DNA of 64,000 nt, taken from positions 186,001 through 250,000 of the forward strand of contig OZ017753.1 of the NCBI GenBank assembly GCA_963969365.1, in the 5' to 3' direction. Position 1 is the first letter of the stretch. Each line of letters opens with the position of its first letter. A model generated the notes under the pieces. The model made no database searches, had not been told where the DNA came from, and worked only from the letters and a program-made list of their open reading frames with translations. This document shows, piece after piece, positions 1-64,000 of the stretch. The translations under genes were made by a program, and so were the position numbers. Source of the DNA: Asterochloris sp. CNOR1 (lineage: Eukaryota; Chlorophyta; Trebouxiophyceae; Trebouxiales; Trebouxiaceae).

Positions 1-312
1 CCGCAGGACCTCCCAATGCTATCGACCGCAGCCGCTGCCAGCACCCAGACCCCGCTCTGCAGCGCATCGCTCCCACATTCAGCGCAGGCCTTGCTCTGCA
101 GCCTTGCAAACAGGCATGTCCCCGCCTTGCAGCAGACCACCTCTCAGTGATGGCATGACCCTTCCCTCAGCGGCCAGGGCCTCCCGGACATCCCAACACA
201 ATACCATGCTGTGGTGCAGCTCCAAGTTGTTGTTCTAGACAAGGACGGTCTTCCTTGCTGACTTGCTGTGCTCCGTTGTCATACCCTGAACTGACTGTGC
301 GCTGAACTGCAG

Positions 313-1059
313 CCTATGCCCAGAACCAGGGGCCCGCTCTGCAGCGCATCACGTCGCGGCGCCATGCGCTGGCGGCAGAGGCGGGGGCCTTGAGGCCCAA
401 CAAGGCAGTCTCGGAGCGAGGGAGCGCAGCGGACCTGGCTGCGCTGGACATTGGCAGCGGCTCTGGGGGCGACTGGGAGCACACAGGGGCCCAGGGTGGG
501 CTGTGCAGCATGGTTCATGCTTCCTGAATGGCATCTCGAGCTGCTTGTGGGTCTGCACAGGTCCTGCCTGCGTGTCTGCCCCGAACCAAAACTGCACCTC
601 GGAGTTGTCTGCGGCTGTCATTCAAACTGCAGTTTGTCTGTGCCAGCCAGATTGCTTTATAGAGATCTGCGCAGGCGCCAGGCGCAGGTTGACTTCAGCC
701 TAGACTGCTGAGCCTGCGTGTTGCCTGCTGCAGATGATGATGCGATGCCCACCAGTCCCTTCTGGTGGGACAATGTGAGCAAAGGGGAGCCCATAGGGTT
801 CAGAGAGCTGCACGAGTGAGTCAAGCTGCGTGGGGCAGTCTGTGACCTGCTTTGCGAGGCAAAGGTCACCTGCCAGTGTCCCCATCAGCTGGGCTATGCG
901 TGAACTACATTTGCAGCTCGTTTGAGACATGTGCTTGTCTCCCTCTGCTACAGCAACCAAGTGAGGACATCCCTCAGGAGAGCCCTCATTCAAGCGGAGA
1001 AGAGCAACAGCCTGGCATCCATTGTTGCTGAAGCCAGGAAGGTGTCAACTCCCCCTTAA
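313..1059 (+). CDS. 3' end of an unidentified multi-exon gene
   Basis: Three exons join in phase: 313-495, 734-815 and 954-1059, ending in TAA at 1057-1059. They give about 123 residues of hydrophilic, partly helical sequence. It begins YAQNQGPALQRITSRRHAL, passes through an acidic Gly/Ser stretch, then SPFWWDNVSKGEPIGFREL, and ends in a basic helix with EKSNSLASIVAEARK. Donors are GTGGGC and GTGAGT and acceptors are ctgcag or ctacag. Upstream exons must exist, because the first visible exon opens in mid-codon, but I cannot place them in 1-312 or before the window. A near copy of the acceptor region (gctctgcagcgcatc) lies at about 52-70 and again inside the first exon. I do not recognise the family. 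The C-terminal position of these exons is the only confident part. Confidence 0.55.
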
Positions 1060-2450
1060 AGCATGCGCTTGAAGTATGTGGGATCCCAGTCCGCCCCATT
1101 GGTGGCCCGCCCGCAAGTTCAGCAAACATTTGTTTGACGCAGCAATCAGCGGTCAAGTCGTGTGCATGTGTCTGCTGGTTTGAAGCTGTCTACTGCCAAG
1201 AAGGTACATGTCAGCGGGGTGCAAAGGTTCTGCCCTCTATGATGCGTGGGTTCGCAGGGTAGACCGTCCACTCATTCCTGATGGGGTCATAGCTGCAAGC
1301 AGGGAAGGAGCACTTCAGCCAGTGGAAGCGGCAGGCAAGCAGCGGCAGAAGCAGCAGGTCTGCTCTGTCAGGCAGACTTACACGCCACAGTTTGCGGAGG
1401 GAGGCACTTTGCGCTTGATGGGAATCTCCTGCAGCAACAAGTTGAGGTTGTCTGCATGGCTTGCTGCATCATCACTGCCATGCGGGTCAGTAAAGGTGCC
1501 AACCACTTACGCCGTGTGCCTTCAGCCGCATCTGCTCGTCAGCCTCCTCTGCTTGTGAGGGCTGCACCACCCACTGCAGGCAACACAAGCGAACGTCAGC
1601 ACACTTAGTCAGGCCCAGCGTGCTGCCAGGCTCAAGCTGCAGGGCTGCAGAGCTGCTGCTGTACACGCTGGCGACGTCAAGGCTGGGCTGGTACTATGTG
1701 CTGCAACTGGCTGCTAGGGAAAGCTGAGCTGTGGCTGCTGCGAGGCAACATTCCAAACACGGCAGCTTTGGGCTGCAATGACTGCAGGGTTGCAGCATTA
1801 CTGCTGTGCAGCTTGGCAGCGTCAAGGCTGGGCTCAAAGTAGTAGTACTCAATGGCTGCCCGAAAGCCCTGAGCTGTGGCTGCTGCCAAAGTATCAACCA
1901 GACAAATGGCAGCCTGAGGCTGTACAGGGTGCAGGATGCTGCTGTGGACTTTGGCTTGTTAAGACTGGGCTGGCAGCATTTGCTGCTCACTGGCTGGCCA
2001 AGAGCCCCGGGGTGTGGCTGCTGCAAACTACCAATCAGACAATGGCAGCCTGAGGCTGCACTGGCTGCAGGGCTGCAGGGGCACAGTGGCTGCCATGATG
2101 GAATGTCACCTTGTTCCTCAGAGGGTCCCAGATGCCTGTCCTGTGCTGAGTGTTGGCCATCCTCCTGGCTGCAACAAGACTGAAGAGGATCAAGTGTGAA
2201 TCGCATGGTGACATGCTGTTGATGCTGCAGCCTGTGCTCAGCAGAGCCTTTTCACTTGAGAGTGAGCTGCCGCCAGGGACTGGAGCACGCACCTCAACAG
2301 CGCAAGCTTGCTGGAGCATCACCCAGCCACCAGGCAGGTAACACTGCAGTTGAAGCCTCGCCTACAACTTCCTGCACTGCTTAAGGTCTTGCCTATCAAG
2401 CAGAGGGCAGCTCAGGATAACCCCCTTTCTTGCGCCCTGCACTGCAACTC
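1060..2450. other. Convergent intergenic region with degenerate tandem repeat
   Basis: The 3' ends of the flanking genes face each other here. No exon with convincing splice borders was seen. Roughly 1590-2100 consists of three to four diverged copies of a 130-140 base unit. Recurrent markers are gtcaaggctgggctgg, gagctgtggctgctg and aatggcagcctgaggctg. The open frames in this stretch are by-products of the repeat. Confidence 0.5.
1590..2100. repeat. Degenerate ~135-bp tandem repeat
   Basis: Marker words recur at a spacing of about 130-145 bases: 'caaggctgggct' near 1677 and 1825 with a variant near 1965, 'gtggctgctg' near 1732, 1877 and 2014, and 'atggcagcctgaggctg' near 1904 and 2041. Divergence between copies is high, so this is an old array. 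Confidence 0.55.
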
Positions 2451-5191
2451 CTAGAGGGGCTCGCCTGTCTTGACATTCAGCCACTCTGCCTCCTCTTGCC
2501 GCGAGCGTTGTCCAGCCCCCTGCTCCACAGTGCCCTCTGGCAGCGACAGCCATTCATTCCTGCAACATGTGAAGGTACTATAGTGCATGAAGTGCATTAG
2601 CAGCCGCCTTGCCTTGCCAGCAACATGTGGGCTCTGGGCAGGCCTGGGACCAGAATGGCAGCATGCAGACCACTTGTGCATGTCTGATGTACTGCTTTTT
2701 AGGAGCTGGAAGACAGGGACATCTGTTGATTTTGTGGTTTTTAATTTGGTGGTTGTGCCAAGAGTGTTGCAGCCATGGTGCAGTGTGCAGCAAGCTTGCC
2801 TGATTGGGTCATAAGTGCCCTGCCCATAGTTGCTGCGCACATGGCCGTCCATGTTGACCCCAATCTGCAGCAGACAGCATTTCCTAGGCTCACTTGCTTT
2901 GGTGTGGAGGTTCTTTGCAGCCCAGTATCATGGCCCATTTGTTCAAGCTTCAGCACTTGCCAGTGCTAGGGAAATCAATCGCCAGGCGCAGCTACCCCTG
3001 CCCCTCAAACCCAGTGCAAGGCGGTCAAACCAATGCAGGAGGTCAAAATTCCTCTTTGCACGGCAAGCAGCAGCATCTACACAGCAGCAGCATGTGAAGC
3101 AATCACTCGCTGCTGCAAATTTGCAAAGTCAATTTGCATTCTCTGAAACCCACGCAATCATGATCAGCAGAGATTGGTGAGAGACAGCCTGCCTCATGCT
3201 GATGCTGGCGCTCCCGCTCACGCCACGCCTTTTCGTCCGGCGGCGCTATCCACGTGTGAAGGATGGGGTCATACTGGCCACAGGTGGCTGGGCCATACTG
3301 CGCCTGGCGGCTGAGATTCCTCTTCTTGGCGCCAGGCACAAGCGCAAATCTGCAGGGGCCAGGCCAGCAGATTGAAGTCACTGGGTGACACCCTTCGTGG
3401 CGGCTGGAGCTATTCTGGCACCAGGCAGCAGTGCAGAGCTGCAGGAACAGGCGCCTGGTGCTGAGTTGCTGGGCGCTGCCTTCCTGGCTGGTGAGGGCTT
3501 GATGTCTGGCGCCAGGCACCACTGCAAGCCCGGAGGAGATAGGGGCAGCAGCGCTCCCTCAAAGGGGCTGCCCGCTGCGTTATCCACGCAGAGACTGACC
3601 TGCAGGCTGCCTGCCACAACCCGTACTCTGCAGCTGTGATGCAGCCAGTTGCGGCTCGCACCAAAACACACACTGCTCCGTGCAGCACACAAGCAGCTTC
3701 TGCCCTACTGTAATGCATGCACACTCAGTAGCTGCCCTGCTGTCGCCCGCATGCACGCTCAGACCTGTGCAGGTGGCAGCGCCTGCAAACGCTTTCCCTT
3801 TTTACATGCCAGAGACGTGCCAGCCTTGTGATGCACTGCCGCTTCACAGGCCCCCTCCATTCCCAATCCTGCACTTATGCACAGTACATGTCTGCACACA
3901 GGTGCCACCCCAGTCATGCTCTGCTGCCCACCACACAGCACCTGAGTGCGTGCAAGTGCACCCCCAATCATGCTGTGCTTCCCCGCGCGAGCTGCCTGCC
4001 TGCAGCCCCAGACTCCTCCCTCTTGGGTTCTTGGCGCTCACTCTGCAGCCTCCATGCAGGCCGGCGCCACCTCCCACTGCGCCTTCATGGGGTTGAACCG
4101 CCCGTGCTCGCTCTCAAAGGAGGCATGGGCCTTTCCCCGATCGCGCAGGCCCTCCACATTGGCCCCTCCCAGCACCGCCTCGTGCCCCTCTCCAGCAGCG
4201 ATCTGCAGGGTGATAACATAGGCTCAGACTGATGCAGGGGCATGCGATGCCACCCCAAGGGCACCTTCAGGACCTATGTCTGCCTCAGATCCGAAGGGGG
4301 CAACCTCATCGTGGGATGGACCTCTGAGCTGATTTGCTTCTCTGACATGTGTGCAGCGTGGCGCAGGCAGAGCAGGTGAATTTGCAGGAGAACACTCGAG
4401 TAAAGGGCGGCTTGTTGCAGAGCCTGCTGGGTCTGTGACCTGTACAACTGGGGAGCCCAGCTGCTGCAGCTTTAGCGCTCCTGGACCAGCATATCAAGGG
4501 TCAACATGAGCAAAGTCAGGCCCTGCTCTGGGTGAATCAGGCTTAGTCATTTACAGGCATGATGAAGCCCCAACTTGTGCCAGCTACACCAACTCTGGGC
4601 GACAGGCACCACAAACCTGAGACGCCTGCAGACAGCACAAGTCTCTCATGCAGTCTGCTTGCCAATATTGGGGTCCACCATTATGATGGCCCTATTCTTC
4701 GAGCTGTCCGCTCTCCTGGCTCTGTTTGTGTGATGATGTTACACAGCTGCTTTTGAAGGGCCTGATCACATGGGTTCAACCCACCCCATCCCAGTGCTGG
4801 TTTCGCCAGTGCTGATGCGGCCCATACTTGTGGGCGGTGCGGCCAGCCTGCATGGCCAGGCGGTGCTCCTCGGCATCCAGGGTCTCCTGGTTGTGCTTGG
4901 AGGCAGACCACCGGATGGGGCGGCTGGCAGGGCTCACAGTCTTGGCCTGCAACAGGAAAGGGGCATGCTGATGCTGTTCTACTGACCCAGTGCATACTCT
5001 TCGGCGTCGTCATGGGAAGACTGCCGGTCTGCAGCACTGCGGCCAGGTGGCGCCAAATCTGGGCGCTGCACTTCAGGCTTCTCCTCACCGTGAGTGAGTA
5101 GTCCATGCTGGGAGTCTGGTAGGCTGCATTCCTAGCGGCCTGGACCTTGGAGTCCAGGGGTCTCCAGGGGCCAATTGGGTCCACAGTCCCA
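2451..5191 (-). CDS. Unidentified protein with repeated YDPI/NPM...W motifs (5' end missing)
   Basis: Six exons on the minus strand join in phase: 5191-5089, 4946-4785, 4202-4042, 3310-3193, 2864-2800 and 2559-2451 (TAG at 2453-2451). They give about 238 residues, and at least one more upstream exon is needed. The protein repeats a short motif of an aromatic or acidic residue, D/N-P-I/M, a few residues, then Trp: VDPIGPW, FNPMKAQW, YDPILHTW and YDPIRNEW. Between motifs lie basic/acidic helices such as SKHNQETLDAEEHRLAM. Arrays of this kind are seen in structural proteins, including axoneme-associated ones, but I cannot name the family. Two introns appear to use GC donors, after 3193 and after 2800. 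Part of exon 1 and its acceptor are duplicated at about 5270-5310, and the intron before exon 4 holds several ggcgccaggca copies. Confidence 0.6.
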
Positions 5192-6376
5192 CTGGTTGCA
5201 GCCGGCATTATGAGGCCTGAACGCGTCGCCTCTCGATGTCAGCCTGTATGTCCTAGAGGCTATCAGGGGCTGACTGGGCTCATACTCCCACTCGTGGCGG
5301 CCGGCACGTATGCGAACCCAACTGTGTCCGAGTGTCTCTCAGCGTGCGCAGCAGAATCAACACACAGCCTCACAGGACATGCAGCACAGCACAGCCAAGG
5401 TTTGCAGGAGGTTCCTGCAGTGCAAACCCCATTGATGACTGGCTCAGTTCAATGTGCCCCACCTGAAGCTTGAGAGGGCTCCGTTCACTCAAGCGTCCAG
5501 CAATGCAATCAAGACACAGGGACTGAACCAGGTGCCAGCCTGTGCACCGACTAGGCCATTCCGGATCTTGCCACCTCCCTATATCACTGCAGCAGAGAGT
5601 GTTGTATCTAAGCAGGAGGTTATGCTGGCCACAGTCAAGCATGGCTTCGAAGCTCTGCCTGGCAAGGGCAACAGCTCTTAATGCCAGCCTGTGCGCTGCC
5701 AATCACTCAGGAGTGATTGGGTTGCTACATGTGTCAGGGTGCATGTCTTCCGGAGCTCTCACCAACAGCGTCAGGAGTGGGCTACACGCATCAATAATGT
5801 GTACTGAGCTGGCTGCGAATCTCCTTGGACCTGAAAGTGGCTGGACCACAGCAATATCGAGCGCAAGGGTGCAGATTATGGCGTTTCTTTCTTCTTTAAT
5901 TTGCCAGTTTGGCATGTCCGTTCAACTTAGAGTTGTTTGATCCCTGGTGGCTCCATCAGGACACCATCGCAAGGAAGGTGGGTGAGGTGCCATGCCATAA
6001 GCCCGATGCCTCAAGGACGCTTACATTTAGCTGTGTACCCTGACCAGCACTAGTCTCTCATTGCTATGACCCCTTTGAGATCATCCATATCGTTAATGCT
6101 GTACTGTTTTGCCCACTTTTCACACCCTAGCAACAGACCTATTGGCTGCTGCGGCGCAGAGCGAAGCCCCTGAAGCCTTCACCGACCTGCCTGGGAGCCC
6201 CGATTGAACGATTGGGTTCACTTGACTGCATTGGCAGATTTAGGGCAAGCATCTGCCGCATTGTGTCAGCCTGCACCACGACAATGCAGCAGTAGGTTGC
6301 CTGTCAGCTCGGCAGACCCCTTGGCTGAGGCTGCCCTGCATTGGAGGTGCACCCAGTCCACACCTAGTCGTTCAGG
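5192..6376. other. Divergent region between the motif-repeat gene and the GT2–GH9 gene
   Basis: This should hold the missing 5' exon(s) and promoter of the minus-strand gene and the promoter of the plus-strand fusion gene. A diverged copy of the minus-strand exon at 5191-5089, with its acceptor, lies at about 5255-5310. I see no unambiguous TATA box or other promoter element. Confidence 0.35.
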
Positions 6377-9300
6377 ATGGGCAAGCACAAGAACACCAAG
6401 CAGCAGACCACAGGTGAGACAGGGCTGCCTGCAACAACATGCCAGCATGCTGGCCACGGCAAGGCTTTGCGGTAATGCTCAAGCAGATGCAGGTTGCCAG
6501 GCCACATGCGCACAGCTGTACAGGCAGCCGCGCGATTTGGTGTGCCCTGGCCAGCTGGCCCTCCTATCCTGCAGCTGCCTGCCCCAGCTCGCAGGCCTGC
6601 CTGCTGGCACTGCCAGCTGTGTCTCCATGTCAGCCATGCAAAGTCATGTTGCGATCCTGACGCTGCCGTGTCCCATGTAGAGCTGCCCATGAGCGACCCC
6701 AGGGACCCTGTTGAGCCACCCCCTCAGGGACTTCGCGCAGCTTTTGGTGCAGAAAATGGCCCCTATCCACCGCCACCTTCGGCCCCTCCCGCCTCCACAT
6801 CTGATACCATTGCGGCCGGCGGCCCTGCACCCAACAGGCCCACCTTTGTGGTGCGCAAGCCTTGCTGCCGGCCAGTGGCTTGTCACATTTCATATATCTG
6901 CTGTCCGTGAGCTGCTTGGAGATTGCAAAGTATGCCTTCCATGCTGCAATGCATGCTGTGTGACAATCTGCTCAGCAGGGGTAGAGACATCAAGCTCCAT
7001 TGACATGTGCACAAGCAGCAGCCACACAACACTGCGCAGCTGCTGCCCGCACTCGCCCCATCAGCGAGCTGGCCCAGACGAGCTGCAGATGCAAATTGAC
7101 AGCCTGGCAGCTACCAAGGCAGCTTCCATGTTCGCCTCCTGGCAATGGCTCTCGCTGCCTCACTGCAGGAGCCCAGGGATACCCTCCCGTCGCTGAAGCA
7201 GGTTGTGACGCCGGCAGACACCAAGCTCACCATCAGGCATGGCCTGTTCGGCAACAAGGTGCCCATTCAGGTGTGCAGGCTACCACAAACCCTAGCACCT
7301 GCCTCCTTGACCCTCAAGGCTGCAAGTGACTCAGCTCAGATTTGCGCAACCCCTTCCCCTTCTCGCTCTCTTCAGCACCGGTGTGCCTCACACAACTGCC
7401 TGCGGGGCCCTCAACAGACAACTGCTGCTGCCCATCATGCTGGCTGCTCAGGCTCTGATAAGGATGCTGAAGGCGAGCAGGTACTCTGCTAGATAAACAC
7501 CTGCTTGCAGGGGCAGCAATGTGGGTGCATCACACCAGTAGTCTGAACAAGACGCACTATGCCACATGCTCTGCAGAGCACCAAGGCCATGATCTGAATG
7601 CTGGGGCTTGTCATTCTGCAGCTGCTGAGCTGTTACCAAACCCCTGTCAACCGCAGCAGTTTGATGATTGACATCAGCAGACGCCGTGCTGAAACAATCA
7701 TGCCCCTGTTTCTGCTTGCAGACCATGGGTGTCTGCAGAGCATGCAGCACATCTGCCTCAATGAGCTGGAGAGGGAGAGCCTGGAGGGCTCATGGTGGTT
7801 TTGTGTTTCAACTCTCTGCAGGAGGCTGTGAGCCTTGGGTGGAGAACGTGTGTTGAGGCTTCTGCCCTGCTGCCGCTGCAGGAGATGGACAAGAAGGTCA
7901 ACCCTTGGACCAAGAGGACCGAATGGAACCCTGTGGGGATAGCCATTTACACCTGGTTTGTAGCGGCCTATGTGTTCTACTTCTACGTCCGCATCGCCCA
8001 CACCCTGACAGGCACCATTCTAGGGTGAGGCTGGGGGATTGAGAGGCAGACTTGCATGAGGTCTGGCGTTGCACATTGGTCAGCACCTTGGTGGGGCAGG
8101 GACGCGGCTGAAGGCTGCACCTTCTGCAAAGACAGGAGAGGGCCCCAGGTGGCAGCATGCGCATGCATTGGGAAAGGTGTAGTATCAACCTCATTGAAAA
8201 GCACCGGAGTGCAGGGGTAGCCAGCTTCTGCTGTCAGCATGCATACCGAACAGCAGGCAGGCTGAGGGTAGAGGAGGGAGACTCTGACTGCCGTCAGCAT
8301 GCATTTCATGCAGCACTGTGGTGGAGCGGGCTGTGGTGAAGGCTGCACCTGCTGCACGGGCATGCTTCGCTGGTCATCGTGGGGCTGGAAGCCAGCAAAC
8401 TGAAAGTGCTGCTCACATCTGTGTTAAGGGACACCAGTGCAGGCAGAGCACAGGAGGCAGCCTGATGCTGCTGCTTTTGGACGCTTGGTCTGCTGATAGA
8501 CGCTGTGTGGTGCGACCACTGATGTGCAGGGGCTTGCTCACTCTGTTAGTAAAGTGCACGTTGTGGGCGGAGCTGACTGGTGCGGTGTGCTGCCTGTTGA
8601 GCCTGCCCCAGATGAAGCATTCCCCCAACTTGCCCAGTGCTAGGCTGCTTCTGTGTACAGAGCCAGAGGTCTCACTGCATTGCCTTTCAAATGCAGATAC
8701 GGAATCACCGTCCTGTGTTTTGAGTTCTTTGCCAGCAGTGCCATGTTCATCCATGGCATGACCCTTCTGCGACGAACAGTGCCACGGGATCCCCTGACCC
8801 CGCCAGCCCCACAATCCTATCACATCAGGTCAGCAACTTTATGCATACCCTCACAGCAAGAAGTTGCAAATGCAACCCAGCTGGTGTGACTGCTCAGCTG
8901 GTGCATCCTGGCATTACGTCTGGCTGCTGCACCTGCCAGCCACTCACTACAGGCAGTTTCTGGCCACAGCAGCAGAACCCTCCCTCTGCACGTGTTGCCA
9001 TGCTGTGAGGACACAGGCCAGGGTTCAACTGCCTGGTCAAACCCCAGCCTGCCTTACCTGCATAGCCAAAGCTACCGCTGCGCACAGCAAGGCTGACAAG
9101 GTGCAGCTCTCCCTGCCTCAGGGTCCTGATTCCCTGCTACACGGAGGCACTGGACATCGTCAAGCAGGTGGTGCTGGCTGCCGCCAACGCGCCCCTGCCA
9201 GACAAGTGCCGCAGGACTGTCTACCTGCTGGACGATGGCAAAGATGCTCAGAAGGCAGACTTTGTGGCCAAGCAGGGTGCGCTGCCGGCGCTGCACTTCC

Positions 9301-12300
9301 GTACTGTCCTTTTGTTGACATGTAGTGTGCAGCCTGCAGTTCATCAGGCCGGCTGGCAGCAGCGGTGTGTGAAGCTGAGGGCCCCTATCTTGTTTTGGCT
9401 GGAGCACAGGAGGCATGCAGGCACAGAGCTGTCGGTGATGTTGGTCACATGCATGGACCTCGACTGCACATCATGCCTAAGCATGGGCATCGGCCTGCCA
9501 CAGCTCCTTGCAGGCTCTCTTGTGTGCGCAATATTCAGCTGCTGCACTGCCTGCTGCAGAGCGTCAGGATATCGTGTATGTGGGCAATCGCATTCGCCAG
9601 AAGGGGGAGTCCAACGGGAAGGCATGCAACCTGAACAACACCTTACGCAACCTGTACCCCCCAGGCCAGCCCGTGGACCCCAATGAGGTGGGCTGGAGAG
9701 TTTTCAAAGTAGTCAAGCTGTCAGACTTGGCAGTTGCCTTCCATGAGCTGCGCTGGGGCACACAGGATTGAGTTTTTTTATCAAGCAGCCCATGGACTAT
9801 GATGGGCGCTGCAAAACCATTTTCAGCAGGCAAGAAGTCTGGCTGCCTGGGTAGCCAAGGATGCCAGGACGTTGTGTCTGGAAGGAAATGAACCATTTGG
9901 TTAGTGTTGAGCAGTTGGCACCCCCCCCCCGCAACCCGCTGACTCAGCTCCATGACCATTGTTCTGCCACGGTCACAGGGTCTTGCAGGACAGGCAGCTT
10001 GCCGAAGCGTACTGGGTGCAGGTCTCTTCAGAACTCGTCGTCCTCCACTATCTGCAGCTGCTGTGCATCACGGATATGCACTGCTGCCATGCCCAGCAGA
10101 CCTGCTGCATGCAAGTGAAGGCGCCCGTCCTGACCATCAGCATGCCTCCCTGCAGCTGCTGTGCATCTTTGATGCGGACATGCTGCCCAAGCCTGAGTTC
10201 TTCATGAAGATGCTGGCCGAACTGAATGACCCACGCGTGGCCTTGGTGCTCAGCCCCCAGTCCTTTCACAACTACAACCCCAAGTCCGACATCTTCAACC
10301 ACTCCAACTTCACCTACTGGGAGTACATCCTGCCAGGTCAGCCAGTGCTGTCGCGCTAAGCAAATCTGCCACTTGCTGGGCGTTGGCGAGCTGCGGCACA
10401 CAGCAAGGCTCATGCTGGCAGAATTGATCATCTGCTCCTGCATGGTCAGTGATTGGGTTTGCTGCACAAGGACAGGCCTACTTGGTGTGCTGCAGTGCTG
10501 CTCAGCTGGGGCCACATATCATCAAGTCACTCACCTGTTTTGTGGTAGCTAATGTGGCTACGTGCTGGCCGTGAAACCCTCCAGGGCAGTCCCGCATTGC
10601 CTGGCTGACAATGCCACTGTGCTACAGCATCAACATTGGGGACCATCCCGCCAGGCCAGCCATCAGCGTGCCGCCCAACTTGACTGCCAGCTGGGTGTGA
10701 CCCTGGCAGGTGTCACTCACATGTTGTTTGCCCCACTTGTTTGCACCAGAATGAAAATGTAGGACCAGCTGGATGATCCTGCCAGGTGTCGACCGCATGA
10801 ACTTTGCACATGATGTGCTGAAGATGGGCCCTGTGCTCTGCAGGGCTGGATGGCTGGGACATGATCAGCTGCACGGGCACCAACTTCATCATCCGTGCCG
10901 ACGCGGGGCAGATGGTGGACTGGTTCCCCACCTATACCCTGGGGGAGGACATGGCCCTAGCACTGGCCCTGGAGAAGGCTGGCTACTGCGTGAGTCTGTT
11001 GCTGCCTGCAGCATGCAACGCTTTGCAGCTTTGCAGCACCACGGTGTTTGGGGGAATGCATGCTCTGGGCTTGAGGCGGGCAATAACCAAGCGTGTTGGC
11101 ATGCGATGATCTGCCCTGCAGTAAATTGGCGTCAGCGTGACTCAGTCCCGCCTACGGCTGCACTGTAGTTGATTTGTCAAGGCTTAGGGGCGGCAGATGT
11201 AACGGAGCCTCGGCCGTCAGCAGAGCAGGAGAGCCATGGAGCTTGCTGCCTGACTGAATCACTGCTCTGACTGCTGCAGGGAGCGTATGTGAAGGAGTAC
11301 CTGGCTGTCGGGGAGGCCCCAGAGTCTGTGCGCAACTGTTTCATGCAGAAGTCACGGTGAGGGCCAGGCTGCTGCTCGCTGGCTGGGCCTGCTGCTCTTG
11401 AGGCCTCCAGGTGGTGTCTGCATGCTGAGGTCGAATGCTAGGGCACAAAATGGCTGTCCTCATGCACATCTTGCAGAGTTCTGAAGTGCTGCCTGTGCAT
11501 GCTCTCTTAAGATGCGCCACTGCCAAAGGGACAATGGCGCCTCTTCATGCTTCACCCTTGCCCATAATTACATGTTGTGTGCCTACTGGGCCTACAACCA
11601 CAGCTTGCGCAAGGCTTGGGCTGGTCAGGCGTGATGCTGCCGCCGAGGCAGCGCAGCCCCATGGCGCTGCTGCCCTGTTGCAGTCCCTCACCACCTTTCT
11701 GCTCCTGCTGCTGCAGGTGGTGCAAGGGTGGCATGCAGGTCTGGTTCAGCAAGCACAACCCCTGGCTCAACAAGAACCTGAAGCTGTCCCACAAGATCCT
11801 GTGGAGCAATGGGCCCTGGTCCTACATGACAGGTCTGCCCTGTGCATGACCTAGTGCTGAGACCTTCCCATCTTGTTGTTGGGGCAAAAGGCTCCAAAGT
11901 ATCCTTTGGGGCAACTCACCATAGTCACACGCGATACATATAAGTTTCACTGCCAGCAGGCATCATAGCCATTTTTCATAGCTGTTTCTGAAGCGGCCAT
12001 GCAGCACTTTGGCCAACCATGCCCTGCAGCAATGCAGCTGCTGCTGCAGGCACATCAGTGGGGCCTGGAGGTGCATGTGCATTCCTTCAGGGATTGGCTT
12101 CACTCCACGGCCCCCAGAACCTGCACCATCTTGCAGGAACACCATTGACCATCCTCATCTGACTTTCAAATCACAGCCTCTGCAGCGTTACCACCTTCTC
12201 CATGTCCTGGGGCGGTCACACCCCACTCTTGACTGAGTGGCCACATGTGCTGCCTGGCCATGTGCTGCCTGGCCATGTGCTGCCTGGCCATGCTCATCCT

Positions 12301-15300
12301 GTCTGCCATCGTGACTCTACAACTCATGTCATCAGTATTCCTAAAGCCCTGTAACCCTAACAGATAATGTACTCATGTTGCTGCAGGCACCTTTGCTACC
12401 CCCATCTTCCTGGCCATCCCCGTCATCGGCATCTGGTCCGGCTACTTCCCCATCGAGTTCAACATCTGGTTTGCCATCGCCTTCACTGTGTACATGCTCA
12501 CCATGTACGGCATGGTCTACTACTGCCGGTCCTTTAGCCACCTCAAGTGAGTCCAGATACGCTTTGTGGGGTTCAATGCAGTGACACCTGCTCATGGTCC
12601 TGCGCTATACCTATCTTGCTACAGCATGGAGGGCTTGCATTCTGGCACACGTGCTGTCCTTGCCTCCGCATCTGTGTATTTTCAAGATGAGCGCAGGCTC
12701 CATGGGCCTCAATCTATCTGCACACAGTCTGCAGTCTGCAGCTTGCTGCAGCACAGGCCAGGCTGCGTACTACTTGTTTAGCTGCTTCGTGAGTGAATTT
12801 TCGCAATGTTGCGTGGTCTTCATTGTGGCTGGCCACACCCCCTTGTCCTCTCTTGCGGATATGAACCCCAGCCACCCTGCAAAATCATCTGTTAGGCCAC
12901 TGTGGCTGGCCATGTTTTTGGTGTCCACTCTTGCAGATGCGGCCCCAGCCCTGAGCCTGCTGCACATCCCAACCCTGCAGGTTCATCTGGTTCTCTACTG
13001 TGGCTGGCTACATCTTCTGGTTCACCTACATGAAGGCGACAGTAAACACCTTCATTGGCGGGATCATGGGCAAGAACATCAAGTTCAAGACCACTGAGAA
13101 GAGTTCGCTGGCTCAGGTCAGCCTGCACCTACAATGCCAATTTGCTTGACAATTGAACAAGTTGCAAGTTGCTTCCAGCATCAAGCAGGGGGTGACATGG
13201 GCTGTGAGCTGAGGCCTTGAGCACGTCTCCCTGGTTAAGCAGCCTACGGCTTGCTGAAAGCAACTTCTGCTGCCTGAGCTGGTATGCAGGTGAGCAGAGG
13301 CTTTTGGGGTCGAGTTGGTCTCTGCTCTCTGGGGGAAAGTGTTAACAGTCCTCAGCGGGGCAGGCATTTTAGACCTTGCTGACAACATGTGTGCCAGCAT
13401 TCCATCAAGGCAGATCAGGCCAAAGCTCCTGTGCAGCACTGTGCAAGGGCTTCATGGGTTCCTGCAGGGCATCCAGGACCAGGCCAACAAGGCTAAGCGC
13501 AAGGTGGAGGACAGTGCCTTTGGCCAGTTCTGGCTCAAGATTCAGGTAGGCTGCAATGCTCGAGACCTTGGCAGCCGCCACAGCAGACCTGCTGCAGCTG
13601 GGCTTTTGTACACAGACCAGTAGCTGCGGCTGCAAGCGGCCTCATGTTCCAGCAGACTCTTGCAATTGGGGTCCCATGTTAAGTCATATGCGCCTATGTG
13701 CTGGCCTTGGTACAGAGGCGGCCTGCAGCTCGGCCTTGAACCTGACACTGTTTTATTTAGCTGTGGCTGCACAATCCTGTCAAATGTGTGAGCGTGCCGG
13801 CTGCAGGACATCTGGATCCCTGCCATTGTGCTGATGGCCAACCTGTCGGCAGTGGTGGTGGGCATTGTGAGGCTGACCTATGAGATCAACACGCTCCAGG
13901 TTGGTCTTGGGCACAAGTCTGGCTTCTTGCTGTTGGGAGGTGTGATGAGCGGCACACCATCTGGGGTTTGGCCACACCAAATTGCCAGTGTGTGTGCAGC
14001 TGCCTAGGCTGGCTGCCCTGATTGTTCTTGTCTTGTGAGCTGCCATCTTGATGGCTGGAGCGTACTTGTATCTTGAGGGCTTTGACGGCGCCTGCCTGGC
14101 AGACAGAGCATGAAGGATAACCTGTGTTGCCAGAAGTGCTCTGCACACTGTCTGTGCATATCAGTCATAGAGGTTGACCTGTATTGCAAGCAATGTGAGA
14201 AGTGTCCCTGTGTGGGTCTCCATACAGCCATGTGCCCCCGGCAATCTGAATGTGCAAACCTTGTCATATGACCCTGCCTGCAGGTTGAGTCTGCAGGTTG
14301 AGACACTGTCCAGTGCATCGTCATGCCTTCATGATCGCTCGAGCTGACCAGAGGGAGTGTCCTGAGCCACTTGCCCCGCTGAGCTGGGGCAGTGACCTCA
14401 AGTGCATGTCTGCTGCCCGCAGGTCAAGACCCTGTCCCTGTTTGTCTCCATCGGCTGGTGCGTGTACAATAGCATCCCTCCCTACCTGCTGCTGCACTAC
14501 TGGGCCTGGGGGCACAAGGGTCTGCGCTGGACCAGCACCATCGCCTCCCTGGTGTCCACACTGGTGGCCATCTTCATCATCATCATGATCTGGCTGGTGC
14601 TGCCCAACAGCTATGACTTTGGCAAGGTGGGCGACCAGTGGCGTGCTCCTGTGTGCCAGCTTGGGATTTGCTGGATCTGGGGGACATATGAGGCAGCAAG
14701 TAGTTGTATTGCCAGCCGTTCACTATCCCGGCAAATTGGACTTGCCTCCAGTCACGCCTGCTACTCTGAAAACTTTGCTGAGCAGTGAGCACCCAATCTG
14801 ATCCCCCATGTCTCTTGCTTTAGGGTCAGCAAGCCAATCCTTTGCTTGCTCCTTTCAAGTCTGGCTCTTGACATACATTTTGCGCTGAGAGAGTCTTCCA
14901 TTTGTTTGGAAGGGCCCATCCAGGGACAGTCTTGTTGCTGAGGTGCAGGCTCTTGGCAGCCAACCTGAGTGCATCAGCTTGTCCCACTCCTGTTGTGCAC
15001 CCAGCTGAGGGCAGTCTTGTATTCCCTACAGGTGCTGGCCACCCAGTTCAAGTTCTATGAGGCCCAGCGCTCAGGGCACCTCACCAACAACGACATTCCC
15101 TGGAGGGGGGACTCTGGCCTGGGAGACGTGTATGGCACCACTGCCCTGCATGGCGGCTACTACACAGATGGAGGTGGGTGGGCAGCTGGTGCAAGCCTTG
15201 CATGTGAGATCTGCTGCAGGGACGCATGCGCGCTGCCTGCACCAGGCTGCCCGAGAGAGGCAGGGTGCAGGGTAGCATGTCTGCGGCCTGCACAAAGCTG

Positions 15301-18300
15301 GATACAGCAGGATTGCCCACCATGTCTCTGTCCTTGCATGCATTGTCATCACCTGGGCAGTAGTGCTGTGACTGGGTTGTCCCTTGACTTATCACCCTGC
15401 AAGGGGAAGTTGTCTCCTTGTGAGGGCTGTTCCCCAGCTCATGCCTCAGGCATGACTGCTGCTGTGTTGCGCTGCAGGCTTTGTCAAGTATGGGATGCCC
15501 CTTGCCTTCACCACCACCATGCTGTCCTGGAGCCTGCTGGAGTTTCCCAAGGTAAGCACCACAAGCAAAAGGAGTTGGTGTCCTGTTCACCAAACCTTTG
15601 CAAGCGTCCAAAAGCAAGCACTTGCTGTACACGCAACGGTTCAAGTTGAGTGTACATCACCTGGTCTTGACCAGACACAGGCATCCCTGTTGTGGTGTAT
15701 TTGGTGTGACTTTCTCCAGTCTGAACAAGCAAGCCCTCCTGCAGTGGGCATGCACCACCTTTGTATCAGTAAGCAGCGTGCTTGATACATGGGCCATAGC
15801 CCCACACCAAAACCAACTACTTTGTGGCCCAAGGTCTTCACAAGCAGCACGTGGTGCCAAAGCACAGGGCAACATTATGGCTGCCTGCGCAGGTGTGCCA
15901 GGATTACCTTGAAGAGCATGTGGGCATGCCACAGCAACTGTCGTGGTGCAGTGTGCTCCTTCATCCCCGCAACCTCCTGCCCAATCCGTTCCCTGTGCTT
16001 TTGTAGCCTGCAGAGATTTGCCCAGCCAGTGCAGACAGCTGGCGTACTGCAGGGTGATACCTGGCCTATCTCACCAATGAAAGTTGCCCAGCAGGGCCAA
16101 TCCAAGGCTGTGCAGATCACTTATGCAGAGGCCGCTGACTGCAGCAACTCCCCAAGGTTTCTGTTCTGCAGGTCCACTCCTAGGCAGGCCCTTCCTGAGC
16201 CTCCATGTTGCAAATGCATCCCACATCCAAACCCTAAGCCCTGCCCATGCTGTGTGCAGGGATACTCCAAGGCCGGGCAGACTGCTGATGCAGAGGCTGC
16301 CATTCGGTGGGCCACTGACTACCTGCTGGAGTGCAACGTGGCCGACGGGACCTTTGTGGGCCAGGTCGGCACCTACGCCAGCGACGCTGCCTACTGGGGG
16401 AAGCCCGAAGTCATGACCGAAAACAGGTGGGGCTTGCTGTAATACTAGCAGTGTGGCAGTGCAGGGGCTGCCAACTAGGGCATGCACTTGGTTACGACCC
16501 AGACCAGCTGGGGCTTGTTGTGAGACTGGCAGCGTGGCGGTGGTTGCTGCAAACTGAAGCAACCATGTGGTCATTACAAACATCAATTGGGTGATGGATT
16601 GAGTTGCGCGATGGGTGTCTTGTAGCATGACAGATGACTGTGCGTTGGGGGAAGCCCAACTTCACTGGCCCTGCTTGCTATGCTCCACAGCAGCTTCCAT
16701 GGCTCATCTCTACGACAGTGCTTGTACAGTGCCTCAAACCATGGGACCTGGTTGTAGTTTTCAGTCCTGTGTTTCAAGGTGCCTCAAGGCCTGGACACCT
16801 GTGTCATTGCACTGTGCTGTGCTGTACCACGCTGCACTCCACCGTGTTCCAACCCGATCTGCAGGACGGCCTTTGTCATAGACGCCAGCAACCCTGGGGC
16901 AGACCTGCTGGGCTCCACTAGCGCAGCCCTGGCCGCCGCCTCTTCTGTCTTCCAGTACTCAGACCCCACCTACTCGGCCACCCTGCTTGCAGCCTCTCAG
17001 ACCCTGTTCAGGTGGGGCACAGCGGCATCCACAGCAAGCAGTTGGGACACCATCTGCTCCTGTCTGCTTCAGCCACGCTGCAGCAGTCTTGCAGGATCCT
17101 CTTCATGTTGCAGTTGGTGCACTGCAGCAACTCAATAAGCTGCCTGCTCTGCCACTATGCTGTGGGTCTTTGCAGACATGTGTCTGTGGGGTGCTGGCCC
17201 ACAGACATGCACTGTAGCACATACTGTGGCACACACCTGCAGCATCAGCCTGTCAGCCACTCTGCTGGCAGCTCCAGAGGATCTTGTATGTGGGGGACAC
17301 AGCCGTACTGCAGGCAGCTGAAGCCCCCATGTCTGGGGGCCTGTCATAGTTGGCACCCCTCTCTGATGCTGGTATTCTGGCTCAGTCTAACAGGTTCTGT
17401 GCCGCCATAAAAAGCTTACACGGCCCCAGCCTTAAGTTGCTCGCAAGGACCCACACAAAGCTCACAGCACTGCTCCTGCTCTGCTTGCAACTTACAACCC
17501 GCACAGCCCTGCTCTGCGCAGGCCCTGCCGACAGGGGTGTCCTTGCACACAAGCATCCATACTGAGCAGGTCGTCTTCACCGCGCACCCTGAGCCTCACC
17601 TTACACATCACCCTGCAGGCAGGGGCCTCTCCACAAAGTCAAGTTTGTACCACCCCTGCAGGCTCTCCTACAAATATCTCCATTTTCCATATCCTGCCCA
17701 TGCCGTGCAGGCAAGGTCGTCTTTACTCTGGCCTGTACAGCAACTCCATCCCAGACGCTGCCACCCTGTACCCCAGCACCAGCTACCTGGACGACATGGC
17801 CCTGGCATGCATGTGGCTGTGGCAGCGCACAGGCGTCGCCACCCTCCTGTCAGAAGCCCAGACCTACCTGCAGCAGCATGAGGCTCAGGAGACCACGGTG
17901 GGTGCTGCACTGAGGAGGGCATATGATGCTGTCTGCGGTACAGCCCGCTCTCAGCCACACCTTGCTGAAGCAGCTCTACAGGCATCCAAGAGCAATGATG
18001 GCTTCTCCTGGGGCATTCAAACCCCTGTTGCTGCAAAGGCGGTCACAGTACGAGACAAGTGGCAACACAAAATCAGCAAATTTATCACAGGGCCTCAGTC
18101 TTTGATGCAGGGCGGCTATGGCTTCTCCTGGGACAATCAGGCCCCTGCTGCACAGCTGCTGCTGGCTAATGCCACCAGTTTCCAGGACGTGAACGGCGTC
18201 ACAGGCGCAGCGTGAGTGCCTCACCCTGCCTGCCCTGGGCTGCTCCGCCACGTCACTGGTGCTGGCTGTGCCCACAGCCATGACTGTGCCTGCCACAGCA

Positions 18301-20523
18301 CATCAGCCGCCACCACAGCCTCTGACTTGAGACGCCAGACTTTGAGGAGGCAATGTGCCATGCCTCAATCAGTGCTACGCACTGCAGCTGCCTACAGGAT
18401 ACATCAGACCGGCCATGCTTGACACAGCCCTGTCCCATGTCTGCCAGAGCATCAGCCACAACAGCTCCATGCTCCACCACCCAGCTGGGCGCGCATGACA
18501 TGTCCATGCACCTGCCCGCAGATGGGGCTCCCAGACTGGAACATACCTTCTGAATTGGGTTGATGGGAGTAACGGCGTGACCTACAACGTCAACCTGCTG
18601 GCCTATGCGGGTGACGGTGCTGGTGAGGCTTCCTACTTGTTCATTCCAGTCCAGCCGCCCTGTTGGCCTCCCTTATCAGCACCCTTGCAATCTGTGTGCA
18701 TAAGCACATCTGTAGTTCTGCTGGCCTGGCCAATCAGTGCCCCTGCGCATCATATAAGATGGTAGTAGATGTAAGCTTGTTTTGAGTTGCGTGATCAGGG
18801 TGTGATCAAGCTGCACAGCTGGCAGACTTCCCTTTCAGGTTTCTGTGCGTCACAATTCTCGTAACCCACTGAGCTGCTGCATGACACAGCTTCACCAGCC
18901 GCTGTTCTCATATTGCAGGTTCATCGCACAGCCAGTCACTCCACACCAGCTTTGCATGCTTGTGCTGCTTACCTGCTGGGTGATGCCATCTCTGCCTGCA
19001 GGGGTAGCCCTTTGAACATGACCTCCTGCTGCTGACCAAGATGAGCTGCTGTAGCTACCCAGCTCACGTGCTGAATCTAACGCTGCTGTACTGCAACTGC
19101 AGGCTGCTGAGCAAACACTGCAGGCAGCTGCACACACATCCAGTGAAGCACATTTGTGCTGTCTCAGCTTTACCGGCAGGCACTGCTGCAGGCAGGGTCA
19201 ACAGACATGCTTATCCCTTGCGCAAGCTCAAATTATAGACAACCAGAACTTGAGCCTGGGCAGCCACTCACTGACTGTGTATCTGCTGCAGGCGCCTATG
19301 GCGTGACTGCCAACGTTGGTTTCCTGGCCATGGCCTACTGGCGCTACAGCGGAAGGGAGGGCAAGTTGCGCTGCTGGGCCCTCTCGCAGGTACATATAGA
19401 TACTTGTCTATAGCTGCTGTTACATATTGTGCATGCTTGTTGCTCGGTATGATCCCTGCACTGCTGGGTGCTCTCTTACTGGGCAAAGCCGGATTTGGCT
19501 ATGTTTTGCGCCGCACTCACCAGGTTTTGAGGATGCTGTTCAGAGCTGGGCTCGCATTGGCTCCCGTAGATGCAAGGATGCCTGACACGCCCCGGCCCAA
19601 ATCATGAGCGTGTCCGTCATAATCTGCGTGCAGCACTGGACAGACATTTGGCTTGCCTGAGGCAGCTCAGGTGATTGGTTCCCTAGTCTGTGCAGCTGCC
19701 TGCAGCAGCCTCTCAACAGCCTGCAGCTATAGTGAAGCAGCGTCTGCTCTGGCACGCAACATGCAACCTCCAGCAGTGCAGTGCAGAGCCCCCCCTCTGC
19801 CTGCGGGGCACAGCTAAGATCAGAGCTGTGCAGTCAGCCGTGCCCTACCTCAGCACAGGCCAGCAGCCATGTGCAGCAGATGTGAGGGGCGCGCCGGGAA
19901 ATTCTGTGCAAGGCCCCTTCCTGGCACTGCACGCCCCTGCCTCTGCAGGCATGGCAGCTGTTGGGTGACAGCCGTTTTGCAACAAGAGCACGCGCCAAGA
20001 ACGGCACTGGCACTCGACCATGCATGCCCCCTGCGTCTGCAGGCACGCCACCTGCAGAGGGCAACAGCTGCTGCGCCCCTGGGCTGATTTTGGACATGCT
20101 GTGCATGCTGCAGCCCAGAAGCCCAAGACGATGCATGTGTCGGTGCAGGCACGCCATCTCTTGGGCGACAGTGGGCGCAGCTATGTGGTGGGCTATGGTC
20201 ACAATCCCCCCACCCATGTGACCCACAAGGCTGCATCCTGCCCTGGCACAGCCATCGACACCCCCTGCGACGCCTCGATCGCCTACAACGTCTCCACTCC
20301 CAACCCCCACGTACTCACAGGCGCCCTTGTATCAGGGCCTGTGACCGCCAATGGCCTCTATGCAGACCAGAGAACCTCTCTGGATAACAGGGTGTCAATC
20401 GAGTACAACGCAGGCTTTGCAGGCCTGCTGGCAGCCCTGGAGCAATGGCCTAGGAGCATGACAAACTGCCTTCAAGGCAGGGGCCTCTTCAACGAAAAGG
20501 AAAGCAAGAAGCGCCCAGTCTGA
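6377..20523 (+). CDS. Cellulose-synthase-like GT2 fused to a GH9 endoglucanase-like module
   Basis: About 26 exons, all in phase from the third onward, encode roughly 1,170 residues. Start ATG is at 6377 (MGKHKNTKQQ), followed by a Pro-rich segment (6681-6850), a tentative short exon 7065-7118 with a GC donor, then 7169-7270. The GT2 part runs 7882-14626. It has two N-terminal membrane spans (7882-8024, 8697-8828) and the nucleotide-sugar motif LLDDGKDAQK (9122-9276). Next come FDADMLPKP, the DxD motif (10156-10336), SCTGTNF and GED in place of TED (10844-10989), and QKSRW, the QxxRW motif, split across 11280-11356 and 11717-11832. Further spans follow at 12387-12546, 12981-13116, 13807-13899 and 14423-14626. 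All hallmarks of a processive UDP-sugar polymerase at the plasma membrane are therefore present; cellulose is the likely product by family. Exon 15032-15173 continues directly into GH9 with no start or stop between. The stop TGA is at 20521-20523. Whether the fusion is one mature protein needs transcript data. Confidence 0.85.
12242..12291. repeat. 15-bp minisatellite, about 3 copies
   Basis: Perfect tandem copies of the 15-base unit catgtgctgcctggc lie in the intron between the GT2 exons ending 11832 and beginning 12387. Confidence 0.8.
12800..13010 (+). repeat. Ghost copies of the 5' edge of GT2 exon 12981-13116
   Basis: The phrase tgtggctggc(c/t)aca/atg, followed by a gcgga/gcaga...ccccagcc stretch, occurs near 12825 and 12900. 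The real exon has tgtggctggctacatc near 13001. The spacing suggests tandem duplication of the exon's start and upstream intron. Confidence 0.5.
16100..16145 (+). repeat. Ghost copy of the GH9 exon 16260-16426
   Basis: The intronic stretch caaggctgtgcagatcac...tatgcagaggccgctg matches caaggccgggcagactgc...gatgcagaggctgcca at 16269-16305 in the real exon, with a few substitutions. A second ghost, of the exon's 3' end (gggggaagccc), lies at about 16645-16660 in the following intron. Confidence 0.6.
18000..18060 (+). repeat. Ghost copy of the GH9 exon 18111-18211
   Basis: Bases 18000-18035 read gatggcttctcctggggcattcaaacccctgttgc in outline, a diverged copy of the real exon start at 18115-18150 (GFSWDNQAPAA). 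The ghost is preceded by its own sequence and lies about 115 bases upstream, so it is a tandem duplicate kept inside the intron. The frame is open through it, which could tempt a gene finder to include it. Confidence 0.6.
19900..20080 (+). repeat. Ghost acceptors of the last GH9 exon
   Basis: The border gtgcag|gcacgccatctcttgggcgacag of the real exon at 20149 has two diverged copies upstream: ctgcaggcatggcagctgttgggtgacag near 19945-19972 and ctgcaggcacgccacctgcag near 20038-20060. Each keeps a usable cag acceptor. Confidence 0.55.
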
Positions 20524-20844
20524 ACTTACTTACACTGAACTTTCAGTGTTGGTTTAGCAAGCTGCCTTCCCGCCAAATGCGTCTCTGACAAATTCAACTC
20601 GAACTTGGAAAGCAAGAGTACAACCAGCATGTGGAGCACCTTGAAGGGGGTGTCTTTCTAAGATTGACAAGCACAGCCAGCACCTTCTTGACCCAATGTT
20701 GCCCCTCTGCAGTTTAGAGCCGATCCCTACAGCTGAATGAAGAGGAGGGGCTGCCAGCAATCTTGCCAATATTGCTTCACTTCAGTGCAATTGAGATGGA
20801 TGATGGTGGAATGGATTATTCATTGCATTTGTATCCCACAGCAG
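20524..20844. other. Short convergent spacer between GT2–GH9 and SERCA genes
   Basis: The two stop codons (20523 and 20845) are only about 320 bases apart, so the 3' untranslated regions probably meet or overlap. I see no coding signal and no clear TGTAA polyadenylation motif on either strand. Confidence 0.5.
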
Positions 20845-34523
<13,679 letters not shown>

Positions 34524-35374
34524 GCTCCTCAGAGCAAGCTGTAACAATCAAGGTGAGTTCTGCTGCCCGGTTCAGTGCAGTCCACGATCAGATGCAGACC
34601 AATGGCCAGTCCAGTGTGAATCCATGTGGACCACTTCAAAGTTGTGGACTTTGCCTTTCCAACATACTCGAGGCAGGCTGATGGCACTGGCCCTGTGGTT
34701 GGCAATGCATGGAAGATATGCGAGATCAACACTGTCCGAGCTCCAGGATCAGGTGGGGTTGAGTGCCCTACTAGGTGGCAAGTCACAGGACCACAAGCCC
34801 TGAGCACCTTGCAGAAAAACAGGAAAGCATATGCAGCACCACAGCGTCCAGGCCTCCCGGGCACCACCCTTATGTGGCAGGGTCATGCACAGCTGCAGCA
34901 TATCGAACTTGTCCCATCTGATCTATGCTGTAGGCAGCCTGCATGGGCTGATTTGCAACAGCAGCAGACATACTCAGCCCTTTATGACATTGTTATGAGG
35001 GCTTCGAGGGCCCGAAGATGTGCCAGGGAACAAAAAGTGAAGGACGTTATCACGACTGTGCTGTGTAAGAACCAGTGTTAACAATTCAGAGGAACTCTTG
35101 GAAACATGTATCTGCATCCCAAACTTTTCACTCACCAAAACAGCTAGGGCTGGAGCCAACATGTGCATTGATGTTGGCTAAATCCAAGCTGAGCAGTCTG
35201 AAGCTCTATGCACACGCTGAAAGAGTTATGCCAAGTGCTGATTAACAACGTTCATTGAGTCTCAATGCTGCATTTCTGATCCCTAACATCTGCACCCCAA
35301 ACACTCGGCTACAAGGTGAAGAAAGACACCGCCAACTGCTCAAAGATGGGTCGACTCTGCTGGAGCTGCACCAG
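34524..35374. other. Spacer between SERCA start and GTPase stop
   Basis: It contains the SERCA 5' flank and the GTPase 3' flank, both minus-strand genes. No exon with matching splice borders and no promoter motif could be identified with confidence. Confidence 0.35.
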
Positions 35375-37506
35375 CTACACAGGCCTATAGGTAGTAACGG
35401 GCCCAGGAACGTCTGCACTGCACCCCAGCTGTCTGTGCCTCACATACTGACGGCCCTCTGACACTAAAGCTCTGAAAAGCTGCTGCACGCTATGAGGGTC
35501 CTGCTGTTCTTCCACCACAAACAGGGGCACGTCCAGCTCCTGGCACCATGCCCTGACCTGCTGCTCCTGAGCCTGTACCAGGCAACCACTCACATGAAAG
35601 TAATAGCACTGTGCAGTTTCATCTATACGGTAGCAAACATGGCTCACCAATGCCCCTGATGCATAGGTGGGCAGCCTTGTCTGCATGCTGTTCAGCACAG
35701 GGCTTCCCTCTAGGAATCGGTTACCCCGCTTGTCCAGCACACTGTTTTTTTTTTTGCAGTGGCATTCATTCCGGCCGCAAGAGGGCCATCAGAAGGCACC
35801 AAATGATGCTGTTGCCAACACCCCCTCTTTTCTTTGTGCGGCCAGAGTCAGCAGCACATTGGCAGAGCAGGCCCCCACCTGTGTAAAGTTCTTTCCTGGT
35901 GTGCCAAGCTCCCCAGGCGCTGCCGTGCATGCCACCGCCAAGCAGGGCACCCTATCTTTGGTCAGGCCCTGCAGGCACACACTCAACTGCCAACCAACCG
36001 ACTTGCTGCCAAGTATGAACAAGTGCCTCAAAGGCAGGCACAGGCCCTCAAGGGCTGCTGTGCTCAGCTGGCGGAGGCCTGCTCCAGCGCCTGGCATTGC
36101 CGGTACTGGTGCTGGCGCAGGCACTGCCTGGCTGCCTGCTGGTGCACGAGCTCGTCTACCAGCCCAGAGCAATGTCTGCCTAGCATACCCCTCCTGAGAC
36201 ATCACTGCTGTGTGCCCCCAGCACCACAGCACTGTCTGAGGCAGCACGCTGCAGTGCCAAGCTGCTCTTGAGCAGGGACAAGGCCTCGCCACAAGCAGCC
36301 CACCCACATGCAGGGGCAGCACACTTATGAGAAAGCTGCTCTTGAGCACATGTGAAAGTGCTGTTGCTCAAGCAGCAGATCTACTCTGCATGAGGCAGCC
36401 TCACAGTGGCAGCACGCTAGGGTGTCAGGCAGTGACCGCATGAAACTGGTATATGGCTGCAAAGCCATACACCATGACCTTGAAGTGGTCCACCCCCACC
36501 TGGACAGGCCATTGGCCTTAAATTGATCACGGACTGCACTCAACTGGGCAGCTTGCCCACCTCACCAGACACCACGGCCTGCCAGAAACAGAGGCTGCTC
36601 ACGCAGTGGTGCTGCTGCAGGTTGCACACCAGCACCGCGCAGGCTGCAGAGCGAAAGAAGCGCGGGCCCAGCAGGTCCACTGCCCCGCGGCCGGCTGTGT
36701 CCCACAACTGCATTGCACCGGTGTCACCAGTCAGCACCTGCAGCCTGCTGCCGCGCATGTCACAGACAAGCTTACTGGCTTCCTCGAGCTGTGTCGCACA
36801 GCCGCAAAAGAGAAGTATATCCCAGTCAGCACAGAATCTGTCTCATTGGCAAACCACTCTCATGATGCGATGCCTTCAGGGCAGTGTCGGCAGACGGCAG
36901 ACAGGCTGGCTGTGCCACAGAGATACATGCTGATGCCGAGATTGGCCAACAGGTGGCAGTGCAGGCTTGCTGGCCACGTGCCAGTTGTATTTCACAGCTG
37001 CAAATGTACCCCTCGAAGTGTCAGCAGGAGGCAGCCCACCAGAAGCTGCAAAGGCAGCATGACAATTGCTGCAAACGTGCGACTGACTTCACAAGGCATG
37101 ACATCTGCTTGAGGCTACATGCCATGCACACCTCTGCCATATAGGCAGGAAGAGCGTCGGTCTTGCAGTCTCTCACCCCTGTTCCTGCAGCACCTCTCTA
37201 CTCTCAGTCCAGGCTGCTAAAGTTCATGGAAGAGGCATCTCACCTGCACCACAAGTGGCTGGCCATCCACTGCAGTGTGGATGAGCGAGAGGTCGGATGC
37301 CACTGTTGGGCAGGGCTGCTCTGAGCAGTGGCCATACATGAGCTGCCTGCAGAGGGCTGTCTTGCCCACCCTGCACAAAAACCCATTTCGTCGTTTGAGG
37401 CATGGAGGCCATTGCACAAGCCATCCCCATGACATGTGGCATTCAGCATCTGAGTCCCTGACACAGGCTATTGCTCGGTCCAGCCTCGGCAAGAGCTGGG
37501 CTCACC
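35375..37506 (-). CDS. Divergent Ras/Rab-like small GTPase (5' end and middle unresolved)
   Basis: The P-loop is built across an intron: VLVLGDSG ends the exon finishing at 37506, and exon 37370-37244 continues VGKTALCRQLMYG. That exon ends in a typical beta-strand with DGQPLVVQ. Exon 36737-36566 has the G3 motif WDTAG followed by FFRSAACAVLVCNL. The last two exons (about 35741-35648 and 35572-35375, TAG) give LDKRGNRF, then AWCQELDVPLFVVEEQQD and an amphipathic helix HSVQQLFRALV, the expected end of the fold. Known members bind GTP and control membrane traffic. The NKxD motif is not recognisable, and the protein ends TTYRPV with no prenylation cysteine. The phase between 36566 and 35741 does not match, so an exon is missing from my model. 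Exons 5' of 37506 are also missing. Confidence 0.65.
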
Positions 37507-38801
37507 CGCTGTCTCCCAGGACCAGGACAGGTACAAGGGCAGCAGCAGGCCCGCTGGCGCCATTTGTGTGCTGCACAGGCGGTAGCAGCGCCTGTCTTGA
37601 TTGCAGGAAGAGTTTTGCACGCTGTCTCAGAAGGTGACGGCCCTGCAGGGCACGCTGGCCTAGGCTAGGGTGGTGAAGTTGTGCTGGCCCTTGGCATTCT
37701 TTTGCCAGTGTATGATGAAGAAGGCATTGCTCACACTCAGCACGGCATATCTGTACCGCTTGGATGCCAAGATACACTCTCACCATGGAGAGCAGGCTAT
37801 CTCCCACAACTATGCACAGGCCAGCCATCGCACCCAGAACGTAGCACACGCAGAGAAGTGATGTGAATGCAAGTTGCGACACCCGCATGCTGGGAGCATT
37901 TGAAAGCAGTCATCAAGTTCAAGTGAGCCAATCTGACACCGTGGATGTTGTGCCAGTATGGCTACCAGCTTAAGATATGTTAGCAGTCCAAGGTAGGTGG
38001 CCTTCCGTGCTGTTTTGGGGACATGTGCTGCTTGGAGGCTTCAAGACAGCTGTGGCCTACTGAATAACAGGCTGGATTCTTATCCCACTGACCTGCCCGG
38101 TGACAGTGAGGGTTTCTAAGCTGCTCAGGGAGAGTCTGGCCGGTCCACAGACCAGCAGGATGCACACGTTAGGTGCTGCTGTAGTGACAGCCAGATGCTG
38201 CCTTGGTTGCCCGGCGCCTTAGCACTGGGCTTGTGGCACACACACACAGGCTGTGCCACTGCCAGCACCCTGCAAGCCATGGAGTGCCAGAGAGCAGCTG
38301 TGGCTTGCCTAAGCGCGCCTGTTCACCAGGCTCAGCCTGGAGTGAAATGCTAGCTTTTACTTCAGCATCAGTCAGCATGGCCGCAGATCTGCTTCTAAAA
38401 CGGTGTTGGTGCAAGCGCTTGCTGGGTAATGCTACGAAGCCCACCAGCAGCCTCCAGTCTGCGGGCCCCGTGAGCAGATGAGGCATGAGGGACACCAGAC
38501 AGATTCCAACTACGCCCCTGCACATAGTGCAAGCTCTGATGTTCATCCCTGATCCTGTCTGATATGCTATTGGAAAGCTGTTGTTTGCCTACACTAATTA
38601 ATGGCAATGTTGCCTGTGGCAAGTAAGCAGCTGCATCTTCAACAGATTTTCGTTGCACTTGATGTACCTTGAACATAGCTTTTGAAGTTGTAGAACTTCA
38701 GAACCTATGCCCAAGGTACAGACTTTGAGTTGCAACTGTACCTCATTGAGAAGCTGCCCAGAACTAGGTCAACAGTAACATTTCAAAGGGGGCACACAGC
38801 C
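37507..38801. other. Unresolved region upstream of the GTPase
   Basis: It must contain the first exon(s) of the GTPase, since the frame is open 5' of the P-loop exon (HTNGASGPAAALVPV) with no ATG in frame nearby. No exon could be defended on splice and phase evidence. Confidence 0.3.
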
Positions 38802-40060
38802 TCAGACCTTCTTGCGGTCAAGTAACGACATGTGTTCAGCACTTTGAGTGTCCCTAGAATGATCTGCATGCACACTTTGCAACAGTCGGCACACCTCAAA
38901 AGTTTGTGAGTTGGCAATGCCAGCTGCCTGGAGCAGAGACAGTTGAGAACAGCATGACGCATTACAGACAAACAGTATGATTCATCTGTACTGCACGTAG
39001 GCGCAGCACAGCATGAGGTAACAGCCTCACCTGCTGAGGATGCAGCAGATCGCATTTGCTTGTACCCTGCCATCTGTCGATTCGCCCATCTGACTATCTT
39101 CAGCACCCAATCATCATAATCCAAAGGCACTGCAAGGGAGAGCAAACACTGTTGTGGTATGCGAAAGCAAAGAACAATATTGACTTCCAGCTGGCACCAG
39201 CAGCCCACACGTAGTGCCAGGCAAGGCCAGTGAACTCTAGAGCTCAAAAGCTGGACGCAGCAACAGGTGTAGGGACATGGCCCAAGACGACAAGGAGGCG
39301 GTCACCTGGTTGGGCCTGTACATTCGGCTGTGTGGGCTGCTGCGCTGCGCCTGCAGAGTAAGGCGCAGAGCTGACTTGCATGTCAGGCGGCGGGACCAAG
39401 AGCTGACAGCAAAGTTTGGCGTCCTTTGCATCGACATGAGCCTCTGACACCCAGGATTGCTGCATGTGAGCAAACTGCAGGTCTGCTGATAACTGCAGGT
39501 CTGCTGATAGAAGTCCTGCGGAAAGACAGGCTGAGGGGTGCATCCCCTGACTGACCTGACGCTTGTGCAGCCTGACCAGCAGCAAAGTGGCAGGCATTGC
39601 ACTTGCAAGCAGGTCCTGACTTAGCAAACTGTGCCGTGAATCCTAATGCGATTAACCAGACGATGCAGTGCAGCATGATGTGCCAAGCCAAAAGTGCCAG
39701 GGCCGCCTGGCAGGCGCCTCAGCGAGGCGACTCCAGCTGAGGCAGTGCAGTACACTCAACCCAAGTGACAGCAAGGGGAGGCTGCGCCTTCCCATGAGGT
39801 CAAGACACACGTGGCCCAGAGCTGACCAGCACACATTGTGTACGACTGTGTCATCCCCTGTCAAGCACATACTGACCTTGGCCATAGGCGTCTCTGATGA
39901 AATGCCTTAAGCAGTTCTCAAATGATGCAGTGTTGTACAGGCTTTTGACAAGCTCCACCAAGCTAGGCCCATGCTGTTGGGTGAACAGCAGCGCCATTGC
40001 TTCCTTCCTGATGTCCATCGACACGTTCTGTAGCACATCTACCACGTCTTCAAATTCCAT
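38802..40060 (-). CDS. Small unidentified eukaryotic protein, about 149 residues
   Basis: Four exons join in phase: 40060-39877, 39350-39306, 39129-39031 and 38923-38802 (TGA 38804-38802). The start MEFEDVVDVLQNVSMDIRKE is the first ATG in a helical domain that continues with HGPSLVELVKSLYN and FENCLRHFIRDAYGQ. A Gln/Pro linker (QQPTQPNVQAQP) follows, then a conserved-looking segment PLDYDDWVLKIVRWANRQ and a C-terminal helix ending LLDRKKV. An in-frame stretch and a cag acceptor lie just 5' of the chosen ATG, so an additional first exon is possible. No family is recognised. The composition suggests a soluble helical adaptor-type protein. Confidence is in the gene, not in a function. Confidence 0.6.
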
Positions 40061-40867
40061 CTCAATATCTGATGATGAACAAAGAAAAGTGACCCACAAC
40101 CAGGCTGATGCACACAGCGCCACACAGACAGCCGATCAGGCGGCCGGGGCTTAGTTAGCTGAGGAAGCGCAGGGAGCAGCGGAGCAATTAGCCGCAGCAT
40201 CCAGTGGCTGCAAGAGAGTCAGTAACAGATAGCATGGACTTCAATGACAGCCCTGAAGCACTACAGGCACAACAGCACCCCAAGACATAGGCAGGAAGTC
40301 ATCAGAGTGCAGCAGTTCCGGAACTTACCCTGCCCCGTCCTATGGCTATCTGAGGCCCTTGGAATCAGCTGCATACACTTTGGCAGGTGCCAGAACGTCT
40401 GGCAGTCTCCTCACTACCGCAGATTCTGGAGCCAAGACTTCTGCGTTGTGCCTTCCCCACAAATCTCAAAGCAGCATCTAATCTTTTTCAGGCAGGTAGA
40501 GCGGCATTATTGTTGTGTCTTGTCTATCTTCCTTTTCTTTAGACTGCTTGCTAGTTTTGCCAATCGATCTGGTGTCTTCAGCTTCCTTCTCTACCCACAG
40601 GAGAGGTGAGAAGGTGCTGATGTGCGTCAATGTGCAGATGTGCGAATCTGCAGTCCGAATAGTCATCTGGGGCAACCACCTGAAGGCAGCGTGCCTCTCT
40701 GGTGCAGTGCCTGCCACACTTAGCTTGGCATGCATTGTATGAGTTGGCCGCATGTGTAATGCCTGCAGGCAGCCATATTTGTTGCCATTGCTATGCCGCC
40801 ACTTGCTCTGCCCTGCCTGCAGAGGTGACTTGCAGCAGCTTGACAGCAGTTTGAGACTGTACTGGTC
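40061..40867. other. Divergent promoter region between two genes
   Basis: The 800 bases separate the start of the minus-strand small gene from the start of the C2-domain gene, so a shared bidirectional promoter is likely. No TATA box is evident at a sensible distance from either ATG. Confidence 0.35.
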
Positions 40868-43800
40868 ATGGCAACCTCACTGCGCAGCAGCGGTGAGTGG
40901 TTGTGCAATGCTGTGACATGCATGCATGCAGGCCTCCAGAACAGCAGCCTCTGTGCCTCAAAGGCTGCTGGCACCCAGCAGCTCGTCTTGTGCACTCATC
41001 AGTGTCCCTGCCAAAGAGACATGCATGAGTGTCTGTGGTGAGTAATGGCATGCTTGCTAGGACTCTCCCGTTTTGTCCTTGACAGAGCCCTTCGCAAGTG
41101 CAGGCCAGCATGAGACGTTTACCATCTCAGAGCTGGTGAGCCAGGCTTACTGCAGCACCTGCCACCAGTCTGAAATGCTGTGCACACAATCTAAAGGCCC
41201 TGACAGGAAGCAGCTCACACACCTGCACATCACGTCACCCAGGCTCAGATGGCACTGCCTGGCTGTATAATGCATTCGTAAATTGGTGCCCAACCTATCT
41301 CTTCTGCGTCGACAGCCTACACATCCTGCCGACACCAGGTTCCAACAGCACCAGATGGCCGGCTCCCTCTTGCCAGTCAAGATGAATCTCTGGCTGCGGC
41401 CCTCAATTGCTGTTACCTGCCCTGCTGCAGAAACCAGCACATCAGCTGCACTCAGCATCCAAGTAGCTGTTCACGTAACGCTGGTGGCTGCTGTGGCCCC
41501 TGCCGCAGTATATGTGGTCCACACATCAAGCCCACACCTGTGCTGGGCCCCCCTGCTGCAGGAGTTAAATGTGGACTCGCTCAATAGTGAGGTTTTTGTG
41601 GTTTTCCAGCTGGGCACCGAGAAGCTTCAGACACCTGCCATCTCTTCATCCCGTGGCGTCTGGGGCAATGACACATGGACGCTGACGCCCACAGACGGCA
41701 GCACAGAGCTGGAGGCTGTGGTGTACCAGAAGCAGACGCTCAGGTGGGCAGGCATCGCTGGCCAGACATGAGTGTCTGCTTTCAAGCAGCTGGCGCCTTG
41801 CTGCTGGGGGGTTGTTACCGGGCCATTGCCGGCCTGGGTAGCGCTCACGGGGTGAGTGTGACCTGACTTTGAATTGGGTCATGTGATAATGCGGTGCTCT
41901 CAAGAGCCACAGGAGCCATGTCAGGGCTTGGCAAAGCTATTTAGCTGGCATTTGCACCCCTAAGCAAGAGAAGCAGCATCTCAGGCAGCCACGCAGAAGT
42001 CTGTGTGGTGTGGGCAGCAACAAGTAGCAGAGGCAGCTGCAGCAGCAGGGACAGCTGCAGCAGCATGGACAGCTGCAGCAGCAGGGCCTTACCGCCTCTT
42101 GGCAGAGCCGCACCAGTGGGCGGCTCAGAGGGCTAACATCTACTGCTGTGGTGGCAGTGCCGCCCTGTTCGTGAGGAGTGTGGCCTGGTACTGCCTGTGT
42201 GGGTGCAGGCCAACAAAGTGGCATAGAGCCTGGCACTGCAATGCACATGCAGGGAGTCGTCCCAGCAGCTGATTAAGGACCATGGCTGTGGTGGCAATGC
42301 TGCCTTGCTTGTGAGGGAGAGCCTGCTTGCGCCAGCGGCCTGCACATCAAGCTTGCTGAGCACATGCCCAGAGCCCAGCACTGCATTGCGCCTGCAGGGA
42401 GTCATTGCCCCCGCAGCTGGTTGATGACCACATTTGTGGTGGCAATGATGCCTTGCTTGTCAAGAGAAGTCTGGTCCTGGCAGCGGGCTTGCAAGCATCA
42501 AGCGTGCTCAGCACATGCCCAAAGTCCAGCACTAAGTCTTCACTGCACCGGCAATATCAGTGCTGATGGCCACAGCTGTGGCAGCAATACTTTGCTTCTT
42601 TGGGCTTGCAGGCATCACTGTTGCTGAGCTCATGCCAGGCTTGCACTGCTGATGCAGCCTCACTTCTGCAGGCACGATGCGGTGCTGGGCTTCGGACGCC
42701 ACCACATCAGGCATGCACAGAAGCAGGGCAAGCTGACCATCCCCCTGCAGAGCAAGCAGGTGCGCTGCTGCAGTGTGCTGCGTGTGCAACTGCTGTCCCA
42801 CCACAGAGCTCTGCCCCAACACAGAGAGGCGCTGCCGTTTTGCTCAGCGCTGCTACCACTGCAAGGTGCTGCTTGGACACCTTGGACAGCTCTGGCTGGC
42901 AGCTGACCAGGCCATCATCTGTGGCTGATTAGCTGTGCCTCCAAGTGCAACAGACCCCAACTGCTGTTGTTTGGAAGCTTGCAGCAGGGCTTGTGCCTGT
43001 GTGTGGCCAGTCAGGTAAGTACTGATGAGAGTGGCCGGGGGCAGTGTCTAGTCAGCTTGGAGCAGGTGTGCTCAGCATGATGCCTGGAGTCACTCTTGTC
43101 GAATGCTGGCACAGGGCTGCACTGCCTGTGGTGAAGTGCCTGTATCTGATTCATGATTAGGCAGGTCGCAGCTGCATGTTGACATGGCGGCGCATCAGAA
43201 CATGAGGAGTGCACAGTGTTTCAAGATCCATCCCATTTTAGTTGAAGCTGGGTTCCAGCTGAACTGCAGCCAAAAGCAACTGACAGACTGCATGCTAAAA
43301 TGCCCTGCCAGGTCCCTGAACACACAGCACAAATTGTCTATAACCCTGTCCCATCAGCCAAAATGGTGAGACTGCCCAGCTGGCAGCCCGCAGGCTGCCA
43401 GCTGGCCCTGCCAGGTGGAGGGCAGGTGCGGCACCAGTCGTTGCTCCTTCCCATGCTGCAGGGCGGCAGCGTGGGCAACCTCGCCTTCTACCTCCACAGC
43501 AGCACGCAGAGCACCCAAGGTAGCTATGCCAATGGTGGCGGCTCTGCCAACACTTTCGGCAGTCATGGCAGCAGTGGGTCAGGGGGCATCCTCTCAGGAG
43601 CCAGGGAGGCAACAGGCTACAGTGGCACTTCCTCCAGCCAGGCCCATTCAGGTAGGCTCCGTGCAAGCTGAAACCTGTCAGGGAGCTGCAGATCCCAGGC
43701 TCTTGGGGCATGAATGCCAGCTTCCCTCAGGAGCTTGCATGCCTGCGCCTGAAGCCATGCTCTGTGCAGGGACGTCGCGCGGCATCACGTCGGGCCTGGA

Positions 43801-45456
43801 CGGCCTGCATCTTGGTCAGGAGCAGGTGCGCCTGTGCTTTCCTCAAGCTGAGCGAGTACCTGGCCTGAGCTGCTGGCAGCAGCATTGCTTTTGATCTGGT
43901 CAGGGCCAGACAAGTCTGGTCAGTGCGCCAGGGCCCACCCCGACCCTGGGACATGATTGTTTCAGATTCAGTTCTGCGCCGGAGCACTGGTGCTAGTGAG
44001 CTGTCCAGTGCTTCTTGGCTACAAGAATGTTTTCACCAGTGTAGATCACTTTGTGCAGTCTGAGGGACAGCGCACATGCAGTTGGACAAAGGACCGAGAA
44101 ATGGCTCCCTGATTGCCCGCTCATGTCTGCAGGCTGCCACCCGCAACACAGGCGCCACCACCTCCATCACAGGTCAAGCAAACCAGCCTGTCTGTGAGCA
44201 GGTGAGGTTCGGCGCTGTTGTTGAGTGCCTGCAACCCTGGTGTGGTCATAATGAGGCTCTTGTCACAGCTGTCAGGCCCATGTTCAGCGTCACGCAGTCT
44301 CTGCAGCTGCAAGGAGTCACCATCATGCACAGCACTGGCAGACATTAGCAGACACCCACAATTCCCCTCTACGTGACACTGCAGAAATACTACACCAAGA
44401 TTGAGGATCGTCCTCAGGTCAGAGAGGTTGTGACGACGTTCAAGGAGCACCACCCCATCGAAAAGGTGCGTCAATTCACAATTCAAGTGGTGGCTGGGCA
44501 GCTCATGTCGTGCAAAGCATTTTGGGGCATCTCATGCATGTATGAGTGAGTTGCCACACTGCTTTGCGCAGCATCTGCGGCTGTCCCAGGCATGTCGCAG
44601 ACGATTATTTATGTATTATTATCTCACTGCTCTGCGTATGGCTGGGAGGTTCCCAGGCACTCCCAGGCTGGACAAATACAGGAGCGGCTAAGGCCCCGCC
44701 CAACACTTGCAGCTGTCAGTTGCAGTGCGCCTCAGCCAGGTTGATACCAGCCAGGTCCCTTCCACCTCGTGCCTTTACATAAATGTCTTGCTGGGCACCC
44801 TCTGCAACTGCTTGTGGGTGTGGTGATGAGGTGGGAAGAGGTGAATAAGGATTACCAGAAGAGGTGGTTAAGGATTACCAACATGCAGTCAGTGCATGTT
44901 GCCCCCAGCACCTCTTGTCTGTTGCCGTTCGGCTTCTAAGCTCAAGTGCCACTAGTTGCATGCAGGCCTGACGTGCTGTGCATGGTGATGGTTGTGACCC
45001 CTACTGTGCTGCAGGAGTTCATCACTGAAACACGCCCCACCGGCAGGGAGCAGGAGCGCATGGCTGAGCGCACCTCTGAGGCACGCTCTGGCCTTTCGTG
45101 CAGCCGTGCATCTGCGCCACTCACGTCATGCTGTACACATGGGCAGTCTTGGCTGTTGTCTTGCATGACTCATCCTTTGCTATGCTGTTGACGCAAGCCG
45201 TTGCCTGCCATGTGGCTGAGCAGTTGTATGGACATCTCCCTTGCAAGCTGTGCATACACACATGCTGTACGCCTGTTTGACCATGTCAAAGAGCTTGCCA
45301 ATACCGCTGACACTGCTGCCCTGCCTGACTCAGGTTGTTGGCTCCAACACAACTGTGGTCGGTGTCACGCCGCGTGACCCCTGTGCCGGGACCCCAACCT
45401 CAGGCAAGCCGCAGGGTGGCAGGGCGCATAGCAATGAGCCACTTTATTGCATCTGA
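40868..45456 (+). CDS. C2-domain protein with Gly/Ser linker and charged C-terminal motif
   Basis: Ten exons join in phase: 40868-40892, 41086-41135, 41562-41743, 42672-42759, 43462-43651, 43770-43825, 44133-44201, 44385-44465, 45015-45080 and 45334-45456. They give about 309 residues. After MATSLRSS the sequence has C2-like beta-strands: SEVFVVFQLGTEKLQT, GNDTWTLTP, ELEAVVYQKQTL, HDAVLGFGRHHI, LTIPLQSKQ and NLAFYLHSS. C2 domains bind phospholipids, often with Ca2+. The loop acidic cluster is weak here, so Ca2+ dependence is doubtful. A Gly/Ser/Thr-rich linker follows, then a distinctive tail: KYYTKIEDRPQVREVVTTF, HHPIEK, EFITETRPTGREQERMAER and VVGSNTTVVGVTPRDPC. I do not recognise the tail. 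The exon ending 45080 would use a GC donor. Confidence 0.65.
42010..42090. repeat. 21-bp CAG-rich minisatellite
   Basis: The unit (a)gcagca(g/t)gga-cagctgcagc repeats about three to four times in the C2-gene intron between exons ending 41743 and starting 42672. Confidence 0.7.
42240..42670 (+). repeat. ~120-bp degenerate tandem array abutting C2 exon 42672
   Basis: About four copies share the order 'ctgcagg...gtcg/cattgcc...agctg(c/g)tga...gtggcaatg(c/a)tgcc ttgctt...catca(a/c)g/ctgctgagc(a/t)catgcc'. Diagnostic words recur near 42285, 42440 and 42570 (gtggcaatgctgccttgctt and variants) and near 42350, 42500 and 42620 (ttgctgagcacatgcc and variants). The array ends at the acceptor of the real exon. 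Confidence 0.7.
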
Positions 45457-46449
45457 CAGTCTGACAACAACCGCCTCCTTGCATTTTGTAGCAGATTTGT
45501 TTCAGCCTGACAACAGCATGGCAGTCAGCTGAATTCAAGCACCTATGGCATGAGATATCAGCCTGGCAAGCTGCACCGCACACAGCTACCTCAATGCATG
45601 GGTGGCAGCATATTTCAGCATGACAACAACACTGCAGACAGCCTCCCCAGTGCACCGGTGGCACTTTGCCCCAGCCTGACAACAGCCCTGCTGCTCTGCA
45701 GTGATTCTCAGCATGTTGGCATACTGGCTTACTCTTTGTGTGCAGGCTCTTCGGGTGCCACAATGCGTTAGCACCTTTTGCCAACACTTAGGTCCGTTGT
45801 CAGCTACCACCCAGAATGTTACTTGAACTTGCATGTTGTGCCCAGGCCTCAGAAGCTCACTTGATATTGTTGTGAACTCCCACCGTGTCCTCCACCTTGA
45901 ACCACCACCTGAACTTGTTCAACACTCTGTTGCATCATCAGCCTCAGGGTAATAAGGGTGCCAATTCTGGACCTCATGTGTCATTACAGAGCTGTGCATA
46001 CTTTGTCTGTTTAGGGGGGCTGCATCAGTGTGTCTGGTGCCGACACTGTGCAGCAAAGAGAACATTTGATGACAAGTTCTTACAAGAGGGTCAACAAGCT
46101 GTCTTTCAGGACCTGGCCGTGTGTTATGAAAAGTGAGTCCCTGCAGGAGCTGGAGCAACCAGGACCTGCCGATGACCTGTACCCAGCCTATAAGACAGTG
46201 CTCTGGTCAAACTTGTTCAGCCGCAGTCCGGAGCCATGCCTGGCAGCCTTCGGACGCTCTTTGCCGTCGAGAAGGCTGCAGATGCAGCTCATGTCAAGCC
46301 TCATCCCCTGCACTCTGTGCTACAGGATCTGAGGGCGACCAGCAGCCCTGAAAGGCTAACCAGAGGCACGGAAGCACCTCTCCAGGCATGATGTCTAGCT
46401 TTGGTTTTATGACCATGCTGAAATAGGTCACACATATGCAGGCTTGCAG
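45457..46449. other. Region between C2 gene and first recognised URB1 exon
   Basis: Bases 45450-45720 hold a loose 70-base repeat marked by cagcctgacaaca (near 45503, 45690 and variants). Bases 46060-46135 and 46145-46330 contain open frames that may be 5' exons of URB1 (for example a Met-containing frame before a GTGAGT donor at 46132), but phase does not join them to the exon at 46450. The URB1 start codon therefore remains unplaced. Confidence 0.35.
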
Positions 46450-49400
46450 CAGCTGAGCAAGCTGCTGCATCAGCAAGGCGCTCAGGAGACAGCTGAAAGC
46501 TGGGTGCAGCAGTCTCCACACTTCCGGGAGCTGCTCAATGCCTGGCCAGCTGCAGAGGTGCGTGACATGTCAATGAGCATCCACCAGTCTATCATGCTGT
46601 GCACATCGCGGGGTTGTTTGCCGTCTCTATCAGGTCGGTCTTGTGCCAGGCTGACCTTTGCCTTCCACAAACGGCATCTCTGCACAAAAGCCATCCTTGC
46701 ATGGAGCCATCACATACATCCTCCTGATGCAGGCGGCCAGCGGCCAGGCTCTGGCAGCCTGTCTGCTTGCAGCTGCAAGCCTGCTGACAGTTGGCACAGC
46801 CACCCCAATCACCCCTGAGCTGCGTCTGGGGCTGCTGAATCTGGCACAGCAACTTCTGAGCAGCTATGCCAGCACCCTCAGCCAGGCACTCAACCTCAGC
46901 AACAGGGCGCTGTGCAATGCTGCGCTGGCGCTGCTGGCCTCTGTGGCTGGGCTAGGGCCGCTGCAGAGCCAGGCAGTGCTGACTGCAATCCAGTGGGATA
47001 CAGAGGCACTTCAGCAGATGACCCAGGCTCCAAGGTTTGACCCATTGACTACTGCAAGTCGTCCAGTGGCGCCTGCCACTGCGGTCTGCATCCCATTGGG
47101 GGCGTTGCTGAATGCAGCCCCCAGGTGATGGCCACAAGTCACCTATGTGTAAGGGTATCAAGGCTTGCGTACAACATTACAGCCTCTTGCCTGCTGTCAG
47201 TGCAGCCTTGTACATGTCACAGCAGTCTTGTTGAGCTGGCCATTTTGGACTTTTGCCAGCATACTGTATTGCACGGCAGCTGCACAGCCGCTGCATGATG
47301 GCTGCATCTACCATAATGGGATTGCAGTCAGAACACAACAGCCATTCTGGTGACCTATCACAGACATGCAGAGGCATAGGGCCTGCAGTGCTGTGGCAGT
47401 CAGCAGCGCTGCCTGTCCAGCGCATTCAGCCCCACTGTGGTCATGTTTTCCAGGAGCAGCCTGAGACTGACGCTCGTGCAGGCCAGCCCCCACACCATCT
47501 GCTGGCGCTTCTCTGCAGGGCTGGCAAGGCAGGTAGCAAGGCCCCCCAGCAGCAGCTGAGCGCCCTCTGGAGCCTGAGGGACTCCCTGCGGCGTCCCACA
47601 TGTGCCCTGCTGGCGGACCTAATGGTGACGCTGTTGGAGCAGAGCGAGGGGGCTGCGCTGAAGGACCTGCTGGCCAACAGGTGTGCACACCCATGTGCCA
47701 GTAGGGGAGGCCAGGAGCCAGCAGCTGGGAGCAGGGTCCTTGGATGTCTGCATGACAGTGCATCGCGGGGGCATGGGATCGTAGAGGGCGACGCAGTGTC
47801 TAGTGCAGACCACTGAGGGGCTGCGGGTCCCTCAGCAGCTGCCCTGCAACTCCCTGTTTCGTGCCTGTCACCTCAGAGTGGCCAACTAACAACACTCAGC
47901 ACTGAGGGTTGAGCAGTGCAGCCTCGTGATAATGCCTGGCCTGTCTAAGTTTGCTGTAGGGCTCTGGTGTAGGCACCGCACTTTGCGGACCAGCAGCCGC
48001 CCCAGACCGCCTTGAGAAGGCGTCAGGTGGCAACACTGAAGGCGGCTGCAGTGAAGCCTGATGAGAGGATCGGCCTGCTGTGCTGTGCTACAGGGCTATG
48101 ATGACGGCGCTGCTGCAGCATCTGACCCAGCAGCCGCCCCAGGCGGCCCTGCACACGCTGGAGGTGCTGGCTGACAAGGTCCTCGACCCCAGGCAGGGCA
48201 TCTCTGCAGCAGTGCAGGGAGGCGTCTTTGGCGAAGAGGTGCTGGTGCAGGTGAGACGCGGCAGCCGGCTTATAGGGATGGCGCACAACCGCATGGCCCC
48301 TGTGCACAATCACTGGAGGACAGAGAATGGCTACAGGTCATGCTCCGGCGTACGCAAGCACGACATGAGGGAAATGCTGTTGTTGAATCTCATGCAGGCT
48401 TTGCTGTTAGTGTAGAACAGATCATGCTGCTTGCAGTCTGCGAGCCCTGTGTCCCATGCTTGGAGTGTGCGAGGGAAAGCCTGCTGGGAGGCTGGCACAT
48501 GTCTGCCCCTGCGCTGCAGCACACCCTGCCTGCAGTTCTGTTGTTCAGAGCAGGGAATGCCCAGGCTGTGCTAGGGCTGCAGGTGGTGCTCTGCGTTCAG
48601 GCACTGCTTCGATGCTTTCTTGCCCTCACAGCAGGTGTGATGCATATGGAAGGCAAGCGTCTGACTGCGTGTTGAGCACCTGCAGCTCTGCAGTTGGCAC
48701 TGTTGCCTCTTGCCGTGCACCTGGTTTGCGTTTTGACCATATGACTGGTATGCCATGTGACTGGAAGACCAGGGTCAGTTAGGCTGGGTTGTCGGGGCAC
48801 TTTGGACGACATCTACCTGGTTCTGCTGCAGCTGGCTCAGCTGTCCGCGGTAGACCCTGAAGACGAAGAGGGCTTGCCTGCCGCTGCTCACACCATGCTG
48901 CTCGCTGTTTGCACCGACGCAACACATGGAGTGCTGTTGGCATCGTTTGAGGAGGGCCAGCAGCTACAGCAAAGTGAGGCACTGGCTGGCTTGACACTTG
49001 AGGGACCCTTTGGCAGAGCTCTGACACATTTGTGGTTTTGTTGCGCAAGTGCTGTTTTGAGTATCTCAGGTTTGCATATGTCCAAACAATGCTGTCAGCT
49101 GGTGCAGCGGTAAGACCGCCAGCTCCTGTCTTCAAATGTGGTCGAGATTTCGCCAATGTCATGCAAGCCATGCACTCACATCAGACTGGAAATTGTGCAG
49201 CCGCAACGGCTTCAAACAGTAGCTTGCTCACTTCAAAGGTACCGCCTGTGCAGGCCAGCGGCGCCTGCTGCGGCTGCTGCAGAAGCTGCAATTTGCAGAG
49301 AGCCACAGGCATGCAGATCTCCTGGCAGCTGTGGCCATAGCCAGCCCTGCCACAGCAGCAGCCTTTCTGGATGTGCTGCATGTCAACCTGGAGCCCAGTG

Positions 49401-52400
49401 CCTCCCTCAGATGGCTGGGAGCTGTGACATCCATTGGGCAGCTGATCACCTGCGCTGGCGGGCATACGTGCAGGCTGATCAAGCAGGCAGCTAGGTCAGT
49501 CTTCCGACACCCAGGAGTGATGTGACTGCTGGCCCTGGCAGGCTGCATGCTGCCTTGCACACATGTCTGCAGCCTGCTGGTATCAGAAAGGGGGGTTGCT
49601 GTGCCAGGAACAGGTTTCAGGTGCTGTGACACATCAATGCTCCTCAAAGCTGCTGCTTCAGCAGCCAGGCTTCAAGGTCTCCTCGCCTGAACAAGCTTGA
49701 AATGTGAGGCGCCCTGCAGGACTTGCATTGACAGAGGTTCCTGGCATAGACAGTGTTGTGGTGTTCTTTATCACGCCCGGCAGCAGGGTTCAGCATTGAA
49801 AACCTAACTGCAGGACTGGCGCAGCAGCCCCTACAAAGGCGGCCTGTGGAGCTGTTGTGCCAACTGTCCTGTCCAAGGCGGTGCTCTCCCGCAGCCTCCA
49901 GCACAGCAGCCCACTGGTGCAGCACGCCACCCTGACGCTGCTCACACAGAGCCTGGAGGCTGCTGCTCAGGTGCTGGCAGAGCTCCTGTCATCCCCGGCA
50001 GCTGGGACAGAGAGTGTTCCTGCCACCATCGCTGCCTCCGCCAACAAGCCAGGGCATCAGTCGTCCAGGGGGGCTGGGTTTGAGACTGCCCCTGCCAGTA
50101 TAAATGGCTCTGCCAACATAGCTGGCTCTGCCAGCAAGCCTGTGGTTGCGGAGGCGCCAGCGGCGGGCAGCGAGGCCAGGCAGCTGTCAGCTGATGGGGC
50201 GACAGGGGCAGAGGCTGGCAGGGTGCTGGCCCAGACCAGCGCTTCATTAGATTCACAGATTGCAGCGGCGCTGCAGCTCCGGCAGCAGCAGCTGGCTGTT
50301 GCAGACCCTGGCTACCCTGCTGGGGCTGCTGCAGAGCAGATCCAGCCGGCGTCGGAGCTGGAGTCTGGTCCACATATGGCCACTGCTGGCTCAGGCAGCA
50401 AGGCTGCCAGCTGGGCCTCTGCCGGCGCCAGGCTGCAGCAGCACCTACGGCTGCAGCTGCCACAGGTGCAGCTCCTGGTGGCGCTGCATGGCAGCCTGAC
50501 AAATCAGCTCTCAGAGGACAGTGAACAGGTAAGACCTGGATCGCCGGCCTATATCCCAGCTGCTACATCTGGGTCTGGGTGTTAGTGTGCATTTGGAAGG
50601 TGTACGCGATGCAAATACTCAGACTGCCCCAGCAGCTGACATCGTCCAGCTCAGGCTCTACTGAATGCCTGCAGATTTCTGTGTTCATGCAATTGTCTTC
50701 GCAGCACTGTGCTGGGTGTTGTGGCCTCATGTCTCAGATTTTCTTCATGATGCTCCTGCAGGGTAGGGTGTCACCTGACGCCCCTGAGGATGCAGCAGAA
50801 GGTGGCGAACGTGCCAGCATGTTGCTGGCTGGCCTGCTTAAAGTCATGCTTGGCTACCAGCGCTGCATGCCAGAGTCTTTGGCAGAGGGCAAGCTGGATG
50901 CAACCAAGCTGCTTCCCAAGGTGGGCCACGCAGACATGCATGAGTGAGACAAAAGTGTGCTGCTCTGTCTGCCTTCCCCTGGAGAAGCATGGCCCTGCTT
51001 CTTGACATCCAAGCTTCATCCTTAAGTCCCATGTGTTGTGCTTCAATCAAGGGTGGCTTGACAGCAGTCAGGGTAGTCTGGCTGACACCACAAGGTGTAG
51101 CAGCTTACTCAGTGGCCTCCCCTGTACCATATTTCCCCCATTCTTTGCTTGCAAGAGATGTCTTCAGCAATCTTGTTGGGCTGCTGCTAGAAGTCATGGT
51201 TGAGTCTGTGCTCTGCTGCCTGCAGGAGCTGACTCAGTGGTCTCCCCTCTGCCAGCACAGCCTCCTGCAGCTGCTGCTGGCCATGCACCAGCCGGGGCCC
51301 ACTTACAGTGAGCCGCATGAATTCAGTGCAGCAGGGGCTGGCACCGCAATACGGCCGCTGCCACCTGCTGCGGTGCTGCCGCTGCTCAAGCTGGTCATGG
51401 GCGCAGCTGCCAGCGCAGTGAAGGAGCTGGCACAGCAGCTGCTGGCGGGGCATGTGGCTGCTGTGAGCCAGCCTGAGGGTCCACAGGGGGCGGTGGAGGC
51501 TCAGCTGTGGCTGGGACTGCTGCCCCTTATAGACGACCAAGAGTGAGCTGCAGCTGGCCCTTGACAAAGCATTCATGACTCTCCCATCTACTGGCGAGAG
51601 CAGATATGGAGCCGCCACTGATGCTTAAAGCAGCCAGAGCCCTCCTGTCCATTGGCAAGAGCAGCTGGTCTGCCTATTGAGCTCTGACGGGGCGTAAAGC
51701 CTCTCATGCGCACCTGAGAGAGGGCGGCAGCAAAATGTTGGTGTCGCGACCAGAACTCTCCTGTCATTAGGCGGAGCTGCTGATCCACCTTCCATGCTGT
51801 GACAGGCCTGTTGCCTCCCAAGCATGACTAAGAGGGGGCTGCAACTGATGCTGTGCTAAGCTGTGTGCCTTGTGCGGGTCTGGCTTGCCTGTGTCACTCT
51901 GTTTGGGCCTGCTGCCAAAGGTGAGTTGCAGGAGAGCTTTTGTTCAGGCTGTGCTGCTCTCCTGCACAATGCAGCTCGGTTCCCTGAGGCACTGCAGGCT
52001 GCCCTGTGCAGCCACGCCACAAGCAGAACCCTCTTGTGTCCTATGTCTGCATGAATTCACATCTTTTGGCATGGAACTGGGTGCGGCCATGCACACTGCT
52101 GCAGTGTGACTACCCCATCTGTGCCTGCAGGCACGCGGTTGCCATTGCAGCCTTCCTGGCTGAGGCCCTCACTGCAGTGGTGCGGCGGCCTCACGAGTAC
52201 TGGCTGCTGGGCCAGGCTTGTCTGACTGCAGTGCCAGTGCAACAGGGTCTGCACCAGGCACACAGGTAAGCAGCTTGTGGTCAGTCCGACCTGAGAATGG
52301 GCGAAAGCTGTTTCCAAGGTGTTGTCTGTGGGTGGGCTGAAGGTGGCCCAGAGCAGGCAGCTGAAATAAATTGCTGACTTCAGGGCATAGGGTTGCGCAT

Positions 52401-55400
52401 TGCTTCTGCTGCAGCCAGAACAGCTGCCCAAGAAGAGAAAGCAGGTGCTCTGCCTGCAGGCAGGTCGCTATCAGCTACTTGGCAGTCTGTGCCCTTCGAC
52501 AAGCCCTCAAGGTGGCAGGGTCAATCAAGCTGCCAAGGGCAGCCTGTGCGCTGATCGCTGCATACACAGCAGGTGAGCCCCTGCACTCTCACTGGAACTG
52601 GGCATCCAGGTATTGGAACCAGGTTGTACTCCTCTTGCCCCTCCCAATGGGGTCTTGAAAGTGAAGCTCACTCACACTTGGAACACCCTGAGTCAGAGTC
52701 AAGTGCTGGATACCCTCTGCCATGACAGGGCACAGGTCCTCGGGCATCTGTAACTCCATTTGAGGTCCATCATGCACTCCACCTCCAGCTGTAGAAGCTC
52801 CAAGGGAAGTCCCATATCATGCTGGCGCCTTCATGAGGCCCTGGGACATGTTCATGCTGCTAAGGGCAGCCTCTCGCAGCTAAGCTATCTGATGACCACA
52901 AAGTGCTTTCAGTGCTGACTAGGGCACAATGTCATGGCACAGGCAGCCAGTGGCGCCTCTTTGTGCTGGCAAGGGACACTGTACCCTTCTATCAATACTG
53001 GGCCCCTTACTGGCAACCCACACAAGCCGCTTGCTTGGAAGTCAAGCCTTGCACCTTGTCCTGGTGCAGAGGTGCCGCAATGTCGCTCTAATTCACTTGC
53101 AAATACGCTCTGCAGGCTGCCAGACGGTGCACTGACGCTGTTGCCATGTGCAGGTGTTCTGCAGCAGCTGCTGGCCATCTTGCCAAATGGCCAGCAGCTA
53201 GCTGCTCTCATCATCTACCTGACTGAGGAGGCAGCTGCAGCTCAGGAGGCAGATCGTGAGCAGCCATTGCCAGACGCTGCAGCGAGGCAGGGCCGCGGCA
53301 ATGAACCCGCTCAAGCTGTCGCGCACCAGCTTGCGCAGGTGAAGGGCCCGGCTGCCCAGCCTCTGGTGTCCCTGTACCAGGCTGCCTGCAAGGTGGTGGA
53401 GGACACTTGTGCCCCTGCTTTGGAGCGGGAGGGGGCCCAGCCAGGTGGGGCAGATGACGTGACGACTGCCCCTGCTTCTGTTGCTGAGCAGACAGGTGGC
53501 AGGGCAAGGCAAACTGGCAGCAAGCGTAGCGCTGCTGCCCTGAGCGCTGACACCGTCAGCGCTCAGCGCAGTGATGACAACAGAGCGGCTGCGCGCCACA
53601 AGAAGCGTAAGGGGGCGCAGAGTGCTGGCAGCGACCAGGCTGGTCAGCAAGAGGGAGGGCCTGCAGCAGCCGCTGATGATGTCGAGCAGCTGCTCTCAGA
53701 AGCCGCAGACCGTCGGTGGTGAGCTGCGGGCCCAGCTACATCTGCCTGGCTTGGCTTTCTGTTGGCCTGAGACTGGGCAGAGTCGCACATACTGCTGCAG
53801 CGTCGCTGTTCTCTCTGCGTCTGCAGGCATCCTTGCCTGCTCAGGACTGTGAGAGCTGCCTACTCAAACCTTGAAGGCTGAGCATGCATGCCTGACTCAG
53901 CACATGAGCCACCCTGTGACGGGGTATGCACAGCTGCTGTAGCCATGATGGGTCATTAGCATGCTGCTTCTGGCTGTGAATCTCCTTAGCAAAATCTGAC
54001 TGTCTTGCAGGCCAAGTGATCAGCACTTGGTGCACGTCAGCCGCCTGCTGACGGCCATTGCATGCACTCCAAGCGGCAAACTTGCTCCCTGCAAGACCCA
54101 GCTGCTGGCAGCTGCAGCCAAGCAGGGCGACTTTGGCCTGTACTGGGCTGCCTGCCGCATGCATGGCCTGCCAATTGAGGTTGGCAGCGGGAGTCAGGTC
54201 CTGCAGGAGACTGCCGGCAGCATGTTGGCAGCCTGCTCATTCCTGCTGCTCCTGCCGCTGCTGCGTAACACCGCAGCCTCCGGTAAGCTCAAAAACCTTG
54301 CACCAGCTCCCTTTTCAATGCTGTGGGTGTGGACACATGCCTACCTCAAGTCTTGAGGAGGCCAATACTGCGCTCTGGCGCGCGTCAGTGCTCAGCAGTA
54401 GACTCTTCTCCAGCTTATGCCTGAGGGAGTCTTGCTGGCATTGCTGCTGCATGATGTGCCGCATACCATCCTACCTGACCCTGGATGGCCCCAGCAATTT
54501 TGCTGCATGCCTGCAGGCATGCCAGCAATACGGCAGAGCCTGAACGACGCCCTGGCCAGAGTGCCACCAGCTGGGCAGTGTGTGGCAGCCCAGGCGCTTG
54601 CCACTCAGCTCAGCAAGGTCAGCAACAACATGCACCAGTGGGAGGTGGCGCTCAGCCTTTTGAGGCGGGCTCTGGGCCTCCCACAGCAGCCTGCTGAGGG
54701 CTTTCACAGTCAGGTAACGCTCCCACACAGCATGTCGGCTGCACCCCGGGATGCGCAGCTCAGCATCTGTACTTGTGCTATACCTGCCTCACCGCCCTGC
54801 AGCTGCTCTGGTGCTATGATCTTTCACAGAGTACAATGCAAAGGCTTGACAGATACACTCCACTGGGCCCACCATGAGTCATGCACCACCTGCTGCAGGC
54901 TGCACCAGAGGGAGCTGCAGTCAACTGGCTGTCAGCCACAGCAGTCCTGCAGCAGCTTCTGCATGACCAGCCTCTGCACAGCTCCCGTGACGAGGACGTG
55001 CGGCGCTCCAGAGAGGTCGCCCTCCTGGTAGCAGATGTGCTGGAGGCAGCCGGCAGGGGGGATCACGCGCTGGCACCAGGGCTGCAGCAGGCCTGCAGGC
55101 CGCTTCTGCAGAGGTGTGTGGGCAGCTGCTTGAGACCTGAGTGCTCATCATGCGCAAGGCTGCCTGTACGTCAAGGTCCGGGATGCCCTGACATCAATCT
55201 ATCTACTTCCCCACATGTTGCCTGCGGACAGGAGTTGACATTGACTGCGGCTTGCCAGCCATCAAGAGCTTGTTCTGCAGGTGACTGCTGAAGTACATCA
55301 TGTCTGCATGCCTGTGCCAGTCAAGCAGTATGTCGGCACCGGAGCCGCCATTTGCCAAGCCTGTGCGCTGACTGGAGACTGGTGGCTGTGCAGGCTTGCT

Positions 55401-58400
55401 GAGGCGGCAGAGCAGGCTGGCAGCGTACGCAGTGACGCCTGCGCCCTGCAGAGCTGCATCGTCCTTGCACGCCACATGCCGCTGGGGCCGCTAATGCACC
55501 TAGCAACCCACCTGCTGTGCCTCCTGCTACCGCCTGAACCCAGCCAGCGGCCGACAGCGCCCTCCTCTGCAACTAACCCCAGCAGCAGCGCAGCACAGCT
55601 TGCAGCTCGTGCAGTGCTGCGTCTGAGGCTGCCTGCGCAGCTGCACGCAGTGTCAGAGGCAGACCAGGAAGCCTTTGCTGGGGCGCTGAGCAGAGCGTTC
55701 CTGTCCCAGCCAAGCGACACCGCACTGGCCGCCTGCCTGTTTGGGCTGCTGAAGCTGAGCCAGCAGGAAAGTGGCGCTGCCCTGCAGTGAGTCTCTCTGC
55801 CTTTCTGTGTCTTGGCCTGGGGCCCAGCACAGCTGTGGGCTTACCCATGCAGCCCCCTGCATGGCCGCATCTGCTGTGGCTGACTGTGAGGCATGCAATA
55901 ATGCCTCGAGGCACCTGACAGGCAGCTCGGCTGCCCTGCACTGAGCCTTGTGCAAGCATCCATCAGACTGCTCAAGTGACAGGCAGAGCACTGTGTCCAG
56001 CCTGCAGAATCATCATTACATTTGTGTTGTTTTTTGCGCAGGCTGGAGGGCAGCATGCTCAACCTGATGGAAGCCTGCCTGGCCAGTGGAAGCTACTGGT
56101 CAGGGCGCCTCCTGGGCCTGCTGGTCGCAGTGAGCAAGGAGTGCTGCCAAGCGTTCCCTCGGAAAGCACTGCGCCCTCAACTGATTGCAGGTGGCCGCCT
56201 GTTGTGGCCTGCCTCAGAGAGTCATACTTCTGTTGTCTAAGGAAGACTTTCCCAGGGTCAAGTTGCCTTTGTGCCTGCCTTGAATCTGCAGCAGCCTGCA
56301 CTCGGTAGACATGGGGACAACTTCAAAATGGAGCTGGAGATTCCAAAACTTTTGCAGCAGCTGCCCAGGCACGTTGACTAAGGGAGCAGCCTGTCTGCCT
56401 CAGGGTCATGCAGCTTCACAAAGCATTTGTACCACTGCCTGGACAGGGTGCCACACGGGTTTCCCGCTGTGTGTGCAAGAAAGTCGCATGCGTCGGAAAG
56501 GCTGGGTTGTTGTCTTGCACCCGCAGGAGACCAAGTGGCAACTGCCCGACTGGCCGCGCTGCTTCCTGGGATGGCAAGCTGGCTGGGCAGCCTCCAGCTG
56601 GGGAGTGGGCACCAGCGCTTGAGCCGAGAGCAGGCCGCTCTGTGCGCTGAGGTGGTCACGCTCCTTGTGGCACGGCTGCACTCCCAGGGTGGGCAGTGCA
56701 CCGCCCTGTTCAGCACCCTGGGGTGAATGGTGACAACGGCCTGCAGAGCCAGGCTGGCAAGCCAAAGTCAGCAGATGTTGTCGTAGTAAGGTTGCGGACA
56801 GGCATGACTCACGCGGGGAAGCGCCTTGTTTGTCACGCCCAGGCAGGCAGCATCTCACCAAGGTGCCTCCTGCAGGTAGCTCCAGGGCTGACTGGGGCGC
56901 TGCTCACGTGAACCCAGATGCAGCCCTGCTGTGGGCCTTGCTGGCCGTGCCCGTCCTTCTCAGGCTAATGCGGCTGCGGCTGCTGACCCAGACACAGGCG
57001 CAGCAGTTGTTGGGCACCAGCGTGCGCAATGAGGGCGCTGAGGGGAGGAGGGGGCAACAGTTCCTGATGGAGGCTGCAGATGTTGCATCGGCGCTGGAGC
57101 ATGTCAGCACGGTCGGTCGCCCAATGTTGCAACACTTTCTGGACAGACGCAGCAATTTGGAGGTCCCTTGGTCCCATAGCATCAGGCTGGCGACAGCGTC
57201 AACGCAGCAGGTGAGCTCCGCCGGTGACGCTTGGGCGGTGATGCCAAGTGCTGATGTGTGCAAGCAGTCAGCAACACGCTTTTGGTATGGGGCTAATGCA
57301 GCCGCAAGACATCTTGTGGAGTGTTTCTCTCTTTATGTGTCCAGCTTGCCCTGCCTTGGCATCTCAATCAACAGGCCATATGCAGACAGCTGAAGGCCTT
57401 TCTGCATTCTCAATGCAGGTGTGCGCCTCTGGCATCAGGGGAAAGCAGGACCTGCAAGTCGTCCAGACTCTGCTGCTCGCCTCTCGTCTACACTGGCCAG
57501 AACCCAATGAAAAGGTAAGGCTGGCAACAAGTAGCACAAGTACAAGCAGAAGTTTTACTTGAAGCACTGTAAGCATGCAGACGGTATTACAACGTACTGC
57601 GTCATGCTTCCAGCCTGGGTTTGATCTTTGCCCTGACCAGCAGTTTACCATGTCAATTTGCTGGCAGGCAGGCTGATTGCTTGCTGTGAAGATGGCCCGT
57701 GGCTGTATGCTGAGCAAGCAGTGGCTTGTTGCTTGCTGTGAAGGTGGCCTGTGCCTGCCGACTGAGCAGGCAGCGGCCAGTTGCTTGCTCTCAAGATGGC
57801 CTGCACCTGCAGGCTGAGGAGGCAGCGGCTTTCAGCGCCATCAATGCTGTCGGCGACCTCCTGGCAGACATGCCAGATGAGCTGCGGTGTCAGCACGAGG
57901 CAGTGTGGCGCAGCATGGCAGGGGACATTGAGAGCTTGGGCTTCAGCATCTTCAAGCTCAGGATGCATGATGCTGCCTCCATCAGGCTGTTGCGGCGTCT
58001 GCTTGCTGCCATAGTGCCCGCCACAGAGGGTGAGGCCAGAGTGTCAATCGCGCTGCTAATGGCAGCTGCAGGCCAGGATAAATGTCATTGCATATTGCTG
58101 TGTGAAGCGCAGCTACAGGCATGGCATTGGGCGATTGCACATGTGCATCTTCACAGGCAGCACCCTTGCCTTGTTTAGACGGAGACATGCAGAAGCACAC
58201 AGCAAGGCAACCTGGTCTCTCGTGCCATGGCAGCAATGTGCCCCAACCACCTCTTGCTTGGCTGGCAGCCCACTGACTCAGTGTCTGACACATGTCCAAT
58301 CTGCCCATGTGCAGAGAGGACTTCAAATCTGGGTGTGCTATCCATGGCTGGGACGTTACTGCACCTCCTGACCCACCACTCAGCCTTCAGGCCCACCCTG

Positions 58401-61400
58401 TTGGCTGGTGATGAAGCAGCTGACCAGCTGCCTCCACAGGCGGCCCAGATGCAGGTGCCCATCACCTCGCTGCTACCTCTGGTGGAGGCGCAGCCGCACG
58501 AAAGCCAGGTGGGTGACCCTTTGGACATGCTTTTTGCTTTTTCTTCATTGCTCCGCAGCCTTGTGACATGCACTTCTTCAAGGTCCCTGCAACTGTGAGG
58601 AATGTGCAGAGCGCAGGCCCCTGAGGCGGCTGACACTGTATCTGCTGCTGGAAAGGCAAGGTCAACTACAGGCAGTCATGTGCACGCTGTGCGACCTGCT
58701 GACAAAAAGGCCCTGAGCATGGCATGTCAAGGGTGTGAGCTCTATTTGTGCTGCAGTAGGGGTCAGCACAAGCTTCAGGCAATAACATGCATGTTGTGCA
58801 GCCTGCTGGCAACAAGGCCTTGACGCACTCGCATGACAGTCGAGTGACAGCCTCTCTGGCACGTGTGTATGTGCGACAGGTTGCTCCCAGCCTGAAGCAG
58901 GAGGTTGTGGAGCTGCTGGACGTCCTTCTTGACCTGCACCAGGCCTTCCTGCCAGAGGGCGATGCTCAGCACACTGTCAACATTGCACAGCTGAGCGGCA
59001 CCCTCATCCACCTGTCGCGCCGGAGGCCAGTGCAGCAGATGGCTGCCCTGCTGACAACGCTGCTGCGCTCGTATGGGGCCACCCTCAGCAGCACAGATAG
59101 GGCGCTGGGGCGGTTGCTGAGGAACGTGAACAGCCTGCTGGTCCAGGCGCAGCCAGAGTGGGCTGCTCAACTGGAGCAGGTGCGGCAGCAGGCGCTGGAA
59201 AGGCAGCAGCAGGTGGGTTTAGTAAACTTAGCTGGTTGGAGGGCTCGTGAACAGTCTGCTGCTGTGGGGGGCTGGGCTGCTTCCGTGCAGCAGCGGGCGC
59301 TGGCAATGCAGCACAAAGTGGGCTTCAGCAGCTAGGTGCGATGCAGGGTTGCGGGGCGTATTGGTAGAGCAGAACACACAAAGCAAGTCTGGGCGATTCT
59401 TGACCGTGTGCTGTGTCCTTTTGTGCTGACGATTTTCACGCTCGCCCTCAATCACTCATTCTGACGTGCTGGCATGCTGTGCAGGAGCTGGCGAGGCAGC
59501 GGCTTGCGCATGGCAGGTCGCCATTTGGTCACACAGAACAGGTGAGTTCCTGTGCAGTTTGAGGCAGCCTGCAAGCAGCACAGAACCAGAGGTAGCCTTG
59601 ATTCAACCCTGGGCTGCCACTTGTTGTGTTGAAAGAGGCCAGATACCTGCGAGCTGGGCATCTGCACTCCTGGATGGGCTGGTAGCTGCAGTGTAAATGA
59701 CACGGAACAAGGCTGCAGGGGACCAATTGGGGTGCTGTCCCCGTCGAGACGTGTCGTCCTGCAGTGCTGTGTCATCCTCAGTGTGTGGATGCCAAAGCAG
59801 CCATGTATGACTGCAGGCTGGGGAGATGGGAGATGCTGAGGAGGGAGCTGATGAGGGCACAGAGGCTGAAGAGGATGAGGCTGCTGCAATAGCAGTGGAC
59901 GGGGTGGAGGGCAGCGTGCTGGTTCAGCTGATGCAGGGGCCTCTGGCTACAGCCGGGTGAGTGGACCTCTGAGCTGGGATTCGAACAAAACCACTGCAGT
60001 GTGATGTTTCAGCGAGGTGATGTATCAGCACTAGCACTGAGCAGCTGCTGCTGTCTGCTGAGTAGCAGCCTGACATCTGGGTGCCGCAACGCCTTTGCAT
60101 TGCACGAGGCTGGCGAGCAGGTGCGGCGAACAGAGTTTGGTCATGCACATGCAGGTTCTGCTGGGGCTCTGCGGCTCAGGTTGCACATAAGGCAGGCCCC
60201 TCTTCAGAAGCCCAGGGTCCTGCTGGAGCCACCTCAATGTGAGTCCTGCAGGCCCTTTTCAGAAAGAGCTGGCTGCAATTTCTGGCAAGATACAGTGTCT
60301 GAAGGTTGTCGTCTGCATGCTTGGACCTCACGTCAGCCAGCCCCCTCAATTGCCAGATGGGTGCCACACAGCTGTTGCTTTGGTATGAGCAACGATGACT
60401 GGCTCCACTCCTGCATGCTACCAGGTACGACAGTCTGCCTCTGTGCAGGTTGCAACAGGATCTCAACATTCAAACATTCATGTCCACTGCCTGTGCTTCG
60501 TCTGCAGGCCAGCAAGCCAGCACTGCTGCCCGTCCTGCACGCCGCTGCAATTGCTCCAACTCCTGATGTTGGGCCCTTCGCATGCCCTTTCAATACCTCG
60601 GTCGATGGCAAGCATTACTGGGACAGCCCGCACTGGCTGCTGGCTGCAACAGGAGGTTCACTATCCAGATTCACGGGCTGCAGGTTGTTCTGCAGGGTTT
60701 CAAGCCAGCAGTGGTGCCTGCCCTGCAGGCTGTGGCAGGAGGTGGACCCTCGGCGGGTGGCCCTCACCTGCGTGCACTTCCCCGAGCAGCGCACCCTGGC
60801 AGCAGATGAGGTCCTCGACCCTGCCCCAGCCAGCTCAGAGGAGCTGGCTCACTGGCTTGCTGAGCAGCTGAGCCTGCTGGACACTGGCACCCCTGTGGGA
60901 CGCTCAGAGGAAACGCAGGGAGCACCTGCAGTCGCTGCTGCTGCTCCAGGATTCCATCCCCAGGGCGTGGACCCTGCCTGGCTGCTGATCAGCGCCGTCC
61001 AGGTGCGTCACCTGCCGCTCTGCTGTAGTCGACGTGGGACCTCCGGACTGATGCGTCGCTCTGTCTGTATGACCGAGTGCTGGACATGTTGCTACTCCAC
61101 GTGGCTGCTGCCAGTCCTTGTGGCTCTGCTGGCTCCTGCAGTGCTACCTGCATCTGCAGCTGTCGCTTACCGGCGGTCTCCTTGGCGGCCAGGATGCCGC
61201 AAGCTTCTGTGGGGGACTCTTAGCACAAGGGGTAAAAGGGTTCTGTTTCTCAGCGGCAGCTGCAACATCAATGGAGCAGTCTACAGCTCTTGGCCTGGCT
61301 CACTCACCTTGCTGCCTCCTGTAGCATGCCAACTGCAGTTGAGGCATTGCTGCTTGCTGCACTTATACAATACGTTGTTACATGCTTTAGGCCTGTAGAG

Positions 61401-63957
61401 AGGCAGTGCACAGCAAGACTACCAATTCACTGGTGACAGCTTTGCCGTGCACAGGACAGGCATGTACTGGCAACATGTAGCGAGCTCCGCGAGCCTGTTG
61501 GATCAGTTCATATGCAAAAAGAGTCTTGTGCGCTGAAAAGGAAGCCCCGTCGCATGCAGAGTCTTCGGGACGTCACTTGCCCAGACGACTTTGCAGCAGG
61601 GCCTGCTGGCTCTTTGTGGCACACTCTCTGGCCTGGCTCCCTCACTCTGCTGCCTCTTGTCATGTTTTAGGTCTGCAAGGCGCCACTCGGCTGCCCAGAC
61701 CAATCTGCAGCAGGACCTGCTGGCTCTCTCTTGCAAACTCTCTGGCCTGGCTCCCTCACCCTGCTGCCTCATGTTGCGTGCAGGGCCTGCGGGGTGCCAC
61801 ACTGCCTGCACAGACCTTTGTGCAGCAGGGACTGCTGGCTCTGAGCCTGCGAGCCCTGGCTGCCGCTGACCTTTGCCTCAGGTGACTACCCTGCATCCTA
61901 CCTGATGCCCAGGCGTGAGTTGCTCAGGCCGAATCCCGCCCCTCAGTGCTGCTTATGCAGTTCAAGCCTCCCTGTCTTAGAAGTAGTCGAAGATACCAGA
62001 CTGCAACCACATGGAGTTACAGGTCAATGATAGTTGCAGCCCTTCAATCAGCTGCAGACTCAGAGAGCCAGCCCCATGCTACCTGCACTGGGTGGCCTGC
62101 TGCTCTATTGACCTTGTGAGCCTGAGTCCCCACTGTGTTGCAGGGCTCTGGCATATGAGGCCCTGGGCCTGTTTAGGCTGGCCCTGACAGCAGCGCAAGA
62201 CGTTCCAGCATGGCCCCAGCTGCAGCTGCTGCTGACCACAGCTGCAGGCACGGCAGGGGAGCCCTTCCAGCAGCTGCCAGCCCTCCATGCCCTGCTGCTG
62301 GCAGAGGCTGCCACAGTGCTGCAGCACCCTGGGGCGCTCATGTATGCCACCCTGAACAGGCTGCTGCTGAGAGGTCTCAGCCTCAGGGTGGAGGTGAGCT
62401 CGCCTCAGTGCTTGAAACATGCGGGGACTGCTTGTCAGCTGGGCTCCCGTCATTGCTTGAATAAATGCGAGATTGCTTGCCAGCTGGGCTCCCTTCGTTG
62501 CTTGAAACAATGTGGAGTTCTTGCCATCTGGGCTCCCCGGCAAAGAACACATCACCTGACATGCGCAAGGACGAAGGTCCTGTGTATGGGTTGCAGCTAC
62601 TCCCGGCGGCCAAGGGTGCTGCCTCTGCACTGCCCAATGCTGCAGCATCTTCCCCCGCTATAACGTCATGCAGGCCATAAATTCCCTCCTGCCAGGGTTG
62701 TTGCAGGCTGCAGCATGTCCTCCGATGCGGGCGGCTGCATTTCAGTCTGCTGATGTTGCGGCCTCCTGCTGCAGGACATCCCCTTGCTGCAGCAGCTGCT
62801 CTTCAGCGGCGGCCAGAAGCACAACCAGGAGCGGGTCTTCATGCTGCGCCTGCTGGCAGGCGGGTTCAGGTGGGGCTTCTTTTCCTCCAGGTGTCCTGCC
62901 ATGCATGGTGGCTTCCAACAGTGGGGCCAGTAAGCTGATGTTGGACGGCAATTCAATGAGCTGCTCAAGCACTCATCCTGCCACCTCAAGTTCCAATAGT
63001 CACGGTGGAGCGATCCCCTGGGCATGACTGCCTTCTGGGGTAGATCATACGGCCTTGTGGCAATCTGGGCCAGGAAGAGGCTGCTCCAGCACTTGTTTCC
63101 CACCTCAGTGCTGATCGTGCAGGGGCCCCCTGGATGTGGCTGCCTACCGTCGCCGCACCGTCCCAGAGCTGCTCATGAGTGTGCACGACTCGGCGCTGAC
63201 TGATGCTCACAAGCGGCGCCTGGCCCTGCTGGCGCTGCGCTCGCTGAGCGCGGCCCCAGAGTATGCTTGGCAGCTGGCCAACCGCTCAGGTGAGGGTGCG
63301 CCCCCCATAGCAAATGTTTTCTGAGAGCGGCTGTCACCTGGGGGCTGAACTGTTTGCTTCATGGGCAGGCAGTGGCGTGCTTTGAGCAGGCCTCTGGTAT
63401 GGCTGCCATTATTTGTAGCTGTGCCGGTTACCATCTGCAGTCCTGCACCGGATGACATTGGACGACAGTTGCAGTCCTGCACCAGACAACCATCTGCAGC
63501 CAGTGAGCTGGAGGCCGCCGACATCAGCTTTCTCTGCGCTGCCCTGCAGGGCTGGCTTCATGGCTGGGCACTACTGCTGTCCAGGCACTGCGGCAGGCTG
63601 GTGACGCTGCTGCTGATGTGGGACAGTTGTCCGGCCCCGCTGGCCATGCACATGTGACCTTGGATACCCTGCTTGCGCTGGCCAACGCTGCAGGGAGTGC
63701 TGCCTCCCCAGAACCGCAGGGCATCTTTGTACAAGAGCTGCAGGTGGTGCTGCAGCAGGCTAAAGGTTTGGCAGCAGGTAGGCAGCATGCAAGCCTGCTC
63801 TTACCGTTTGAGTTGGTTGTTGTATGCTGCAGGCTGCCTTGGTGGCAACCTCTGAGTCAGTGGTCCTGCTGCAGGCATTCTGACAGACTCATCATTGCAT
63901 GGGCTCATGACCCAGCTGGAGGCTTGCATGAGGAGGCTGTATCAGAAAAGTCTGTGA
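46450..63957 (+). CDS. URB1: URB1/Npa1, nucleolar 60S pre-ribosome assembly factor (first exon not located)
   Basis: Thirty-one phase-consistent exons give about 2,450 residues; animal URB1 is near 2,270. The N-terminal helical-repeat domain runs over exons 46450-46557, 46733-47124, 47519-47680, 48094-48250, 48832-48973 and 49254-49494. It includes LEVLADKVLDPRQGI, LLAVCTDATHGVLLA, and HADLLAAVAIASP...LEPSASLRWLGAV. Exon 49814-50528 has LSKAVLSRSLQHSSPLVQH, an Ala/Gly/Ser-rich insert, then LQLPQVQLLVAL. Exon 53154-53718 ends in a Lys/Arg cluster (RHKKRK), a likely nuclear signal. The C-terminal URB1 domain starts near YGATLSSTDRALGRLL (58880-59212). It continues with EVDPRRVALTCVHFPEQRT (60729-61002), QQLPALHALLLAEAATVLQ (62144-62393), DIPLLQQLLFSGGQKHNQER (62775-62869) and PLDVAAYRRRTVPELL (63123-63289), then 63550-63777 and 63875-63957 (TGA). 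The family acts in early 60S particles in the nucleolus. Confidence 0.88.
50020..50440 (+). other. Low-complexity Ala/Gly/Ser/Gln insertion within a URB1 exon
   Basis: Between QSLEAAAQVLAEL and LQLPQVQLLVAL the single exon 49814-50528 encodes about 140 residues rich in Ala, Gly, Ser and Gln, with repeated SAN(K/I)-type and AGS motifs. The frame is open throughout, and the flanks match the family continuously, so this is an insertion relative to URB1 and not a separate gene. Confidence 0.65.
57665..57815 (+). repeat. Three ghost copies of the start of URB1 exon 57813-58029
   Basis: The phrase ttgcttgct(g/c)t(g/c)aag(a/g)tggcc(c/t)g(t/c)...ctga(g/gc)(c/g)a(a/g)gcagcgg occurs at about 57678, 57735 and 57783, a period of 50-57 bases. 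The last copy runs into the real exon (GCTGAGGAGGCAGCGG). Confidence 0.75.
61540..61783 (+). repeat. Two ghost copies of URB1 exon 61784-61881 with flanking intron
   Basis: The block (t/c)cactctg/accctgctgcctc...gt(c/g)tgcaagg/gcctgcgg...gccac...tgcccagac...ttt/atctgcagcagg(g/a)cctgctggctct is present at about 61558-61665 and 61666-61775, followed by the real exon at 61784. The period is about 118 bases. A partial fourth copy (ttggcctggctcactcaccttgctgcctcctgtag) lies at about 61290-61325. Both ghosts keep an acceptor and a recognisable QQGLLAL-like coding core. Confidence 0.85.
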
Positions 63958-64000
63958 GGAGTGCTTCCCTGTGCTTGAGTGAAGTCAAGCAGAGAGTTAT

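Follow-up and report, generated by a model that had tools for sequence, protein, structure and literature searches.

A green algal fusion of a cellulose-synthase-like GT2 with a GH9 domain in which the catalytic residues are replaced

Introduction

It is an open question whether the cellulase partner of cellulose synthases is kept for cutting or for physical handling of the chain. KORRIGAN, a separate, N-terminally anchored and catalytic membrane GH9, is thought to hydrolyse nascent glucan, and in the tunicate cellulose synthase the hydrolase domain belongs to GH6. The locus described here lies in a 64,000-nucleotide stretch of Asterochloris sp. CNOR1 DNA (contig OZ017753.1, positions 186,001 to 250,000; hereafter the window), where a cellulose-synthase-like GT2 is followed by a GH9 glycoside hydrolase domain. 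Two questions arise from this arrangement, namely whether the two halves are truly one gene and, if they are, whether the hydrolase half can still cut.

Gene structure and domain architecture

The gene model of the window was made with an ab initio gene finder under strict penalties, hand curation and spliced profile alignment, and in the last of these the row of the window gene is aligned to itself and lends no support. In the curated model, the GT2-GH9 fusion gene (6377..20523, plus strand, as are all its parts given below) has 25 exons and 24 introns, all of them GT-AG, and encodes a protein of 1149 aa. The coding sequence of 3450 nt runs from the ATG at 6377 to the TGA at 20521-20523 without internal stops, and the roughly 23 phase-keeping exon joins counted in the earlier note come to 24 joins in one open frame.

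Exons 1-3 (6377-6413, 6681-6850 and 7169-7270) encode an N-terminal tail that is without paralog support, the paralog comparison having given no match upstream of 7870; exon 2 has the weakest acceptor of the model (score 2.5) and its boundaries are uncertain. Among the few later sites with low splice scores, which agree with the paralog proteins, are the exon 5 acceptor (2.9) and the exon 9 donor (-0.2). Exons 4-5 (7882..8828) encode two N-terminal membrane helices (aa ~121-139 and ~149-167, from a hydropathy scan), exons 6-11 (9122..11832) the GT2 catalytic domain, recognised by Pfam and by motifs and predicted to be cytosolic, and exons 12-14 (12387..13545) two further membrane helices, the interface region and a gating-loop-like FKTTEK. 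The last three helices (aa ~589-607, ~624-642 and ~660-678) and the start of GH9, YDFGK, are encoded by exons 15-16 (13807..14626), and the remainder of the GH9 domain, seen in Pfam and in an alignment with PDB 1ks8, by exons 17-25 (15032..20523; exons 17-21 at 15032-15173, 15478-15551, 16260-16426, 16865-17011 and 17711-17897, exons 22-25 at 18111-18211, 18522-18622, 19292-19389 and 20149-20523).

Both domains that the earlier note had read from the letters were recovered when the predicted protein was searched against Pfam. Five families match at E<=0.1, four of them GT2-type profiles between aa 194 and 491 (among them PF13641 at aa 194-427 and PF13632 at aa 293-491), and PF00759 (GH9) matches at aa 684-1119 over profile positions 1-444 with E=1.1e-100, which makes the domain full length by profile and a member of the GH9 fold. 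Elsewhere in the window, the longest listed ORF (60001-61398, plus strand, 465 aa) has no Pfam match at E<=0.001, and on the minus strand, convergent with the fusion gene, a P-type cation ATPase has its C-terminus at 20848-21219 (PF00689, E=1.4e-17).

The GT2-GH9 junction

As read from the DNA, the GT2 and GH9 of the window are joined in one gene and are not an accident of gene modelling. The earlier note had the last membrane span end in an exon at 14423-14626 and GH9 begin in the next, at 15032-15173. Both exons are found exactly there, each in phase 0 in the curated model, and the helix does end in the first of them, but GH9 does not begin in the second: YDFGK, directly after the last helix and thus still inside exon 16, pairs with YDYKQ, the first GH9 residues of 1ks8. 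In the paralogs C1 and C8b, a single uninterrupted exon of the DNA spans the final membrane helix together with the start of GH9, and the order of GT2 then GH9 recurs at 7 loci of the genome, the window included, in the spliced profile alignment. The single-exon junctions, the shared exon 16 and the seven loci bear out the claim that GT2 and GH9 belong to one gene.

The junction intron itself (14627..15031, 405 nt, GT-AG, phase 0) ranks 12th of the 24 by length, the median intron measuring 419.5 nt. A separate start for GH9, which the earlier note had held to be missing, was sought before and within exon 17 and is indeed missing, since the frame of exon 17 meets a stop at 14966 and contains no ATG after that stop upstream of exon 17, nor any within exon 17, which would leave a separate GH9 gene with no start codon. 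An ab initio comparison of fused with split models favoured the fusion in all seven loci, by 18.8 to 37.0 nats, and is given little weight because the ab initio model over-merges at C13, where it joined the GT2 to following, unrelated-looking sequence. The over-merging lends something to the reading that a GT2 gene and the GH9 gene following it were joined in error, which we nevertheless reject as highly improbable in view of the single-exon junctions of C1 and C8b, the encoding of the first GH9 residues by a GT2 exon, the lack of an in-frame ATG before or in exon 17 and the recurrence of the same order at seven loci.

The synthase half and its membrane topology

The window GT2 carries DDG, DAD (10171-10179), GED at the TED position and QKSRW at that of QxxRW, corresponding to what we take to be the motif names of the processive BcsA/CesA-type GT2 (DDG, DxD, TED and QxxRW), and FKTTEK is assigned by us to the gating-loop motif FxVTxK. 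With these motifs and a profile match to BcsA structures it belongs to the processive BcsA/CesA-type GT2, with G replacing T in TED. A six-row GT2 profile found its best matches among solved structures in the bacterial cellulose synthase chains 7lby (1.2e-39) and 5ej1 (1e-38), presumably from E. coli and R. sphaeroides, respectively. Against TIGR03030 the window GT2 gives an E of 2.4e-40 and 138.3 bits, under the curated cut-off of 699.1 bits, and it does not fall within the bacterial BcsA equivalog. The protein nevertheless resembles bacterial BcsA/TIGR03030 in its GT2 motifs, its gating-like motif, its helix pattern and its best solved-structure match; it differs in that PilZ is not in its Pfam listing, GH9 standing in PilZ's place, and in having one more C-terminal helix than BcsA. 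A scan of prokaryotes with the GT2 alignment reached two remote loci at 25-26% identity, and a viral scan gave no match. The land-plant CesA/Csl type was also considered and was rejected because PF03552 finds nothing, either among the five Pfam families of the window protein (E<=0.1) or exon by exon across the genome (E<=0.001).

Two helices ahead of the GT domain are marked by the hydropathy scan in all seven fusions, as are three that lie between the gating-like motif and GH9; of the middle pair, this plain scan marks both members in five of the seven. The last three helices of the window protein have hydropathy means of 2.24, 1.35 and 2.82. Marks at aa 196-214, inside the window GT domain, and in GH9 stretches of the six other fusions were discounted. 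The C terminus of plant CesA is outside, and the helix count would likewise place the GH9 domain outside the membrane. The distribution of sequons (37 seen against 30.5 expected in the GH9 parts, 15 against 16.4 in the GT2 parts) does not clearly favour an outside GH9.

The hydrolase half

The closest solved GH9 by sequence, PDB 1ks8, which we take to be the termite NtEgl endoglucanase, aligns end to end with the window GH9 (E=5.6e-87). The residues D54, D57 and E412 of 1ks8, which we assume to be the GH9 catalytic carboxylates, are replaced by T, G and R: TDGG stands for DAGD at 15164..15479, split by an intron (D54->T, D57->G), and NRVS for NEVA, with Arg at the site of the catalytic Glu, 20389..20391, both positions being hand-counted. 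With T, G and R at these three sites the window protein does not carry the residue set of an active GH9 enzyme.

The same holds for all seven fusions. Glu412 is kept in none of the seven fusions (R, G, L, R, T, a gap and R in pairwise alignments) and Asp54 in one, C16; Asp57 is kept in none by the multiple alignment and in two, C8b and C1, by pairwise alignment. All three carboxylates together are found in 0 of 7 fusions and in 0 of the 8 GH9 domains, and the control 3wc3 has all three. H124 and H359 are lost in every fusion, W301 is kept in none, and R305, H360 and R361 are kept in two each. The earlier note had seen in the fusion a hydrolase coupled to synthesis, and these replacements, above all Arg for the catalytic Glu and TDGG for DAGD, make an active coupled cellulase unlikely as far as the sequences go.

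Across the 243 columns common to 1ks8 and 3wc3, mean retention in the fused GH9 domains is 3.42 of 7. At D54, D57, H124, H359, R361 and E412 it falls to 0.50 of 7 (values this low occurred in 137 of 100000 random sets) and at W127, Y206, W253 and N309 it rises to 6.25 of 7 (values this high in 1061 of 100000), figures that are descriptive since the sets were picked after the alignment was seen and the roles given to these residues are assumed. The forward frames of eleven loci contain no intact GGxxD[AGST]GD-like motif, in a scan that had no positive control and is blind to a motif split by an intron, as it is in the window. In the models the GH9 frames are open in all seven fusions, for 462-529 residues past the junction, the paralog models coming from a spliced alignment in which stops carry a penalty and one could have been bypassed.

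The fusion family in the genome

The genome (56.4 Mb in 21 contigs) holds, by spliced profile alignment, eight other loci, six of which are fusions (C16, C1, C4a, C4b, C8b and C14), one a GT2 alone (C6gt) and one a GH9 alone (C6). Two more loci, C12 and C13, were added by a search with the C1 GT2 protein; in their models GT2 is without GH9, and they are absent from the genome's GH9 matches. The ab initio model of C12 ends soon past the last helix, and that of C13 continues into other sequence. GH9 is thus carried by 7 of 10 GT2 genes of the window kind, and 7 of 8 GH9 loci are fused, both locus counts (10 and 8) being lower bounds. C12 and C13, closely related GT2 genes, share DAD and QxxRW, with DDSPKG replacing DDGKD.

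The catalytic GT2 motifs are intact in the window gene, C16, C1, C4a, C14 and C6gt, with GED in the window gene and CED in C16 for TED, and are broken in C4b and C8b as read from the spliced models, so that the family does not consist of synthases throughout. C4b and C8b, with open GT2-GH9 frames, broken GT2 motifs and an incomplete GH9 set, appear to be double pseudo-enzymes.

Relation to known systems

The tunicate cellulose synthase is likewise a synthase fused to a hydrolase-family domain, but the hydrolase family is another one, GH9 here as against GH6, as the earlier note had said, and in the present fusion the catalytic residues are lost. With KORRIGAN, the window protein shares a GH9 near a cellulose synthase and, if its placement is as predicted, outside the membrane; it is not a KORRIGAN, however, as its GH9 is C-terminal to GT2, covalently joined to it and devoid of the catalytic residues.

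The earlier note had known of no described case of such a fusion, and in this it was mistaken. In Coccomyxa subellipsoidea C-169, four of the 9 GH9 proteins are described as fusions of GH9 with a cellulose-synthase-like domain, and the same passage also names C. variabilis and E. huxleyi, as of that time (Blanc et al., 2012; PMC3446292). In that account the synthase part of the algal proteins is highly similar to the tunicate one, and the tunicate hydrolase domain differs from the algal type-9 domain (Blanc et al., 2012). The window protein, with a cellulose-synthase-like GT2 and a GH9 in one chain, is a fusion of this Coccomyxa type when C-169 is compared by its description. In both chlorophytes GH9 sits on a cellulose-synthase-like domain of non-plant type in several copies, and they differ in extent, 4 of 9 GH9 proteins being fused in C-169, as described, and at least 7 of at least 8 GH9 loci here. 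The architecture is therefore already known in green algae, and the interesting feature here is the disarmed GH9. The passage of Blanc et al. (2012; PMC3446292) on the C-169 fusions makes no mention of their catalytic residues, topology or junction; among the matches listed in a literature search there is no statement that the GH9 of such fusions lacks catalytic residues, and the term GH9 is not used in the accessible main text of two later algal surveys (PMC3797821, PMC4023592).

Proposed role of the fused GH9 domain

Our reading of these sequences, to which we give a probability of about one half, is that the window gene encodes a synthase that makes beta-glucan processively and carries, at its chain exit, a GH9 that is extracellular and does not hydrolyse. 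A BcsA/CesA-type GT2 domain in the cytosol would make beta-glucan, and the chain would be pushed out through the synthase's own membrane helices, the seventh of which would pass without a break into a GH9 fold on the outer side, close to where the exit channel opens. This GH9 would not be a working cellulase, its catalytic acid being gone and its base motif rewritten while the fold survives along with some of the cleft, and it would most likely bind, guide or space the emerging chain, or help to arrange neighbouring synthases. We infer that it lies outside and does not hydrolyse, and to judge from its residues it is more likely to hold or guide the new chain than to cut it. The loss of W301 and the low retention of H360 and R361 count against this explanation, as the cleft is only partly kept, and so do the three GT2 genes at which no GH9 was found and the two fusions with broken GT2 motifs. 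The glucan is left unnamed because BcsA-like eukaryotic clades fall close to synthases of cellulose as well as to those of mixed-linkage glucan, as placed in a passage of the Zygnema genome preprint (PMC9915684).

It is somewhat unlikely that GH9 is instead inert, a spacer or the folding remnant of a once-active fusion, kept only because it is hard to drop. Catalytic residues have been lost differently among the paralogs, W301, H124 and H359 are gone from every fusion and C6gt manages without GH9, all of which such a remnant would accommodate; against it, frames of 462-529 residues that remain open in the models of seven genes across a large divergence, and the retention of W127, Y206, W253 and N309, suggest selection on the fold. 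A purely scaffolding role, in which GH9 arranges synthase complexes and makes no contact with the chain, is narrower than the proposed chain handling and overlaps with it, and we regard it as unlikely: C4b and C8b, open and yet without GT2 motifs or the GH9 catalytic set, look as non-catalytic subunits would, but some aromatics of the cleft are retained. Distinctly unlikely is active editing in cis, in which GH9 would hydrolyse the nascent glucan by way of other residues. The full-length domain, with its strong Pfam match, an Asp alignable at the base position in C8b and C1, and Asp54 in C16 can be cited for it, but they are set against a non-Glu at the general acid position in seven of seven fusions, a complete catalytic set in none and the loss of both H124 and H359 from all.

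With chain handling as the preferred role, the family would offer a natural case of a partner fixed covalently beside the channel exit but lacking the cutting residues. This would make the question of cutting or handling directly testable, since what then chiefly remained would be a role other than hydrolysis. Nor should the number of GH9 domains in an algal genome be taken as a measure of cellulase activity.

Origin of the fusion

The seven fused domains stand apart from 1ks8, 3wc3 and C6 in the GH9 tree (100/98). The GT2 tree pairs the window gene with C16 (96/93) and C1 with C14 (99/98) and puts C6gt beside C4a, C1 and C14 (85/90), that is, among fused genes; C4b, C8b and one of the two BcsA rows have long branches in it. 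The seven fused genes as a single GT2 clade are not rejected by the AU test (p=0.152), which thus speaks neither for nor against a later loss of GH9 in C6gt. The simplest reading is a single fusion followed by copying, with loss of GH9 in C6gt as a possible later event. GH9 may be dispensable, since none was found at C6gt, C12 or C13 and C6gt stands among fused genes in the GT2 tree. We would suggest, tentatively and at something short of even odds, that in algae of this lineage an ancestral cellulase was fused at the chain exit and disarmed in every copy to become an extracellular guide or assembly module, the two members that have since lost their synthase motifs being perhaps non-catalytic subunits within these same complexes.

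The GH9 of C6 (G000:C6:2563001-2573500) is the sole GH9 locus found without GT2, and it has kept the catalytic Glu and not DAGD. Upstream of it, in a stretch taken from a rough gene model, there is a match to a Kazal-type inhibitor (PF07648, E=5.2e-06).
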